A stretch of 64,000 nt of DNA from Salinarchaeum sp. IM2453 (GTDB lineage: Archaea; Halobacteriota; Halobacteria; Halobacteriales; Salinarchaeaceae). This document shows, piece after piece, positions 1-64,000 of this stretch. The stretch covers positions 124,001-188,000 of the forward strand of contig NZ_CP081183.1 in assembly GCF_019693215.1 (NCBI RefSeq), in the 5' to 3' direction. The notes beneath the pieces are model-generated. The model had not been told where the DNA came from. It searched no databases and saw nothing but the letters and a program-made list of their open reading frames with translations. A program made the position numbers and the translations under genes. Every line of letters starts with the position of its first letter. The first letter of the stretch is position 1.

Positions 1-313
1 TAGTAACAATAATCTCTTCATCCGAATCATAAGAGAGATTATACTGTTGGTCAACAGTCGATGCGATAGCTTCTCGAAGCTCTCGCTTCCCCCGGTTAGA
101 GGTATATGAAGTTCGGCCCCGTTCTAGTGAGTGGATCGCTGCGTCACGTGCTGCCCACGGAGCTGAAAAATCTGGCTCACCAACACCTAACGAAATAACA
201 TCATCTGCCTCCTCAGCCAACTCAAAGAAGCGTCGAATTCCCGAAGGCGGAACTTCCTTAACGCGCTCAGCAATATTAAACGCCGATGCTTGTTTGGGCT
301 CTTCAGCAGTCAT
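1..313 (-). CDS. PLP-dependent class I/II aminotransferase, C-terminus cut by window edge
   Basis: Only the first 104 residues lie in the window; the gene runs off the left edge. Residues 41-49 read SLGVGEPDF, the substrate-binding signature near the N-terminus of aspartate-aminotransferase-like fold-type I enzymes, and a TSNRGKRELREAI stretch follows. The PLP lysine is outside the window, so substrate cannot be judged. The ATG overlaps the stop of the upstream Lrp-type regulator by 4 bp (ATGA), so the two are probably one transcript and the regulator may sense an amino acid handled by this enzyme (inference). Confidence 0.88.
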   Translation of the reverse strand, partial: MTAEEPKQASAFNIAERVKEVPPSGIRRFFELAEEADDVISLGVGEPDFSAPWAARDAAIHSLERGRTSYTSNRGKRELREAIASTVDQQYNLSYDSDEEIIVT

Positions 314-795
314 GGTGATATCGATAGTCGGTCATCATCGTCGCCGCCGTTGAAGGCGACCCCATTTTCTTTGTAACGGTCCATAACGTAGTGTGTAACG
401 GTCTGGGTAATCTCTGGAATCGGTGCAATTTGGTCGCTAACAAACTGAGAAACTTCACGCATCGAATCGCCTTCAACACGCATGTGGAAATCATAGTCAC
501 CAGAAACAAGTTGAAGCGACTCGACTTCAGGGAATTGGACAAGTCGATCAGCAATATCAATATAGCTTGTTTCGCGGTCGAGTTTAACATTGAGTTCAAC
601 TTCAGCTCGAACTCGCTCATCACTTGTCTCACCCCAGTCGATAACCGCTTGGTATCCACGAATGATGCCTTTTTCTTCCAACTGCTTAATTGCGGCTTCA
701 ACAGATTCCACATCAGTGTTAAGGATACGCGCAATGTCTTCAGTTGATCGACGGGCGTCGTCCAGCAGAAGGTCAATAAGTTCCTGTTCGTCCAT
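310..795 (-). CDS. Lrp/AsnC-family transcriptional regulator
   Basis: A 161-residue protein with the standard Lrp layout. An N-terminal winged HTH (about residues 1-45, with DIARILNTDVESVEAAI as the recognition region) is followed by a RAM-type ligand-binding and oligomerisation domain (about 65-145, with SLQLVSGDYDFHMRVEG). These proteins act as DNA-binding oligomers that respond to amino acids. It is the first gene of a pair with the downstream aminotransferase, with which it overlaps by 4 bp. The acidic DDDD tail is typical of haloarchaea. Which amino acid it senses cannot be read from the sequence. Confidence 0.9.
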   Translation of the reverse strand: MDEQELIDLLLDDARRSTEDIARILNTDVESVEAAIKQLEEKGIIRGYQAVIDWGETSDERVRAEVELNVKLDRETSYIDIADRLVQFPEVESLQLVSGDYDFHMRVEGDSMREVSQFVSDQIAPIPEITQTVTHYVMDRYKENGVAFNGGDDDDRLSISP

Positions 796-931
796 GATAT
801 ATAGGTGTGGTATGAAGACATATAATTCACCTCTTTTTGCAGTTACCTGGCAATATTAGAAGGATGATCAGTAAATGGAAATGTAAGCGACACTGGGACA
901 TACGTGCAACTGATAAGAAAAGATATGATGT

Positions 932-2419
932 ATGATTGATGCTGATTGGTATTGTCGAGATTGGCTTGCTCGACGGGCAAATATCTCTCCGAATAAGGAG
1001 GCAGTAGTATCCCCATCAAAGGGAGACTCACTTTCGTATCAAGAATTTCATCGAATAGTAGAGGATCGAGCGAAGCACCTTGTCCAGCATCTTAATAACA
1101 CAGCCCACATAGGCTGTCTCTCTAACTTACCACTGTCATTTGCGATTGATTTGTTTGCTGGCATTCGCGCAGGGAAGACAGTAATCCCGCTAAATCCTAC
1201 CCGGCCGAAAGAAGTGTTGCTCAGCCAATTAGAGTTAGTCGATGCGCAATCAGTGATGTACAACACTACGACTAACGAAATTGCTACATCACTGGCTGAA
1301 AATGGTCAGATTACCGGAATTCAGACAGATGGTATACCAACGGAAGATGGATGTGTCGGGCTGTTTGAGTCTCAGCAACAGTCAATCGACAACATACCCC
1401 TACCTGACAAGTGGTTGATTTTATTTACATCTGGGACAACCGGTGATACAAAGCCAGTTCCACTGACGGCAAGCAATTTAGGATCAAGTGCTGTCGGGTC
1501 TGCAATGCGATTAGGGATTGATCAACAAGACCGTTGGCTAGATCCACTTCCAACGTACCACATGGGCGGTATTGCCCCGATTATACGGTCAGTGTTGTAT
1601 GGAACGACTGTCGTACTGCAGGCTAATTTTGAGCCAAATCATACTATAAGGCTGATTGAAAACCACAGTGTATCAGGGATTTCCGTAGTACCCACGATGC
1701 TGCAAGAGATTCTTAACGCAGGAAGTCTTCCACTGCTTCGGTTCATTCTCTGTGGAGGAGCCAAAACGCCCCCTGACCTTATTGAAAGATGCAAACGTAG
1801 AAGACTCCCAATCTATCCAACATATGGTATGACAGAAGCATCATCTCAGATTGCCACCGCGACACCACTGGAAGCTTACAGGTATCCAGAGTATGTGGGT
1901 CGGCCGTTATTCCAGATGGACGTGAAAATCATCCAGGACGGAGAGTCAATGCCTGCTGGTGAAACAGGAGAAATCGTGATTGAGGGACCATCAGTGACAA
2001 CTGGCTACTACAACGATAAACAAGCAACAAGCAAACGAATAAGTGAACATGGATTTCATACAGGGGATATTGGCCGAGTGACAGAGAATGGAATGATTGC
2101 AGTCATCGGTCGTAAAGACAGAATGATTGTTACAGGCGGAGAAAATGTTCATCCTGAAGAAGTAGCTGATGTAATCGAAGGACATCCAGATGTCTCTGCT
2201 GTTGCTGTTGTAGGGATTGAAGATGAGCACTGGGGAGAAAAAGTAGCAGCCGCAATAGTAGGAGAAATAACCGAGATAGAGGTAAATGAACTCTGTGGCA
2301 CCAAGTTGGCGTCATACAAAGTACCAAAAACAGTTGTTACGGTCGAAGAACTACCACGAACGGCATCTGGTACAGTTGACTATTCTGCGGTGCGAGAATA
2401 TATACGACGTAAAGAATGA
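932..2419 (+). CDS. menE: AMP-binding acyl-CoA synthetase, o-succinylbenzoate-CoA ligase-like
   Basis: A 495-residue ANL-superfamily adenylating enzyme. The ATP-binding loop FTSGTTGDTKPV lies at about 165-176, and YPTYGMTEASSQI at about 293-305 resembles the MenE A5 region. The hinge and C-terminal domain follow (GRKDRMIVTGGENVHPEEV). MenE activates o-succinylbenzoate with CoA in menaquinone synthesis. No other men genes are adjacent, so the MenE call rests on overall resemblance and another acyl substrate is possible. The A10 motif reads PRTASGTVDY, with Thr where the catalytic Lys of the family normally sits. It converges on the small HTH gene, with 15 bp between the stops. Confidence 0.72.
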   Translation: MIDADWYCRDWLARRANISPNKEAVVSPSKGDSLSYQEFHRIVEDRAKHLVQHLNNTAHIGCLSNLPLSFAIDLFAGIRAGKTVIPLNPTRPKEVLLSQLELVDAQSVMYNTTTNEIATSLAENGQITGIQTDGIPTEDGCVGLFESQQQSIDNIPLPDKWLILFTSGTTGDTKPVPLTASNLGSSAVGSAMRLGIDQQDRWLDPLPTYHMGGIAPIIRSVLYGTTVVLQANFEPNHTIRLIENHSVSGISVVPTMLQEILNAGSLPLLRFILCGGAKTPPDLIERCKRRRLPIYPTYGMTEASSQIATATPLEAYRYPEYVGRPLFQMDVKIIQDGESMPAGETGEIVIEGPSVTTGYYNDKQATSKRISEHGFHTGDIGRVTENGMIAVIGRKDRMIVTGGENVHPEEVADVIEGHPDVSAVAVVGIEDEHWGEKVAAAIVGEITEIEVNELCGTKLASYKVPKTVVTVEELPRTASGTVDYSAVREYIRRKE

Positions 2420-2434
2420 ATGTGGGAAGTTAAG

Positions 2435-2782
2435 TTATTCTTCGTATACAAGGTTCATGATCCACTGTGAAAAAGCGTCACTGTGTGGATCAAGTTCTTC
2501 CTCGCCAACGAACGGAGAAAGCATATCACCGGCCATGAGAAGAGAAAAGTCAAGATCCTGTGCAGCAGGCATGATATAGTAGGTATTGTGCCCTTCATAG
2601 ACGGCTTCCTCTCGCCGAACAAGGTCTTGCTCGACGAGTTCACTAACAATACGGCTACCTTTTCGCGAAGAGACATCCAGTTTTTTCCAAAATTCACTCT
2701 GATAAATACCACCGGTTTCCCGGACTAACTCTAGACCAGCCAGCTCTTCTTCGGAGAGACTCTCTGTATCAGCAACGCTCAC
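2435..2782 (-). CDS. Winged-helix HTH transcriptional regulator (MarR-like)
   Basis: A small haloarchaeal winged-HTH protein, about 115 residues from the GTG at 2782. The reading frame opens further upstream to an ATG at 2833. The extra N-terminus (SPHHRHGHVFRSE) is His/Arg-rich and unlike halophilic proteins, and a GAGGTG sits just before the GTG, so the shorter form is preferred. The HTH core is GLELVRETGGIYQSEFWKKL and RIVSELVEQDLVRREE; the C-terminal half (LLMAGDMLSPFVGEEELDP) looks like a conserved dimerisation part. Target genes are unknown. It lies upstream of, and in the same direction as, nothing obvious; tpiA is behind it. Confidence 0.75.
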   Translation of the reverse strand: MSVADTESLSEEELAGLELVRETGGIYQSEFWKKLDVSSRKGSRIVSELVEQDLVRREEAVYEGHNTYYIMPAAQDLDFSLLMAGDMLSPFVGEEELDPHSDAFSQWIMNLVYEE

Positions 2783-2961
2783 AGGCACCACCTCGCTACG
2801 GAATACATGTCCATGTCTGTGATGGGGGCTCAAGCGTGTTTAACTTTTCTAGGTATGACTGGAGAAGAGTTGGATTATAATCTCAGAAACGACACGTCAA
2901 CAGCCGGGGGGCAAACTCCGCGTCCGCTCAAAAAGTCCGTAAATAAATCAGCTAGAAGTGT

Positions 2962-3612
2962 TCACGAAGTGATTCCGGAGGCGAGGTCCTCGATGACAGA
3001 GCGAGGGGAGTCTGATTTTGCAACACCACTGGCAAGTAATACACCATCGGCACCAAGACGATCCGCAGCAGCAACGTCCTCGCCGCTTGAAATACCAGCA
3101 CCGCAGTAGACATCGACAGACTCATCGACTGCTGTAACAGCAGCAACCGCATCCTCGACAATGTTAGGATCTGCTTTGCTAACCGGGGTTCCTGACCCAA
3201 TCAGCTCAGGCGGTTCAATTGCAATAGCATCTGGACCAAGATGAGCAACTGCGGCAGCCTGATTTGGATTGTTTGCACAAACAACGGTAGAAAGGCCAGC
3301 TCGTGTTGCAGATTGTATAGCAGCGTCAATATCAGCGAGCTTAAGCCGTTCTTCAGAATGATTAATTAGCGTTCCCGTTGCTCCAGCAGCAGCAACAGAT
3401 TCAGGTAAGACAGAACCGGTGTGACTACCGTAATCGATTGGGTCAATGTGTTGGCTCCATGTCTCAATATTATAATCTGAGACTGAGTCGAGTGATGGCA
3501 GTTGTGGTGCAACGGCTAGGTTAACGTTCTGTGAAGTTTCAGCGTTTGCAGCAGCAGCAGCGATTTCGATAGGGTCACAGTCGTAGGCCTTCAGATTGAT
3601 CAGGATAAACAT
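2962..3612 (-). CDS. tpiA: Triosephosphate isomerase
   Basis: A 216-residue TIM barrel of the short archaeal type. It interconverts dihydroxyacetone phosphate and glyceraldehyde 3-phosphate in the cytoplasm. Substrate-binding Asn6 and Lys8 are in INLKAYD, the electrophilic His85 is in INHSEER, and the catalytic base Glu133 is in [11 protein letters not shown]. The phosphate loops are visible near [11 protein letters not shown] and the GVLLASG motif. It reads in the same direction as the small HTH regulator downstream, with about 180 bp between them, and its own promoter region is AT-rich. Confidence 0.95.
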
Positions 3613-3701
3613 ACTAATTATCTGTACGTATTCACTCCCGATAGTAGTAGCTTACTTCTCACAGCAAAGCACACCAAAAATTGTTATGAGTAGGCTAGCG
3701 C

Positions 3702-4238
3702 TCAGTCTTTCCGTTCAACTACATCTCCGAGAGTATATCCATCGGTACCACTAGATCCTTGCCAATCAGTCGATCCGTCATCACTACCACCAGCACTGAG
3801 AGAGATATCGAAGAAGTTCTCAAGTTTGGCTTGCAGATCATCACTCGGGAGTGTGTCACCGCGCTCAACTTTTCGAATGAGGCTCGCCTTCTCGTTGATT
3901 TGTTTGGCCAGTTCAGCCTGCGAAAGCCCTCGGTCTTCGCGCGCTTGGCGAAGTTGCTTGTCGTAATCCTGGGCAAGTTCGTCAACAGAGTCAAACATAT
4001 CACTCTGTTGGCTTGATGAGGAATAGGACCTAGAGGAAGTCTGGCCAGAAGATGCTGTCGTACTTGTTGTATCCGAGGAATCGGTCGAATATTTCGTAGA
4101 TGTAGATGAAGATGACTCAGAGGTCTCAACTTCCGTACCAAAGTCAGCACAGTTTGAACAGACCTGGAGTTCTGCCCCTTCAACTTTAATCTTTGTAGGC
4201 GAGTCGGTCTCAGTGCCACAAAGCTCGCATTGGACCAT
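3702..4238 (-). CDS. Multiprotein bridging factor-like zinc-ribbon plus HTH protein (MBF1 type)
   Basis: About 178 residues, starting at MVQCELCG. An upstream extension to 4304 is open but poorly conserved in character. The N-terminal zinc ribbon has Cys4, Cys7, Cys27 and Cys30 (CELC ... CSNC). A Ser/Thr-rich linker follows (about 40-90), then a Cro/C1-type HTH (LRQAREDRGLSQAELAKQI ... VERGDTLPSDD). This is the archaeal MBF1 layout; eukaryotic MBF1 is a transcriptional coactivator contacting TBP, and the archaeal role is less clear. It is flanked on both sides by noncoding sequence and appears monocistronic. Confidence 0.88.
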   Translation of the reverse strand: MVQCELCGTETDSPTKIKVEGAELQVCSNCADFGTEVETSESSSSTSTKYSTDSSDTTSTTASSGQTSSRSYSSSSQQSDMFDSVDELAQDYDKQLRQAREDRGLSQAELAKQINEKASLIRKVERGDTLPSDDLQAKLENFFDISLSAGGSDDGSTDWQGSSGTDGYTLGDVVERKD

Positions 4239-4367
4239 GCCTTCTTCTAACACAGCAGTATGCATAAATGATGCGTTGTTCTGGAACACTGTTTTATATG
4301 TCAAATATTAGTTATTTTGCGTCAAAATCCGGAGCTGCCATCTGATTTTTGCTGTAATACCACACAG

Positions 4368-4979
4368 CTATTCATTCAGTGACCGCCAGGCACCGAAAAA
4401 CCGTTGAATAGCTGTGAGATGTCCGACAACAGCAAAAATAATCAAAAGCCAGCCAACAACAGTATATCCATACACAGGATCGGAATACACAAACATAACA
4501 AATCCGATGAGGCCAATGAGCGCAAGGCGGTCAGCACGTCCAAGTAATCCGCCATATTCGCGTTCAAGTCCGATTGCTTGTGTCTGGGTGCCAAGATAGG
4601 AGGTAAGCAACACACCAGTAACAGCTAGAAATCCAATTGCATACTGCTGTACACCGGCTGCGAGACCGGCAATGAGAATCACATCAGCGTACCGATCAAT
4701 GACGTGATCAAGCAGATCTCCAGCCCGTGAGCTGACTTGTTGTTTACGAGCGAGTGCTCCATCAATAAGATCAAGAAGCCCATTTAATGCAACGAATACT
4801 CCACCCGCTGCATACAGCCAATGGGCCTCCATAGCAAAATAAAAACAGAGACCTGCAAAGGCCGCGGCAATAAGTCCAAGCACACTAACTGAGTTTGGCG
4901 TAAGGCCGGCCCGGTCAGCCGCAGTAACGAATGGGCTTGTAACTCGATCTGCAGTGTTGCGAAATCGATCAAGTGTCAT
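4368..4979 (-). CDS. CDP-alcohol phosphatidyltransferase family membrane enzyme
   Basis: A 203-residue polytopic membrane protein carrying the full family signature D-x2-DG-x2-AR-x8-G-x3-D-x3-D, seen as Asp70, Asp73-Gly74, Ala77-Arg78, Gly87, Asp91 and Asp95. These enzymes transfer a phosphoalcohol from a CDP-linked lipid donor. In archaea they make archaetidylglycerol, archaetidylserine or archaetidylinositol phosphates, and the exact headgroup here cannot be read. It is the last gene of a tight operon with hisC and the AK6-type kinase, overlapping the kinase by 4 bp (ATGA). Confidence 0.88.
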   Translation of the reverse strand: MTLDRFRNTADRVTSPFVTAADRAGLTPNSVSVLGLIAAAFAGLCFYFAMEAHWLYAAGGVFVALNGLLDLIDGALARKQQVSSRAGDLLDHVIDRYADVILIAGLAAGVQQYAIGFLAVTGVLLTSYLGTQTQAIGLEREYGGLLGRADRLALIGLIGFVMFVYSDPVYGYTVVGWLLIIFAVVGHLTAIQRFFGAWRSLNE

Positions 4980-5491
4980 ATGTCATCGATGTAATCAAGG
5001 TATGATACTTTACCTGCATTTGGCGAGCGGTTCTCTTCAATGACTGCTTGAATCTCACCTGCAACTTCCTCAGGGGTGCGGTTAGTTGTTGTTATTTCAT
5101 ACACTGAGTCTAGACCATGTTGGTCAACTGCCTCTGATAAAATTACATCAAGCGCTTCGCTTCTTGCATTTTCTTTGATGGTTGCTTGCGGTTCCTCTCG
5201 TTGCTCAAGTCGCTTTTCAATGGTCTCTGGATGGGCTCTTAGCACGATTACACGGTCAACCGGGAGATAATGAGAAAGATGGGACTCGAATATGAGGTTA
5301 GTTTGATCAGTATACCGTTCAGCAATCTCATTGATGTCAGCAATGACACTATCGCGGTTCTCATCAGTGTCTGTGTATAGTTGCTCTTGTTTGATGACAT
5401 CATTTAGATGAACTACATCAAGATCAGTTTCAAGAGCGTTAGTCGCCGATGTCTTTCCTGTGCCAGGAGTTCCGGTTACTGCGACCCGCAT
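4976..5491 (-). CDS. AK6/Fap7-type adenylate kinase
   Basis: A 171-residue P-loop kinase. The Walker A loop GTPGTGKTSA begins at residue 7, an HLNDVIKQE segment follows (the AK6 NMP-side region), then FESHLSHYLPVD and a VIVLRAHPETIEKRL segment. AK6/Fap7 proteins have adenylate kinase and ATPase activity and, in archaea and eukaryotes, associate with uS11 in small-subunit ribosome maturation. It is only 2 bp from the hisC stop and overlaps the next gene by 4 bp, so it is translated from the hisC operon. Confidence 0.88.
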   Translation of the reverse strand: MRVAVTGTPGTGKTSATNALETDLDVVHLNDVIKQEQLYTDTDENRDSVIADINEIAERYTDQTNLIFESHLSHYLPVDRVIVLRAHPETIEKRLEQREEPQATIKENARSEALDVILSEAVDQHGLDSVYEITTTNRTPEEVAGEIQAVIEENRSPNAGKVSYLDYIDDI

Positions 5492-5493
5492 GG

Positions 5494-6588
5494 TCAGTCA
5501 CCGTGAGAGGAACTTAAAGCAGCTACAACATCATTTACTGCATTTATTGCTTCGGTTGTTTCTTGCTCAGTTCCACATGAAATGCGGATGCAGTCTGAAA
5601 GACCAAAGCTTGAACAATCTCTCACGATGACCCCTCGTTGTTTGAGTTGGTCTGAGACAGTGCTGGCGTCACCGACCTCTGCGAGGACAAAATTACCCTG
5701 GCTCTCCCACGTTGGAACCTTAAGTTCGGACTGGAGGCGCTTCCGCTGCGTTTTAGCCGAGCTTACGGTTTTTTCTACGTGGGACTGATCTGCAAGTGCG
5801 GCGGATGCGGCTCGACAGGCTATTTCATTTACGGCAAATGGCGTATTAATCCGACCATATGCGTCTGCCCACGAATCAGGAACCAACGCATATCCCACTC
5901 GAAGGCCAGCAAGTCCATAGGCTTTTGAAAACGTACGGAGAACAGCAATATCATCTCGGTGGTCAAGCAATTCACGAGCACTCGCTATTGATGAAAATTC
6001 ACCATACGCTTCGTCAACGACCACAAGTGTATCCGAATCGGTCTGAGCGGCAATCGAACGGATTGTATCGTGCGTGACAACAGATCCAGTCGGGTTATGT
6101 GGACTGGTGAGAAACACGATACGGTGGTCGTCATATGCCTCAAGGACGGTCTCATCGGTAACTGTAAAATCACTTTCTCGAGAGACTGGATAGTGTTCAA
6201 CAGCACCATGGTGATACCGACTGCTCATAGCGTAGTATGAAAATCCTGGTTGAGGAACAAGAATGCGATCACCAGGCCGAAGAACAGCCCGAGAGAGGTA
6301 GTCAATTGCCCCGTCAGCGCCAGGAGAAAGCCATACTTGTTCCGGGGACACGTCCCAATGTTTAGCAAGAGACTCAGTAAGGTCAGTATGACTAGATTTT
6401 GGGTATTCGTGAACAGAAGAGGCAGCCGATGAAATAGCATCAATGGCGTTCTCCGGGGGACCATGCGGATTCTCGTTAGACCCCAGCGCGACTAGCTCCT
6501 CTGGATCCATCCCCAGCTCTCTGGCAACCTCCACAAGGCCCTCTCCAGGCACATATACTTCATGGTCCGACAGGTCTCTGTAGTGCAT
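5494..6588 (-). CDS. hisC: Histidinol-phosphate aminotransferase
   Basis: About 364 residues from MHYRDLSDHEVYVPGEG. The frame is open upstream to 6804, but that part is GC-richer and does not look like HisC. Fold-type I features are GSNENPHGPP near residue 38, VVDEAYGEFS (PLP pyridine Asp) and the PLP lysine in RTFSKAYGLAGLRVGYA. It transfers an amino group to imidazole-acetol phosphate in histidine synthesis. It heads the operon with the AK6-type kinase and the CDP-alcohol enzyme. No other his genes are in the window. Confidence 0.93.
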   Translation of the reverse strand: MHYRDLSDHEVYVPGEGLVEVARELGMDPEELVALGSNENPHGPPENAIDAISSAASSVHEYPKSSHTDLTESLAKHWDVSPEQVWLSPGADGAIDYLSRAVLRPGDRILVPQPGFSYYAMSSRYHHGAVEHYPVSRESDFTVTDETVLEAYDDHRIVFLTSPHNPTGSVVTHDTIRSIAAQTDSDTLVVVDEAYGEFSSIASARELLDHRDDIAVLRTFSKAYGLAGLRVGYALVPDSWADAYGRINTPFAVNEIACRAASAALADQSHVEKTVSSAKTQRKRLQSELKVPTWESQGNFVLAEVGDASTVSDQLKQRGVIVRDCSSFGLSDCIRISCGTEQETTEAINAVNDVVAALSSSHGD

Positions 6589-6591
6589 ACA

Positions 6592-6804
6592 TATAATCAG
6601 ATAGGGAAGGATGTAAGAGTTATCGAATAGAGATGGAAAATAGCATTTTACAGAGGTAGCAAGACGAAGGGCCACCCCTACACAGACAGAGTTCTCGTGC
6701 TTGCCGGAGTCCACAACTGGTGGTCTGAATCCCGTATTAACCACTTCCTCGGGCGGCTGGTCCGCCTCGGAACGATCATACTGCGTCTCAGTTAAGAATA
6801 ACAC
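6592..6804 (-). other. GC-rich open fragment upstream of hisC, unexplained
   Basis: The hisC frame stays open upstream from 6588 to an ATG at 6804. The fragment around 6655-6800 is GC-richer than hisC and encodes a segment (QPPEEVVNTGFRPPVVDSG) with no resemblance to aminotransferases. It abuts the tnpB right-end region that begins near 6805. I read it as a relic of mobile DNA that happens to be open, and do not claim it is translated. Confidence 0.35.
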
Positions 6805-6831
6805 TCTGGGGTGACGCTCTCACGTCAACTG

Positions 6832-6852
6832 CCTCGGGGTCAAGCCCCGAGG
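6832..6852 (-). repeat. Right-end hairpin of the truncated tnpB element
   Basis: Perfect 8-bp inverted repeat with a 5-nt loop, immediately beyond the tnpB stop. Near-identical hairpins recur at 29925-29945 and 46387-46407. Candidate 3' part of a TnpB-associated noncoding RNA. Confidence 0.7.
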
Positions 6853-6865
6853 TTCTTCCCGTGGA

Positions 6866-7495
6866 TCAGTCGGACACGCCTCGGATACCCTCGGTCTGGT
6901 CGCCTTGAACGGTATCAGAGGTCACGGTTGGGCCGTCCACAGGTCCCGATGCCTGCCGTCGCAACTTCCACTTCTGCACCTGTGGGAGTGTGTTGAGAGC
7001 AGGCACATTTCTATTGTCTTGTGTTCTCAACCACTTCTGCGCGACACTGATACCAGCGCCACGGTCAGCGTGGTCTTGATGATCGCACCCACAGCACTTG
7101 AACCGTTTCTTGTGACGGTTCGCCCGGTCTGTGTGGCCACAGACTGGACACTGTTGGCTGGTGTACTCCGGGTCAATATCATCTGACGGAATCCCGCACC
7201 ATGCGGCCTTGTACGTGATAAAGTCGCGGAGTTTGGCGAACGGTAGTGAATGGAGTCGCCGATTCATTCGAGTCCCGTACTCAATATCATCTCTCATGTC
7301 TTTGAGGTCTTCAAAGACAATTACAGGACTGTCGAACCGGTGAATCCACTCGACCACGCGCCGTGACACCGTGTGGAGTTGGTCATGAACGAACCGTTGT
7401 TCCTTGTCGCGGAACACATCGTTGAACGCGGTCTGCCCGGCTTCTTGCATCCGCTTCCGCATCGTAGAGATGGCGTTCGTCTCGCTGCCGCTGTA
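6866..7495 (-). pseudogene. 5'-truncated tnpB (RNA-guided nuclease of IS200/IS605 superfamily)
   Basis: Encodes about the last 200 residues of a TnpB. The frame is open to about 7495 without a convincing start; the first internal ATG is at 7462 (MRKRMQEAGQ). Still present are the second RuvC acidic residue in VIVFEDLKDMRD, the zinc ribbon (CPVCGH ... CCGCDHQ) and the third acidic residue in DHADRGAGIS. The WED/REC region and the first RuvC Asp are missing. It closely resembles the C-terminal half of the intact TnpB at 34777-36168. Without the first catalytic Asp it cannot be a nuclease. Confidence 0.85.
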
Positions 7496-7591
7496 AGTCG
7501 TATATTCTATCCAAGCAGAATGTAATATTATCCTACGACTCGTTGTTAGAAGCCAAAAGAATCAAGCCTTAAGATGCCATTTAAATACTCA

Positions 7592-7843
7592 ATGAGTCGT
7601 TCTGACTTGCGTGCACGAGCACATGATTTAGATGTTACAGTTTGGGTTGGGAAAAACGGTGTCGAGGCCGTGGTAGAGGAAGCAGATCGGCAGTTGGATG
7701 ATGATGACTTAGTTAAAGTAAAGTTTCTTCGTGCTGCACGTGGAGGTACCTCAACGGAGGAGTTAGCAGAGCAACTCGCTTCACAGGTTGATGCAGAACT
7801 CGTGGAAACACGTGGAAATACAGCCGTGTTCTATCGAGAATGA
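7592..7843 (+). CDS. YhbY/CRM-domain RNA-binding protein
   Basis: About 83 residues from MSRSDLRARAHDLD. An in-frame ATG at 7574 would add six residues, but the shorter start matches where the family normally begins. The sequence carries the CRM-domain layout: TVWVGKNGVEAVVEE, then LVKVKFLRAARGG (the GxxG-type RNA-binding loop equivalent) and a C-terminal strand. YhbY-type proteins bind pre-ribosomal particles or structured RNA. The stop overlaps the MscS start by 4 bp, so the two genes form one operon. Confidence 0.85.
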   Translation: MSRSDLRARAHDLDVTVWVGKNGVEAVVEEADRQLDDDDLVKVKFLRAARGGTSTEELAEQLASQVDAELVETRGNTAVFYRE

Positions 7844-8739
7844 CAATGTTTTTTGGAGTGATTAGTGATTTAATTGATACACTGGGAATAGCCTCTGATC
7901 CCGTAGTCATTATCGTCGACGCAGCAATGCCTTATGCGATTTTTATTGTTGCATTCATAGCTTTGTACTACGTTGGAAAGCAGACTGCGATTCCACTCTT
8001 CAGTAGAGCACTTCAAAAGCGCGATATTGACGAACACGCACGGAGACCTCTGTTGAAGGCTAGTCGATTTGTTGTCATGTTTGCCGCCATTGCAGTTGCA
8101 TTCGGAGTGGCTGGATTTGGGAACTTTCTCACGGCGTTAGCAGCTGTCGCCGCTGCTGCAACGCTGGCAGTCGGATTTGCGATGCAGAATGTTATCCGAA
8201 ATTTTGTTTCAGGACTGTTCATTTTTATAGAACGGCCATTTCGGATCAATGACTGGGTAGAGTGGGACGGTAATTCAGGGATCGTGCAGGATATTAGTTT
8301 ACGCGTTACTCGGGTCAAGACGTTCGACAATGAACTGTTAACAGTTCCTAATTCAGAATTAACAGACAGTGTAATTAAAAATCCAGTTGCGAACGAAAAG
8401 CTCAGACTACGGGTTCTGTTCGGGATCGGATACGACGAAGATATTGAGCAGGCAACCGATATAATCATCGAGGAAGCAAAAGCGCATCCAGATATTATGA
8501 ACGATCCGGAACCATCGGTGCGCGTGACAGAGCTAGGGGATTCACATGTCGGCTTACAGTCGCGAATCTGGATTGAAAGTCCGAACAGAGCGGATTTTGT
8601 AAAGACAAAAAGCGAATATGTACAATCGGTAAAAGAGCAATTCGATGCAGAAGGGATTAACATTCCATATCCACATCGAGAGTTGGTTGGGAGCATTACA
8701 GTTGATGAGCAAACAAACAGAGTCGGGACGAGCGATTGA
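7840..8739 (+). CDS. MscS-family mechanosensitive channel
   Basis: A 299-residue membrane protein. TM helices lie at about 28-47 and 72-92. The pore-lining TM3 (about 93-125, Gly/Ala-rich: FLTALAAVAAAATLAVGFAM) runs into the conserved QNVIRNFVSGLFIFIERPF segment. The MscS beta domain (about 135-190, DWVEWDGNSGIVQDI, TVPNSEL) and a C-terminal alpha/beta domain follow. Such channels release solutes on osmotic downshock, plausible in a salt-in halophile. Translationally coupled to the YhbY-like gene by a 4-bp overlap. Confidence 0.92.
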   Translation: MTMFFGVISDLIDTLGIASDPVVIIVDAAMPYAIFIVAFIALYYVGKQTAIPLFSRALQKRDIDEHARRPLLKASRFVVMFAAIAVAFGVAGFGNFLTALAAVAAAATLAVGFAMQNVIRNFVSGLFIFIERPFRINDWVEWDGNSGIVQDISLRVTRVKTFDNELLTVPNSELTDSVIKNPVANEKLRLRVLFGIGYDEDIEQATDIIIEEAKAHPDIMNDPEPSVRVTELGDSHVGLQSRIWIESPNRADFVKTKSEYVQSVKEQFDAEGINIPYPHRELVGSITVDEQTNRVGTSD

Positions 8740-8807
8740 CCAAGAAATAACTACTGTCCTACTATTTATTTACTGGTAATAAATGGGTTTATTCTCTCTT
8801 TCCTAAA

Positions 8808-8816
8808 ATAAAAAAG
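8808..8816 (-). terminator. Oligo-T terminator of SRP RNA
   Basis: The RNA 3' end (AGUCC) is followed directly on the minus strand by a run of T residues (CCTTTTTTATTTT), the usual archaeal transcription termination signal. Confidence 0.6.
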
Positions 8817-9121
8817 GACTCCCAGAATTGCCCAGTCATCCTTGATCGGGGAAACCCGGTTGCCTCCTCCACCCCGCTACCCATCGAGCGACAACTGTCC
8901 GGCAGTCCACTGCTCGCTTCCGCGCCTGATGGATTACCGCCGGTTAACCACGATGAGACATCCCTGCAGATGGTCACCGTGGTCCGTCGCCCCCGATGGA
9001 CGAGGCTTCTATGTTGGCTCCCAGGACCCGATCAGTTCCGACCGGACGCCACTGGGTTTCGGCCCCCGCTGAAGACCTGAGTGCGGGTTTACGAGCAGGG
9101 CCTAGCTGCCCGGCCTAGTCC
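8816..9121 (-). ncRNA. ffs: Archaeal signal recognition particle 7S RNA
   Basis: About 306 nt on the minus strand, with high GC against AT-rich flanks and no credible protein frame. The two ends pair (5' GGACU with 3' AGUCC). The helix-8 region has the conserved asymmetric loop sequence around CAGGCGCGGAAGCGAGCAG (near 8905-8930), and the 5' domain contains a GUAAACCCGC-type Alu-domain segment. The RNA scaffolds SRP54 and SRP19 in co-translational targeting. It is divergent from the DUF5798 gene. Confidence 0.88.
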
Positions 9122-9140
9122 ATTTATACATACGTGAACC

Positions 9141-9151
9141 ATTTTTAAGGG
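9141..9151 (-). promoter_or_regulatory. TATA-like box of the SRP RNA
   Basis: A TTAAAAAT-type box on the minus strand, about 25 nt upstream of the inferred RNA 5' end at 9121. This is the spacing expected for archaeal TBP/TFB promoters. Confidence 0.55.
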
Positions 9152-9205
9152 CCTTTCGTTCTCCGGACACAAGACATAACAGCAAAAATAATTAAATGAG
9201 TAGAC

Positions 9206-9451
9206 ATGGGACTGGGAAGCACAGCAAAGAAAATCCAGGTTCTGACGGAAACAGCAGAAACACTACTTGAGCAGTTTAAAGCTGTGAAAGAACGGATTAC
9301 AGGCTTAGAAGAAACCGCTGACGAAACAAACCGGCGGATTAAGGAATTAGAGCAGAAAGTGGAGTATCAGCAGGAGATACTCACTGCATTGGCTGAAAAA
9401 GAAGATATTGAGCTTCCTGAACCGCCTGAGACACAGTCCGAACAGGAATAG
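9206..9451 (+). CDS. DUF5798-like small coiled-coil protein
   Basis: An 81-residue, highly charged protein that is nearly all helix. After MGLGSTAKKIQ comes a coiled coil over about residues 8-68 (heptad-like TAETLLEQFKAV, ETADETNRRIKELEQKV) and a short acidic Pro-rich tail. It matches my memory of the haloarchaeal family DUF5798, whose function is not known. It stands alone between the divergent SRP RNA and the ThiR-like gene. Confidence 0.78.
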   Translation: MGLGSTAKKIQVLTETAETLLEQFKAVKERITGLEETADETNRRIKELEQKVEYQQEILTALAEKEDIELPEPPETQSEQE

Positions 9452-9472
9452 TAAGTACGAGTGAGATTTATG

Positions 9473-9484
9473 ACAGATATCTGT
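9473..9484. promoter_or_regulatory. 12-bp perfect palindrome upstream of the ThiR-like gene
   Basis: ACAGATATCTGT, about 80 bp before the regulator's start and upstream of a TATATATA box at about 9532-9540. Possible operator; no binding data. Confidence 0.3.
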
Positions 9485-9565
9485 TTACTCAGATAATCAT
9501 AAATTGCATGATCATCTAGTAGGAATAGAAGTATATATATTCATACCACAAGTAGATGGCCATGT

Positions 9566-10510
9566 ATGGTTCTTCGGCTCCCAAGCGAGGTGATTGCTGA
9601 CAAGTTCATGCCGACCGTGCGCGCCATGCTGGCAGAGGAGTTGAGCGAACATGACTATACTCAGAAAGAAATTGCAGAACGGTTGGGGATTACTCAGGCA
9701 GCTGTAAGTAATCATCTAAATGGACGAACAGCTCAGGAAGAGCGAGTGTTAAATCATCCTGACGTACAGAAGACAGTGAAAGAAATTGCCGAAGGGTTTC
9801 AGGCTGACGATCTGAATCAAATAGATGCACTAGCGGAATTACTCGTATTAGTACATGACCAGCGGGCTGGAGGAGTCATCTGTGACTTACATCAGGAAGC
9901 AGTTCCGGAACTGCAGGATCACGATTGTGATCTCTGTTTGCACGGAAATACATCATCCTCTATACTTGCAAGACGCGATGCACTTCAATCAGTAGAACGA
10001 TCAGCGTATCGGTTGAGCTCCTGTCCACATCTCCAATCGTTTATTCCAGCAGTTGGAACCAATATCGGAACAGCACTAGAAGGAGCAACTGACATTACAG
10101 ATGTTGCCGCTATACCCGGCAGAATCAAGCAGGTTGGTGGAGAAGTGCAAGTACCTGCTGAGCCAGAATTTGGCGCATCGGTCAATGTCGCAGAAGCGAT
10201 TCTTGCTGCAAATTCTGTTAATTCAGATATCCGGGGAGGGCTGAACCTACGGACGGATGAGCAATTAGTAGAAGTGGCGCAAGGCCGAGGAATAACCGTT
10301 CATGAATTTGAAGCAGAAAAAGAGAATCGGTCAGGAATGAGAGAGATATTTGAGCAACTTGGAGAGGTGCCAAAGGTGTGTTATCATCGTGGAAAGTTTG
10401 GCATGGAGCCAATTTTATTTATATTTGGAGAAACGGCAATGGAAGCTGCGGATTTGACGGTCACACTGACCACGGAAGTAGTTCACCGCGTATCAGACTC
10501 ACCTAGCTGA
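9566..10510 (+). CDS. thiR: ThiR-like regulator: HTH plus ThiN domain
   Basis: A 314-residue protein. Residues about 10-55 form an HTH (TQKEIAERLGITQAAVSNHLNGR). A middle region contains a Cys cluster (CDLHQE ... CDLCLHG), and the C-terminal half (about 140-310) is a ThiN/thiamine-phosphate synthase-type fold (PGRIKQVGGEVQVPAEPEFGAS ... VCYHRGKFGMEPILFIFG). Archaeal ThiR proteins with this layout repress thiamine genes in response to thiamine phosphates. The ThiN part here is likely a ligand sensor. No thiamine biosynthesis genes are adjacent. It is convergent with purL. Confidence 0.82.
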   Translation: MVLRLPSEVIADKFMPTVRAMLAEELSEHDYTQKEIAERLGITQAAVSNHLNGRTAQEERVLNHPDVQKTVKEIAEGFQADDLNQIDALAELLVLVHDQRAGGVICDLHQEAVPELQDHDCDLCLHGNTSSSILARRDALQSVERSAYRLSSCPHLQSFIPAVGTNIGTALEGATDITDVAAIPGRIKQVGGEVQVPAEPEFGASVNVAEAILAANSVNSDIRGGLNLRTDEQLVEVAQGRGITVHEFEAEKENRSGMREIFEQLGEVPKVCYHRGKFGMEPILFIFGETAMEAADLTVTLTTEVVHRVSDSPS

Positions 10511-10528
10511 CAGGAAGGTCTACTATGC

Positions 10529-12679
10529 CTATGTCATTTCTTGGTCAATTGCTGATCGAAGCTCTGTAACTTGTTCAGCAGACCGGGTAATCGTCTGTCC
10601 ATCGATGGTAATCGAGAGTGTGCCAGTATCCGTCCCATGGCCAATCCGAACTACAGGCGCGATACCATCAAATTGTTCTTGCACTTGTTCTGGATCAGTT
10701 GTCTGGATAATGGCCCTGCCCGGCTGTTCATGGAACAAAGCAGGACCTATGCTAGTATTCGATAGTTCAATTTCAGCGCCTACATTAGAGTCAATCATCT
10801 CTGCGAGTGCGACGGCGAGGCCACCATGTGAAACATCATGCATTGCGACCGTGTGGTCATCCTCAGCAACCTCAGCAAGATTCGAAACTACTTCGTGAGG
10901 AGTGTCAGGCAGAGTTGGGAACTGGTCACTTCCACCAAATGATTCCAGATACTGAGATCCACCGAGAGACGGTGTTGTCTCAATTCCAAAGTCCCCAACA
11001 AGGAGAATCTCTCCGTCAGTGTCCAAGGTAATATCCGGCGTCTCGTACCCGTATTTTACTCCTGTCATTGCGATGGTTGGAGTTGGAGGGATCGGGCCTG
11101 CAGGGGAGTCATTATATAATGAAACATTGCCACCGACAACTGGGACAGAGAGTTCTTTGCATCCATCGGCCAATCCTTCGACAGTCTGAGAGAATGCATT
11201 ATATATATCAGGCTTCTCAGGATTGCCACCATTTAAGCAATCAACAGCAGCAAGTGGAGTTGCTCCGAGTACTGCTAAATTCGTCGCATTCTCAATTGCA
11301 ACAGCGCGTGCACCGCTGTATGGTGCAGAAGTTGTCCAGTTCGGTGCAGAACCAGCGGAAAGAGCAACCGCTATTTCTTCGTCGCCAGCAGTAGCTTCAT
11401 GCATTGCAAGCAGTGCAGCATCATGTCCGGGAGGAATTACTGTGCGGGTCCCGACTTCGTGATCGTACTGTCTGTAGACCCACTCCTTCGAGGCAATAGA
11501 AGGATGTCCAATAATAGTATCAAAGGCTGATTCGATATCGACATTATTCGGAATATTTGTTTCTGGAGAAGGTGACGGCTCAGTGGGTAGATCATGTGAT
11601 GGCGCTCCTTCCGCAAGGAATTCTGCAGGGACATCGACGACTGTTTCGCCGTTGAATGTACAAACATAGTTTCCATCTGCAACTTCTCCAATTACCGAGC
11701 ATCCAAGGTCGTACTTTTCAACGACTTCCACAACTCTATCGACATTTTCAGGTGTAACCTCATAGCACATCCGCTCTTGAGACTCAGCAAGGAGGATTTC
11801 AAGAGCGTTCATCCCTGGTTCTCGCTGGTGAACTCGCTCAAGTTGAATGTGTGCACCAAGGTCTCCTTGGGCTGCCATTTCACTGGTTGCACCACCAAGA
11901 CCGGCTGCTCCGAGATCTCGAGCAGCTTCCACAAGGTCTTCATCGATTAATTGTTCGTTCGTTTCGATAAGCAGTTTTTCTGCATATGGGTCCCCAACTT
12001 GAACTGCCGGCCGATCTTCTGTTTCGGCGTCCTCACTCAGATCTTCTGAGGCAAAGCTAGCACCGCCGAGCCCATCACGTCCCGTCGCATTACCAACTAA
12101 AACGAGTTTATTTCCTGATTCGTTTACTGCTGCCCGAAGCATCCGATCTTCAGAAGTGACGCCGACACAGGCAACATTGACAAGTGGATTTCCTTCATAT
12201 CCTGAGTGAAAATCAACACTACCGGCGACAGTAGGAACCCCGATTGAATTACCATAGTCTGCAATACCTTCAACAACACCCTCAAAAAGGTATTGTGAGT
12301 GTTCCTCTTCAAAGTCACCAAAGTACAAAGAATCGGCTAATGCGATTGGATAAGCACCCATTGACATGGTATCTCGGACAATACCTCCTACACCTGTCGC
12401 AGCTCCGTCGTAGGGATCAACATATGAAGGATGGTTGTGGCTTTCAATTCCCATCGTGATGTACGTCTCACTGTTGGGTAGTTCAACAACTGCTGCATCG
12501 TCTCCCGGCCCAACGACAACGTTGTCATCGTCCGAATCAAACGCAGTTAACAACGGTCGTGAGGATCGATATGCACAGTGCTCGCTCCAGAGGTTTTCAA
12601 ACAGTGCCGCCTCCTCGCTTGTAGGCTCACGACCAAGTGTTTCAGTAATTAACTCCCGGTCTGGAACAGAGAGGCTCAT
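10529..12679 (-). CDS. purL: Phosphoribosylformylglycinamidine synthase subunit PurL
   Basis: A 716-residue small-type PurL. ATP and substrate motifs include GPGDDAAVV (about 57-65), [25 protein letters not shown] (catalytic His in SHNHPS) and a second AIR-synthase-like repeat with MTGVKYG and [16 protein letters not shown]. It converts FGAR to FGAM using ammonia from the PurQ subunit, with PurS as third partner; neither is adjacent. Length and domain order match archaeal and Gram-positive PurL. The gene ends 18 bp from the convergent ThiR-like stop. Confidence 0.96.
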
Positions 12680-12769
12680 TCAGATAGGTGTTACCCGAGA
12701 TGCAATAAATGGCTTTCTAAGAGAATACTTACAAGCCTAGCAAGGCAGAAACTAACCTCTTCGGAAGTA

Positions 12770-13090
12770 GAAAGATGTTAATCAGAGGAATTGCGCAGGT
12801 TCAGCCGTTGACGTAGCTCTAAAGCAGTACCATGATCCGCAAGCGGTGGGTCGGCCATGCCCTGACATACTTGGTGGTGACGGGAGAATGGAGTCTGTCC
12901 ACGGGTATAATCTCGTTCGAAGCCAGCCTCATGATCAAAAACCGTCACAATCTGTGATCCGGTATTACCTAACTTGAATGGTTCTACGTAGGCTGACCGA
13001 CAGCTGTATCCTCGCCCTACCGCGCTACTCAGTCGCTCCACTCACTGCGTGGCTCCTTGAGAACAGGAACGTAGCCTGTAAAAGTTAGTC
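12770..13090 (+). mobile_element. Noncoding IS200/IS605-like remnant between purL and the PHP gene
   Basis: A GC-richer block in a 470-bp gap. Its right side (about 13010-13090) ends in a CTCCTTGAGaacAGGAACGTAGCCTG-like segment, also found in inverted orientation at 58150-58200, so both are ends of related elements. A minus-strand open frame (12778-13041) runs through it but has no domain I recognise and lies across the repeat, so I do not call it a gene. The rest of the gap (12680-12770) holds only the purL promoter region. Confidence 0.5.
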
Positions 13091-13150
13091 AATAAGTTAT
13101 ATGCTGTCTGTATCAAGAGACTTTTTTAACCAGCAGTTGAAGAAATTACT

Positions 13151-13837
13151 GTGCTGTCGGTCGAGTTGCATGCACATTCCGAAGCTTCGCATGATGGGCG
13201 TGATCCTGTTGAATCGCTTGTCGAGCAAGCTGACAGAGTTGGATTGGATGGTCTTGCGGTGACGGATCACGATACAATAGACGCATCTCTTCAAGCAGCA
13301 AAACTGGCTGAAAAAAAGGGAATGGTTGGGATTCCTGGTATTGAGATTAGCACAAAGGTTGGTCATGTCCTTGGATTAGGGATAACTGATCGAGTCAAGC
13401 CGGGACTCTCTTTTCAAGAGACACTTAGACAGATACACAGCCAAGATGGTATTGCGGTGCTTCCTCATCCGTTTCAAGAATACCGACACGGAGTAGGGGC
13501 ACATATATCAAAAGAGGAAATGGCTATGGCAGATGCAATTGAAATATATAACTCACGAACACTGTTTGGGATACGGAACTTAGAGGCAAAATGGTACGCT
13601 GAAGCATATGGCCTTCCGATGACAGCAGGAAGCGATGCACACATAGCCAAGATGGTCGGACAAGCCAAGACAATTGTGAACACAACTGATCGGTCGGTTG
13701 AAGGAATCGTCAACGCAATCAAAGATGGAAAAACAGAGATTGATGCCCGCCGGACACCATGGCATATTAGTTTTCGACAGGCTGCAGGCGGCATCAGACG
13801 ACGGGTTAAGCGGCGTGTTAAAAAACTTCGAAGATGA
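13151..13837 (+). CDS. PHP-domain phosphoesterase
   Basis: A 228-residue protein with a GTG start (MLSVELHAHS). The PHP metal-binding motifs are all present: HAHS (7-10), TDHDT (about 37-41), the Glu in GIEIS, HPF near residue 100, and SDAH near 157. The family includes trinuclear-metal phosphoesterases such as histidinol phosphatase and nucleotide or oligoribonucleotide hydrolases. It overlaps by 4 bp with an asparagine-synthase-like gene, so the two probably act together; the substrate is unknown. The C-terminus is Arg/Lys-rich (RRRVKRRVKKLRR), unusual for an acidic haloarchaeal proteome and perhaps nucleic-acid-binding (inference). Confidence 0.85.
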   Translation: MLSVELHAHSEASHDGRDPVESLVEQADRVGLDGLAVTDHDTIDASLQAAKLAEKKGMVGIPGIEISTKVGHVLGLGITDRVKPGLSFQETLRQIHSQDGIAVLPHPFQEYRHGVGAHISKEEMAMADAIEIYNSRTLFGIRNLEAKWYAEAYGLPMTAGSDAHIAKMVGQAKTIVNTTDRSVEGIVNAIKDGKTEIDARRTPWHISFRQAAGGIRRRVKRRVKKLRR

Positions 13838-14937
13838 CAATAAACGGAATATCACAGGATGAAGCTCGCCGTGCGATAGAAGGACAAAATCCATTTCCAG
13901 GAACACGAGGATTTGCTGGGGAGATTGATGGAGCCCTCATTCGAGATGTGCTCGGAAGGGAGTTGATATACATTGAAACAGAACCAAAACAAGGAGTCGG
14001 TCGGAAATGGGCATTTGATCCGGGTCAACTACAAGAGCCAGAACTCGTTCCAGCGGGATACAGATATTCGCTTACAGAAGAGGAACAGGAGCAGATTTGG
14101 AATCTTCCAAATCCAGATCCAGTCACAGAAAGAAAGACCGCACTTGCGCAACTCAGTACTGCAATAGAGACGGCCATTGCGGACGTTGACCCTACCATTC
14201 CAGTTGCTTTCTCAGGAGGGGTTGATTCAGCATATCTAGCGGCAGCAACCGAAGGGCCACTGTATGTGTGTGGATTTGAGGGAAGTAAAGATATAATTGC
14301 TGCTAAGAAGGCAGCAGCGACACTAAACCGAAATCTGAAGATAATTGAATTAACTCACGAACAGCTTAGAGATGCAACGGTGGAAGTAGTTAATGCAATT
14401 GGTCGAACAAATACAATGGATGTGACTATTGCATTGCCATTGTACTTGACAGCTAAGCAAGTTGCAGATGACGGCTTCGACCAGTTGCTGCTGGGACAAG
14501 GAGCCGATGAATTATTTGGTGGATATGCAAAAGTGGCAAATGCAAGTAATGATCCCAGAGTTTCGGCAACAACGATTAGAGAAGCTAGAAATGAGGTTTT
14601 GAAAACGATCCCAGATCAAATGGAACGAGACATGCGTGCGATAAAAAACGCTTCAGTGACGCCGATTTGTCCATACTTAGACGACAGAGTGGTATCTGCT
14701 GCGCTCGAGTTACCGGAGGAGCTGCTGATTGCTGATGATCAGCGAAAGGTTGGGTTACGACAAATTGCAGAGACAAAGCTTCCTGAAGAGGTAGCCTATA
14801 GAGACAAAAAAGCACTTCAGTACGGAAGTTATGTGTCACGAGAACTAGATCGTTTGGCTCGACAGGAGGGATATAAACGACGAATCGACAACCATGTTGA
14901 GAAATATATCCGACATCTGATTTCTAAAGAGAATTAA
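13834..14937 (+). CDS. Asparagine-synthase-like ATP-pyrophosphatase lacking a glutaminase nucleophile
   Basis: 367 residues. The C-terminal two thirds is the AsnB synthetase domain, with PP-loop FSGGVDSAYLA at about 126-136, GQGADELFGGYAK and CPYLDDRVV. The first 80 residues resemble only the end of a class II glutaminase domain (DGALIRDVLGRELIYIE, WAFDPGQL, VPAGYRYSL). The N-terminal Cys needed for glutamine hydrolysis is absent. It may use free ammonia or adenylate another substrate. Coupled to the PHP gene. Confidence 0.85.
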   Translation: MTINGISQDEARRAIEGQNPFPGTRGFAGEIDGALIRDVLGRELIYIETEPKQGVGRKWAFDPGQLQEPELVPAGYRYSLTEEEQEQIWNLPNPDPVTERKTALAQLSTAIETAIADVDPTIPVAFSGGVDSAYLAAATEGPLYVCGFEGSKDIIAAKKAAATLNRNLKIIELTHEQLRDATVEVVNAIGRTNTMDVTIALPLYLTAKQVADDGFDQLLLGQGADELFGGYAKVANASNDPRVSATTIREARNEVLKTIPDQMERDMRAIKNASVTPICPYLDDRVVSAALELPEELLIADDQRKVGLRQIAETKLPEEVAYRDKKALQYGSYVSRELDRLARQEGYKRRIDNHVEKYIRHLISKEN

Positions 14938-15102
14938 CTAATGCAGCAAGCACGGTCTAAAGGGAGCACCTCGGCGCAATTTGTTATTGACTACTGAGAA
15001 ATATAGAGAAACGATGTAAAGTGTGGCCATAATATAAGAAAATTTTATTTCTGTACTGGTCGAATACGGAACCTTCTTGCAAACGCTGTCGCAAGGCTAT
15101 AT

Positions 15103-15537
15103 ATGCCAAATCTGATGGATACGTATCTTGAAAATCGGTTTCATGTTCAACCAAGTGATACAAACAATAATGGAACCGTACACGGTGGAACGGTGATGAA
15201 GTGGCTGGATGAAGTTGGTGCAATGTCAGCAATGCGGGTAGCAGGCGGAACAGTTGTAACAGCACAGATGGGCCCGATTAGCTTTGAATGTCCTGTTCCA
15301 CTTGGAGGTATCGTGCTAATACGATCATATGCTTATCAGACTGGGAACACGAGTATCAACGTATGGTTTGAAGCCTATCGTGAGCACATTGAGTCCGGTG
15401 AAACAGAACACATCACGTCTGCAAAAGCAACATATGTAGCGATTGACGAAGACGGGGCACCAGTATCTGTGCCGGATATAGCAATTGAATCAGATGAAGA
15501 AAAACAACTTCACGAACAAACTAATAAAAATCTTTAG
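15103..15537 (+). CDS. Hotdog-fold acyl-CoA thioesterase
   Basis: A 144-residue single-hotdog protein of the YciA/acyl-CoA hydrolase type. NNNGTVHGGTVMKWLDEVGA carries the GG-x-MKWLDE central-helix signature, with Asp in WLDE as the likely catalytic residue. SVWFEAYRE-like and SAKATYVAIDEDG strands complete the fold. Such enzymes cleave acyl-CoA thioesters. A TATATAT stretch lies just before the ATG. Its stop is 1 bp from the stop of the convergent coiled-coil gene. Confidence 0.87.
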   Translation: MPNLMDTYLENRFHVQPSDTNNNGTVHGGTVMKWLDEVGAMSAMRVAGGTVVTAQMGPISFECPVPLGGIVLIRSYAYQTGNTSINVWFEAYREHIESGETEHITSAKATYVAIDEDGAPVSVPDIAIESDEEKQLHEQTNKNL

Positions 15538-15538
15538 A

Positions 15539-16648
15539 TTATTCTGAGAACATGTCGCTCAGCTGCTCTCTCCAAGCACGGAATTCATCCAGCTGTTCCT
15601 GTTGTTGATCAATTGTTTCTGTGAGATTATCTACTTGGGTTGCAAGTTCATCAACTTCCTGTGCATCTGGTAAGTCATCCGATTCGAATTCTGCCTCAAG
15701 ACGATTTACATCTGCAGCAAGTGAATCAAGCCGAGTATTAACGTCACGTTCTGATAGTTTCGTTTCAATTTCGTCAAGACGACGGTCAAGACGGTTAACT
15801 TCTTTAGCTAGCTCTGAGGTATTTTTCTCTAAGTCTGCGAGAGTGTCATCTCTTGCTGCATCAACCAATTTTTCCAGAGCAGATTCGTATGCAGCAATAT
15901 TCTCGACTCTCTTTTGTAAGTGATCGATTTTCGCATTAACAGACCGACTTACCTCAAGCCCCAGTGCCTCACGAAGTTGTTCAATTTCATCCTCGTCTAC
16001 CTCTCCAGATTGGATCTCATCTGTAATATCAGACACAAGGGTACTAGATGATGAGGTATCAGCTTCAGCAGACGGGTTGGATGAACTGGCATGCTGTGCA
16101 ACATCTGGTGAACCAGACTGAGATTGGCTTGTGCCTTCTGGTATTGTAGTAGACGATTGTTCTACGGCAGATTCTCCTGGACCTGTCGTAGAAAGCATGT
16201 CTTTGACCGATTGAGATTGTTCAATTGGCGCAATGTCCTCAATAGAGGTGATTGCCTCCTGTGCAGGGGCTTCAATGTCAGATTTATTTTCGGATACAGT
16301 AAGCTCAGGAGTTCTCATAAACGGAGAAGCTTCATCAGGGTCATCAATACGAATTCCATAGACAGTTTCAACTGTCTCTCCTGGAGAAATTGTACGCTCA
16401 TAAACAATTTGGCCATCCTGATAAGCAGTCCACCGGTCTTTATCGTACTTTGGATGAAACCCGATGTCGTCCATCGAAAAGGATGGAGGGAGGGTGTCGG
16501 TTACCTGAATATTACGGGCTGTATCGTGTTCCGAGGTAATTCGAAGTCGAATAACAGGGACAGCAAGCTCATCAGCACTAAATGATTTTGTAACTTGAAT
16601 GTTATCTTCTTCAAGGATAATCTCGTCGTCTAGTGTATACGTACTCAT
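15539..16648 (-). CDS. Uncharacterised protein: beta-rich N-terminal domain plus long coiled coil
   Basis: 369 residues. Residues 1-115 look like a beta-sandwich (alternating strands, NIQVTDTLPPSF and ISPGETVETVYGIRIDDP, reminiscent of DUF11/CARDB-type Ig-like modules). Residues 120-200 form a Ser/Thr/Gln-rich acidic linker, and 205-369 are almost continuous coiled coil (VNAKIDHLQKRVENIAAYE, ELAKEVNRLDRRLDEIETKL). No signal peptide or membrane helix is visible, so it is probably cytoplasmic. I do not recognise a named family; a structural or adaptor role is a guess. Confidence 0.75.
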   Translation of the reverse strand: MSTYTLDDEIILEEDNIQVTKSFSADELAVPVIRLRITSEHDTARNIQVTDTLPPSFSMDDIGFHPKYDKDRWTAYQDGQIVYERTISPGETVETVYGIRIDDPDEASPFMRTPELTVSENKSDIEAPAQEAITSIEDIAPIEQSQSVKDMLSTTGPGESAVEQSSTTIPEGTSQSQSGSPDVAQHASSSNPSAEADTSSSSTLVSDITDEIQSGEVDEDEIEQLREALGLEVSRSVNAKIDHLQKRVENIAAYESALEKLVDAARDDTLADLEKNTSELAKEVNRLDRRLDEIETKLSERDVNTRLDSLAADVNRLEAEFESDDLPDAQEVDELATQVDNLTETIDQQQEQLDEFRAWREQLSDMFSE

Positions 16649-16756
16649 ATTGTCTGTTTGTAATATACCTGAAAAGATAAAGGTTGTACCGCGAAACTGT
16701 GAATATATTCGTGATACCTTTATCTCCTATTAGTCCAACAGGACCGCCCTCAAGGA

Positions 16757-17587
16757 CTAGAGTTCGATAGTGTCACCAATTCGTGCGATATCCAGTGATC
16801 GTGGATATTTAAAAGAGCTAGCATGCTCGTGTAGCGCAGTTGGATCTGCGGTTAATCCGCGCCACATATCCCAGTGACTTGGTAGTAATCGATCAAGTTG
16901 TAGTTGATTTGCTGCCTTGATAACTTCATTTTCGTCATTATACCATTTGGTTTCTTTTGGCTCTCTGGTTTGCTTGTCCAATATCATTCCTCGCGATCCG
17001 AATGCAAGCATTCCAAGATCAATATCGTATTTTTCGCCAATTTCAGTAAAGTAGTCACTGGGACGAGCATCGCCACCATGAAAAAATGTGCCGGACTCAT
17101 GTTCTATAACATATCCAACTGGATCGGTCGCGTCAGGATCGTGAGCCCGTTCAATATGGATCGTGAACTCACCGACGGTAATAGTGTCTCCTGACTCAAC
17201 CAAACCAAATTGTTCTTCGGTCAATTCCCCGTGTTCGAGCCAACTTTCTTCATCTGTTACATCAAGCGACGCTGGAGGAGCATACATTTTTGCATTAGTT
17301 TCCTCCATAATTGGGACCTTCGTCTCACGATGGACGTGGTCTGAGTGTTCATGAGTAGCAAGGATTGCGTCAGCATCAACAACATCCTCTGGGTTAAATG
17401 GAACGGGGATCATTCGTACAGTTCGGGGGGGATCTCCTGTCCCAAGATAAGGATCAATAAAAAGCGTAGTGCCGTTTGAGCCCTTGAGTACAGCACCGTT
17501 ACAGCCAAGATACCAGATAGTAGTTGTTGATGGTGTTGCCTCAGCAATTGCATTTGGGAGCCAGTCTCCCCAGTCACTTGTCGGCAT
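16757..17587 (-). CDS. MBL-fold metallohydrolase, UlaG-like
   Basis: About 276 residues from MPTSDWGDWLPN; the upstream open stretch to 17692 has a different character. Metallo-beta-lactamase motifs are ATHEHSDHVH (about residues 96-105), FHGGDARPSDY and the late HWDMW. The layout GAVLKGSNGTTLFIDPYLG at the start is that of UlaG, the L-ascorbate-6-phosphate lactonase, and of many generic relatives. The true substrate is unknown. It is divergent from aconitase. Confidence 0.85.
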   Translation of the reverse strand: MPTSDWGDWLPNAIAEATPSTTTIWYLGCNGAVLKGSNGTTLFIDPYLGTGDPPRTVRMIPVPFNPEDVVDADAILATHEHSDHVHRETKVPIMEETNAKMYAPPASLDVTDEESWLEHGELTEEQFGLVESGDTITVGEFTIHIERAHDPDATDPVGYVIEHESGTFFHGGDARPSDYFTEIGEKYDIDLGMLAFGSRGMILDKQTREPKETKWYNDENEVIKAANQLQLDRLLPSHWDMWRGLTADPTALHEHASSFKYPRSLDIARIGDTIEL

Positions 17588-17753
17588 ATTAGTAGTTGAG
17601 TAGCGTCGTCGTATAGATTCCACGCTTCGATGCAGCAAACCGAGGGAAACAACCGTAGGCACGGTGGGTCGAGGATTTTGTAGTTCCCTCAACCGTTGGT
17701 TTCGGGAAGGTAGCTTGGAGGTGACCTATGACTGAATGACAACCTGTTTCCAG

Positions 17754-17763
17754 AAATTTATAT
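17754..17763 (+). promoter_or_regulatory. TATA-like box of aconitase gene
   Basis: AATTTATATG about 30 nt before the ATG at 17789 but only about 20 nt before the ATG at 17777. This favours the downstream start with a near-leaderless transcript. Confidence 0.45.
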
Positions 17764-17788
17764 GTGAGTATTACTGATGACAGATAAC

Positions 17789-19768
17789 ATGGGCAAAACC
17801 ATTACAGAAAAAATCCTGTCGGATCACCTTGTTGAGGGAACGTTGGAACCAGGAGAAGAGATTGGGATTGAGATCGATCAGGTACTGACACAGGACACGA
17901 CTGGAACGATGGTCTGGTTGCAGTTCGAAGCGATGGATATTGATGAGGTACAGACAGAACTTGCAGCACAGTATTGTGACCACCAGACTTACCAGTTCGA
18001 TTTCCGGAATACAGATGATCACCGATTTCTGCGATCTGCAGCCGGAAAGTTCGGCGCTTACTTTTCACGCCCAGGAAACGGAATCTGCCACCAGGTTCAC
18101 AAAGAAAACTTTGCCGCCCCAGGAAAGACGCTACTCGGTAGTGACTCACACACACCAACTCCCGGTGGGCTCGGAGAGTTAGCAATCGGAGCCGGAGGTA
18201 TTGATGTTGCCGTTGCAATGGGAGGTGCCCCATATTATATTGAGATGCCAGAAGTAGTCAATGTTCGACTTGAGGGAGAACTTCCAGAATGGGGAACAGC
18301 TAAGGATATAATTCTTGAGTTGCTTCGTCGGCTGTCCGTCAAAGGAGGAGTTGGAAAAGTACTTGAATATACAGGACCCGGAGTGGAGTCACTGACTGTT
18401 CCAGAGCGGACAACGATCACCAACATGGGTACCGAGTTGGGAGCAACGACATCAATCTTCCCAACTGATGAAAAGACAGAAGAATTCCTCTCTCTGTTAG
18501 GTCGAGAAGACGACTATACTGAACTTCAGCCAGATGAGGATGCTGAGTATCACGAGGAAATTGTTGTTGATTTATCTGAGATCGAACCACTGATTGCGGC
18601 ACCGTCGATGCCTGACAATGTTGTTCCAGTCGAAGAAGTAGCTGGAAAGGATGTCGAACAAGTAATTGTTGGGTCTTGTACAAACGGGGCATACGAGGAC
18701 GTACTTCCGGCCGCGAAAATGCTTGAAGGTAACACGGTGAATGAGACGACTGAAATGGTAGTTGCACCTGGCTCCAAACAGGCAAGCAAGATGCTTGCGA
18801 AAGAGGGATGGGTTGCAAAAATGATGGCTGCGGGAGTAAACTTCTCAGAATCGACCTGCGGCCCATGCATTGGTATTGGACACGTCCCAGCCTCAGACTC
18901 GGTGAGCCTGCGTACATTTAATAGGAACTTCGAAGGGCGGTCCGGAATTGAAGAAGACAACGTCTACCTTTGCTCACCTGAGGTTGCTACGGCGGCCGCA
19001 ATTGCCGGCGAGATTGTTGATCCACGGGATTTAGCCGAGGAGTCTGATTCCGTTGAGGCACCAGGTATTGAATTGGCAGATAAGTACAGTACAGCCGGTG
19101 CTGAAGGCGATACAGATATTATTACACCGAATAAAGCCCCAGATGATGAATTAGTGAAAGGTCCGAACATTGGAGATGTCCCTCTTCGTGACTCTCTTGA
19201 GTCAACCATGAAGGGTCCAAATCTGCTGAAGATGGAAGACAATATTACAACGGACCACATTATCCCGGCGACGCAGGATATCCTAATGTACCGGTCGAAC
19301 ATCGACAAACTGTCAGAGTACACACTTTCCCGTGTAGATGAGAATTTCGCAGAACGTGCGGAAAATGCTGAAGGTGGATTCCTTGTCGCTGGTGAAAATT
19401 ATGGACAAGGTTCGTCTCGTGAGCATGCTGCGATGTGTCCAATGTACTTGGGAGTACAAGGAGTTCTTGCACAGAGTTTCGCTCGCATTCACCGAGCAAA
19501 CCTCTTTAATTTTGGCCTGCTTCCGCTGGTTATTGATGAAGAGACTTACGAGCGAATTAATCAAGGTGACACGATTGAAGTTGTTGATGACGTTCGGAAG
19601 GGCGTCTTAAATGGGAAAGAAGAATTTACCGTACGGGTTAATGATGAGTGGGAAGCGACTGCTATTCTTGATGCATCACAGCGTGAACGTGACATGCTAG
19701 CTGCTGGTGGAAAGTTAGCTTGGACGAAACAACAAGCAACAGGATCAGAATCAGTCGCAGACGACTAA
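17789..19768 (+). CDS. acn: Aconitate hydratase
   Basis: About 659 residues from MGKTITEKILSDHLVEG; an in-frame ATG at 17777 would add four. It isomerises citrate and isocitrate in the TCA cycle. The 4Fe-4S ligands are in VGSCTNGAYED and ESTCGPCIGIGH. The substrate-binding GSDSHTPTPGGLGELAIGAGG motif lies at about 118, and the swivelling domain carries GENYGQGSSREHAA. The short single-chain form matches the archaeal aconitase A-like group. Divergent from the MBL hydrolase. Confidence 0.95.
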   Translation: MGKTITEKILSDHLVEGTLEPGEEIGIEIDQVLTQDTTGTMVWLQFEAMDIDEVQTELAAQYCDHQTYQFDFRNTDDHRFLRSAAGKFGAYFSRPGNGICHQVHKENFAAPGKTLLGSDSHTPTPGGLGELAIGAGGIDVAVAMGGAPYYIEMPEVVNVRLEGELPEWGTAKDIILELLRRLSVKGGVGKVLEYTGPGVESLTVPERTTITNMGTELGATTSIFPTDEKTEEFLSLLGREDDYTELQPDEDAEYHEEIVVDLSEIEPLIAAPSMPDNVVPVEEVAGKDVEQVIVGSCTNGAYEDVLPAAKMLEGNTVNETTEMVVAPGSKQASKMLAKEGWVAKMMAAGVNFSESTCGPCIGIGHVPASDSVSLRTFNRNFEGRSGIEEDNVYLCSPEVATAAAIAGEIVDPRDLAEESDSVEAPGIELADKYSTAGAEGDTDIITPNKAPDDELVKGPNIGDVPLRDSLESTMKGPNLLKMEDNITTDHIIPATQDILMYRSNIDKLSEYTLSRVDENFAERAENAEGGFLVAGENYGQGSSREHAAMCPMYLGVQGVLAQSFARIHRANLFNFGLLPLVIDEETYERINQGDTIEVVDDVRKGVLNGKEEFTVRVNDEWEATAILDASQRERDMLAAGGKLAWTKQQATGSESVADD

Positions 19769-19844
19769 GAAGAGATTGTTTCGTTGAGGTATTTCAACAC
19801 ACTACCGATAGACAAAACAAGCAAACAGCCTTATACATGTTTGT

Positions 19845-20348
19845 GTGACAGATTCAGAAGAGACGTTAGAAGAAGGCATCACAATCAGAGACGTAACAAG
19901 AGCAGATCTTCCACAAATTGAACGCATTGAGCAGCAGGCGTTCCCAAATCCATGGCCACGAACGTCATTTGAACGTTACCTGGATGCTGACAGTTTCCTT
20001 GTTGCCGAGTCTGAAGATGGAACTGTCTGTGGATATGTCCTTGCTGACGCAACCATTGCAAACAATATTAATATAGGTCATATCAAGAATATTGCTGTCG
20101 CAGTTCAATACCGGGGAAATGGAATCGGAACACGGTTGTTACAGCATGCAATTGCTACCTTAGCAATCACAGGAGTAACGATAGTGATGCTTGAAGTGAG
20201 GAAAACAAATCATAACGCACGAAAGCTCTACGAACGAGTTGGGTTTTCTGCTGTCGAAGTTCGCTCAAACTATTATCAAGATGGATCTGATGCAATTGTT
20301 ATGTCAATGCCAGTTACGGATCACACAAGGCCGCAGCGAAAAACATGA
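19845..20348 (+). CDS. rimI: Ribosomal-protein-alanine N-acetyltransferase (GNAT)
   Basis: A 167-residue GNAT starting at a GTG. Acetyl-CoA binding motif A is visible as VAVQYRGNGIGTRLLQHAI, followed by LEVRKTNHNARKLYERVGF and SNYYQDGSDAIVM, the RimI hallmark region. RimI/NatA-type enzymes acetylate protein N-termini; in archaea one enzyme covers many substrates. It is followed by the DUF5809 gene about 40 bp downstream in the same direction. Confidence 0.88.
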   Translation: MTDSEETLEEGITIRDVTRADLPQIERIEQQAFPNPWPRTSFERYLDADSFLVAESEDGTVCGYVLADATIANNINIGHIKNIAVAVQYRGNGIGTRLLQHAIATLAITGVTIVMLEVRKTNHNARKLYERVGFSAVEVRSNYYQDGSDAIVMSMPVTDHTRPQRKT

Positions 20349-20390
20349 TGATTCATAATCTGTATGTGCCTGACAACCGAAGGTACAGAC

Positions 20391-20804
20391 ATGCATACAG
20401 TCGGGGTTATCGCACCAGAGACACCAGAAGAAGTCAGTGACATCTATCAAGAGTTGTCAATGCCATCGGAAGTTGTGGTCAAAGAGGTAGCACGGGCCAT
20501 TGCACTTGACCCGGAGGAATATGATCAACGAGTTTCAGGAGAGGTTATTGAGACTGCTCGTGATGCGATGTTTGCATCATTGTTGACTGTTTCTGTCGGG
20601 ACAAAAGCTGAATATGAAGACTGGAAAGCAGGTTTTGATGGTGATATCAGAGAGATTGGCAACGAGAACGTTGATAATGTAGTCTGGCATGTATTTGGTC
20701 AACAAGCAATCGCTGCTACATATCAGGCACAGCAGAATGCTGCAATTGCTACACTTCAGCGACAGGCCTTCGGGGAGATATACAGTAAAATCGTGAGGTC
20801 CTGA
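20391..20804 (+). CDS. DUF5809-like haloarchaeal protein
   Basis: About 137 residues from MHTVGVIAPETPEEVSDIY. An upstream ATG-containing extension (to 20364) reads like noncoding sequence. The pattern VVVKEVARAIALDPEEYDQRV and NVDNVVWHVF matches my memory of the haloarchaeal family DUF5809, for which no function is known. It is predicted to be soluble and mostly helical. It sits in a co-directional run rimI - DUF5809 - Nudix. Confidence 0.75.
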   Translation: MHTVGVIAPETPEEVSDIYQELSMPSEVVVKEVARAIALDPEEYDQRVSGEVIETARDAMFASLLTVSVGTKAEYEDWKAGFDGDIREIGNENVDNVVWHVFGQQAIAATYQAQQNAAIATLQRQAFGEIYSKIVRS

Positions 20805-20857
20805 ATAATTCGCGTTCCCGTTCCGCAACCGAAACGCCCAGAAGCAAGTCAAGCATA

Positions 20858-21439
20858 TTGATTGACATGGATACAGATTCGTGGGCGGAGATTGACTCGG
20901 CTGTTGAATACAAGACCGGATGGTATACTGGAGGATATGATAAAGTAAGGCAACCAGACGGAAGTACCAAAAAATATTATTGGGCATCGCTTCCGCCAGC
21001 GGTCGTTATTGTTGCAGTGACCCCAGAAAATGAAGTAGTGTTTGTCGAACAGTATAGACCAACAATAAAAGAACAACAAGACGAATTACCAGCTGGAATT
21101 GTAGATGAACACTCAGGTGCTTCCGACGATCAAGTTCGCAAACAGGATTATATTGCCGCCGCAAAGCGAGAACTTCGCGAAGAAACAGGATATATTCCCG
21201 GAAAAACGGAATTAATTCAGGACTACGCAGTTGCAACTGGGGTTTTGCGGCATAGAAGGGGAATTGTGTTCGCAGATCAACTTGAGTCTGGAACGCCTGA
21301 ACGAGATACCAACGAGTTTCTTTCCGTGAAAACAGTTCCAGCAGAGAAGGCGGTGGATGTTGCTAGAGAGCCACCGACAAATGATGCTACGATTAACGGG
21401 CTACTGTTAGCCAAAGAAGAAGGACTGCTTTCAAGATAA
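20858..21439 (+). CDS. Nudix hydrolase, ADP-ribose pyrophosphatase-like, with interrupted Nudix box
   Basis: 193 residues. The second half of the Nudix box is intact (RELREETGY, metal-binding Glu residues). The first half is split by about ten extra residues: PAGIVDEH is followed by SGASDDQVRKQDYIAAAK before REL, so the usual G-x5-E spacing is lost. FVEQYRP before it and YAVATGVLRHRRGIVFA after it resemble ADP-ribose and nucleoside-diphosphate-sugar hydrolases. Co-directional with rimI and DUF5809. Confidence 0.85.
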   Translation: MIDMDTDSWAEIDSAVEYKTGWYTGGYDKVRQPDGSTKKYYWASLPPAVVIVAVTPENEVVFVEQYRPTIKEQQDELPAGIVDEHSGASDDQVRKQDYIAAAKRELREETGYIPGKTELIQDYAVATGVLRHRRGIVFADQLESGTPERDTNEFLSVKTVPAEKAVDVAREPPTNDATINGLLLAKEEGLLSR

Positions 21440-21542
21440 GGTCATAGTGAATACACCAACATCATAGAATCAGATCAGATTATCGTAGTTGCAACTCACA
21501 TAGCACATATTACAAAGGGGAATCAGAAATAGGAAAGAGCTT

Positions 21543-21836
21543 TTACACTACATTGAACCCCCGATCGCGGAGAAATTCTTCGACCCCCTCAAGGTGGTCA
21601 CCTTGCAGTTCGACAGCCCCATCTTCAACGGTTCCACCACAGGCAAACTGACTTTTCAGATCAGATGATAGACTGTCTAAGTCGACATCATTTGGGTCGA
21701 ATCCTTCGATTATCGTTACCTCCTTACCGTAACGGCGCTCGTCGATGCGGACTTCGATTTCTTGGGAGTCTTTTGCAACGTCTTCACAGACACAAAGCTC
21801 CTCAGGGAGCCCGCACGTCGAGCAGACATCCGACAT
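21543..21836 (-). CDS. Translation initiation factor aIF1 (SUI1 family)
   Basis: A 97-residue SUI1-domain protein. A short Cys-containing N-terminus ([15 protein letters not shown]) is followed by the SUI1 fold: [34 protein letters not shown] and the terminal [18 protein letters not shown]. The factor binds the small ribosomal subunit and enforces start-codon selection. It lies divergent from tfs, with about 230 bp of AT-rich sequence between them that holds the two promoters and nothing else I can identify. Confidence 0.92.
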
Positions 21837-22068
21837 TTCACACTACACTATGTAATGCATGATATTAAATACTGTCGACAGCACTAGATGTGAAATCGAT
21901 TTATACTGTCCAAAATCGGGCTCATCAACAAAGACCACCAAGAGAAATAATGATAATGAGACACAATTCGCATTCGATGTGCTCCTTATGTATGGTTGTC
22001 GTTGATGGACTGATGATAAAAAGCAACAGAAGAGTACAAGAGTGCAAATCAATTATTGATTGGTAACT

Positions 22069-22392
22069 ATGCAGTTTTGCGATGAATGTGGCTCAATGAT
22101 GAAAAGCCAAGATGGGAAAATGGTCTGTTCAGGCTGTGGTGCAACAGCACAAAAGGATGAGGAACGGGCAGCTGAATTTGTGAGTACTGAAACACAGACT
22201 GATGATGATGTTATCGAAACTGAAGAAGGAATGAGCTTTGAAGGTAAGCCTACTGCGAATGATGTCATCTGTGAGAGTTGCGGGCATACTGAAGCATGGT
22301 ATACAATCAAACAGACAGCGTCTGCAGACGAGCCCCCGACGCGATTTTTTAAATGCAAAGAATGTGGGTATCGCTGGAGAGAGTATAATTAG
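22069..22392 (+). CDS. tfs: Transcription factor S (TFIIS/RPB9-like)
   Basis: About 107 residues, starting at MQFCDECGSM. The N-terminal zinc ribbon is CDECG ... CSGCG. The C-terminal ribbon is CESCGHTEAWY ... RFFKCKECGYRWREY, but the usual catalytic hairpin Asp-Glu pair is represented by ASADEPPTRFF (Asp-Glu present). Archaeal TFS stimulates transcript cleavage by backtracked RNA polymerase. It precedes ppc by about 45 bp in the same direction. Confidence 0.93.
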   Translation: MQFCDECGSMMKSQDGKMVCSGCGATAQKDEERAAEFVSTETQTDDDVIETEEGMSFEGKPTANDVICESCGHTEAWYTIKQTASADEPPTRFFKCKECGYRWREYN

Positions 22393-22427
22393 ATATACTG
22401 AGTTAGAATCGGAGGATTTAGCATTAA

Positions 22428-22431
22428 GGAG
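22428..22431 (+). promoter_or_regulatory. Shine-Dalgarno GGAG of ppc
   Basis: GGAG five bases before the GTG at 22437. It supports GTG over the in-frame ATG at 22446. Confidence 0.5.
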
Positions 22432-22436
22432 ATAAG

Positions 22437-25142
22437 GTGACCGATATGCAACTTCATAATCGGACAGTTCGGCAAGATGTCCGCGAACTGGGTGCTCTTT
22501 TAGGGGATATTCTCAAAGAACAAACGTCGAGACGGGATTTTGAGACTGTAGAAGACCTGCGGACAACTGCAATCGCGTACCGAGACGGGGAGATTGAAAA
22601 TCAGCGTGAGCTGCATGAAATCTTAAACACGCTCTCACCTGAGGAAGAAAGTATTGTCGCCCGAGCTTTCACCTCATACTTTGAGTTGATTAATCTAGCC
22701 GAAGAGCGAGAACGAGTTCGGCGGATTCGAGAGGGATCTCATGATGGGACATTACAGGGAACGCCAGAAGAGATGGTTAATAAGCTCACAGAGGCAGATT
22801 TGACAGCTGAGCAAGCAGAGTCGCTGCTTGAAGACATCTGTATTGAGCCAACATTTACCGGTCATCCAACAGAAGCCCGGCGAAAGACCGTTAAAACAAA
22901 GCTCAGGTCAATTGGAAATCACATAGAAACCCTTGATGAGCGACGACTGACAGACAAAGAACAGGGCCACGTTGAGCGTGATATCAATGCAGAAGTAACA
23001 TCATTATGGCAGACCCCCCACGTCCGCACACGACAACCAGAACCAGAAGACGAAGCGCGAAACATTCAGTGGTATCTACATAACCCGATATACGAGACGA
23101 TCGGCGAAATCTACGACGAATTAGAAGATGCCATGGCAGACGCGTATGGAGAAGAGATTACAGTGCCAAACCTCATTCGGTTCCGATCAATGGCCGGTGG
23201 AAATCGAGACGGTAATCCATACATGACACCGGAAGTGACGGAATCAACACTTGATCGGCATCAACAACTAATTCTTGATCGATATCGAAAAGATCTGAAA
23301 GAGCTACTCGGGGTGCTCAGCCAGGATGGTACTCGCATTACTGCGGGCGAAAAGTTTGAAAAAGCACTATCTGCTGACAGGGAATTGCTTCCAGGAGTTG
23401 CAGATGATGCTAAAGACCGGTATCCAGGGGAACCATATCGACAAAAGCTTGTATTGATGCGTGAGCGATTGAACCGAGTAAATGACGTTCGACCAGGAGG
23501 ATATCAGGGCGTAGAGGAGTTCAAAGAAGATTTAGACACAATCGCTGAAAGTCTAGAACAGAACGGGGCACAGAGTGTCGTCGAAGGACATGTTAATCCG
23601 CTTCGTCGATGTGCAGAAACATTTGGGTTTTCCCTTGCAAGTGTTGACTTGCGAGATCATGCTTCCCGGCATACGGAGGCGGTAAGTGCTCTTCTAGAAC
23701 GAGAAGGAATTGACTATGCTGATTTGTCAGAGCCTGACCGGATTGAGACATTGACAGACGCAATTCTGCAGGAAGACGCAATCGTTGACTTAGAAAAGAC
23801 AGAAGACATTCCAGACGAGATTAGCGATGTGTGTGCCCGGTTTGTCCGTCTTGCTGACTGGCACCGTCAGTTTGGTGTCGAATCGATTCGAGCGTATTGT
23901 ATTTCAATGGTTGATCGGGCATCGCATGTTCTTGAGGTATTATTCCTCGCTGACCAAGCAGACGTTGTTGAGTTACCAGGGCACTCTGGAATCGACATCG
24001 TTCCAATTATTGAAACGAAAGAGGCAATGGAAGGTGCTGATGAGATCCTTGAAACCTTGTTAGATAATGACGCGTACAGCCAAGCAATCGAAGCAAGAGG
24101 CAACGTTCAAGAAGTGAGTCTTGGGCATGCAGATGCTAATCAGCAGAACGGGTTCCTGACAGCTAACTGGTTGATTCATCAGACGCAGCGAAACCTCTAC
24201 TCTTGCTGTGACACGCATGACGTTACCCTTCGGATGTTCCACGGCCGAGGAGGGCCAATTTCACGAGGAGGAGGTCCAATGAATGCTGCATTACGATCAT
24301 TGCCAATTGAAACAATAACCGGACAGGTTCGGTTTACAGAAGGTGGAGAATCTATCGCAGAAAAGTACGGAAACCGTCGTATTGCCGAGCGGAATATCGA
24401 GCAAATGATCAACGCGCAGGTTCGGGCAAGAAAACAATCCCACCATGAAGAAACAAGGCCACCAAAACAGGAGTGGCTTGAGGCCATGGAAGTAATGTCA
24501 TCGGCCGCAAGAGATGCGTATCGGGAACTAGTTGAAGCAGATGGATTTGTCGAATTCTTTGAGGAAGCAACGCCAATCTCGGTAATTGAAGAATTAGATC
24601 TCGGGTCACGATCATACTGGGAGATTGGAGAACGATCCGTCGAAGAAATTGGGGGGGTACCATGGAACTTTGCTTGGACACAGTCACGATACCTGTTACC
24701 GAACTGGTATGCACTAGCATCTGGGATCGATGCATATCTTTCAGAAGGTGGCGAGATGAGTGTGCTCAAAGAGATGTACGAAAAATGGCCATTCTTCAAA
24801 ACAACCCTGGACTACGCTTTCCTTGCCTTAGGACGAGCCGATATGGAAGTCGCCACTGAATATGCACAAAATGCGCATCCAGAGTATCGAGAAAAATTTG
24901 TTCCGATTCTTGAGGAAGAATATGATCGGGCTGTCAAGCTGAGTAAGGAAATTACTGAACGAGCTCATCCAATTGATAGAGACTGGCTACGAGAGTCATT
25001 GCATCGACGAAATCCGTATATTAAGCCATTACATCTTCTACAGGCCCATTTACTGTCTCAGACACATCGGACAGCGACCGAGGAGCGAACACTTCGATTA
25101 ACAATTAAAGGAATCGCTGCAGGGTTGAAAAATACTGGATGA
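22437..25142 (+). CDS. ppc: Phosphoenolpyruvate carboxylase (bacterial type)
   Basis: 901 residues. It carboxylates PEP to oxaloacetate, feeding the TCA cycle. Catalytic His is in FTGHPTEARRKT (about residue 142). GGNRDGNPYMTPEV, the glycine-rich FHGRGGPISRGGGP loop and the C-terminal KGIAAGLKNTG are all present; the terminal NTG is invariant in the family. It is the long bacterial-type enzyme, not the short archaeal PpcA. GTG start with a nearby GGAG. It converges on a GNAT gene with 1 bp between stops. Confidence 0.97.
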   Translation: MTDMQLHNRTVRQDVRELGALLGDILKEQTSRRDFETVEDLRTTAIAYRDGEIENQRELHEILNTLSPEEESIVARAFTSYFELINLAEERERVRRIREGSHDGTLQGTPEEMVNKLTEADLTAEQAESLLEDICIEPTFTGHPTEARRKTVKTKLRSIGNHIETLDERRLTDKEQGHVERDINAEVTSLWQTPHVRTRQPEPEDEARNIQWYLHNPIYETIGEIYDELEDAMADAYGEEITVPNLIRFRSMAGGNRDGNPYMTPEVTESTLDRHQQLILDRYRKDLKELLGVLSQDGTRITAGEKFEKALSADRELLPGVADDAKDRYPGEPYRQKLVLMRERLNRVNDVRPGGYQGVEEFKEDLDTIAESLEQNGAQSVVEGHVNPLRRCAETFGFSLASVDLRDHASRHTEAVSALLEREGIDYADLSEPDRIETLTDAILQEDAIVDLEKTEDIPDEISDVCARFVRLADWHRQFGVESIRAYCISMVDRASHVLEVLFLADQADVVELPGHSGIDIVPIIETKEAMEGADEILETLLDNDAYSQAIEARGNVQEVSLGHADANQQNGFLTANWLIHQTQRNLYSCCDTHDVTLRMFHGRGGPISRGGGPMNAALRSLPIETITGQVRFTEGGESIAEKYGNRRIAERNIEQMINAQVRARKQSHHEETRPPKQEWLEAMEVMSSAARDAYRELVEADGFVEFFEEATPISVIEELDLGSRSYWEIGERSVEEIGGVPWNFAWTQSRYLLPNWYALASGIDAYLSEGGEMSVLKEMYEKWPFFKTTLDYAFLALGRADMEVATEYAQNAHPEYREKFVPILEEEYDRAVKLSKEITERAHPIDRDWLRESLHRRNPYIKPLHLLQAHLLSQTHRTATEERTLRLTIKGIAAGLKNTG

Positions 25143-25143
25143 G

Positions 25144-25731
25144 TTATTTGATTCGTTGTCCAGTGTAAGTTTGGTTGTCAACTTTATTGAATGCGTATTG
25201 GATTTTTTCAGGTGGCCCTCGATCCATACCCCGGTCAATTAACCTAACTTGGCGATCAGGAAGATCAGCTTTATCGAACGTTTGCAATCCTGTCTTATAT
25301 TTGGAAGGCGATAAGAGAGCATCAGTAGAAAGAACCACCTCGTTGAGCTGACGAGTTTCACCCGTATAGTAAAATCCGGCACGATACATTGCTTCATACG
25401 CGATGGGATTGTTGACAGCGATGCGGACTAAAGAATATGGTTGTCCTATAATCTGATCCTGAACGAAGAGGGCAAGCTTTGGGCCCAAGCGTCTTCCACG
25501 AGTTGATTCAGAGACAGTGATATAACGAATACGAGCAGCGTTCTGAACACCACGATCATCATTAAATGCTACAGCGCCCTTAATTGGGTGAGATCCAGGT
25601 TGTGACGACCGAACAATTGCTTTGCCAGTACCGGGAAGAATAAACTTTCCAGCATAAGCAAACCTCTCATGCGAGATATCTATTGTGGGTCCATCGTCAG
25701 GCCATCCAAGAAACTCATACCGGAAGTCCAT
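25144..25731 (-). CDS. GNAT-like acetyltransferase
   Basis: 195 residues. The central part resembles a GNAT fold: IRYITVSESTRGRRLGPKLALFVQDQI is motif A (RGRRLG in place of Q/RxxGxG/A), and VRIAVNNPIAYEAMYRAGFYYTGE is motif B. The C-terminal 60 residues (from DALLSPSKYKTGLQ) are an uncharacterised extension. Substrate unknown. Single gene between the ppc stop and the Nudix gene. Confidence 0.72.
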   Translation of the reverse strand: MDFRYEFLGWPDDGPTIDISHERFAYAGKFILPGTGKAIVRSSQPGSHPIKGAVAFNDDRGVQNAARIRYITVSESTRGRRLGPKLALFVQDQIIGQPYSLVRIAVNNPIAYEAMYRAGFYYTGETRQLNEVVLSTDALLSPSKYKTGLQTFDKADLPDRQVRLIDRGMDRGPPEKIQYAFNKVDNQTYTGQRIK

Positions 25732-25795
25732 GCACGAGAAAACACCTAACTAAACATAAATACCCGTATAATTCATTTGTAAACGAGAATCTATG

Positions 25796-26365
25796 TCACG
25801 TAGATGGGGACCAGTCAGTAACAAGTGATAGAAACTGTGAAAGAATTCGACCGGTTGCCCCCCAGATTGTATATCCGTTAACATAAAAATAGTGAACGGT
25901 ACTGTTACCATAATCAGGATGGTACTTCCGTTCAAGTTCATGGTTAGTATTATCAAGGAGTTTATCTAGCGGAAGTACAGCAACGTCAGCGACCTCCCGG
26001 TCATTCGGAGTATATTCGAGATCAGGTGCTTCAGCGACAAATGGTGAGACAACATAATCGGTTACAGTTCGGATGTCATCCAGTCGGCCAACAGTAGAGG
26101 CCTCATTCGGTGGCAATGCAATTTCTTCATTTGCCTCTCTGTATGCAGTCTCCTCCAAGCCAGCATCGTACGGTTCGTAGCCTCCACCGGGAAACCCCAT
26201 CTGTCCGGGATGCCGCTCAAGTTCATCTGATCGCTTGATAAAAAGTATATGTGGGGCTGAATCACGATAAATGACTGGGATTAGTACCGCAGCAGACCGT
26301 CCAGGAGAGTCGATACGGCGCGGGGTGTACAACCGAATTGGGTCAATATCAATTGTATTAATCAT
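25796..26365 (-). CDS. CoA pyrophosphatase-type Nudix hydrolase
   Basis: About 189 residues from MINTIDIDPIRL, where a GGAG stands six bases upstream; an ATG at 26386 would add seven residues. The CoA-specific signature LFIKRSDELERHPGQMGFPGG precedes the Nudix box (GYEPYDAGLEETAYREANEEIAL), so the likely reaction is CoA to 4'-phosphopantetheine plus 3',5'-ADP. Cytoplasmic. It runs toward the GNAT gene, about 65 bp away. Confidence 0.87.
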   Translation of the reverse strand: MINTIDIDPIRLYTPRRIDSPGRSAAVLIPVIYRDSAPHILFIKRSDELERHPGQMGFPGGGYEPYDAGLEETAYREANEEIALPPNEASTVGRLDDIRTVTDYVVSPFVAEAPDLEYTPNDREVADVAVLPLDKLLDNTNHELERKYHPDYGNSTVHYFYVNGYTIWGATGRILSQFLSLVTDWSPST

Positions 26366-26594
26366 AGCAGTCTCCGTGCAATTCATTCAATGTGTAGCTT
26401 GAACAGCCAGCTTTCGCGGTCAAACCAGTAGTTGCTAGTAGGCCGTGCCGATAGTATTTTGCGGTTTATCCCTTACCACTGACACTTGTTATATTCTCCA
26501 TCTAAATCCCGAAGTAGAGTGTTAACGTAACTATAACTGTAATTCCTCATCAGAGATACTCCAACAGAAGGTTATAATAAAATATATGACCGCT

Positions 26595-26638
26595 TTGACC
26601 TCTTCCCACCCATTCAGGAGTGGGTTTTCACCTCACAA
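26595..26638 (-). repeat. Solo palindromic element end just downstream of purF
   Basis: On the minus strand, immediately after the purF stop, is a stem ACCCACTC / GAATGGGT (with one G-T pair, at 26608-26625) flanked by GTGAGGTGAAA and GAAGAGGTCAA. The same arrangement is found at 51043-51085 and in part at 56239-56270. It looks like a subterminal palindrome of an IS200/IS605-type end standing alone. The rest of the gap to 26390 shows nothing recognisable. Confidence 0.6.
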
Positions 26639-26641
26639 TTT

Positions 26642-28066
26642 CTATAATTGATCAACTTGAGGTCTTGACACATCTCGGTCAGCAGGTTCACCTTCGATAT
26701 CGTATGGATATTCTCCGGTGACACAACCGAAACAGAGATCCGTATCTGCCTTATTGAGCGTTTCAGCTACTGCATCAGCTGAGATGTATGCTAAAGAATC
26801 AGCACCAATCTTCTCACGGACCTCCTCGACGGACTTACCTGCGGCAATAAGTTCATCACGACTGGCCATGTCTATACCGAGATAGCATGGTGCTCGAATC
26901 GCTGGTGACCCAATGCGAACATGTACAGAATCCGCTCCGGCGTCGTTAATGATATCAATAAGTTGTGTCGACGTCGTTCCACGAACAATCGAATCGTCAA
27001 TGAGTGTCACCGATTTCCCCTCGACTGTGCTTTTGATCGGATTTAGTTTAAGTCGGACAGCACGCTCTCTCTGGTCTTGAGTCGGCATAATAAATGTTCG
27101 GCCAACGTATCTGTTTTTCATCAGACCCTCAGCAAATTCAACATATTTACCTTCATCTTGTGCTGCCTCAGCATAACCGCTTGCAAATGCTCGACCGGAG
27201 TCTGGCACAGGGATTACAACGTCAGTATCAACACCCTCCTGTTCCCACAAGGCCCTTCCAAGCTGTCGGCGGGCTTCATAGACCAATTGATCATCAATTA
27301 CTGAATCAGGACGAGCAAAGTAGACATCTTCAAAGAAACAGTGAGCATGCGTGTCTTTTGTTACCAGCTGATATGAATCAAATCCGTCTCCTTCATCCTC
27401 AAGTACGATCATTTCGCCTGGACGAACATCGCGAACCAGTTCGCCATCAAGCGTATCAATTGCAGCTGATTCTGAAGCAAGTATATAACCGTCATCAACC
27501 TGACCAATTACAAGTGGTCGATTGCCTCGGGGATCCCGGACACCAATGACCGTATCATCATGCATTATTGTCAACGAGTAAGATCCATGAATGCGCTGTA
27601 CAGTATGCTTAACAGCGCGAACCAAGTCTTCTTCTAAGAGATTGCGAGCAAGGTCATGAGCAATGACCTCGGTATCTCCGTTGCTCGTGAATGCATGTCC
27701 AAGTTCTGCCAACTCATCTCTGATCTCATCGGCATTTACAAGATTGCCATTATGAGAAAGCGCTAACGATCCACTCTTAAACGAAACAGAAAACGGTTGC
27801 GCACAGCATGCCCCAAGGCCGCCCGATGTCGGGTATCGGACATGACCAATCCCATTAGTGCCATTCAATGACTCGATGTCATCAGGATCAAACACTTCAC
27901 CGACGAGGCCCACATCAACGTGGTCATACTGCTGAAAGCCATCGTGAGTCGCAATACCTGCGGATTCCTGTCCACGATGTTGCAGAGCGTACAATGCGTA
28001 ATATAGCGGTCGAGCAGCGTCCTGTTCCGCAAGGGAGACGCCTACGACACCGCATTTTTCGTGCAT
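26642..28066 (-). CDS. purF: Amidophosphoribosyltransferase
   Basis: 474 residues, first committed step of purine synthesis (PRPP plus glutamine to phosphoribosylamine). The glutaminase nucleophile Cys5 is in MHEKCGVVGV, and would be exposed after removal of a short propeptide. LQHRGQESAGIA and GHVRYPTSGG mark the N-terminal domain. The PRPP-binding loop is VTLIDDSIVRGTTS, and the C-terminal part has CYLGIDMASRDELIA. It follows rpl37e by about 3 bp on the minus strand, so the two are cotranscribed. Confidence 0.96.
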   Translation of the reverse strand: MHEKCGVVGVSLAEQDAARPLYYALYALQHRGQESAGIATHDGFQQYDHVDVGLVGEVFDPDDIESLNGTNGIGHVRYPTSGGLGACCAQPFSVSFKSGSLALSHNGNLVNADEIRDELAELGHAFTSNGDTEVIAHDLARNLLEEDLVRAVKHTVQRIHGSYSLTIMHDDTVIGVRDPRGNRPLVIGQVDDGYILASESAAIDTLDGELVRDVRPGEMIVLEDEGDGFDSYQLVTKDTHAHCFFEDVYFARPDSVIDDQLVYEARRQLGRALWEQEGVDTDVVIPVPDSGRAFASGYAEAAQDEGKYVEFAEGLMKNRYVGRTFIMPTQDQRERAVRLKLNPIKSTVEGKSVTLIDDSIVRGTTSTQLIDIINDAGADSVHVRIGSPAIRAPCYLGIDMASRDELIAAGKSVEEVREKIGADSLAYISADAVAETLNKADTDLCFGCVTGEYPYDIEGEPADRDVSRPQVDQL

Positions 28067-28069
28067 AGC

Positions 28070-28240
28070 CTACTCGCCAGATTTTGACTCCCACTCGTAG
28101 TCGCGTCGCTTACTCGACTTACCGAAGCCACAAGAGGAGCATCGGTCTTTTTTAACGTGGTATGATTTTTCACCACAGCGACGACATTTGACATGGATGT
28201 TCTTGTTTTTCTTTCCTTGTCCCGAAGTTCCCTTCGTCAT
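28070..28240 (-). CDS. rpl37e: Large ribosomal subunit protein L37e
   Basis: 56 residues from [23 protein letters not shown]; the upstream extension to 28303 does not match the family. The zinc ribbon has [22 protein letters not shown]. It is very basic, as expected for L37e, and matches the family's usual length of about 57 residues. It is the first gene of a pair with purF. In many haloarchaea an lsm gene precedes it; here the 180 bp upstream contain no such gene. Confidence 0.95.
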
Positions 28241-28423
28241 AGTGTAATAGATACGAAGGAGTCCCGGCGTATAATCGTTATGTCTTCGATGGCAAATCTT
28301 CAATGAGAAAGTGTAGAATAGAATATATTATCATAATTGTTCAAAACATTATTCAAAAGTGATTATAATCGTTTGGCAGACAAACAATATAAGAGATACT
28401 CACCAAGCAGTCTCGATGCTGAG

Positions 28424-29281
28424 CTAATTAAGAACAGATTGTAGAACACGGAAGATTTTATCACGGATGGCAGCGGGCACGTGTCTTGTGAGAATCCCAA
28501 CCGAAGCGGTAGTACCAACGGGATACCGAGGATTAGGATTGTCAACAGTGGCGGCCTGATAGATCGTTTGGGCAACGTTCTCGGGAGGAATGGCTTTTCC
28601 CCAACCGTCTAGCGATTCAAACTTGGACAAGGCTTGATAAAACCAGTCATAGGCACCAGTCTGCTCAAGAACATCGAGATCTTCCGTAATTCGCTGTGGG
28701 AATCGGGTGTCAACAAGGCCAGGTTCCACAACCACAACATCAATGCCATAAGGTTCAACCTCAGGCCGAAGGGCATCACTTAGCGTTTCTAATGCATGTT
28801 TGGACGCACAGTATGTACCTGCACTTGGTAATGCGACCCGTCCAGCAACAGACGAAATATTGATGATTGTTCCACTGCCCCGTTCTCGCATGTGTGGAAG
28901 GACAGTCCGGGTCAGACGGTGAGGTCCGTACACGTTGACGTCAAACTGTTCATGGAGAGATGTAGTTGGTACTTCTTCAACAGGACCAAACTGTCCATAA
29001 CCGGCATTGTTGACTAAACAGTTAATTTGACCATTATCGGCAAGCACCTGTGAAATAACATTCTCTATCTCGTCGGGATCTGTAACATCAAGTTGATATG
29101 CATCACACCCACTCTCTTTGAGTTGCTGTATATCATCAACTATACGGGCAGTTGCACAAACATGCCATCCCCGATCATTGAACCATTTCGCAGTTTCTTG
29201 ACCAATCCCAGAAGAGCATCCGGTAATAAGTACAGTCTTATTAGGAGCAGAGGACGACGTAGTATCGGATTTAGACGACAT
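28424..29281 (-). CDS. Short-chain dehydrogenase/reductase (SDR)
   Basis: About 285 residues from MSSKSDTTSSS. A classical SDR: cofactor loop TGCSSGIG (about 20-27), NNAGYGQFG, catalytic Ser in INISSVAG and Y-x3-K in YCASKHALE. Arg in ATARIVDDI after beta 2 hints at NADP(H) use (inference). Its C-terminal part (RYPVGTTASVGILTRHVP) resembles the retinol-dehydrogenase-like oxidoreductases of haloarchaea. The substrate cannot be read. Monocistronic. Confidence 0.9.
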   Translation of the reverse strand: MSSKSDTTSSSAPNKTVLITGCSSGIGQETAKWFNDRGWHVCATARIVDDIQQLKESGCDAYQLDVTDPDEIENVISQVLADNGQINCLVNNAGYGQFGPVEEVPTTSLHEQFDVNVYGPHRLTRTVLPHMRERGSGTIINISSVAGRVALPSAGTYCASKHALETLSDALRPEVEPYGIDVVVVEPGLVDTRFPQRITEDLDVLEQTGAYDWFYQALSKFESLDGWGKAIPPENVAQTIYQAATVDNPNPRYPVGTTASVGILTRHVPAAIRDKIFRVLQSVLN

Positions 29282-29347
29282 ACATAACACTCAGAACAGA
29301 AGAATAAAAGACACGTGAACTTGGTTATAGGCTGAACAGGCGCAATA

Positions 29348-29367
29348 CCACGGCCTTCAGGCCGTGG
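29348..29367. repeat. Left-end palindrome of the PATE-like element
   Basis: CCACGGCC TTCA GGCCGTGG, a perfect 8-bp stem with a 4-nt loop. Confidence 0.75.
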
Positions 29368-29924
29368 ATACGCGCCGTCACTTGTGGTAACAGACCACCC
29401 CTCAAACACTCCCCAGAGTTTCCCACGCTAATATTTAATTGACAGGCCATCTAACCAAGGAAGAGGAATTGGTCGGAACGGAGCGGATTCCGAACCGTCC
29501 TTCGGAGGTCGTTCGAAAATCGGAGATTTTCGTGATCACGATAGACTCGTCTCTCGGACGACGGCCTGTCCGCCCACATAACAAGGCAGTACCCGGGAGG
29601 GCAGTCGGTGAACACACGTTCTAAAAGAGTGTGTCTGTGCCGACTGCTCAAAGCGAGCAAGACGATACCCCTGACTCTGCTGACACCTGCTGGCGTCCCC
29701 GTGGCGAAAACAACACTGGGACGCCGTACACGGTCGAGGATAGGGGTAACGGCGGGTTGGCACCGCCAGCAGTCCACCACACCGACACTGTGGGACTACC
29801 CGTGCCCGAAAGGTGTGGTAGTCCGTCGATTGGACTGCAAACCTGAAGCCCCCATCGCTCGGGATTCCTCTGCCTTCTGTCGGAGGAAAGTGTCAAATCA
29901 ACGGTTAATGCATAACGTCAACAA

Positions 29925-29945
29925 CCTCGGGGTCAAGCCCTGAGG
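29925..29945. repeat. Right-end palindrome of the PATE-like element
   Basis: Stem CCTCGGGG / CCCTGAGG with loop TCAAG (one G-T pair), differing at one base from the hairpin beside the truncated tnpB at 6832-6852. Confidence 0.72.
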
Positions 29946-30072
29946 CACGCTGCCTGCTTTTTCTGTGAATCTTGATTCTAATGTATTCGCAGTTATGCTA
30001 TTATATCTGATCTGACATGCATCCATGAGAAATGAAGTAGTTTTTTCTGAGTAAGGCCCGGAACTGCGAGTA

Positions 30073-30990
30073 ATGCGATCATTGGTATCTGTTTATTTGA
30101 AGGGTATTGCGATGGGAGCAGCAGACAGTTTGCCAGGTGTGTCTGGTGGAACGATTGCCCTCATCGTCGGCATCTATGATCGCTTGGTACAAGCGATTTC
30201 ATCGCTGAGGCCAGATCCTCTTCGCCATATACTATCCCTTCACAGAGCTAAGTCTAGGTCCGCATTCATTGCGGAGATACGAGGAATGGAAGTTCCCTTC
30301 TTATTGGCACTGGGAGCAGGGATTGCAACAGCGTTCATATTTGCAGCAGAGATTCTAACGGCTGCATTTGCTCACTATGAGGTACAACTGTATGGCTTCT
30401 TTGTTGGATTAATTGCAGCTTCAGCAGTGTTAATCGGGAAAGAATTGTATTGGACACCTCAACGGTTGCTAGCAGGTGGGGTGAGTATCGGTGTTGTCGT
30501 GTTAATATCAGTAGTCACAGTTACTGCGGCGTCACCTGCTTTGTGGCTCGTTTTTCTCTCGGGAACGGTTGCCGTTAGCGCGATGGTTCTCCCTGGGATA
30601 TCTGGGGCGCTGCTATTGATAATCCTTGGACAGTATGAATATCTACTCGGGGAATTACAGGCTTTTCTACAGGGGATTCGTACGCTGGCAGCCAATGATG
30701 TAGCAGAACACGGCGTCGTCGTTGTAACATTTTGCATCGGCGCTCTTATTGGGCTGTTTACTGTGGCGCACCTTGTTGACCGAGCATTAACCCGGGATCG
30801 GTATATGACGCTTGCAGTACTCGTTGGGCTTATGATTGGCGGGATATATACTCCGCTGTCAGTTACGATAACCGGAATTGACTCCGGAGGAATAGCGATT
30901 CAGGTACTAGTTGCCGCTGGATTTGGGGTTGGAACAATTGTAGCATTTGATTGGGCGACAGGAGATGTTTCATATACTGAAGCAAATTGA
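30073..30990 (+). CDS. DUF368/PopT-family polyprenyl-phosphate transporter
   Basis: A 305-residue membrane protein with about eight to ten hydrophobic helices. The DUF368 hallmark is at the start (KGIAMGAADSLPGVSGGTIALI), and a repeated relative follows at about 165 (AMVLPGISGALLLIILGQY), showing an internal duplication. DUF368 proteins of the PopT type have been linked to recycling of polyprenyl-phosphate carriers across the membrane. In an archaeon the substrate would be a dolichyl-type phosphate (inference). It stands alone between two mobile elements. Confidence 0.88.
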   Translation: MRSLVSVYLKGIAMGAADSLPGVSGGTIALIVGIYDRLVQAISSLRPDPLRHILSLHRAKSRSAFIAEIRGMEVPFLLALGAGIATAFIFAAEILTAAFAHYEVQLYGFFVGLIAASAVLIGKELYWTPQRLLAGGVSIGVVVLISVVTVTAASPALWLVFLSGTVAVSAMVLPGISGALLLIILGQYEYLLGELQAFLQGIRTLAANDVAEHGVVVVTFCIGALIGLFTVAHLVDRALTRDRYMTLAVLVGLMIGGIYTPLSVTITGIDSGGIAIQVLVAAGFGVGTIVAFDWATGDVSYTEAN

Positions 30991-31044
30991 TGCTTCAATT
31001 TATTATCTGAGCAATTCTGTCCTAATCGCTTCGGATACCACTCA

Positions 31045-31729
31045 TAAGGGTGTCAAGGTTAGAGCGTCGCATTGTGGAGAGCGGCAAAGGCTGTAAGCCA
31101 CGATCTGGTGGAGCTGGCGGTGCTATGGAAGGGAAATCGGTGGTAGAACCGTCTGGTTCGGTACTTGAAGATCCCGAACCACGCTACGATCAGCGACCGA
31201 TTTCCCCACGTTTCACGTTCGTACTCGCAGTCTAAGAGTTCGAGCGGCCAGTCGTACCATGGGCCGCGGTCGGCCCGCACCAGCGGGCGACCGCGGCACC
31301 GCTCGAGAACGTCCCTCAAAAACAGAAGCGCGTCGAGACTTGATCGGCCGGGAGAGACCTCAACGGAAAGCACTTCGAGCGTCTCACAATCGACTGCCGC
31401 CCAGACGTAGTACTCTTCGCCGTCGATGTTAATTTTCGTCTCGTCGACGGCAGCTTCTTGTCGATCCCGGCAGTCAGGCTCGAAAAGGTGCTTGAGCCGA
31501 TGAAACCATTGTCTGATCGCCTCATATGAGCGGTCAACGAACGTTCGATTCGTCGGTATGAGAGGCCAGCATGGTACAAAAACGCCGCGAGGACACGCCG
31601 CTCCGTCGGCGTGTCCTCACGGGAAAATACTTCCTGCTGGCGAGCCTTCTCAACCATGCGGTCGAGCATTGCTGAACCACCAACTCATCCTTGCTCGGCC
31701 GCTTCCTTCACGCCAAGTTGACACCCTTG
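31045..31729 (-). mobile_element. Insertion sequence with frameshifted transposase, about 685 bp
   Basis: Ends match as inverted repeats: AAGGGTGTCAA at about 31046-31056 and its complement TTGACACCCTT at about 31718-31728. One transposase gene on the minus strand fills it. No clear target duplication was seen at the edges. Confidence 0.75.
31059..31669 (-). pseudogene. DDE transposase pseudogene (IS6-like or related haloarchaeal ISH group)
   Basis: The N-terminal part reads from 31669 (MLDRMVEKARQQEVFS ... GLSYRRIER). A single-base frameshift near 31535-31540 moves translation into the frame FVDRSYEAIRQWFHRLKHLFE, which stays open to 31059. First catalytic Asp is in AAVDETKINIDGEEYYVW, the second in LVRADRGPWYDW, and the third acidic residue lies toward the GNRSLIVAWFGIFKYRTRRF segment. 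There the expected Glu of an S-x-E-x-W/F-like pattern is not clearly visible (Ile-Val-Ala). The exact IS family name is not certain. Inactive unless the frameshift is programmed. Confidence 0.78.
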
Positions 31730-31815
31730 TGTCGGCCTCAGCCCCGGCCCACCGTGGACGGGGAATCCGCCTCGCTACCTATTTGAACTACTATGATGGT
31801 AGGGCTAACAGTAAC

Positions 31816-32577
31816 TCAAGGGAGGCTTAGGTTTCGATCGGAGCCTAACGCAGATGCAGCTCGGTCAGCTGAATCAACCAACAATGGGAGGTCATCAGTA
31901 AACACCTCAACCGCAACAGTGCCGTCAAAGTCTGAAAGTCGATCAGTAACAATCGAATAGTCAATTTCACCAGCACCAATTGGGATATGAGTATCCCCCC
32001 GACGGCGGGCATCATGTACGTGTAAATGAGAGATTAAATCACCATGGTACTTAAGAAATCGATCAATTCCGTCATTCCCCTCTTCCATGTACGCGTGTCC
32101 AACATCAAAGCATACGGAGGCATCAACCTGTTCGGCAAGATCGCCCAGAACAGATAGTTGCATGCCGTTTCGTTGATGGCCTACATTCTCAACTACAACC
32201 TCAACCCCAGCATTTTGTCCAGCCTCAACAACAGCTTCAAGCTGGGAGGCAAATGTACTCCGTTGATCTGTATCATACGGATCCCTAACCGCGCCATGAA
32301 GAACGGCCTTTTTTGCTCCAAGTTCACCTGCCCACGAAAGTAATCGAGACTGGTGAGCAATAATAGCCTCATTAATTTCAGGAACTGGTGTAGAAAGAAC
32401 CTGTTTAAATGGAAGGTGAACACATAGATCGGCGTCGCACTGAGTAAGAACATGAGAAAGCCGTTGTTCATTGCAATTCGGTGAAAGCTCAGTTAGACCA
32501 AACTCAACAAAATCAAAAGGGTCCGCTGTCTGCTCGATGCGATTAATTGAATCGCCGACCGTCAGCCCAAATTGCAT
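31816..32577 (-). CDS. Sugar phosphate isomerase/epimerase-like TIM barrel
   Basis: About 253 residues from MQFGLTVGDSINRI; upstream in-frame ATGs to 32637 give a poorer N-terminus. It belongs to the xylose isomerase/AP endonuclease 2-like TIM-barrel group: CVHLPFKQV, VVVENVGHQRNG (metal Glu), CFDVGHAYME (metal Asp and His), HLHVHDARRRGDTHIPIGAGEIDY and VAVEVF (last metal Glu). These residues form a divalent-metal site. Substrate unknown. Single gene between an IS and a PadR gene. Confidence 0.8.
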   Translation of the reverse strand: MQFGLTVGDSINRIEQTADPFDFVEFGLTELSPNCNEQRLSHVLTQCDADLCVHLPFKQVLSTPVPEINEAIIAHQSRLLSWAGELGAKKAVLHGAVRDPYDTDQRSTFASQLEAVVEAGQNAGVEVVVENVGHQRNGMQLSVLGDLAEQVDASVCFDVGHAYMEEGNDGIDRFLKYHGDLISHLHVHDARRRGDTHIPIGAGEIDYSIVTDRLSDFDGTVAVEVFTDDLPLLVDSADRAASALGSDRNLSLP

Positions 32578-32871
32578 ATAATGAGTATTCACACTCCTCA
32601 TAATTGAGTGTAGGGATTGGTTTGAGAGAGTATTCATGGAGCGTCGTGCAGTTATAATAAGCGAGTTTTATAATTCATTTAGCAGCAGAAAAAGCAATCA
32701 TGAGTTTCCAAGACGACCTAATAGCAACAAATCGCCGACACAAGGGACGGTGCCGGTCTGCTTGCTCAGCACGGTTATAACTTCTCATTGAGGACATGAT
32801 ATAGCCTAGAAGAACTGAAGATACGCGTAGCTAAGCAGAAAAACATGCAGGCCAAAGTTAGAATAAGCTCG

Positions 32872-33150
32872 TTATGTGAGGTCTACGTAGTCTTCTTCCC
32901 AATCGCGACGAGCGTCGATTTCTCGTTCACCTCGCTGCGTAACAGCGTATGAGTTAGTTCGATCGTCAATTGTTCCTTTCTCGACTAAGCCCTTCTTTAC
33001 TAGGGTATCAAGATTTGGATACAAACGACCGTGGTTAATCTCTTTCCCATAGTACTCTTCAAGTTCGCTTTTGAGAGCGAGTCCATGAGGATTGTCCTTA
33101 CCAGCGATCACATACAACAGGTCACGCTGAAATCCTGTTAAATCGTGCAT
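32872..33150 (-). CDS. PadR-family transcriptional regulator
   Basis: 92 residues, a short PadR with only the winged HTH and a truncated C-terminal helix. FQRDLLYVIAGKDNPHGLALKSELEEYYGKEINHGRLYPNLDTLVKKGLVEKG matches the PadR domain (the GxLYPxLxxLxxxGLV signature is clear). PadR proteins usually repress themselves and a neighbour. A short inverted repeat covers its own promoter (33159-33176). The 230 bp between it and the isomerase hold no gene. Confidence 0.9.
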   Translation of the reverse strand: MHDLTGFQRDLLYVIAGKDNPHGLALKSELEEYYGKEINHGRLYPNLDTLVKKGLVEKGTIDDRTNSYAVTQRGEREIDARRDWEEDYVDLT

Positions 33151-33158
33151 GCATTCCG

Positions 33159-33176
33159 ATATTTTAATCTAAATAT
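33159..33176. promoter_or_regulatory. Candidate autoregulatory operator of the PadR gene
   Basis: ATATTT-6 bp-AAATAT inverted repeat, 8 bp upstream of the PadR start codon. Its place over the start region would suit self-repression. The rest of the 400-bp gap up to 33558 is very AT-rich. It contains only a degenerate hairpin-like segment (33508-33527, CCTCGGGG followed by CTCCTCGG) resembling an element right end. Confidence 0.35.
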
Positions 33177-33558
33177 TATTAAACCTGTCATTACAAGTCA
33201 GAAATACTCATTAAAAATTGTAATAGATACTGCACATACCGATTTGAATGGACAATTATGGCCGTTAATGTTTATTTTTGTAATTCACATTCACTGACAT
33301 AATAACGGATATAAGTTATATAATATCTTATATAAACGGTGACTTAATCTACAATAATCAGAATTTAACTCCTAAGCCGAAGTCTTCATCCGGATAATTG
33401 ACTCGATTTGCTTATAAAAGATCCGTAGCACGTGTTCTCAGGTGCGACGCATTTATACCAGTTTCTGCAATTGGCAATACCTCTCACGATCACTCGGAAG
33501 TGAAGTACCTCGGGGCAAACTCCTCGGAATGACGTTTTGGCGTTATTCTCAATTATGA

Positions 33559-34680
33559 TTATGCTATAGCATCCTCAAAAGTAGAGACAAATTTCTCAAT
33601 GTCAGAGGAAGTATTGAATGCATGTACAGAGACACGGATCCTATCGTCTGTTGGAAGAGACCGAACACGAATATTTTGGTCAGCCAGATAATCTACCACC
33701 TCTGCCGGATTGTCAACAGCAATACTTACGAGACCAGATTCGTATTCTCTGGGAGACCGAAGGCGGGAATTAGTAATTGCAGATTTAAGCTGATCAGTTA
33801 AATTATGGATTTGATTCTGAATAGATTTGATGCCAATGCGATCGACAACTGAAATTGACTCCTGTAGCCCGGCGTAGGGGGCAATTGCTGTAGTACCAAT
33901 TTCAAATTGCTCAGCTGTTTCCTTAAGTTGGTACGATGTATCGGTAAGATCTGTAATTCCTCGATACCCGACATGGGACGGATGCAATTGGTCGAGGAGT
34001 CCCGGATTAATGTAGAGAATACCGGATCCCCAGAGCCCAAGAAGCCACTTATGTCCTGATGCTGCAACAATATCGGCACCCCACTGTGTAACATCAACTG
34101 GGAGTTGACCGATAGATTGGACTGCATCAATCATAGTGATAGCTCCTGCATCAGATGCAATGTCGACAAGTGATCCAACATCACGTCTTGCGCCGGTTAA
34201 CCAACAAACTGAGCTAATGCAGACCAGCTTAGCATCTGATACAGCATCGATATAGGCCTCTCGATCAATGTGCCCACCTTGTGTTGGTACAGTCCGAATC
34301 TCTAGATCATATTGTTCCTGAAGTCGAAGCCATGGAAGAGAACCTGCCGGGTGCTCTGTATCCGATCGAACAATGACATCACCATCTTTCCAATTGATCG
34401 CTGTGGCAGCACGGTTAATCCCATCTGCAGTACTCTGTGTCAATGCAATAGATTGAGGAGCCGCTTGGAGAAAATCTGCAACAGCTGATCGAGTCTCGTC
34501 AAAGACTGAAAAACTATACTGATATGCACCCTCGTTTCCGATTGCAGTTGACTTTTGCTCTCTAGTCGCTGTCTCCGAACGAGCAGCGACAGATTCTGGA
34601 ATCGGACCTGTTGCACCAGTATTGAAATAGATTGTTTCGTCTAGTGCAGGAATTTGTCTACGTAACTCTAGCAAATCCAT
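33559..34680 (-). CDS. Class V aminotransferase, cysteine desulfurase-like
   Basis: 373 residues, fold-type I PLP enzyme of the SufS/Csd/isopenicillin-epimerase-like group. IYFNTGATGPIPESV opens the fold, ALTQSTADGINRA is the phosphate-binding turn, and TMIDAVQSIGQLPVDV holds the PLP Asp. The PLP lysine is in AASGHKWLLGLWGSG. The catalytic Cys loop typical of desulfurases is not obvious (the C-terminal part reads SVHAFNTSSDIEKF), so the sulfur-mobilising role is unproven. It lies between AT-rich noncoding DNA and a tnpB element. Confidence 0.85.
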   Translation of the reverse strand: MDLLELRRQIPALDETIYFNTGATGPIPESVAARSETATREQKSTAIGNEGAYQYSFSVFDETRSAVADFLQAAPQSIALTQSTADGINRAATAINWKDGDVIVRSDTEHPAGSLPWLRLQEQYDLEIRTVPTQGGHIDREAYIDAVSDAKLVCISSVCWLTGARRDVGSLVDIASDAGAITMIDAVQSIGQLPVDVTQWGADIVAASGHKWLLGLWGSGILYINPGLLDQLHPSHVGYRGITDLTDTSYQLKETAEQFEIGTTAIAPYAGLQESISVVDRIGIKSIQNQIHNLTDQLKSAITNSRLRSPREYESGLVSIAVDNPAEVVDYLADQNIRVRSLPTDDRIRVSVHAFNTSSDIEKFVSTFEDAIA

Positions 34681-34745
34681 ATGTGGAGTATCTCATCAAA
34701 GGTCAAAACAGTTGTCAGCAACCACGTAGTATTCTCTGTGAAGTA

Positions 34746-34767
34746 CCCCGCGCACGGTGGCGCGGGG
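34746..34767. repeat. Right-end palindrome of the 34.7-kb tnpB element
   Basis: Perfect 8-bp stem, 6-nt loop, just downstream of the tnpB stop; expected 3' part of its guide RNA. Confidence 0.75.
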
Positions 34768-34776
34768 CGTCTGTGT

Positions 34777-36168
34777 TTAGTCCTGCACTGCTGACGCAAC
34801 GGACTTTAATTCCTCCCGCGCTCCCATCTCTGGTTGCGCCGACGTTCCGTGTCGGTGAATACCCGAACACAAATCGTGTCCGTGAGAGTCGGGGCCTCCA
34901 CCAGCCCCCGATGCCGCCCGTCTCACCGTCCGAACTCGTGGAAGGGTTTCGAGAGGCGGCACAGTTCCATACTGTTCGTCTAACCACTCCTGCACAACGC
35001 ATACCGCCGCCTTCCGATCAGCGTGATCTTGGAACTCACACCGTTTGCATTTGAATCGCTTCTTCTGTCGATTCGCTCGTTCTGTGTGCTGGCACTCCGT
35101 TCGTGGACATCGCTGACTCGTGTACTCCGGATCAACAGCGTCTGAAGGAATCCCTTCCCACGCAGCTTTGTACGATACCATCTCTTGGAGAGCTGCGAAC
35201 GGCAGTGAGTGAAGGCGACGGTTCACTCGCGTTCCGTAGTCGATGGACTCTCGCATGTCTTTGAGGTCTTCAAAGACGATTACTGGAGCCGAAAACTGCG
35301 AGATCCAATCGACTACTTCCCGCGATACCTTGTGCAGGCGATCGTGAACGTAGTCCCGTTCTTCTGATTGGAAGACTGTCTCAAACGCAGTCTGCCCGGC
35401 CTTCTGCATCCGCTTTCGCTTGGTGAAAAACTCGTGGCGCTGCTCTTTCACCGACGGATACTCGAACACAACGGAGCCTCTCACCGAACCACTCCGACTC
35501 ATCGCAACAAGTGCAATACAGTCTTCGTTCACATCCACGCCGATAATCGTGTCTGCATCATGCTTGCTGGCGACGTGATGAGTCTCGTGCGTGACTGTGA
35601 CGTGCAGTCGCCACTCATCGTGTTTGTGAACGACTTCAGCGGTTCCAACCCGCCACTCTTTGTCGTTGAATGCAGTTTGGAGTCGGTCGAAGTGGTCTGG
35701 GCTGCCACGAAGGTCGCCTTTGACGTGGGTACCTTTTGTGGCAGTGATACGGAATCGAACCGTCCCGTCGTCTTGGGGGAACAGACGGTAGCCTTCGCCG
35801 TGGTTCATCACCATCGGGTACGACTCGTCGATGTATGGGTAGGGACGTCCCCAGCCGTCGTCTTTGTGTTCGTGGTAGGTTTCGATTTCACCGAGTGCCT
35901 TGTCAACGATAAGTTGGGTGGTATTGTTGACGTGATCGGCGTTATTCACGACGACCGATTTGATGTCATCCCACTCCCACCCTTGTCGGTCGAGGCGGTT
36001 GGTTTCGTTGCGGATGCGGCGGGCCTCAAGACAGCCGGTTTGCAGGTCGTCGCCACTCCCCGTATCAATGTCTAGTCCGAACGACAAGGTTTGGGTGAGT
36101 TTCGACGACTGCACTGTAATCTGGTATGATTTGCTACCTGTTAAAATTCGTGTTGTGACGCGCTTCAC
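34777..36168 (-). CDS. tnpB: TnpB RNA-guided endonuclease
   Basis: 463 residues with a GTG start that abuts the left-end palindrome. The RuvC triad is complete: Asp in IIGVDVNEDCIAL, Glu in VIVFEDLKDMRES and Asp in DHADRKAAVCV. The zinc ribbon is CPRTEC ... CKRCEF. The N-terminal half is the wedge/REC region. TnpB proteins are omega-RNA-guided DNases that promote retention of IS200/IS605 elements. The tail (from about 405) is low-complexity and overlaps the probable omega-RNA coding region. The truncated copy at 6866 is a close relative. Confidence 0.9.
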   Translation of the reverse strand: MKRVTTRILTGSKSYQITVQSSKLTQTLSFGLDIDTGSGDDLQTGCLEARRIRNETNRLDRQGWEWDDIKSVVVNNADHVNNTTQLIVDKALGEIETYHEHKDDGWGRPYPYIDESYPMVMNHGEGYRLFPQDDGTVRFRITATKGTHVKGDLRGSPDHFDRLQTAFNDKEWRVGTAEVVHKHDEWRLHVTVTHETHHVASKHDADTIIGVDVNEDCIALVAMSRSGSVRGSVVFEYPSVKEQRHEFFTKRKRMQKAGQTAFETVFQSEERDYVHDRLHKVSREVVDWISQFSAPVIVFEDLKDMRESIDYGTRVNRRLHSLPFAALQEMVSYKAAWEGIPSDAVDPEYTSQRCPRTECQHTERANRQKKRFKCKRCEFQDHADRKAAVCVVQEWLDEQYGTVPPLETLPRVRTVRRAASGAGGGPDSHGHDLCSGIHRHGTSAQPEMGAREELKSVASAVQD

Positions 36169-36190
36169 CCACGGGCACGGTGGCCCGTGG
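36169..36190. repeat. Left-end palindrome of the 34.7-kb tnpB element
   Basis: Perfect 8-bp stem CCACGGGC / GCCCGTGG, directly next to the GTG start of tnpB. Confidence 0.75.
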
Positions 36191-36232
36191 TACTCGCGCT
36201 GCTATTCTTTATAGATAGAGCAGGCCGAGTAT

Positions 36233-36252
36233 CTCGGAGCTTGCCCTCTGAG
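36233..36252. repeat. Isolated hairpin related to element right ends
   Basis: Seven-pair stem CTCGGAG / CTCTGAG (one G-T), reading in reverse as a degenerate form of the CTC-GGGG-CAAG-CCCC-GAG right-end hairpins. It lies about 90 bp upstream of the NRDE gene. Confidence 0.45.
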
Positions 36253-36342
36253 TACCTCACTATTTGCTGACAGACGTTCGTTTCCAGAGAAAAGTACAAA
36301 TAGCCGTGATTATCAGGAAAATGCATACAGGTGACTATTATC

Positions 36343-37083
36343 GTGTGTACGCATATTTACGCATGGAGGGTTTATGATGAAGTTCCGCTATGTGTTGCTG
36401 CAAACCGGGATGAAACACTCTCTCGTCCATTCAAAACGCCTCATGTGTGGAATAGCACCCCATCAATCTTTGCACCGAAAGATACAGACGAGGGGGGCAC
36501 TTGGATCGGTTATAATAAAGAAAGGGTATTGATAGGCATGACAAACCGATGGCTCAATTCGGAAGGCCGCCGGTCTAGAGGACTCCTGGTCAGGGACTGT
36601 CTAAAAAAGAAGTCAGCGAAGAGAGCAGTTGATTATGCTCAATCCGAACTTAAACAAGAACAGTATCGCCCATTTCATCTCGTCTGTGCGGACGACCAGT
36701 CATTCTATACAATCACACATAATGGTGAGGGTTCAGCAACCACGGTAAGACGTGATCCTGGAATATATGTAGCAGAAAACGTTGGATTTGGGGGCGAGTG
36801 GTTTATTCCACTTCACCGTGCGAAGAAGGCTAAAAACCAAATTGAAAGCGCAAAGAAAATATATGAAAGGATGACCACACCGGTACCAGCAACATGTACT
36901 GAGTGGAAGGATATAGCAAAAACAGTATTACAAGATCATAAGTACGGAGCATGTCGTCACGGGGATGGATACGGTACAAAGTCATCTTCAATAATCACGG
37001 TCGGTGAAACTATTAACTATTATTTTGCTGAAGGGTCTCCATGTAAATCCAATTATAAATCTATCTCCGTGCCATTTAGCTAA
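36343..37083 (+). CDS. NRDE/TANGO2-family protein
   Basis: About 246 residues starting at a GTG that gives MCTHIYAWRVYDE. The family begins Met-Cys and carries the name-giving Asn-Arg-Asp-Glu, seen here as CVAANRDETLSRPF. GGTWIGYNKERVLIGMTNRW, EGRRSRGLLVRD and HGDGYGTKSSSIITVGE are further family blocks. An earlier GTG at 36331 would hide the conserved Cys at position 2. TANGO2-like proteins are implicated in heme or acyl-CoA handling; the role in archaea is unknown. Confidence 0.85.
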   Translation: MCTHIYAWRVYDEVPLCVAANRDETLSRPFKTPHVWNSTPSIFAPKDTDEGGTWIGYNKERVLIGMTNRWLNSEGRRSRGLLVRDCLKKKSAKRAVDYAQSELKQEQYRPFHLVCADDQSFYTITHNGEGSATTVRRDPGIYVAENVGFGGEWFIPLHRAKKAKNQIESAKKIYERMTTPVPATCTEWKDIAKTVLQDHKYGACRHGDGYGTKSSSIITVGETINYYFAEGSPCKSNYKSISVPFS

Positions 37084-37647
37084 GTCTGGTGCCCATGTAG
37101 CACCGGTTGACTGTCTTTCCCGGGTTCCGGCCCTGCATCACCAACTCCAGCCCTTGCTCGGTAACGGTCGAAATCGTGTCCGCGTTGTAGAACTCTGTCG
37201 CAGCGTCAGTGTACACCCGTTCGATGTCCACGTACTGCCTGCTCAAGCGAAGCATCCGGCGGACGTACTCTGGTGTCCTTTTCTTGTCCTTGACCGGCAG
37301 TACTACCAGAATCAGTGGTGTATCAGTCCCGACGAGCGCCATCGTGATGTATCTCCAGACCGACGAGTAGTTTCGTCCTAGCTTCGTCGGGCGGATGAAC
37401 TCGTTACTCTCGTTATCGCCGTAGAACGGCCGATCCGTAATGTCGATAGCCACCTCCTTGCTGTCGCTGAAGTAATCGTTCCGGTCGGCGATCTCAAAGA
37501 ATTCCTCGTTCGCTTCACGGAACATCCGCAAGACGGACTCACGGGAGGACTTCCGAAGATGGTGCGTGAAGTTCTGCCCCGTCGGAATGTCGCCATCGTC
37601 GTAGAACGGCTTGTACTTGAGGTTATTCGCGGTGTCGTTGACACCGT
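37076..37647 (-). pseudogene. Internal fragment of a DDE transposase (IS4/IS5-like)
   Basis: An open stretch without start, readable from about 37647 (VNDTANNLKYKPFYDDG) through QNFTHHLRKSSRESVLRMFREANEEFFE to EVAIDITDRPFYGDN, then ALVGTDTPLILVVLPVKDK and VDIERVYTDAATEFYNADTISTV. The DDE pattern is partly present: Asp in AIDITD and Asp in VYTDAATEF. N-terminal and C-terminal parts are missing, and it ends by running into the NRDE stop at 37083. The family name is uncertain. Higher GC than its neighbours. Confidence 0.75.
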
Positions 37648-37784
37648 ATGACCAACAAGCAGATTATCTACTGCGTGAGAATGTCACATACATTCTCCCA
37701 AAACTGAGTAAATGAATAAAACCCACAGAAGGGTTTTTGTATATTGATATCAATTTACATACATGGAACAGAACGTAGGAGAAA

Positions 37785-37792
37785 CAGACAAG
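37785..37792. repeat. Left target-site duplication of the IS6-type element
   Basis: CAGACAAG, repeated directly at 38556-38563. Confidence 0.9.
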
Positions 37793-38555
37793 GGCACTGC
37801 TAGATTGACCCTCGCTGTTTGAGTGCTTCAACTGGCGGTTGATTGTCGAGTGCTTGGTGGCTGCGATGGTGATTATAGTAGGCAGTGTAGGCAGTCAGCC
37901 AGCGCTCGGCGCTGGCTTGACTGCCGTTCCACGTTTCGTGAAAGCGTTTGATTCGCATCGTATAGGTCTGAAAGAGTTTTTCGACCATGTTGCGGTCAGT
38001 ATAGTTGAGCTCACCACTCAGATCAGTCCGAGCAAGCGCGGTGAGGTAGCCCATGCCATCGACGAGAAACTCCGCGTCGGAGACACGGTGTTTCTCTTTC
38101 AGTTCGTCTAAAAACTGTTCAGCAGGATCACGGCCTCTGTGCCACGAAAGTTGTGCGTGGAGCACGACTTTCGTATCTACATCGATTGCAGCGTAGAGCC
38201 ACGCTTTCTGTTCATTTTCAAGCTGAATTTGCTTTTCATCGACAGCGATACGATCTGGTTCAGCGGTGAAGTCCTGATCGTAGTACTCGGCGTAGGCTTG
38301 GTACCAGTGATGGATCGTGGCTCGGCGTCGTTCGACGCCGAACCACTCACAGAGATCTCGACACTCGGCTAACGAGGCGGCTCCGGCGTGAGCAGCACAC
38401 GTCAGCCTGATCAACCAGGCTGGCGTGCGCGTCCGATCACTATCCAAAAACTCCACATCCGAAGAATCCGTTATGTCTAGTTGGAGTTCTTCGAAGAGCA
38501 TTTTCCCACTTCCCTCGAAGAACTCCTTTCATTTCAATCTCAATCTAGCAGTGCC
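37793..38555 (-). mobile_element. Complete IS6-family insertion sequence, 763 bp
   Basis: Perfect 16-bp terminal inverted repeats (GGCACTGCTAGATTGA at the left, its complement at the right) and an 8-bp target duplication, both characteristic of the IS6 group. One intact transposase gene fills the element. The intact TIRs, intact gene and perfect duplication point to a recent insertion. It has destroyed a DUF2892-like gene. Confidence 0.93.
37800..38501 (-). CDS. IS6-family DDE transposase
   Basis: 233 residues, full length for the family. An HTH-containing N-terminus (CRDLCEWFGVERRRATIHHWYQAYAEYY) precedes the catalytic core. First Asp is in DRIAVDEKQIQLENEQKAWLYAAID, second Asp in AEFLVDGMGYLTAL, and Glu in YTDRNMVEKLFQTYTMRIKRF, with the YYNHHRSHQAL tail typical of IS6. 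Stop and start lie inside the terminal inverted repeats' immediate neighbourhood, so nothing is missing. Confidence 0.93.
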   Translation of the reverse strand: MLFEELQLDITDSSDVEFLDSDRTRTPAWLIRLTCAAHAGAASLAECRDLCEWFGVERRRATIHHWYQAYAEYYDQDFTAEPDRIAVDEKQIQLENEQKAWLYAAIDVDTKVVLHAQLSWHRGRDPAEQFLDELKEKHRVSDAEFLVDGMGYLTALARTDLSGELNYTDRNMVEKLFQTYTMRIKRFHETWNGSQASAERWLTAYTAYYNHHRSHQALDNQPPVEALKQRGSI

Positions 38556-38563
38556 CAGACAAG
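38556..38563. repeat. Right target-site duplication of the IS6-type element
   Basis: CAGACAAG, identical to 37785-37792. Confidence 0.9.
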
Positions 38564-38847
38564 TTACTACGATACGTTGCGGGAGCAATGTTCGGCATCG
38601 CTTCAATAGCAATTCTGCTTGGTGTTCTCGAAACCGCAGATTTCATTGCGTTAATTTTTGGGCTTGCTGCTATTGTTCTGCTCGGGACAGCAATACTTGG
38701 ATACTGTGGATTATATGCACTTCTTGGGATTGATACGTGTGATCTTGAGCAGCAGACAACATAACTGCACATATCACAACTGTGTGAGACTAATGCGTTG
38801 AGTACGACTGTACACACTTATCCCCGAAGCAACTGATATATACAGGT

Positions 38848-39258
38848 ATGCGTACTGTCGAGTTGGCTGAAAAAGTGTCCGCCTCTCCGGTAAGAATTGA
38901 TTCACATTTGGATCCTCCGACAATTATTGAATATGAAGGGAGTTTCGAAGTAGTTGATTTCGAAGAGAAAGATGAAGAGTGGTATGTCACTGCTGGGTCG
39001 TCTGGACTGCGTTTGAATTTTCGATTTGAGTCACTTGAGAATGGTTACTACTATGAACTTAAAGAAGACCAACCACTTGAAAAAATGAAAACAACCCTGC
39101 AATACCAACAATCTGGAAACGGGACAGAGATTTCGATTACATCAGCAGTTCGAATGGGGCGATGGCCAGCTGCGGTAACGGACCGTGTTGCCGCATGGAA
39201 GCGAAAGGGCGAATTAAATCGGATGTTAGAGCATCTTCACGAAGAGTTCAACGGGTAA
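38848..39258 (+). CDS. SRPBCC/START-like fold protein
   Basis: 136 residues with the START-like pattern: MRTVELAEKVSASPVRIDSHLDPPTIIEYEGSFEVVDFEE, a central stretch of alternating strands (GLRLNFRFESLENGYYYEL) and a C-terminal amphipathic helix (DRVAAWKRKGELNRMLEHLHEEF). The SRPBCC superfamily binds hydrophobic ligands; haloarchaeal members are mostly uncharacterised. No operon partner is seen. The gap 39259-39495 that follows holds a perfect 12-bp palindrome (39379-39390) and the promoter of the Htr gene. Confidence 0.78.
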   Translation: MRTVELAEKVSASPVRIDSHLDPPTIIEYEGSFEVVDFEEKDEEWYVTAGSSGLRLNFRFESLENGYYYELKEDQPLEKMKTTLQYQQSGNGTEISITSAVRMGRWPAAVTDRVAAWKRKGELNRMLEHLHEEFNG

Positions 39259-39378
39259 GATTGTCAAAATCTACTAGTAGCACACTGTTCAGACTCGTCC
39301 ATCAAAATCGGAGGTCAGCACAGATACTAACTTGGAGCGGGATATTGTAACTGGCCTCTGTCTGGTGAATATCTATAG

Positions 39379-39390
39379 GTTCATATGAAC
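39379..39390. promoter_or_regulatory. 12-bp perfect palindrome upstream of the Htr-type gene
   Basis: GTTCATATGAAC, about 105 bp before the start of the transducer gene. Possible operator; no further support. Confidence 0.3.
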
Positions 39391-39495
39391 GTTCCTTTTA
39401 TACGTATTAGATATTCATACAAAAATCTTCTTCCGGTTATCGGGACTGATATTTTTCGGGTAAAAATAAAATAGTCGTGTAATTGACTACCGAAT

Positions 39496-41214
39496 ATGAG
39501 TTGGTTTCAGCTGGGGACATTATTAGCGACTGAACAGGACGTCAAACAGAAAGATGCGCAATCGGGGGGAGGGGACAACTCATCTGAAGAATTAAAAGAA
39601 TCTAGCCAGAAAGAGGCAAAACAATCAAACGAAATAGGGCAGACGGGAACAAACATTGAGAACTCGGATGAAAGTAGTGCCTCAAGTGAAACAAGGGAGT
39701 CCGCCCAAGAAGATCCAGAGGAACAGTTCTCAACAAAAATGATCATTAATGGGTTAGACGAGCCAGCGGTAATTGTAAATACAAGTGGTTTTATTACGCA
39801 TTTAAATGATCTCGCCATTGATTTATTCGCAGTTAACCGTGAGAAGGCTATTGGTCAACAACCGTATGACCTGATTCATCCACACAGCAGCGCAACAAAT
39901 CAAGTTGCAAAGGTCCTACGGGACAGCCAACCGATTAAAAACCAAGAAGAGACATTCCTTGTTGATGGCGATGAGATTTCGGTGCGTCGGAGTACCATAC
40001 CGCTATACGACGAATCCGGGAATATATCTGGGGCAATTCAAACAATCTATGATATAACTGCCGAGAAAAAGAGAGAACAGCAGCTTGCAGCACTTGAGGA
40101 ATATGAGGAAGAGGTAACAAATAATCTTGAAGAAGCACTTCACAATCTTGCTGAGGGTGACCTGACTGTATCGATGACCGTCCCAGAGCCAGATGAAGAC
40201 TTCGAAGAGATTAATCACGCGTACGAAGACTTCCGTCAAATGAGTGATGCATTAGATGAAACAGTTGAATCGTTTGGAGGTGTATTTGCTACCTTAGAGG
40301 GTCTTGTAGATACACTCGAAGATAAGAGCCAAGAACTACGAGCAAATACCGAGGAGGTAACAAGCACAATCCAGCAGATCAACGCATCCAGCCGAGAAAT
40401 GACAAATGGAGCTGAAGATTTAGCAGAGCAAACGGATACGGTTGATCAGGCAGTCGCTCAACTATCTGCTTCGATTGAAGAAATTTCAGCAACAGCAAGT
40501 GAAATCGACAATGAGGCAGAAAAAGCAGGAGAACTCGCTCATGAAGGTGTTGAAGAAGGATCCGAAGCGATTGATCAGATTCTCGGAGCAACAAAAACGG
40601 CAGACAACATTATGGACGAAATGGCAGAATTGGAATCAAAAATGGAAGAAGTCGATGAGATTCTTGATGTTATCACAGACATTGCTGATCAGACAAACTT
40701 GCTAGCTCTGAACGCAAATATTGAAGCAGCACGGGCTGGAGAAGCAGGAGATGGATTTGCAGTTGTTGCTGATGAAGTGAAGGCTCTTGCCGAAGAATCA
40801 CAGGAACAAGCTGAAGAGATTGAAAGCATTATTGCGGGAGTAAAAGAGCAGACAGGCGAGGTTTCGTCTGGATTAAAGGAAGCAAACAAAGAGATTCACA
40901 ACGGAGCTGAAGCCGTGGAGGTTGTTGTTGAACGACTTAATCGAATTGAGACAGCAGTCGAAACAACAAGCCGAGGGGCGTCGGAAGTGAGCAGTGCAGT
41001 CGGACAACAAGCTGAAAACGCAGATGAAGTTAGCCAAATCGTTGATGAAGCAGCCTCGCTTAGCGAAGAAATCAGTGCATCAATGGCAGAGGTTGAATCA
41101 GGCGTTGACCAACAGGTTCAAGCAATGGATCAAACAGCCCAGCTGGCCGACTCATTAGCTCAAACGAGCGAGAATCTACATGACCGGATTGAAGAATTCG
41201 ACTACGAAAGCTAA
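39496..41214 (+). CDS. Soluble Htr-type methyl-accepting transducer with PAS domain
   Basis: 572 residues. An acidic, Ser/Gln-rich N-terminus (1-78), a PAS domain (about 80-190: [23 protein letters not shown] ... [11 protein letters not shown]), a HAMP-like linker, then the MCP signalling coiled coil. The hairpin tip [19 protein letters not shown] at about 396-420 is the CheA/CheW-contact region. There is no transmembrane helix, so it is a cytoplasmic sensor. The 7TM histidine kinase gene follows 94 bp downstream in the same direction. No che or archaellum genes are in the window. Confidence 0.9.
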
Positions 41215-41308
41215 GCAGACTGAATTCGATTGTTGGTATTATGTCTCATACCATTCAGTAAGCGGGATACTTATCAGTATAATCAACTGAGGTGCAATTA
41301 TAGCTATC

Positions 41309-43015
41309 GTGGAATATCACTGGATTATCGCAGCGATATTCGCTGTGTCTGGAATTGCTTGCTTTGCTGGAGCATATCGTGGATCTCGGCTACAGAACCC
41401 GGATGCTAGTCTAGGTCTTCGGGTTCTACTAGTTGTTGTTGGACTATGGGCATCACTGCAGGCAATTCAGATGTCCGCACCGCTGTTTTTCACGTCCACC
41501 GAGCTAATGGAGCAATTCTCGATAGTATTCTTCACCACAGGGCTCGTTGTAGGATTTGCAACGGTATGGGCGTGGTTGTGGTTTGCTTCAGCATATACTG
41601 GACGAGCATTCCACCGAGACCCTCGGTTTCATCTCGCAGCCGGAGCGGTTTACCTATCATTAACACTGATTAAAATCACCAATCCATTACACGGACAGTA
41701 CTTTACAGCCGAATTGGCAACAGAGCCATATGTTCGACTGGTCATCGAGCAGCAACCGTTCTACTGGTTTTCATTCGCATTAGCATATGGGTTGACAGCA
41801 GTTGGGCTGTATATGTTGCTCGTGATGTTTTATCGGTCAGATCATTCAACATGGACACTAAGCGGTCTTGTCCTTATTACAGGTGGTTCTATTATTCCGA
41901 AAATAATCAGTGGTTACCGGCCAGATTTAATTCCAGAGTTAAGCTACGAACCGGTAGGGGTAGCAATATTTGCGCTTGGAGCATTGTATGTTGTCGAAGA
42001 TACATTCTTGAGCCTTGAGGCGTCAGCCAAAGAGAAATTCGTCCAAGAGACAGATGAGGCGATAATCACAATTGGGACGGACGGATGGATCCAAGATTAC
42101 AATAGCCGCGCTGAGGACTTTATTGCAGGACTCGGGACAACAATTACCACCGTTAGCGATCTTAAAGATAAAATTCCTATTGGAGAGATAAATAACGGAG
42201 CTCGGGTGATTCAATATAACCATCCAGAAGGTAGTCGTTATTACCTTGTTGTTGACCGAGAGATTAAGGTTGGACCCCATCAGATTGGTCGGGCACTACT
42301 GTTACAAGATGTCACTGTGTCAAAACAGCGACAGCAAGAACTGAGCCGGCACAATGAGCAACTAGAGGACATGACAGGAGCAATTGCTCATGAGTTGCGT
42401 AACACAATCGCCATCATGCAAGGATATCTTCATAACGCCACAGATCAACTCGAAGAAGGTAATGTCGATTCAGCACGGGATTCAACAACAGTAGCGATTG
42501 AAACTGCTGATAGAATGGAAGGAGTAATCGATGAATTACACTCTCTAACCAAGTATGCAAAGTCAATTGATGAATTCACGGAAGTCGACATCAAACAGGT
42601 TGCCACCGAGGCAAACCAAGCAACGAAAGAAAATATTTCACTACAGTGTAATGACTTAGGGACAATTTTAGCTGACCGAGGTAGGCTGCAGTATCTTCTT
42701 GAGAATGTGTTTTGCTTTGCTGCGTATAACAAGGCTGATACAGTCACTATCTCAATGCGTGATGATGGATTTACGATCAGCGATAATGGAACACATACAA
42801 GTAGCGAGTACGGTGAGTTGCTATTCGAGTACGAGGGCTCAGCGCCAACCTCAGACGCTGGGCTGTTGCTTCCAAATGTCAAGACAATCGCAAGAGTACA
42901 TGGATGGAAGATTGGAGTGGATACCGACTACACAGCAGGAGTGAGGTATCATATCACGAATGCTGATGTACAAGTAGACGCTTCCGGCAGAGCATCACTT
43001 TCTACACAAGACTGA
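41309..43015 (+). CDS. Sensor histidine kinase with N-terminal seven-helix membrane domain
   Basis: 568 residues, GTG start. The first 230 residues hold about seven hydrophobic helices (histidine-kinase 7TM-type sensor). A PAS-like segment covers about 240-345 (EAIITIGTDGWIQDYNSRAEDFI). The dimerisation helix has phospho-His in AIAHELRNTIAIMQGYL (about residue 360). The ATPase domain is weakly conserved: N-box region LLENVFCFAAYNKAD, G1 TISDNGTH. The N-box departs from the usual pattern, so catalytic strength is uncertain. No response regulator is adjacent. Confidence 0.87.
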   Translation: MEYHWIIAAIFAVSGIACFAGAYRGSRLQNPDASLGLRVLLVVVGLWASLQAIQMSAPLFFTSTELMEQFSIVFFTTGLVVGFATVWAWLWFASAYTGRAFHRDPRFHLAAGAVYLSLTLIKITNPLHGQYFTAELATEPYVRLVIEQQPFYWFSFALAYGLTAVGLYMLLVMFYRSDHSTWTLSGLVLITGGSIIPKIISGYRPDLIPELSYEPVGVAIFALGALYVVEDTFLSLEASAKEKFVQETDEAIITIGTDGWIQDYNSRAEDFIAGLGTTITTVSDLKDKIPIGEINNGARVIQYNHPEGSRYYLVVDREIKVGPHQIGRALLLQDVTVSKQRQQELSRHNEQLEDMTGAIAHELRNTIAIMQGYLHNATDQLEEGNVDSARDSTTVAIETADRMEGVIDELHSLTKYAKSIDEFTEVDIKQVATEANQATKENISLQCNDLGTILADRGRLQYLLENVFCFAAYNKADTVTISMRDDGFTISDNGTHTSSEYGELLFEYEGSAPTSDAGLLLPNVKTIARVHGWKIGVDTDYTAGVRYHITNADVQVDASGRASLSTQD

Positions 43016-43052
43016 AACTATAGATATCCTCACAGCGGTAACAGCGCGGAAG

Positions 43053-43073
43053 CCCACCGGCTTTAGCCGTGGG
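43053..43073. repeat. Left-end palindrome of the 43-kb tnpB element
   Basis: CCCAC ... GTGGG with an inner GGCT/AGCC stem. The GCGC bracketing resembles that of the PATE-like element at 29.3 kb. Confidence 0.65.
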
Positions 43074-43181
43074 AGGAAGCGCGTAAGCTCCGTGCAACAG
43101 TCCACCGACTACAGCATTGCCGACTCCCCCCCCCACGCTATACAAAAATCTTAATAAAGAGTAGCTGTTGCTGTGACGTAC

Positions 43182-44474
43182 ATGGCGTGGGAGGTAACTC
43201 GAACGGTTCGTGTCCGTCTCGATGTACCTGACGACCGCAAGAGCGACCTCCATGCCACCAACTCCAAATTCCAGTACTGCGCGAACCGTACCGCAGACTG
43301 GGCGTGGCGCTACCCCGACGAGGACTGCGTAACCAGCAAGAGCGAAGCCGAGGACGCCATCTACGACGACCTTCGTGAAAAAACCGACTACCTGCACGCG
43401 AACCTCGTCCAGAAGGCCATCAAACGCGCCACCGACGACATTGACAACTGTGTTGACCGGCTTGCAGACGGAAAAAACACCAGCAAGCCCTACTACGATA
43501 CATTCAGCATCGTCTACGACAAGCGAGCGGCCACTTACTACCGCGACAAAGTGAGTCTCGCCACAGTCAACGGCAGAGTTGAATGCGAATACAACCTGCC
43601 CGACAACCCTGACGGGACACCACACGGCAAATACCTACTGAACGACGACTACTCATTTTCAACCAGTACCGTCCACTACGACTCAGAAACCGACGAGTTC
43701 TACCTGCACGCGGTGATGGAACGGGAACTTGACGTGAACAGTCCTGAGAAAGCCGAGCATTCGAACGTGCTTGGCGTGGACTGCAACGTTGATGACCATA
43801 TCGCCGTGACCTCGACGGGTGCGTTCGTCGGGAACGCCGACTACCTTAACCATCAACGCCGCGAGTTCGAGAAACGCCGTGCCAGCCTGCAACAGACAGG
43901 CACACGGAGTGCCCATCTGACCTTCCAGCGCATTGGCGACAGGTTTGGGCGCTGGAGCGAAGACTACCTGCACCAGTGTTCCAAAGAAATCGTTGCCGAA
44001 GCCAAGCGTCACAGCTGTACGCACATCGCATTTGAGGACTTGGAGCAGATTCGAGCGCGTATCAGCGACGGCAAGAAGTTTCAACAATGGGCATTCCGCG
44101 AACTGCAAGAACAAACCGAACATAAGGCAGAACTGGCTGGCATTGTCGTTGAAACAGTCGAACCATCCTACACCAGCCAACAATGCTCGAAGTGTGGCTG
44201 TACGCTCGAAGAAAACCGAGACGACCAACACTTCCAGTGTTTTGACTGTTCATACTCGGTGAACGCCGACTACAACGCGGCAAAAAACGTTGCTCGGAAA
44301 CTCGCACTCAAACTCCAGCGAGGGCAGAAGTCCCCCGCTGGAGGGGCGTTCTGTCAGTACGCCCTGAAGTCGGGGACAATGACCGTGAACGCTACTAAAG
44401 TGGCGTCCGACACCTACGTATCGGCAGAACGGGAGTCCACCGACAAGCCAACGGCTTCAGCCGTTGATAGCTGA
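43182..44474 (+). CDS. tnpB: TnpB RNA-guided endonuclease (second subfamily)
   Basis: About 430 residues from MAWEVTRTVRVRLDVPDDRK; a GTG at 43173 would add three. RuvC residues are all present: Asp in VLGVDCNVDDHIAV, Glu in IAFEDLEQIRARI and Asp in VNADYNAAKNVARK. The zinc ribbon is CSKCGCTL ... CFDCSYS. The N-terminal half is clearly different from the TnpB at 34.8 kb, so the window holds two independent lineages. The C-terminal tail after about 385 overlaps the palindrome-rich right end. Confidence 0.9.
   Translation: MAWEVTRTVRVRLDVPDDRKSDLHATNSKFQYCANRTADWAWRYPDEDCVTSKSEAEDAIYDDLREKTDYLHANLVQKAIKRATDDIDNCVDRLADGKNTSKPYYDTFSIVYDKRAATYYRDKVSLATVNGRVECEYNLPDNPDGTPHGKYLLNDDYSFSTSTVHYDSETDEFYLHAVMERELDVNSPEKAEHSNVLGVDCNVDDHIAVTSTGAFVGNADYLNHQRREFEKRRASLQQTGTRSAHLTFQRIGDRFGRWSEDYLHQCSKEIVAEAKRHSCTHIAFEDLEQIRARISDGKKFQQWAFRELQEQTEHKAELAGIVVETVEPSYTSQQCSKCGCTLEENRDDQHFQCFDCSYSVNADYNAAKNVARKLALKLQRGQKSPAGGAFCQYALKSGTMTVNATKVASDTYVSAERESTDKPTASAVDS
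44450..44465. repeat. Right-end palindrome of the 43-kb tnpB element
   Basis: AACGGC TTCA GCCGTT, perfect 6-bp stem overlapping the last codons of tnpB. Confidence 0.65.
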
Positions 44475-44702
44475 CGTTAGACAAGAAGGTGTGGTAGTTA
44501 GTCTACCACTGGATTCGCTTTCCAGTTGAATTCGAGAGTTTTCGTCCTACTGTTATGAGATTATCGGGATGAATCATTTTTGGTTCAATTAGAAATGTAT
44601 CATTGATAATTAAGCAATAAATGGTCAACTTCAAACGGGAAAGGCAATTAGTGAACATATGTTGAGAGTGAGGAATATGATGTCAAGAGCGGAAGGTGGA
44701 CA

Positions 44703-46253
44703 ATGAGCGAGGGGCAAAGAGACCCAAGTGATGTAGATGTTGGACAACAGCATGATACCCAGTCATCTGATGACAAAAGTATCACAGAAGGTAGTCTTAC
44801 TCGCCCACTGATACGGCTTGCATGGCCAATCATTGTCATTCAGTTACTACAAGTAACCTACAACATTGCCGACACAATCTATCTTGGCCGGTATTCAACA
44901 GATGCGGTTGGTGCGCTTAGCCTTGCGTTTCCGCTTATTTTTCTATTAATTGCTGTTGCCGGTGGGTTTACTACGGCGGGAGCAATCTTGGTTGCACAAT
45001 ATACTGGTGCAAAAGGAGACAAGTCAGCAGGGCTAGTTTCTGGACAGACGGTTATGTCCGTCGGAATCTTTTCGGCTATTATTGGCGTAGTTGGATATTA
45101 CTATACGCGGCCAGCGTTAGAGTTGTTACCTAGTGACCCGACGACATCTCAAGATGTTGTTCCACTCGCTGCGGATTATATGGAGATTATTTTTCTGGGA
45201 ATGCCATTGATGTTTGGATTCTTTGTGTTCTCAGCCCTCATGCGTGGGTATGGAAATACACGCATACCAATGTTTGTCATGGTTGTGTCTGTCTTTGTGA
45301 ATATCTTTATTGATCCAATTTTGATATTTGGATTTGAGGAAAACCCGATATTCAGGTGGACAGGACTCACGGGTGTAGAGTCCAGCCTCGCAAATGCAAC
45401 TGGGTTTACCGGACTTGGAATCGAAGGCGCTGCTTTAGCGACCATTATCGCACGGGGAATTGGAACCGGCATTGGACTGTGGTTGCTGTTCTTTACTGAC
45501 GTTGGGCCAGCAGTAGAGATTGCTCATCTTGTCCCTGATCTTGAGTTTATTAAGGATATTGTCCGGCTTGGGACGCCAAGTATGATTGAGCAAAGTACGA
45601 ACGCACTTGCGATGGTTACGTTGACAGCAATTGTTGTGACATTTACTCCCCCGGTAGTCGCTGCGTATGGACTTGGAAATCGACTAATTTCGCTCGTGTT
45701 CCTTCCAGCCATGGGACTAGGGAGAGCAATTGATACCATGGTTGGTCAAAATCTTGGAGCTAATCGTGCAGATCGAGCTGCAGCAGTAACGCGCATCGCT
45801 GCCTCAACGGGGGCGGGGGTCATGCTGCTCGTTGCGGTAGTTGCAGTTACATTTACGGAACCAATCGTTAGTGTGTTTATCAGCGATGGTATAGAGGATG
45901 CCGCTGAAACAATCGCTCTAGGGGTGGAATATGTGGAGATCCGATCAATTGAGTTTGCATTTATCGGCATCACACAGGTTATTTTAGGGGCATTCCGAGG
46001 AGCCGGAAATACGAAGACAGCAATGGTAATCTCGTTGATTACTCTCTGGGTTGGCCGAGTTGGTTCGGTTTATACTCTGACATTTATTCTGGATTGGGGT
46101 GTAACCGGGATCTGGACAGGAATGGCTGTTGGAAATATCCTAGGAGCAATTGTCGGCGTAATCTGGTTTTCCCGAGGGACATGGAAAGAGCGATACATCA
46201 AAGAAGAACAAATCAAACAGCACCAAGACCAGGGTCAGCAACAAACTTCCTGA
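44703..46253 (+). CDS. MATE-family multidrug/cation exporter
   Basis: 516 residues with twelve hydrophobic helices after a 40-residue acidic N-terminus. TRPLIRLAWPIIVIQLLQVTYNIADTIYLGRYST is the MATE N-lobe start. The C-lobe repeat appears at LVRLGTPSMIEQSTNALAMVTLT and continues to GAGNTKTAMVISLITLWVGRV. It exports organic cations or metabolites against Na+ or H+. The substrate is unknown. It is flanked on both sides by IS200/IS605-type sequences. Confidence 0.9.
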   Translation: MSEGQRDPSDVDVGQQHDTQSSDDKSITEGSLTRPLIRLAWPIIVIQLLQVTYNIADTIYLGRYSTDAVGALSLAFPLIFLLIAVAGGFTTAGAILVAQYTGAKGDKSAGLVSGQTVMSVGIFSAIIGVVGYYYTRPALELLPSDPTTSQDVVPLAADYMEIIFLGMPLMFGFFVFSALMRGYGNTRIPMFVMVVSVFVNIFIDPILIFGFEENPIFRWTGLTGVESSLANATGFTGLGIEGAALATIIARGIGTGIGLWLLFFTDVGPAVEIAHLVPDLEFIKDIVRLGTPSMIEQSTNALAMVTLTAIVVTFTPPVVAAYGLGNRLISLVFLPAMGLGRAIDTMVGQNLGANRADRAAAVTRIAASTGAGVMLLVAVVAVTFTEPIVSVFISDGIEDAAETIALGVEYVEIRSIEFAFIGITQVILGAFRGAGNTKTAMVISLITLWVGRVGSVYTLTFILDWGVTGIWTGMAVGNILGAIVGVIWFSRGTWKERYIKEEQIKQHQDQGQQQTS

Positions 46254-46261
46254 TCCATGTT

Positions 46262-46430
46262 TTGACTTCCTACGCACAACTGAAGTCGTAGGATTTCTCC
46301 GTGGGTAATCCAGCCAGTCGGTGCCCCCGGCTGTACACTTGCGAGTTTATTGACGCAACATTGGCCCTCACGTTGGGAGTGAATCTCTCCGGGGTCAAGC
46401 CCCGGAGCGGTTGCCTCGACCGCCTGTACA
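46262..46430 (+). mobile_element. Minimal element: left and right palindromic ends with no gene
   Basis: About 170 bp. The left stem CCTACG ... CGTAGG (46269-46292) is followed by about 90 bp without coding sequence. Then comes a perfect right-end hairpin CTCCGGGG / CCCCGGAG with loop TCAAG (46387-46407). The right hairpin is nearly the same as those at 6832 and 29925. This looks like an internally deleted IS200/IS605-type element. Confidence 0.6.
46387..46407. repeat. Right-end type hairpin, orphan
   Basis: Perfect 8-bp stem with TCAAG loop; no tnpB nearby. Confidence 0.7.
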
Positions 46431-46465
46431 AAATATCAGATTCTGAATATTGTCTAGCCAGTTGC

Positions 46466-48091
46466 TTACTGACGTGAAGATTCTAAGTTAATATCAATTT
46501 CATCTAACCGATCTTTCCATTCATCTCTTTTCTGTTGGTGGTCAGAGAGGAATGATTCCATCAGATCGGCCGCCTGCTCTTTACAACTGCCGCAAAGACG
46601 CTTTCCATTGACACACTCTTCGTATACTTCAGTTGCAAATTCATCGTTATCGTCTGCCAGTAGGTATGCATATAGTTCATATACAGGACATTCATCAGCT
46701 TTGCCTCCAAGCTCACGCTGCTTGTCAGCCGTTTCCCGTCCTCCGGTAGCAGCCGCCTGAACTTTTTTAGCTCCTCGTTCTGGGTCATCAAGCAAGGAGA
46801 TGTGACTTGCCGGGACAGAAGAAGACATCTTACCACCGGTAAGTCCAGTCATGAATCGATGATAGATTGATGCTGGGGGTAAAAATCCGTAACCTCCATG
46901 TTCTAACTCAACATCTCTGGCGAGTGAAGCGGCTTGTGACTGGTCAAGATCAAATGTATCGATATGCTCATCGTATACTCTTTTTTCACCGTCAATTGCT
47001 TCGATAAGTGATTCAAATGCGTCATCAGTTGCATTGCGGTTAAGGATTCGAACACGTGGGCGAAGTGGTTCCTTACCAGCATTCTCAAGCTTCTGGACAA
47101 CAGTACGCTCTACACTTGACAGATTGCTAGACTGTTCTTCAATCCACGTTGCTGCTTCAACACAGCGAGGACGGTCGGGATCCTCAGCATATTCTTCTCG
47201 ATGAGCAAACGCGGTAGCAAGAATCGACCGTTCTTCATCAGTAACCGCAAAGCTTGCGTAAGCCTCACTTACGCCGAAATATCGCGTTCTGGCTGCCAAA
47301 TCGCGAGCAAGCCGAACATGAGGGTCCTGGTCAGGTCCAACAGGGATAACCGTGGGCTTGGGCTGGTCAACTGCCTGTGGATAACAAATATCCGCCATTT
47401 GTGTTACGACCGACTGCATATGCGAGACATCTGTTTCGCCGTCAAATCCATAGATTGACTCAAGCTCAGAGAAATTCGCTTCAATACCCAATTCAAACGC
47501 AAGGTCTTGCACACCGCGGTTTTCGGACTGGCGGTAAAGAGTCCCCTGTTCAGGGTCAAATCCTAATGCAAGTAACGAAAGAATATAGTCCTTAGCGTGT
47601 TGATCAATTTCACCCCATGTCATTCCACGGGCAGCATGAGCCTCTAAATCTGCAATAAGCGCATAGACATCGCCACCCTGCTGTTGATGCCAAATGAGTT
47701 CATCGAAGACAAGTTTATGACCAATGTGAGGGTCGCCTGTTGGCATAAAGCCAGATAATGCAGCAAAGGGCTCATTATTCTGCATCGCCTCGGCTACTGG
47801 CCGGTAATCACGATGGCCAAATATGACACCGCGGCGCATTAGATAATGTGGGTTAGAAACCTCATCTAAAATTGATTCGAATTGTTCGATGCCGAACTCC
47901 TCAAAGAGTTTACGGTAGTCATTAATCGTCGAAGATCCCCACGGGTCAAGGACAGTGTCATCAACATCATCAGCGGTGCTCCCCCCATCAGTGCGCAATT
48001 GCTCTGGCGCTTGCCACGAAGAACACGAGTTGGTTAAGGAGTCTTCGTGACGCGATTCGTCTGATGGGGTTTCCCTTTCAGAAGTCATCAC
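46466..48091 (-). CDS. trpS: Tryptophan-tRNA ligase
   Basis: 541 residues, class I synthetase. The HIGH motif is in MPTGDPHIGHKLVFDE and the KMSKS equivalent is GGKMSSSVPASHISL. It charges tRNA-Trp. A C-terminal CGSCKEQAADLMESFL segment is present. Compared with the haloarchaeal form, which begins near DPWGSSTINDYRKLFEEFG, there are about 50 extra N-terminal residues, polar and probably disordered. No in-frame ATG lies closer, but a downstream start is possible. Monocistronic. Confidence 0.95.
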   Translation of the reverse strand: MMTSERETPSDESRHEDSLTNSCSSWQAPEQLRTDGGSTADDVDDTVLDPWGSSTINDYRKLFEEFGIEQFESILDEVSNPHYLMRRGVIFGHRDYRPVAEAMQNNEPFAALSGFMPTGDPHIGHKLVFDELIWHQQQGGDVYALIADLEAHAARGMTWGEIDQHAKDYILSLLALGFDPEQGTLYRQSENRGVQDLAFELGIEANFSELESIYGFDGETDVSHMQSVVTQMADICYPQAVDQPKPTVIPVGPDQDPHVRLARDLAARTRYFGVSEAYASFAVTDEERSILATAFAHREEYAEDPDRPRCVEAATWIEEQSSNLSSVERTVVQKLENAGKEPLRPRVRILNRNATDDAFESLIEAIDGEKRVYDEHIDTFDLDQSQAASLARDVELEHGGYGFLPPASIYHRFMTGLTGGKMSSSVPASHISLLDDPERGAKKVQAAATGGRETADKQRELGGKADECPVYELYAYLLADDNDEFATEVYEECVNGKRLCGSCKEQAADLMESFLSDHQQKRDEWKDRLDEIDINLESSRQ

Positions 48092-48260
48092 CTGTCAGTC
48101 ACGGAGGAATCCGCAAAAAACTTCGCTTTTTCAGTTTCAGCGGAAAACTAAGACAGATTCTCCGCCCTACTGGACCTGAGATAATTGATTGAGTTCAAAT
48201 AAGTGTCGAACAGGATTGCGATACACATTTCTGACGTCTGTCTAGATACAATACGCCGTG

Positions 48261-48266
48261 TATATC
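48261..48266 (+). promoter_or_regulatory. TATA-like box of pgp
   Basis: TATATC 29 nt before the ATG at 48290, giving a near-leaderless transcript and supporting that start over the upstream ATG at 48203. Confidence 0.45.
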
Positions 48267-48289
48267 ACCATCGGACACAAAGCGTATAT

Positions 48290-48994
48290 ATGCCGACACC
48301 ACCGATTGCAGTTGATATCGATGGAACATTAACTCGCTCATCTGGGATGGGAATTGATCCAAGAGTACTGGACCCTCTCGCTAAATGGCCATCTCCCGTT
48401 GTTATTGCCACAGGAAAATCATTTCCATATCCGGTTGCACTCTGTCAGTTTATCGGGACTCCCGAACGTGTGATCGCAGAAAATGGAGGAATAGTATATG
48501 TGGATAAAGAGACAATCAAGCTTGGAGACGATAATGCCGTCACAGCATTGGAGGAAGAGTATCGTGCTGCTGGATATCAATTTGGATGGGAAGGTGCGGA
48601 TACGGTTAATCGGTGGAGAGAAACAGAACTAGCGGTTGCTCGATCACAGCCACTTGAGCCGCTAACAGAATTAGCCAATAAGCATGGGTTGGAAGTTGTT
48701 GATTCACAGTATGCATATCATGTAAAAGACCCAGACATATCAAAAGGTGCTGCACTAAAGCGAGCAGCAGAGTTACTTGACCGGTCAGTATCTGAGTTTG
48801 TCGCTATTGGTGATTCAGCAAATGATGTCTCAATGTTTGAAGCAGTTGACACTGGAATTGCCGTAGGAAACGCGGCCGATGTTGCAAAGAAAGCAGCTGA
48901 CTATGTTCTTGATAAAGAGTATGCGACGGGGACAGTGGCCGCACTACAACAAATAAAGGCAGGAACCCTCCAAGGTAGCACAGATTGTGAGTAA
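48290..48994 (+). CDS. pgp: Phosphoglycolate phosphatase (HAD family, archaeal type)
   Basis: About 234 residues from MPTPPIAVDIDGTLTRSS. HAD motif I is DIDGTLT (nucleophile Asp), motif II is the Thr/Ser in VVIATGKSF, and motif III/IV is SKGAALKRAAELL followed by VAIGDSANDVSMFEA. The type II cap between them fits the phosphoglycolate phosphatase/SPP group. It removes phosphate from 2-phosphoglycolate or similar products. An upstream ATG at 48203 gives a non-conserved extension. About 80 bp upstream of drg in the same direction. Confidence 0.9.
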   Translation: MPTPPIAVDIDGTLTRSSGMGIDPRVLDPLAKWPSPVVIATGKSFPYPVALCQFIGTPERVIAENGGIVYVDKETIKLGDDNAVTALEEEYRAAGYQFGWEGADTVNRWRETELAVARSQPLEPLTELANKHGLEVVDSQYAYHVKDPDISKGAALKRAAELLDRSVSEFVAIGDSANDVSMFEAVDTGIAVGNAADVAKKAADYVLDKEYATGTVAALQQIKAGTLQGSTDCE

Positions 48995-49077
48995 CGGGCT
49001 AACGAATGTTAGTGTATGCAAGGAGAGCACAGAAAAGGAAATGTTTTCGGCCTGCTACGATTATGACCCGATAACAA

Positions 49078-50184
49078 ATGGGACTTGAGGAGGAAATACA
49101 AGAACTCGAAGAAGAGATCGCTAATACTCCGTATAATAAGGCCACAGAGGAGCATATTGGCCGACTCAAGTCCAAGCTAGCGGAGAAGAAAGAAAAGTTT
49201 GCAAAGCGTCAACAATCATCTGGAGGTGGCGGTGGATACCATGTAGAAAAGCACGGAGATGCGACAGTCGCCCTTGTTGGATTCCCAAGTGTTGGAAAAT
49301 CAACATTACTAAACGCATTAACAAATGCCGAGAGTGAGACTGGAGCGTATGAATTTACAACACTTGAGGTCAATCCGGGAATGCTTGAGTATAATGGAGC
49401 TAATATACAGATATTAGATGTGCCGGGATTGATTGAGGGTGCTGCAAGTGGTCGGGGAGGCGGCCAAGAGGTTCTGTCAGTAGTGAGGTCAGCAGATCTG
49501 ATTATTTTTGTCCTCTCAGCATTTGAGATCGATCAGTATGAACGGCTTCAGGAGGAATTATACGAAAATAAAATTCGCCCCGACCAGTCACCACCACGAA
49601 TTTCGATCCGTCCAAAAGGGAAAGGTGGGATCAAGGTCAATGCAAGTGTTGACTTGACATTGAACGAAGAGACGATAAAAAGCATTGTTCGAGAGCATGG
49701 GTATGTCAATGCGGATGTAACAATTAACGAGGAAGTCGATATTGATCGGCTTGTTGACGGCGTTATGGATAACAGAGAATACATTCCATCACTTGTGACA
49801 GTTAATAAGGCAGATTTACTCGACAAAGAGTACGCAAAGACTGTAAAAGATCAGCTTAGGGGGTATGAAATTGATCCAGACGAAGCAGTGTTCATCAGTG
49901 CCCAAGAAGAGAAAGGACTTGAGTCACTGAAAGAAGAAATCTGGGAAGAACTTGGCTTAATTCGTGTGTATATGGATAAGCCAGGAAGAGGGGTGGACTA
50001 TGAGGAACCACTTATCCTTACGGAAGGAGATAACGTTGAAGACGCAGTCAAAAAGCTTGGTTTTACTGACCGGTATAGAATGGCTCGAGTGACAGGACCT
50101 AGCGCAAAGCACGAGGAACAGCAAGTGGGATTAGACCATGAGCTAAAAGATGAAGATATTCTCCGATTAGTTTTGAGAAAGTGA
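49078..50184 (+). CDS. drg: DRG-family GTP-binding protein with TGS domain
   Basis: 368 residues. An N-terminal helical domain (EEEIQELEEEIANTPYNKATEEHIGRLK) precedes the GTPase. G1 is GFPSVGKSTLL (about 68-78), G2 FTTLEVNPG, G3 DVPGLIEGAASGRGGG, and G4 NKADLL. The C-terminal TGS domain is RVYMDKPGRGVDYEEPLILTEGDNVEDAVKKL. Archaeal and eukaryotic DRG proteins associate with ribosomes and translation. The stop is followed 30 bp on by a large hairpin region. Confidence 0.95.
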   Translation: MGLEEEIQELEEEIANTPYNKATEEHIGRLKSKLAEKKEKFAKRQQSSGGGGGYHVEKHGDATVALVGFPSVGKSTLLNALTNAESETGAYEFTTLEVNPGMLEYNGANIQILDVPGLIEGAASGRGGGQEVLSVVRSADLIIFVLSAFEIDQYERLQEELYENKIRPDQSPPRISIRPKGKGGIKVNASVDLTLNEETIKSIVREHGYVNADVTINEEVDIDRLVDGVMDNREYIPSLVTVNKADLLDKEYAKTVKDQLRGYEIDPDEAVFISAQEEKGLESLKEEIWEELGLIRVYMDKPGRGVDYEEPLILTEGDNVEDAVKKLGFTDRYRMARVTGPSAKHEEQQVGLDHELKDEDILRLVLRK

Positions 50185-50620
50185 AACATTAACGCTCAAA
50201 TTTAGCTGATTGCAGGCGCTAAGTCCCCCTTCCTTAACGAGCACCGCAGTCCGCATCAGCGGACAAGGAGCGCAGGAGGGAGGGGATACAGCGCCGTCTT
50301 CGATTCAATTCCATTCTGTACCGGGTATGTATCATACTGCCAGTCGAAGACTGGAAGTGTGATGGCAACTACTCATCGTCTCGACTTAGAGTCCGACAAG
50401 AAAGGCGGTCGAGATGCATCACCACCGAGTAGGAGTGGGACACTCCGAATCCACGCCTCTGGAGACTGCGCTCCCTGCGCGGACTGTCGGCGCAAGCCGA
50501 CCGTCCGTGAAAAAGTGTGTCGCGGAACGAGGAAGCCACACCCTCAGCGAAGCCGTCAGGCTGAGCAAGGTGGAGTAGTTCACAGTAAAAGTTGCCTCTG
50601 ACTGTCTCCTTGTGTGCTTA
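50185..50620. mobile_element. Structured noncoding region after drg, PATE/IS-like
   Basis: A GC-rich block of about 430 bp. It opens with an 81-nt imperfect hairpin (50215-50295): outer GGCGCT / AGCGCC, an inner pyrimidine/purine arm and apex GTCCGC / GCGGAC. A second stem follows, GTCTTCGA / TCGAAGAC (50296-50303 with 50342-50349). The far end (about 50569-50583), read on the minus strand, begins GTGAACTACTCCACC, the kind of sequence seen at other element right ends here. No protein of known type is encoded. A noncoding RNA is an alternative reading. Confidence 0.5.
50215..50295. repeat. Long imperfect hairpin downstream of drg
   Basis: Outer 6-bp stem GGCGCT / AGCGCC, middle arm of CCCCCTTCCTT against GGAGGGAGGGG, apical 6-bp stem GTCCGC / GCGGAC with ATCA loop. 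Confidence 0.6.
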
Positions 50621-50708
50621 TTTCGCATAGTTCACTCATACTTATGATATACAATACTGAGAGATAGCAAGCGAAAAGCATAATCAGGATACACGTGAAT
50701 GAACATCT

Positions 50709-50984
50709 ATGTCATCTGATGACGATGGTGTGTCTCTTGGGGAAAAAAGTTCAGTTTCTGGGGCACCACTTGCTAGGGTTGCATCTCGGTTGTCGTGGCC
50801 ATTACAAAAGAGCAAAATAGTCCAACGCGAAGGGGATACAGCAATTCGAACACCAGATGGGCCAAAAAGTATAGAAGAAGTACTTGAAGAGGTATCAATT
50901 AGCTATTTTGCAACACGCAATGAGTTTGTCGAAGCGATCCAAGATGAGACCGGAGAAGGTCCCGTTCCAACCGATGCTGAGTGA
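50709..50984 (+). CDS. DUF5789-like haloarchaeal protein
   Basis: 91 residues. GAPLARVASRLSWPLQKSKIVQREGDTAIRTPDGPKSIEEVLEEV and FATRNEFVEAIQDETGEGPVPTD match my memory of the haloarchaeal family DUF5789. This is a small, acidic, probably soluble protein of unknown function. It is convergent with the CPBP protease, with an orphan palindrome between them. Confidence 0.8.
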   Translation: MSSDDDGVSLGEKSSVSGAPLARVASRLSWPLQKSKIVQREGDTAIRTPDGPKSIEEVLEEVSISYFATRNEFVEAIQDETGEGPVPTDAE

Positions 50985-51042
50985 TAAGTTCAACTGTCTT
51001 ACCTGATATTGAGCCGGGTTTCTGAACTGACTCAGCACATAG

Positions 51043-51085
51043 TTGACCTCCTCCACACGGCTAAAGCCGATGGGCGTTCGCCTCG
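51043..51085 (-). repeat. Solo palindromic element end downstream of the CPBP gene
   Basis: Minus-strand reading: CGAGGCGAAC, then a CGGCTTTAGCCG palindrome (51058-51069) inside CCCATC...GTGTGG, then AGGAGGTCAAC. Layout and flanks match the element end after purF (26595-26638). It starts about 38 bp after the CPBP stop in the sense direction. Confidence 0.55.
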
Positions 51086-51122
51086 ATTTTCTGTAAATAC
51101 CTACCCTTCAAAGACATTGCTT

Positions 51123-51842
51123 TCAGACGCGTAGACGCTGTTCAAGTTCAATGTCAAGCAACTCGTGCACACCAAACTCGGCTGCGTTAATCACATAATG
51201 TGCAACAAATACAATCAAAAATGAGTCTGTAACTACAAACACGACACCAAGAATACCACCAAGCAGACCAGTGACAATCACACCACCGGAACCCTGCGTT
51301 TCGTGACCAAGGGCGAAGGCAACTGATGATATAGCAACAAGAAACCACGGAGAAATACCTGTTCCAGCTTCAAAACCACCGATCATAGCAGCACGGAAAA
51401 TCAACTCCTCGGAAAATGCAATGAGTGGAAGAATAATAACATACAACGATAACCATCCGCTAACCGTATTGGGTGTCAAAGACTGTCGAAGCGTTTCGTC
51501 ATGTGAAATGCCCGCTTGATTAAGATTAACGGCTAAAAATTCATTTATTATATACAATACAGCACCGACACCAATTCCGAGTAAGACCTCACTAATCGAC
51601 GGAGTAGAAATACTGATTTTAAAGACCGACATTGGGACTCCAGTAAAATATACCAGTATAAGAATAAGAAGAGCCAGTATCCCATGTGTGAACAAGATAT
51701 TCAAGTATAGTGTTCCAATTGGGATTGACTCAAACGATTGATTATCAGTACCAGTCGTTGTAGAAGCAGTTAGACGTGATAAGATGATGACAGCAATGAT
51801 CAGCAATGAGGTCCCAGCAACGAAAGTAGTCCAATCTGGCAT
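51123..51842 (-). CDS. CPBP-family intramembrane metalloprotease
   Basis: 239 residues with about seven to eight hydrophobic helices. The family's metal/catalytic motifs are SEELIFRAAMIGG (Glu-Glu-x3-Arg, about residue 145) and the conserved His in FALGHETQGSGG. A C-terminal VFVAHYVINAAEF supplies the second His-x3-Asn. Archaeal CPBP (Abi/Rce1-like) proteases probably cleave membrane substrates. It lies downstream of lonB in the same direction, about 180 bp away, an arrangement common in haloarchaea. Confidence 0.9.
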   Translation of the reverse strand: MPDWTTFVAGTSLLIIAVIILSRLTASTTTGTDNQSFESIPIGTLYLNILFTHGILALLILILVYFTGVPMSVFKISISTPSISEVLLGIGVGAVLYIINEFLAVNLNQAGISHDETLRQSLTPNTVSGWLSLYVIILPLIAFSEELIFRAAMIGGFEAGTGISPWFLVAISSVAFALGHETQGSGGVIVTGLLGGILGVVFVVTDSFLIVFVAHYVINAAEFGVHELLDIELEQRLRV

Positions 51843-52023
51843 ATCAGAAACCGCTCGTACTATTTTATCAATACGTAGCGTAGCTGTTAGTTGATACTGG
51901 AGGATTACCTATTTTACCATTATCCACTAAGAAAGGAGATTAATTATTAGATACCGTACATAAACCAAATGTCAGATAGAATAGTTAATAACGTGAGCAA
52001 AGAGATAGTATTTCCGACAACGA

Positions 52024-54234
52024 TTACTGAGGACTTGGCGAGGATCCTGCACCAGTCTGTTTTTCAAGTGCTGTTCCAGTAATACTTTTCAGTCGGTCAA
52101 CGAGACTATCTTTCTCAGGTTCACCCTCCAGCGCAACATCAAGAACCTCGCTGATGTTGCTGACAGGAATAATTTCAACCATTTCCTCGTATTCATCCTC
52201 GATCATGACATCTTGCTCGTTTGCGGCTGGGATGATGACAGTGTCAATACCAGCTTTCGCGGCAGCTTCAATTTTGTGTGTTACTCCACCGACCGGAAGG
52301 ACATCTCCGCGAACAGAGAGTGATCCAGTCATCGCAACGTTCTGTCGCACGGGCACATCTTCCAGAGCAGAGATAACTGCTGTTGCAACGGTAATCGAAG
52401 CAGAGTCACCATCAACACCCTCTCGGCCTGCTTGCACAAACTGGATGTGAACATCTTTCTCTGAAAGATCAACATCAGAGAACTTTTTGATAATTGCAGA
52501 GACATTCAGAACGGATTCTTCTGCGATCTCTTTGAGCCGTCCTGTTGCAATTACTTCACCAGGTCCTTGGGATGGAGTAACTTCTGCCATAACGGGCAGC
52601 ATAATACCGGAGTCCCCACCCATCACAGCGAGACCATTAACGCGCCCAGTAACGCTTCCATCGGAAACACGGAGTTCATAGTCTTTCCGTCGGTCAATGA
52701 TCGTATCGGCAAGCTGTTGCTCAATCGATCTGGAGCGCTTTTTCGCTTGGAGAACTTCCTCACGAGTTACGAGGTCGCGGTTCTCGGCTCGAGCTATGTC
52801 ACCAGCAACCCGGACAAGTCCCCCTAGGTTACGGAACTCAAGCGTGAGATGATCCTTCCGGCCAGACCGTCGCTTCGCTTCGAGTACAACTTCTTCTGCA
52901 GCTTCTCGAGTAAAGTGTGGGAGTCGGCCATCCCGCTCAACTTCTTGAGCAATAAAGCGTGCGTACTTCCGACGCATTTCGGGAGTGTCTTCGATTGTAT
53001 CTTCGAAGTACACTTCATACCCGTATCCTTTAATTCGGGATCGCAACGCAGGGTGCATGTTCTCCATTGCGTCCATGTTACCAGCAGCGACCATAATGAA
53101 GTCACACGGAACAGGTTCGGTTTGCACCATCGCTCCTGACGAACGCTCAGACTGCCCAGTAATACTGAATTCACCTTCTTGAATCGCCGTCATGAGTTTC
53201 TGCTGTGTGCGAATATCAAGCGTATTTATCTCGTCAACGTACAGAACACCCTTATTGGCTTGATGAATAGCACCTGGCTCAACACGATCATGACTCGGTG
53301 TTTCCATACCACCAGATTGGAATGGGTCGTGGCGAACATCTCCCAGAAGTGCACCAGCATGGGCACCAGTTGCATCCTCAAATGGTGCTGTCTGTGTGTC
53401 AGCGTTGTTAACGATCATGTTTGGGATCATCGCATCAGTGCCACGCTGTGTATATTTAAAGATAAAGTAGACAATGGCCGCTGCGATAATCCCTAGAAGG
53501 ATGTTACCATAATAAAACAGAGCTAGTGCTAAGATAACAGCAACAATGATCAACATCAGGAATGTCCGCATCTGGTTACGCTTGTTTGCCTCCTCTTTGT
53601 GCGCGTCAATAATCTGTTCTCCTTTACCAGCTGGAACAGTTCTTACTTTTGGCTCGTTTCCGTCATCAGGATTGTGGTAAACCAGAACGTCTTGCAGTTC
53701 TTCTTTAGGGAGTAAGTGACTCATCGCTTTGGCAAGCATCGATTTACCAGTTCCGGGTGAACCGATCATCATAACATGACGGCGCTGCTTTGCTGCCTTG
53801 ATCACAATATCTCTTGCTTCGTCCTGACCGATAACTTGGTCAACTAATCGATCTGGAACAGGAATTTGAGCTGTCGATTTGATATCTAGTCCACCAAGAA
53901 GATCATCTTCTTCCTCAGGATCATAGTCATCAGCAATCATCTCATCTTCAACCTCCTTCCCAAGGTCTTCACCTAGCTCGGGAGGCTCGTCTGATGACTC
54001 TTCATCAGAGTCTTCGATCGTAGAAGACATCTCTGGAGAGTCGGAAGAAGACTCGGCTGTTGTACCCTCGTAGAAGAACTCAGAATGATCTTCTTGCTCA
54101 GAGTTTTCTTCCGACGAAGATGATCCTTCGTTCACCGCTTGTTCGTCATCACGTTGTGGCCGTTTTTCTGAAGCTGGAGATTCTGTAGCATCTCCATCGG
54201 CCGGGGCATCATCTGTCTTCGTATCCTCACTCAT
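52024..54234 (-). CDS. lonB: Membrane-bound ATP-dependent protease LonB
   Basis: 736 residues. An acidic Ser-rich N-terminus (1-120) precedes the AAA+ module, with Walker A MIGSPGTGKSMLAKA at about 156-170. Two transmembrane helices are inserted in it (MLIIVAVILALALFYYG and GIIAAAIVYFIFKY, about 226-260). Walker B is VLYVDEINTLD, and the proteolytic domain has the catalytic Ser in GDSASITVATAVIS and Lys in THKIEAAAKAG. This is the archaeal membrane Lon that degrades regulated and damaged proteins; it is essential in several haloarchaea. Divergent from nadM. Confidence 0.96.
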   Translation of the reverse strand: MSEDTKTDDAPADGDATESPASEKRPQRDDEQAVNEGSSSSEENSEQEDHSEFFYEGTTAESSSDSPEMSSTIEDSDEESSDEPPELGEDLGKEVEDEMIADDYDPEEEDDLLGGLDIKSTAQIPVPDRLVDQVIGQDEARDIVIKAAKQRRHVMMIGSPGTGKSMLAKAMSHLLPKEELQDVLVYHNPDDGNEPKVRTVPAGKGEQIIDAHKEEANKRNQMRTFLMLIIVAVILALALFYYGNILLGIIAAAIVYFIFKYTQRGTDAMIPNMIVNNADTQTAPFEDATGAHAGALLGDVRHDPFQSGGMETPSHDRVEPGAIHQANKGVLYVDEINTLDIRTQQKLMTAIQEGEFSITGQSERSSGAMVQTEPVPCDFIMVAAGNMDAMENMHPALRSRIKGYGYEVYFEDTIEDTPEMRRKYARFIAQEVERDGRLPHFTREAAEEVVLEAKRRSGRKDHLTLEFRNLGGLVRVAGDIARAENRDLVTREEVLQAKKRSRSIEQQLADTIIDRRKDYELRVSDGSVTGRVNGLAVMGGDSGIMLPVMAEVTPSQGPGEVIATGRLKEIAEESVLNVSAIIKKFSDVDLSEKDVHIQFVQAGREGVDGDSASITVATAVISALEDVPVRQNVAMTGSLSVRGDVLPVGGVTHKIEAAAKAGIDTVIIPAANEQDVMIEDEYEEMVEIIPVSNISEVLDVALEGEPEKDSLVDRLKSITGTALEKQTGAGSSPSPQ

Positions 54235-54282
54235 AGTGGCAAAACTATAGTAAAAAAGGGACTTGCGATTGATATACTTTCC

Positions 54283-54303
54283 CCCCGACGATGACGGGGG
54301 GAT
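54283..54303. promoter_or_regulatory. GC-rich hairpin in the lonB-nadM divergent intergenic region
   Basis: CCCCCCG ACGATGA CGGGGGG, a perfect 7-bp all-GC stem in an otherwise AT-rich 165-bp divergent region, about 50 bp upstream of the lonB start. Could be a 5' leader structure of lonB, an operator, or a remnant IS palindrome. Confidence 0.45.
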
Positions 54304-54400
54304 GTGTGCAAAATTAGGTCGAAAACCGGCTGAAAAGGAGTTTTAGATAACTAAGATAAAACTCGTCACTCTTAAGAAGGGCCCAACCCCACAGCGGCAT

Positions 54401-54928
54401 ATGACGCGAGGTTTCTATGTTGGACGGTTCCAACCCTATCATAAAGGCCACCACAATGTCATCGATGAAATATCAGATTCATTAAATGAGCTAGTAATAG
54501 GTATCGGTAGCGCAGATAAGTCACACACACGACGGAACCCGTTTACAGCAGGGGAACGGTATGTGATGATCTCCAGAGCAGTCGAGGAACTGGATATAAC
54601 AACGCATATTGTTCCAATTGAAGATATTGACCGAAATGCCATATGGGTAAGCCACGTTCAGAGCCTGTGCCCGCCATTTGATATCGCTATTTCAAATAAT
54701 CCACTTGTAATCCAGTTATTCCAAGATACCGACGTAGAGGTCCGTGAAGGACCGATTTTCGACCGGAGTCGATATCAGGGTACCCGGATTAGAGAGTTGA
54801 TGATACAACAGGAAAAATGGGAACACCTTGTTCCCGACCCTACTGTAGAGGCAATTCATGAGGTTGGAGGTGTTACGCGGCTCCGTCAGGTTGTCGAAAG
54901 TGATGATTTCAATGGACAGCGAGAGTGA
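54401..54928 (+). CDS. nadM: Nicotinamide-nucleotide adenylyltransferase
   Basis: 175 residues, archaeal NadM type. GRFQPYHKGHHNVIDEI carries the HxGH nucleotide-binding motif, followed by IGSADKSHTRRNPFTAGERYVMI. The second motif lies near QGTRIRELMI (ISTxxR-like). It joins NMN and ATP to give NAD. The stop codon lies inside a repeat that begins GTGAACT (54926-54990). It is followed by the SAM hydrolase-type gene, a neighbourhood common in haloarchaea together with lonB and the thermosome gene. Confidence 0.94.
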   Translation: MTRGFYVGRFQPYHKGHHNVIDEISDSLNELVIGIGSADKSHTRRNPFTAGERYVMISRAVEELDITTHIVPIEDIDRNAIWVSHVQSLCPPFDIAISNNPLVIQLFQDTDVEVREGPIFDRSRYQGTRIRELMIQQEKWEHLVPDPTVEAIHEVGGVTRLRQVVESDDFNGQRE

Positions 54929-54990
54929 ACTCTCCCCTCTTACTCCCCACCGTTGGCGGCTCCTTGAGGCAGGGGCGTTCACTTCTTAGA
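54926..54990 (+). repeat. Element right-end-like sequence overlapping the nadM stop
   Basis: Begins GTGAACTCTCCCC at the stop codon and ends with GGCTCCTTGAGG followed by CAGGGGCGTTCAC. The same start-and-end pattern appears after the GT2 gene at 58.1-58.2 kb (GTGAACTTACCCC ... TCCTTGAGGACGAGG). Not coding. Confidence 0.5.
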
Positions 54991-55102
54991 TCCCTCAGAA
55001 TATCCGGCCAGAACTGTGAATGTGGATGGATTTACACTTTTTGACTCCATCACGCTTAAAAGATAAGCAAGACGTTTGCTGGAGCGAGCATAACATTGGC
55101 GT

Positions 55103-55882
55103 ATGATCACACTAAGTTCAGACTTTGGTACACCATATCCAGCAGCGATGCGCGGGGTAATATTACAGAGAACCGATACAAGGGTTATTGATATTGCCCA
55201 TGACTTTCCTCGACAGGACATTAGAACAGCAGCCTTCTGGCTTAATGAGATACTTCCATGGTTTCCACCAGCGGTGCATTGTGCGGTAGTGGATCCAGGC
55301 GTAGGAACAAACCGTGATGCAATTGCTGCTCGGGTTGCTGATCATATACTTATTGGTCCAGATAATGGATTACTACGGCCAGTCGCCAGGACGATTGCAA
55401 CGCAGTCGAGTGCCAGTATTGAATGGTTTAAGCTTGAATGGGAGCCAGAAAGTAATACGTTCCATGGTCGCGATGTCTTTGCTCCAGCTGCTGCAGAAGT
55501 TCACGAAACAACACTCGAATTATTACAAGAAAATGGCAAGGCTTCAGTAACTAGCCCAAATGTTGATCTGCAGTTTCCGACACCGGAAGTTGAGCAGCGT
55601 CGTATTACAGGGGAGGTCCTTGTCGTTGATGGATTTGGAAATGCGATTACAAATATCCCAGATTCAATACTCAAAAATCAGATCGATTCATGCGATCGCC
55701 TGAAAATAAACGGCATAACTGTCCCATATGTCAGCAGCTTTGCAGAGGTAGATAAAAACAAACCATTAGTGACGATTGGAAGTCACGGAAATGCTGAATT
55801 GGCTGTGAATCAAGGGAGGGGAGATATTGCATTTGACGTGACAGTTGGCGATAAGGTTGTCATTGAGAAGGAAAGTACTTGA
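55103..55882 (+). CDS. SAM hydroxide adenosyltransferase (DUF62 family)
   Basis: 259 residues. MITLSSDFGTPYPAAMRGVI, CAVVDPGVGTNRDAIAAR, IGPDNGLLRPVA and FHGRDVFAPAAAEV are the family's N-terminal blocks, and VDGFGNAITNI opens the beta-barrel C-terminal domain. The members related to fluorinase and chlorinase that lack halogenase residues hydrolyse S-adenosylmethionine to adenosine and methionine; this one appears to be of that kind. It ends before a 450-bp gap that holds a repeat element. Confidence 0.9.
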   Translation: MITLSSDFGTPYPAAMRGVILQRTDTRVIDIAHDFPRQDIRTAAFWLNEILPWFPPAVHCAVVDPGVGTNRDAIAARVADHILIGPDNGLLRPVARTIATQSSASIEWFKLEWEPESNTFHGRDVFAPAAAEVHETTLELLQENGKASVTSPNVDLQFPTPEVEQRRITGEVLVVDGFGNAITNIPDSILKNQIDSCDRLKINGITVPYVSSFAEVDKNKPLVTIGSHGNAELAVNQGRGDIAFDVTVGDKVVIEKEST

Positions 55883-55988
55883 GTTGGCCTCCCACCGTTC
55901 TAATTTTCAGTAGGATTCGGTAGTGGTCGGTCACAACCAGTAGCATTGGCGAGTACCGAAACAGACCAAATTGTGTAACAGTTACGTT

Positions 55989-56256
55989 ACCCCTGAAGGG
56001 CTGTCTCTTCCCCACAACTCGCGTCGCTGTCGGGATCGATGAAATCGGCTGAAATACCGATCTCTATGGATGTAACACCCTCATAGAACGGTTTTGCTGA
56101 TCTCAGTTATCCGCATTCAGTCACCCCCTACCGCCGATATCACTGTCCGAATCGCTGTTCATCTCGATCGATCGAGTACAGATCGGGGTCGACAGCGTCT
56201 GAAACGTCCGTCTGAGCCTCGTGAACTTATGGGTAAAAGACAGCCCTGAAGGGGTG
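55989..56256. mobile_element. MITE-like element bounded by inverted repeats
   Basis: About 265 bp. Left end CCCCTGAAGGGCTGTC-TCTTCCCC (55990-56013) and right end (56232-56255) are imperfect inverted repeats matching at about 20 of 24 positions. Nothing inside encodes a recognisable protein. The right end also carries the GGTGGATTTTCGCCTC flank seen at the purF solo end. It fills most of the gap between the SAM hydrolase-type gene and cct3; the rest is noncoding. Confidence 0.55.
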
Positions 56257-56329
56257 GATTTTCGCCTCAAGACTCTGTAAAAAAGCGTTAGTCGCTAGAC
56301 GAAGCGAGACGCTACTGGTATTTCTTGGT

Positions 56330-57919
56330 TTAGCTGGATGAGATGACGTCGTCAATTCGGGCGATCATCGTTGACGCTTCAGTGGCACTTTTCACTGCTT
56401 CGTGTTTGACCTGTGCTGGATCGAGGATTCCGTGTTCAACCGGATCACCGACTTCTGCAGTCCGACCTTCAGCAATTAGTCCAGCGCGCCCAGTGCTGTC
56501 GTGTTCTGCTCGAAGGTCAACAAGGGAATCAATCGGATCTGCACCAGCATTTTCAGCAAGAGTCCGCGGGAGTGCATCAATTGCATCAGCAAATGCACGG
56601 ACTGAAAGCTGTTTTCGACCGGAAATTGCATCAGCTTCATCGCGGATACGGTCGGCAATTGCGATTTCAGCCGCGCCGGCGCCTGGCACAACTGCATCGG
56701 TTTCAACCGTCGTAGCAACGACGTCAATTGCGTCCTTGACAGCACGCTCAACCTCGTCAACGACGTGATCAGTGCCACCTCGAACAAAGACAGTCACAGC
56801 ATCAGCTGCTTCGCCACCTTCGATAAAGGTTAGTTCGTCTTCATCGAACTTCTCAATTCGAATTTGTTCGACGCTTCCAAAGCTATCTTCTGAGAGATCA
56901 TTGAGGTCACCAATTCGTTTAGCACCAGTGGCATTTGCAACAGAGGTAGCATCAGAATCAGAGAGTCCATCAATAGCTAAGATACCATCGCGAGCAAGAT
57001 ATGAGAGGACACGATCATCGGCGTCTTCGGTGATAAACACAGCTTCTACCCCGGTATCAGCAATTTGCTGAGCATAGTCGCGGAGTTCCTGCTCTTCCGA
57101 TTCCATAGCAGCTGTAAGCTGGTCAACGCTATCAACACTGTACTCAGCATCTACATCACCTGTGGATACCTCAAGCTCAACATCCAGGACAGCGACAGAA
57201 GCATTGCTGAGCTGTCGCGGCATTGCGTCAGCGGCAGGTTCCTCGTCAAGGACGATGCCTTCTACAAGTTCAGTGGATGAAGAAGAAGCTCCGGATTGTG
57301 TCTGAAGTTGGATATTGTCACGGGCTACGTCAGTGCCGCTACGAACAGCCTGTACTGCGTCAACAACAACTTGAGCGAGCTTGTCGGCTGTAACATCGCC
57401 TGTTCCTTTACCAGTCATCGATGATTCTGCAACGCGGAACAGGATTTCGGCGTCAATTTCAGTGTCAAGCGCCATCGCATCAATTGCTTCGGCCGCAATC
57501 GATGCAGCTTCATGGTATCCTTCTACGATTGTCGTTGGGTGTACATCGTCCTCAAACAGTTCTTCGGCTTGACTGAGTAGTTGTCCAGTGAGGACTGCTG
57601 CTGTCGTTGTTCCATCTCCAATTTCTTCTTCTTGGGTTTCGGCAACATCAACAATCATCTCTGCAGCTGGATGCTCAATATCCATCTCATCAAGAATTGT
57701 TGCCCCATCGTTTGTGATGACTACATCACCATCATCAGATACGAGCATCTTGTCCATACCTCGAGGACCGAGTGTGGTACGTACCGACTCGCTGATCGCT
57801 TTACCGGCAGCGATGTTTGACTGCCGAGCATCTTTTCCCGTCGTGCGTGAACTGTCTTCACTGAGAACAAGCATTGGCTGTCCGCCTAACTGTCGTCGAG
57901 AAGCACCTGATTCAGACAT
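56330..57919 (-). CDS. cct3: Thermosome subunit, CCT3-like
   Basis: 529 residues, group II chaperonin. The ATP loop is [32 protein letters not shown] (about 48-79), then [31 protein letters not shown] lies in the C-terminal equatorial domain, and the expected Asp of the hydrolysis site is in the DGTTTA element. The C-terminus ends RIDDVISSS without the Gly-Gly-Met tail typical of the major haloarchaeal subunits; this fits the third, minor subunit (CCT3). The gap upstream (57920-58234) has its promoter and one IS-like repeat. Confidence 0.93.
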
Positions 57920-58149
57920 GTTGTATGTTAGTAGGACAGCGGTTCAATATAAATCTTACTAGCTGTATAGCATAGGAATTGTAATAGATAAAAGCAAGAC
58001 GATATGAAATTGGAGATATGCCACTACTGCGGAGGTTTCTTGGGTTAAATCAAGACAGTTCAAAATAGAAGCACTATTCATAGTGGGTAGAGATCTAGTG
58101 TATTTAAGTTCATACGAGAGGTTGTACAGCAGAATACGTCGCAAGCGTT

Positions 58150-58218
58150 TAACTCCTACAGGCTACGTCCTCGTCCTCAAGGATCAAAACGGAGCGGAGT
58201 GAGCGAGTAGGGCGGGGT
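58150..58218 (-). repeat. Element right-end-like sequence downstream of the GT2 gene
   Basis: On the minus strand, 10 bp after the GT2 stop: GTGAACTTACCCCGCC ... TCCTTGAGGACGAGG, ACGTAGCCTGTAGGAG. It shares its 3' portion with 13060-13090 and its 5' portion with the nadM-stop repeat. The rest of the gap to 57920 shows nothing recognisable beyond the cct3 promoter. Confidence 0.5.
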
Positions 58219-58234
58219 AAGTTCACGAATTGTA

Positions 58235-59113
58235 TTACCTCCAATCATAAACCTCGACAATGTGGTCTGTCGCTGCAGAAACTCCACTGTGGTTTCGGCT
58301 AGATGAGCGATACCGAGCTGAGATGCCGTCCTTCCCACCTGTGAAAAGACCTCTAATAACGTCTTTCCCGTCTTTGAACCAATCTGTAAGATCAATACGT
58401 CCAGAGAAAATCTTCTGTGCAGCGTGTGCTGCATCGGTCACTGCATCTTTGATGATCTGGCCCGTTAGAACAGGACCCAAACCACGGTTTTTCAGTAACT
58501 GGTAGGTAGCCGACCGATATTGCTCAAACCGGTCAATATCTGTCATACCACCGTCTGTACCGTATGGGCTATGAACAGTCATTGCTGGCGCCCAATCAAT
58601 TGAGTATTTCTCTGCCTGGAGTCGAGTGCAAAGATCAGACATACCACCAACACTGAGATATTCGTCGAATCCGTCAACAGATTTGATTGCATCAGCTGTG
58701 AAAGCAATGTTCTCTGGATTGTACCGCTGTTCCTGCCGGTCGAGCGTGGGGATTGTATGTGGAGTGTCTGCGCCTTGGGTTGGCCCACTTACAGCATCTG
58801 CCGATGCAGAGAGGTGATTTGTAATTGCACTTGTCCATGAGTCATCGATAAGACGATCGTGAGGAAGTAATGCGATAGCATCACCAGTGGCGAGTTTTAC
58901 TCCGACGTTTCTAGCAACGTTTGCGTTTCTATCTGCCGTCTCAACAAGCACGTCAACATCATCACGGGACTTAATCATGCCCGTGGTGCCGTCGGCTGAG
59001 GGTCCGTTGACAACGATTGTTTCCGCATCTGGAGCATAATCATGTAGTGTGTTCAGACAGACTCCCAACCGCTCGCGACCATTAAGCGTCGGAATGACGA
59101 CAGAGAGGTTCAT
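58235..59113 (-). CDS. Family 2 glycosyltransferase
   Basis: About 292 residues from MNLSVVIPTLNGRERL; the upstream ATG at 59137 adds eight residues. It is a GT-A fold enzyme: VVIPTLNGRE N-terminus, TADRNANVARNVGVKLATGDAIALLPHDRL with a DxD-like LLPHDR element, and NPENIAFTADAIKSVDGFDEYLSVGGMSDLCTRL. No membrane helix is evident. Donor and acceptor sugars are unknown. It is adjacent to a methyltransferase, and the two may act on the same glycan or lipid (weak inference; about 60 bp apart). Confidence 0.85.
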   Translation of the reverse strand: MNLSVVIPTLNGRERLGVCLNTLHDYAPDAETIVVNGPSADGTTGMIKSRDDVDVLVETADRNANVARNVGVKLATGDAIALLPHDRLIDDSWTSAITNHLSASADAVSGPTQGADTPHTIPTLDRQEQRYNPENIAFTADAIKSVDGFDEYLSVGGMSDLCTRLQAEKYSIDWAPAMTVHSPYGTDGGMTDIDRFEQYRSATYQLLKNRGLGPVLTGQIIKDAVTDAAHAAQKIFSGRIDLTDWFKDGKDVIRGLFTGGKDGISARYRSSSRNHSGVSAATDHIVEVYDWR

Positions 59114-59171
59114 CAATGGAATGTTGGTGGAAAACAATATAAAGCACTTGATTGCCAGTAGCTAAGTAGTC

Positions 59172-59882
59172 TTATTCTGGTACTTTTGCTGTCCAATAAG
59201 ACACAGAAGCAATTCTGTCTCCGAATCCGGACCGTCCGAGTGTTGTGTCAAGTTTTCGGAATGGACGAGAGACATTTTTCGAAAGTTTTCGATAAAATCC
59301 ATATGGGAAGAGAAAATCATGCTCTTCGTTAATAAGTTGGAGATCCGCCGACTGTAATAGCTTCTCCACATCAGACCGAGAGTACAAGTGAGAACCCATT
59401 GGAAGTGCCCAGTTATATATACTGCGCGTACTCCGAGAGTTAAATGTGTCAAACATCACAATCTCTTTTGAGACACGGCGCATCTCAGATATAAACGCCT
59501 CCGGGGTAGGTGCCAAATGGAAAAATCGCATCGCAAAGACGGCGTCAAAGTGATTATCTGGGAACGGTAGCTGCCCAGCATCACCTCGCATAAACTCAAG
59601 CGTTTCGTCGACTCCGAGTGCTTGAGCCTTTTTACGTCCCTGTGAAAGCATCGGCCCAGAAATATCGAGACCAATGATCTCAGCACCACGTTCTGCGAGG
59701 AGAGCTGTGAATCGGCCGGTCCCACACGCAATCTCCAGAATCGACTTACCTTCGACTGGCCCAAGTGCATCCAAAACAGCTTCCTTTTCACGACGGTCGA
59801 TCAGCTCACCACCGCCAGAGAACCGTTTTGTCTCGTATTCCTCCGCAACATCGCTTGCCTGATACCACTCCTGCCCTTTCAC
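59172..59882 (-). CDS. SAM-dependent class I methyltransferase
   Basis: 236 residues, Methyltransf_11 type. Motif I SILEIACGTGRFTALLAERG (about 47-66), motif II IGLDISGPMLSQGRKKA, the acidic GDAGQLPFPDNHFDAVFAMRFFHLAP block, and a late EHDFLFPYGFYRKLSKNV. It transfers a methyl group from SAM. Substrate unknown. Same direction as the GT2 gene downstream. Confidence 0.85.
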   Translation of the reverse strand: MKGQEWYQASDVAEEYETKRFSGGGELIDRREKEAVLDALGPVEGKSILEIACGTGRFTALLAERGAEIIGLDISGPMLSQGRKKAQALGVDETLEFMRGDAGQLPFPDNHFDAVFAMRFFHLAPTPEAFISEMRRVSKEIVMFDTFNSRSTRSIYNWALPMGSHLYSRSDVEKLLQSADLQLINEEHDFLFPYGFYRKLSKNVSRPFRKLDTTLGRSGFGDRIASVSYWTAKVPE

Positions 59883-60040
59883 AAGATAAACGCATGTTAT
59901 CCCGTTTAATAATGGTGCCGGGACAGAACTAGTATGGGATGCATTCCCATAATAATGGTAATTATACTCCTAATATTGTTTTTATAATACTAACTTAAAT
60001 ATAGATAACTTTTACCACAAGGGATGTTCTGTGAAGATAT

Positions 60041-60331
60041 ATGTCCATGAGGACAGCAAATAAATCGGCACAGCAATCAGATGATGTCCTATCCCAGACA
60101 GAATACCGGGACCGACTTGATGACCTACCTCCAAGTGCTAAACTCGTTGCAAAAGTGCTTGAGATTGATGCTCCACTATCGCAGGGCGAGCTTGCTACTG
60201 AAACTCTGCTACCGGACAGAACAGTTCGCTATGCATTAAACCGACTAGAGGATGAAGAAATAGTCGGTGCACGATACAGCTTCCGCGATGCTCGAAAACA
60301 AGTGTACTACCTCAACACATCTCACACCTAG
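60041..60331 (+). CDS. Winged-helix HTH regulator (MarR/TrmB-like)
   Basis: 96 residues. After a 28-residue polar start comes one winged-HTH: [64 protein letters not shown]. The ATG at 60047 is an alternative start. It is likely a local transcription regulator; targets unknown. Its last four bases overlap the end of the convergent mfnA gene. Confidence 0.82.
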
Positions 60332-61398
60332 TTCGAAGTCGTCTTCGGAAGTAACCGGTCCAAGTCAGTGAGAAATTCCCTAATCATATCTCGTGAAACA
60401 TGTGGCATGAATACAATACGAAGCTCGCCACGGGATGTTCGGGAGATACGCCAGCCACTGGATTTGAGCTCATTGAAAACATTATTAGGTAAGTCAACAG
60501 CAACGAGTGGAAGTTCTGGGGGAACAACGTCCAATCCCCGGTCCGATAATGCACTTGCAGTCCATTTCGCATTTTCTTGTTGTTGATTAACGATCGATCG
60601 ATATTTCGATGGCCAGAGTTTCTCCAGCGCTGCTACGGTACCAGCAACTCCTGCACCACTCCGGGTTCCTGTCAGTGTTGTTTGAGAGGAGCTTTCTAAG
60701 TAGGGTGTTTCAATGGCGAGAGAGTCAAGAAGTTCCTCAGACCGAACAAGTAAGCCACCAGCAGGAATTGGAGCCTTTCCCATCTTATGGGGATCAATTG
60801 TCATGGTATCAACTGGGATGTCAGAGAAGTTCCAGTCGTGTTCGGTAAACGGGAGAGCAAATCCGCCCCATGCTGCATCAATATGAAAGATAGCCTGATA
60901 GTCGTAAGCGATATCAGCCAGTTGAGACAGGGGATCGACACGTCCGTACTCGGTATTTCCGGCAATACCAACAATACAAACGGTGCTGTGGTCTGTATGC
61001 CGCGAGATTTGTTTGGGATCAGCACGGTATTGATCGTCAACTGGGACTGTACGAAGCTCAAGATCAAGTACGTGTGCAGCTTTCTGGAAGCTAAAGTGAG
61101 CACTTTCCGGAACAACTACATTCGGGTTCTGGACAGGATGTGCATTACGGGCGATACGAAGCGCTTGAATGTTCGCCTCTGTTCCGCCGGCAGTGATATA
61201 TCCGTTCGGAGATGAAAGGCCGGTAATCTCCCCAAGGATCGAAATTGCCCGGTCTTCAAGACGCGATACGGCAGGAAATGTAGAAGGGTCACCGGGATTC
61301 GTCGCGATATATCGGGTGGCAGCTTCGACTGCTTCGGGATGAGGTTTTGTACACATCGAAGAAAGAACCCGATCAAACGACTGTGACTCAGGTAGCAT
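60328..61398 (-). CDS. mfnA: L-tyrosine/L-aspartate decarboxylase MfnA
   Basis: About 356 residues from [28 protein letters not shown] group II PLP decarboxylase: [53 protein letters not shown] and the PLP lysine in [20 protein letters not shown]. In methanogens MfnA makes tyramine for methanofuran. In archaea without methanofuran the likely role is L-aspartate decarboxylation to beta-alanine for CoA. Convergent with the HTH gene. Confidence 0.92.
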
Positions 61399-61477
61399 AC
61401 ACACGGAAAGGAGACAACAATTATAGATGTTATGAGTTATCGTCTCGTGAAAATATTCTAAATATTTTAGGATTCAG

Positions 61478-63796
61478 TTAACCGTCATTACGGACAGAAT
61501 CAAGCAGCATACGCTGTTCGATGCGTTTGACTTCATGTTGAATGTCACGGACTGCATCAATGTTAGCAGAGATTGAGGTGACACCCTTTTCTACGAGGAA
61601 TCTTGCCATTTCTGGGTCTGAACCTGCCTGTCCACAGATTCCTGTGTCGACATCATGCTTTCGGCATGTCTTGATAGCTTGTTCGATAAGCCGAAGAACA
61701 GCCGGATGCATTTCATCAAACCGGTCAGCAACAGCACCGTTATTTCGATCAACTGCAAGCGTGTATTGAGTTAGGTCATTTGTACCAAACGACGCAAAGT
61801 CAATTCCGACCTCTGCTATTTCATCAATGCAAAGAGCAGATGCTGGAGTTTCAATCATAACACCCCAAGACCGTTCTTGAGGATCGATACCGACATCTTC
61901 CATCAGCGATTTTGCTTGCCGAACATCTTTCTCATCATTGACCAGCGGGAACATGATCTCAACATTATCATATTCCATATCATAAAGCCGGTTGAATGCT
62001 TCCAGCTCTGCGCGGAAGATTTCTGGCTGATCAAGAGCTCGGCGAATCCCCCGGTATCCGAGCATTGGATTATGCTCGACAGGTTCTGAATCCCCGCCTT
62101 CTAGTTCGCGGAATTCATCTGTCGGCGCATCGAGTGTTCGAACTCGAACAGGGCGCGGATAAAATTCATCGGCGACTTTTCGGATACCACCAACAAGTTC
62201 ATCGATGTATGCATCGCGACCATGATCGTTGATATATCGTTCTGGAGTTTTATCAAGAGAGAGGACCATGTGCTCCATTCGGAGCAGTCCAACGCCATCA
62301 GCACCGGTTGCTGCTGCACGTTCTGCGGCTTCAGGGATGGAAACGTTGACTTTCACTTGCGTGGCGGTCATTGGTTTTACTGGCGTATCTGGCTGCACCT
62401 CGCTTACTGGATCATGCTCTGCTTGATCCTCTTCGGTATCGGTGCCCGCTACAACAGTGCCTTTGTCTCCATCAATAGTAATGTCTTGTCCGTCTTCGAT
62501 AGCGGTAGTAGCGGTACTAGCGCCAACAACAGAGGGGACACCAAGCTCACGGGAAACAATTGATGCGTGACTGGTCATACCACCCTCGTCAGTTACAATT
62601 CCAGCAGCGCGTTTCATCGCTGGTACCATATCAGGAGTCGTCATCTCGGTGACAATGATGTCACCCGATTCGACTTTATCAAGCTCATCAGCAGAGTTGA
62701 TAACACGGGCTTGGCCGCTGACTTTACCCGGACTTGATCCTAAGCCAGTAACTAAAACATCATCTGAATCAGCCTGATCGCTATTGTTCTGATTCGAACT
62801 CTGATCGCCAATTGTATCTGAAAGCTCAGAAGAATCAGAATTATCCGCGGAGTCGTCGATAGTCGTGATCGGGCGAGATTGCAGCATGTAGATGTCGCCG
62901 TCAGAAACTGCCCACTCAACGTCTTGAGGAGCATTGTAATGGCGTTCTACTTTTTGTCCAAGTGTGCGGAGGTTTTCAAGCTCGTCATCGGAGAGCACGC
63001 GTTCTGTCCGCTTAGCATCAGAGACGTCTCTCTCAACAGTCTCGCCGGTCTCATCGTCTTTGACATACATTATTTCTTTTGTGGCAACAGAAACATCAAG
63101 AATGTCGCCCGTTTCTCGGTCGACAACATAGTTATCGGGCGAGACTTCTCCAGCGACAACAGCCTCACCGAGTCCCCATGCGGCCTCAATAATCATCTCA
63201 GAAGTACCGGTCGACGGGTGACTGGTAAACATTACACCACTTTTGTCTGCTTCAACCATCTTTTGAACAACAACTGCAATATTAACACTTCGGTGGTCAA
63301 AGCCCTGATTTTGCCGGTAATAGATTGCTCGCTGCGTAAACAGTGATGCCCAGCATTCTCGGACTTTTTCAATTAGATCGTCTCCGGTAACATTTAGGAA
63401 GGTTTCCTGTTGCCCAGCAAAACTTGCATCAGGAAGGTCTTCTGCTGTGGCGCTTGAGCGAACAGCAACAAATGTTCCTTCACCCAAATCATCTCGGTAT
63501 GCTGCAAGAATCTCTTTACGGAGTTCGTCCGGAAACTCTGCTTCGAGAATCAAAGACTGAGCTCGATCAGCAGCTTCCTCCAGCGCGGAGGTATCATCAG
63601 CATCAACATCAACCGCTTCAAACAGTTCGTCATCAATTCCGGTTTCTTCCAAAAAGGATCGGTACGCTTCGCCGCTAACAACAAATCCAGGCGGGACTGG
63701 AAGGCCCGCAGAGGTTAGTTCACCCAGTGACGCACCTTTTCCGCCAACAAGGTCGGTGTCCCCTGCAGATGTCTCCTCAAGCCAGATTACTGCCAT
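61478..63796 (-). CDS. ppsA: Phosphoenolpyruvate synthase
   Basis: About 772 residues from MAVIWLEETSAGDTDLVGGKGASLGEL; the open frame upstream to 63922 does not match. The domain order is the N-terminal ATP-grasp-like nucleotide domain (VRSSATAEDLPDASFAGQQE, ...AAWGLGEAVVAGEVSPDNY), then the phosphohistidine domain (TDEGGMTSHASIVSRELGVPSV), then the PEP/pyruvate barrel with the C-terminal GICGQAGSDPEMARFL Cys motif. A Ser/Asp/Asn-rich linker (DNSDSSELSDTIGDQSSNQNN) is inserted after the first domain. It makes PEP from pyruvate and ATP for gluconeogenesis, with ppc as the competing PEP user. The 200 bp upstream are its promoter region. Confidence 0.96.
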   Translation of the reverse strand: MAVIWLEETSAGDTDLVGGKGASLGELTSAGLPVPPGFVVSGEAYRSFLEETGIDDELFEAVDVDADDTSALEEAADRAQSLILEAEFPDELRKEILAAYRDDLGEGTFVAVRSSATAEDLPDASFAGQQETFLNVTGDDLIEKVRECWASLFTQRAIYYRQNQGFDHRSVNIAVVVQKMVEADKSGVMFTSHPSTGTSEMIIEAAWGLGEAVVAGEVSPDNYVVDRETGDILDVSVATKEIMYVKDDETGETVERDVSDAKRTERVLSDDELENLRTLGQKVERHYNAPQDVEWAVSDGDIYMLQSRPITTIDDSADNSDSSELSDTIGDQSSNQNNSDQADSDDVLVTGLGSSPGKVSGQARVINSADELDKVESGDIIVTEMTTPDMVPAMKRAAGIVTDEGGMTSHASIVSRELGVPSVVGASTATTAIEDGQDITIDGDKGTVVAGTDTEEDQAEHDPVSEVQPDTPVKPMTATQVKVNVSIPEAAERAAATGADGVGLLRMEHMVLSLDKTPERYINDHGRDAYIDELVGGIRKVADEFYPRPVRVRTLDAPTDEFRELEGGDSEPVEHNPMLGYRGIRRALDQPEIFRAELEAFNRLYDMEYDNVEIMFPLVNDEKDVRQAKSLMEDVGIDPQERSWGVMIETPASALCIDEIAEVGIDFASFGTNDLTQYTLAVDRNNGAVADRFDEMHPAVLRLIEQAIKTCRKHDVDTGICGQAGSDPEMARFLVEKGVTSISANIDAVRDIQHEVKRIEQRMLLDSVRNDG

Positions 63797-64000
63797 CTGT
63801 ATTATTGTGTCACCACGACCGGAACAATGAAGCTTCCGAACTATCTGCCAAAATGTGTCGAACAATATATATAAATAGGAGAAATGAATCGATACATCAC
63901 AATCGGAGTCAGAAGTTGGCACCTTCTTGCGATTTCAACCATGAGATTTCCACGTCGGTGGACTCAGGTCTGAAGACTCGTTGGTATGACCCGTCTTTTC

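Follow-up and report, generated by a model that had tools for sequence, protein, structure and literature searches.

The window analysed here, a 64,000-nucleotide stretch of the Salinarchaeum sp. IM2453 genome, carries a 568-bp mobile element of the PATE type at positions 29329–29896 of the forward strand, a length that includes a nested 53-bp repeat. Its borders were drawn from 39 distinct copies and from empty sites. In the alignment of these copies, the sequence corresponding to positions 29325–29896 of the window is shared and diverges beyond; 36 of the 39 copies start directly after the tetranucleotide TTAT (29325–29328, forward strand), which places the element start at 29329, while all 39 finish in ...GTCAA, corresponding to position 29896, with a different sequence after GTCAA in each copy. 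TTAT, the target on the left side of the element and a candidate TAM, also precedes 14 out of 14 TnpB elements having the PATE's left end, and it is present once in the relatives' empty sites. The first-pass annotation had placed the element at 29340–29950; its length of near 600 bp was about right, whereas both borders had to be moved, to 29329 on the left and, according to the homologous copies, to 29896 on the right.

At the left end lies a hairpin of the IS200/IS605 kind (29348–29367, forward strand; CCACGGCC-TTCA-GGCCGTGG), the inner pairs of which switch between C-G and G-C among copies, and the true right-end hairpin is found at 29865–29888 (forward strand). Two palindromic ends of the IS200/IS605 kind had been proposed initially; the left one was correctly recognized, whereas the palindrome taken for the right end (29925–29945) is foreign to the element, being absent from the homologues and belonging to another repeat family. 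This separate repeat (29917–29966, no strand assigned) is located outside of the element, without counterpart in the homologues, and has 39 other partial matches in the same genome. One of these matches sits near a TnpB gene, so that the repeat may be the end of another IS605-type family. Terminal inverted repeats were not found, as no inverted pair links the two ends of the element. The nested 53-bp repeat (29509–29561, forward strand) is not part of the family consensus and is missing from L021 and most other copies; it has short inverted ends and more than 20 partial matches in the genome. As related repeats occupy more than one position in other copies and are found there in either orientation, repeated insertion into PATEs seems likely.

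As described at first sight, the interior is GC-rich (0.53–0.59 versus roughly 0.43–0.50 on either side) and devoid of a transposase or TnpB. Neither a TnpB nor a TnpA coding region is present in the element, the length of which leaves no room for a transposase gene, and the longest stop-free runs in any of the six frames span 108–206 codons among the 39 distinct copies. These ORF lengths, in the window stretch and in the copies, ruled out a hidden gene, and no intact gene emerged from the alignment. When the consensus was compared by tblastx with 42 TnpB loci, all matches among those listed fell within the ends and the omegaRNA part described below.

Distribution and mobility of the family

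The family element, which measures 518 bp without the nested repeat, was found at E 1e-60 or better in 37 of the 293 sampled genomes of the order, representing 24 of 87 genera, which rules out a random capture of host DNA. Full-length relatives at 73–82% identity are present in many other genomes and on plasmids; for the latter, 11 out of 56 matching records hold at least 80% of the element, nearly always without an annotated gene under the match. The genome of the window itself contains one near-full-length relative at 76%, two that match over the left part at 71–73%, and numerous short matches. G001 and G002, from the family to which this genome belongs, yielded short matches only, nearly all of them to the nested 53-bp repeat. 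No match to the element was found in phage records, nor in viral contigs in two pattern scans. A 20-base pattern of the PATE core occurred in 108 stretches of the named genome collection, and among the 80 listed all were haloarchaeal except for two bacterial MAGs, one assigned to Bacteroidota and one to Chthonomonas (L271 and L299), which possibly reflect chance or a binning error.

Altogether, 42 full copies were collected, of which 40 were distinct and had flanks, and 39 were kept after trimming. Five copies in genome G009 are 97–99% identical and located at different sites, indicating a recent spread of the element as a unit. To find empty sites, the flanks of 14 copies were joined and compared with 392 genomes, and eight relatives' loci, corresponding to five copies in other genomes than that of the window copy, were examined. 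In seven of these eight loci, TTAT (or GTTAT) is directly followed by the right flank without any duplication; at the eighth, L249, the junction was too diverged to judge. Such clean junctions indicate an IS200/IS605-type insertion and therefore a PATE. Indeed, the element combines near-terminal IS605-type palindromes, the lack of terminal inverted repeats and of target duplications, a length too short for a transposase, and mobility, the latter being based on the different flanks of the 39 distinct copies, the near-identical copies in one genome and the empty sites; it thereby agrees with the definition of a PATE given in PMC3119063. From these sequence comparisons we conclude that the element is a non-autonomous PATE of the IS200/IS605 type that moves as a unit without genes. 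The initial description of the locus as PATE-like was therefore well founded: the element leaves clean empty sites without duplication, is mobile and shares its ends with TnpB elements, and its interior, rather than being a random capture, is common to 39 distinct copies at scattered sites.

An omegaRNA-like scaffold in the 3' half

The 3' half of the element contains a predicted omegaRNA-like scaffold at 29664–29896 (forward strand), closed by a helix between 29664–29667 and 29891–29894. The Rfam family RF02656 (sot0042, haloarchaeal TnpB omegaRNA) matched positions 29708–29887 over its full length with 37.7 bits, against a gathering score of 88, and scored 30–50 bits in the other PATE copies matched. 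Because of this sub-threshold score, we built a covariance model, R1, from an alignment (A1) of 15 TnpB-linked omegaRNAs only. R1 matched the window at 29708–29896 (61.6 bits, E 8.7e-17) and all 40 of 40 PATE-bearing sources over its positions 1–175, with scores of 52–94 bits, while its best match elsewhere in the PATE-bearing sources reached 27.6 bits. The input of this search consisted of 43 sources, namely the 40 PATE-bearing ones (among which L178 and L202 are apparently the same sequence), two remnants (L026 and L028) and a virus (L170); PATE-bearing loci such as L135, L138, L171, L176, L181, L185, L193, L200, L207 and L208 were left out.

Covariation was scored in 33 copies (A2), the 39 having been reduced by omitting L131–L134, which are near-identical to L130, as well as L185 and L193, which carry long insertions. 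Two-sided changes were observed in 30 of the 82 predicted pairs, compared to 10.2 in shuffled versions, with none of 500 shuffles reaching as high. Moreover, 96.4% of the cells were paired, as opposed to 36–48% when the partners were slid, and G-U pairs were common; as these rows also served to derive the PATE structure, this control is partly circular, which the slid and shuffled versions soften. The pair counts were taken from the PATE-only alignment, since the register of the closing helices differs by about one base in the R1-based alignment. From position 29561 on, column conservation amounts to 0.83–0.98 across genera, equal to that of the ends.

The fold predicted from the 33 PATE copies and the one predicted separately from the TnpB-linked RNAs have the same order of helices: a closing helix that ends at GTC, a stem preceding GTAAC, a GGC..GCC hairpin whose loop contains TTGGCA, a long stem, a pairing of TCCC with GGGA and, lastly, the right-end hairpin. 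The GGC hairpin, which lies at 29751–29767 in the window (forward strand; GGCGG-GTTGGCA-CCGCC), is the counterpart of the GGCTG...CAGCC hairpin in the TnpB-linked RNAs. In 22 out of 22 TnpB-linked RNAs it reads GGCTG/CAGCC, in PATEs GGCGG/CCGCC or GGCCA/TGGCC, and exchanges between GC, CG and AT affect its two inner pairs in 13 and 12 of the 33 copies. In a comparison of the 33 PATE and 22 TnpB loci, the PATE consensus carried the same base at 30 of the 34 unpaired positions that are invariant in the TnpB-linked RNAs.

Several parts are particular to the PATE RNA. A 5' stem (29600–29648, forward strand; helices 1–2) is predicted upstream of the R1-matched part, with two-sided changes in 6 of its 18 pairs, and an expanded stem-loop (29676–29740, forward strand; helices 5–6), likewise showing two-sided changes, stands where the TnpB-linked omegaRNAs have a short apical loop. 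Farther upstream, a highly conserved PATE-specific block (29465–29500, forward strand; column conservation 0.96) is predicted to form a hairpin, with little covariation. About 26 bp before this next conserved block lies a TTTAA motif (29434–29438, forward strand), the columns of which are 82–100% conserved within a variable stretch and which is predicted to be a possible TATA box of an RNA promoter.

The scaffold stops exactly at the right end of the element, so the next host bases would be the guide (29897–29916, forward strand; about 16–20 nt, a length borrowed from ISDra2). Placed beside TTAT, this would-be guide is exactly the sequence of the empty site. The PATE RNA thus has several hallmarks of an omegaRNA, namely a whole-length match to the model built from TnpB-linked RNAs, a 3' end at the element's border with a variable guide after it, and a TAM-like motif at the opposite side; on the other hand, no TnpB domain lies beside it and the RF02656 threshold was not reached. 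Judged from conservation and covariation, the 3' half of the element encodes a structured RNA that is under selection for its pairing, homologous to TnpB omegaRNAs and enlarged by extra stems, and we file the element as a PATE that is putatively omegaRNA-like in its working, though not a member of RF02656 by Rfam's own threshold. The idea of the first-pass annotation that the interior encodes a structured RNA and not a protein was accordingly upheld by the two-sided changes and extended by the relationship to TnpB guide RNAs. The copy in the window may be less active than others, as it is somewhat worn: it is 88% identical to the consensus, has GGAGGATGTCAA changed to GGAAAGTGTCAA at its 3' end, and scores lower with R1 than most other copies (71–94 bits).

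Potential partners and competing explanations

The genome contains 51 matches to the TnpB zinc-ribbon family and one intact Y1 transposase (TnpA), which sits outside any element with the PATE's ends. In the window itself, TnpB zinc-ribbon matches are located at 7052–7240 (reverse strand), 35002–35199 (reverse strand) and 44094–44291 (forward strand). Three TnpB elements of the same genome (L024, L154 and L156) have the PATE's left end, its right end, TTAT and the same fold. R1 matched the genome 39 times; 10 of these matches start 8 bases past a TnpB domain and 29 have no adjacent TnpB domain, several of the latter being weak or remnants. One R1 match (493492–493675, 156.9 bits) possibly lies downstream of a broken tnpB.

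In 13 of the 13 loci that could be resolved, the TnpBs of the L024 group carry a glycine at the position of the usual RuvC-II glutamate, whereas a glutamate is found at the alternative place, seven residues ahead of the zinc finger. The ExxxxxxCxxC motif was seen in TnpBs of haloarchaeal IS605-type elements, namely L024 (325–1698), L154, L156, L217–L222 and L224–L227. A displaced RuvC glutamate of this arrangement is described for other TnpBs in the relevant part of PMC10711439, and with these residues kept, the L024-group TnpBs may be active. A close TnpB (E 1e-110) was present in 33 of the 37 PATE genomes and in 149 of the 256 others (p = 2e-4, a value that ignores kinship and mobile-element load). 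In G009, no close TnpB was found at E 1e-110 among the 5 of 15 candidates scored, and the R1 search returned no TnpB-type RNA above 37 bits besides the PATEs. Two contigs of this genome (G009:C15:1-1366 and G009:C3:1-1362; L228 and L229) end within an element having the PATE left end (93%), and the TnpB encoded there is about 32% identical to the L024 group, the ends being common to distant TnpBs.

The explanation that we favor, with a probability of roughly 0.6, is that of a gene-free PATE whose sole product is an RNA, so that the element would bring its own guide RNA and take TnpB and TnpA from other elements. As the PATE has no genes of its own and its RNA is built like a TnpB guide RNA, it probably borrows the TnpB of related elements in order to persist in the genome. 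The RNA would be transcribed from a promoter within the element, for which TTTAA (29434–29438) is a candidate, and would be bound by a TnpB from other elements, presumably from the group that has the PATE's ends, TTAT target and RNA fold. A Y1 transposase from elsewhere would peel the element out, TnpB would be directed to TTAT plus guide, which is the site left empty on excision, and the resulting cut would be repaired from the sister copy, thereby restoring the element. Such targeting of the excision site has likewise been proposed for ISDra2 TnpB, according to the corresponding section of PMC8612924. Counting against this explanation are the low RF02656 score relative to the gathering score, the worn state of the window copy, and the location of the single TnpA outside any element with these ends. 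A simple pairing of PATE and TnpB is further challenged by G009, which shows the most recent spread yet has neither a close TnpB nor a high-scoring TnpB-linked RNA, and the extra stems of the PATE RNA could prevent its binding to known TnpBs. A broader claim, which we hold tentatively and at slightly less than even odds, is that such elements form a widespread class of guide-RNA-only transposons, which lost all proteins while retaining their omegaRNA and elaborating it by additional conserved domains, and which exploit the TnpB (and TnpA) encoded by other elements throughout the haloarchaea. Of the guide-RNA-like loci in this genome, 29 lack a neighbouring TnpB domain and 10 have one.

Alternatively, the folds might be needed as single-stranded DNA by the transposase and not as RNA, which we deem highly improbable. 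Y1 transposases recognize single-stranded DNA hairpins near both ends, and both end hairpins of the PATE covary, in keeping with this idea; however, covarying stems also lie far inside the element (29600–29648, 29676–29740 and 29751–29767), G-U pairs are common, and the same topology was predicted separately from TnpB-linked RNAs. The RNA-like part might also be what a tnpB deletion left behind, in which case only the ends would matter and a transposase would act in trans. Even though PATEs arising by core deletion are described in a passage of PMC3119063, the same genome harbors remnants of about 200 bp with the same ends (L026 and L028), and 29 of the 39 R1 matches, many of them weak, do not follow a TnpB domain, such an origin is strained by the covariation: the interior is conserved like the ends across genera, with pairs kept by two-sided change, and the extra conserved stems are without equal in any TnpB-linked RNA of A1. 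We therefore regard a mere fossil as distinctly unlikely.

The large added stem and the 5' stem, which set the PATE RNA apart from the TnpB-linked form, would also suit a decoy or regulator that occupies TnpB (or the TnpA mRNA) and lowers its activity, thereby protecting the PATE from being cut or damping other elements; a decoy role is raised for circular omegaRNAs in the pertinent text of PMC12558985. Yet a decoy would not need a 3' end exactly at the right border followed by host bases, as seen in 39 out of 39 copies, and this reading appears unlikely.

If the guides of the favored explanation work, the RNA-guided upkeep of a transposon would be uncoupled from the nuclease gene, turning the PATE into a parasite of a parasite. 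This would explain the persistence of tnpB-less copies, predicts that TnpB acts in trans, and would offer a simple account of why a viral PATE was reported to be strongly expressed. PATEs have so far been treated as noncoding leftovers, and their extra stems illustrate, in a natural setting, the extent to which the scaffold of a TnpB guide can be enlarged. The guide-RNA idea is directly testable in culturable haloarchaea.

Comparison with known systems

IscB omegaRNAs and HEARO RNAs without a protein gene are likewise guide RNAs that stand alone and presumably act in trans, although these involve IscB instead of TnpB and are bacterial. In the literature searched, we found no report of PATEs carrying a complete TnpB-type guide RNA, and the link may already be in print. 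Already known, as far as the cited sections of these papers go, are PATEs, TnpB guide RNAs and the strong transcription of a halovirus PATE.

The PATEs of Haloquadratum walsbyi, as described in PMC3119063, lack inverted terminal repeats, have near-terminal IS605-type palindromes, cause no target duplication and are too short for a transposase, and one of them, HqIRS71, is noncoding and similar to an extended 3' portion of a tnpB element; all these features are common to the element studied here. Where it deals with PATEs, that paper describes them as either noncoding or degenerate, without mention of a guide RNA, and its six families are compared here by description only. A PATE-like sequence of Halanaerobium hydrogeniformans consists of a left hairpin, the last 58 nt of tnpB and the entire right end; in contrast to the present family, it is a single copy, and no RNA is discussed in the main text of PMC7290912.

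The halovirus HRTV-DL1 carries a 489-bp PATE without tnpB, the last 300 bp of which are the most transcribed part of the virus, and the authors noted that a Halobacterium PATE is active as ncRNA (PMC10544981, in the part concerning these elements). R1 gave a weak full-length match in the viral PATE near its right end (L170, 945–1089; 13.0 bits, E 0.03). The viral sequence differs from the present family and has no Rfam match at E 0.01, and the match lies on the ORF3 strand, whereas the reads are antisense to ORF3 according to the portion of PMC10544981 that reports them.

A further comparison is with the TnpB omegaRNA/sotRNA (RF02656), as characterized in the respective sections of PMC12558985 and PMC8612924. 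Unlike these RNAs, the predicted PATE RNA has no tnpB upstream, its apical stem is enlarged, a 5' stem is added, and its score lies below the RF02656 threshold. What it shares with them is the order of the fold, unpaired bases, the 3' end at the element's border and a guide that would be drawn from the flanking DNA.
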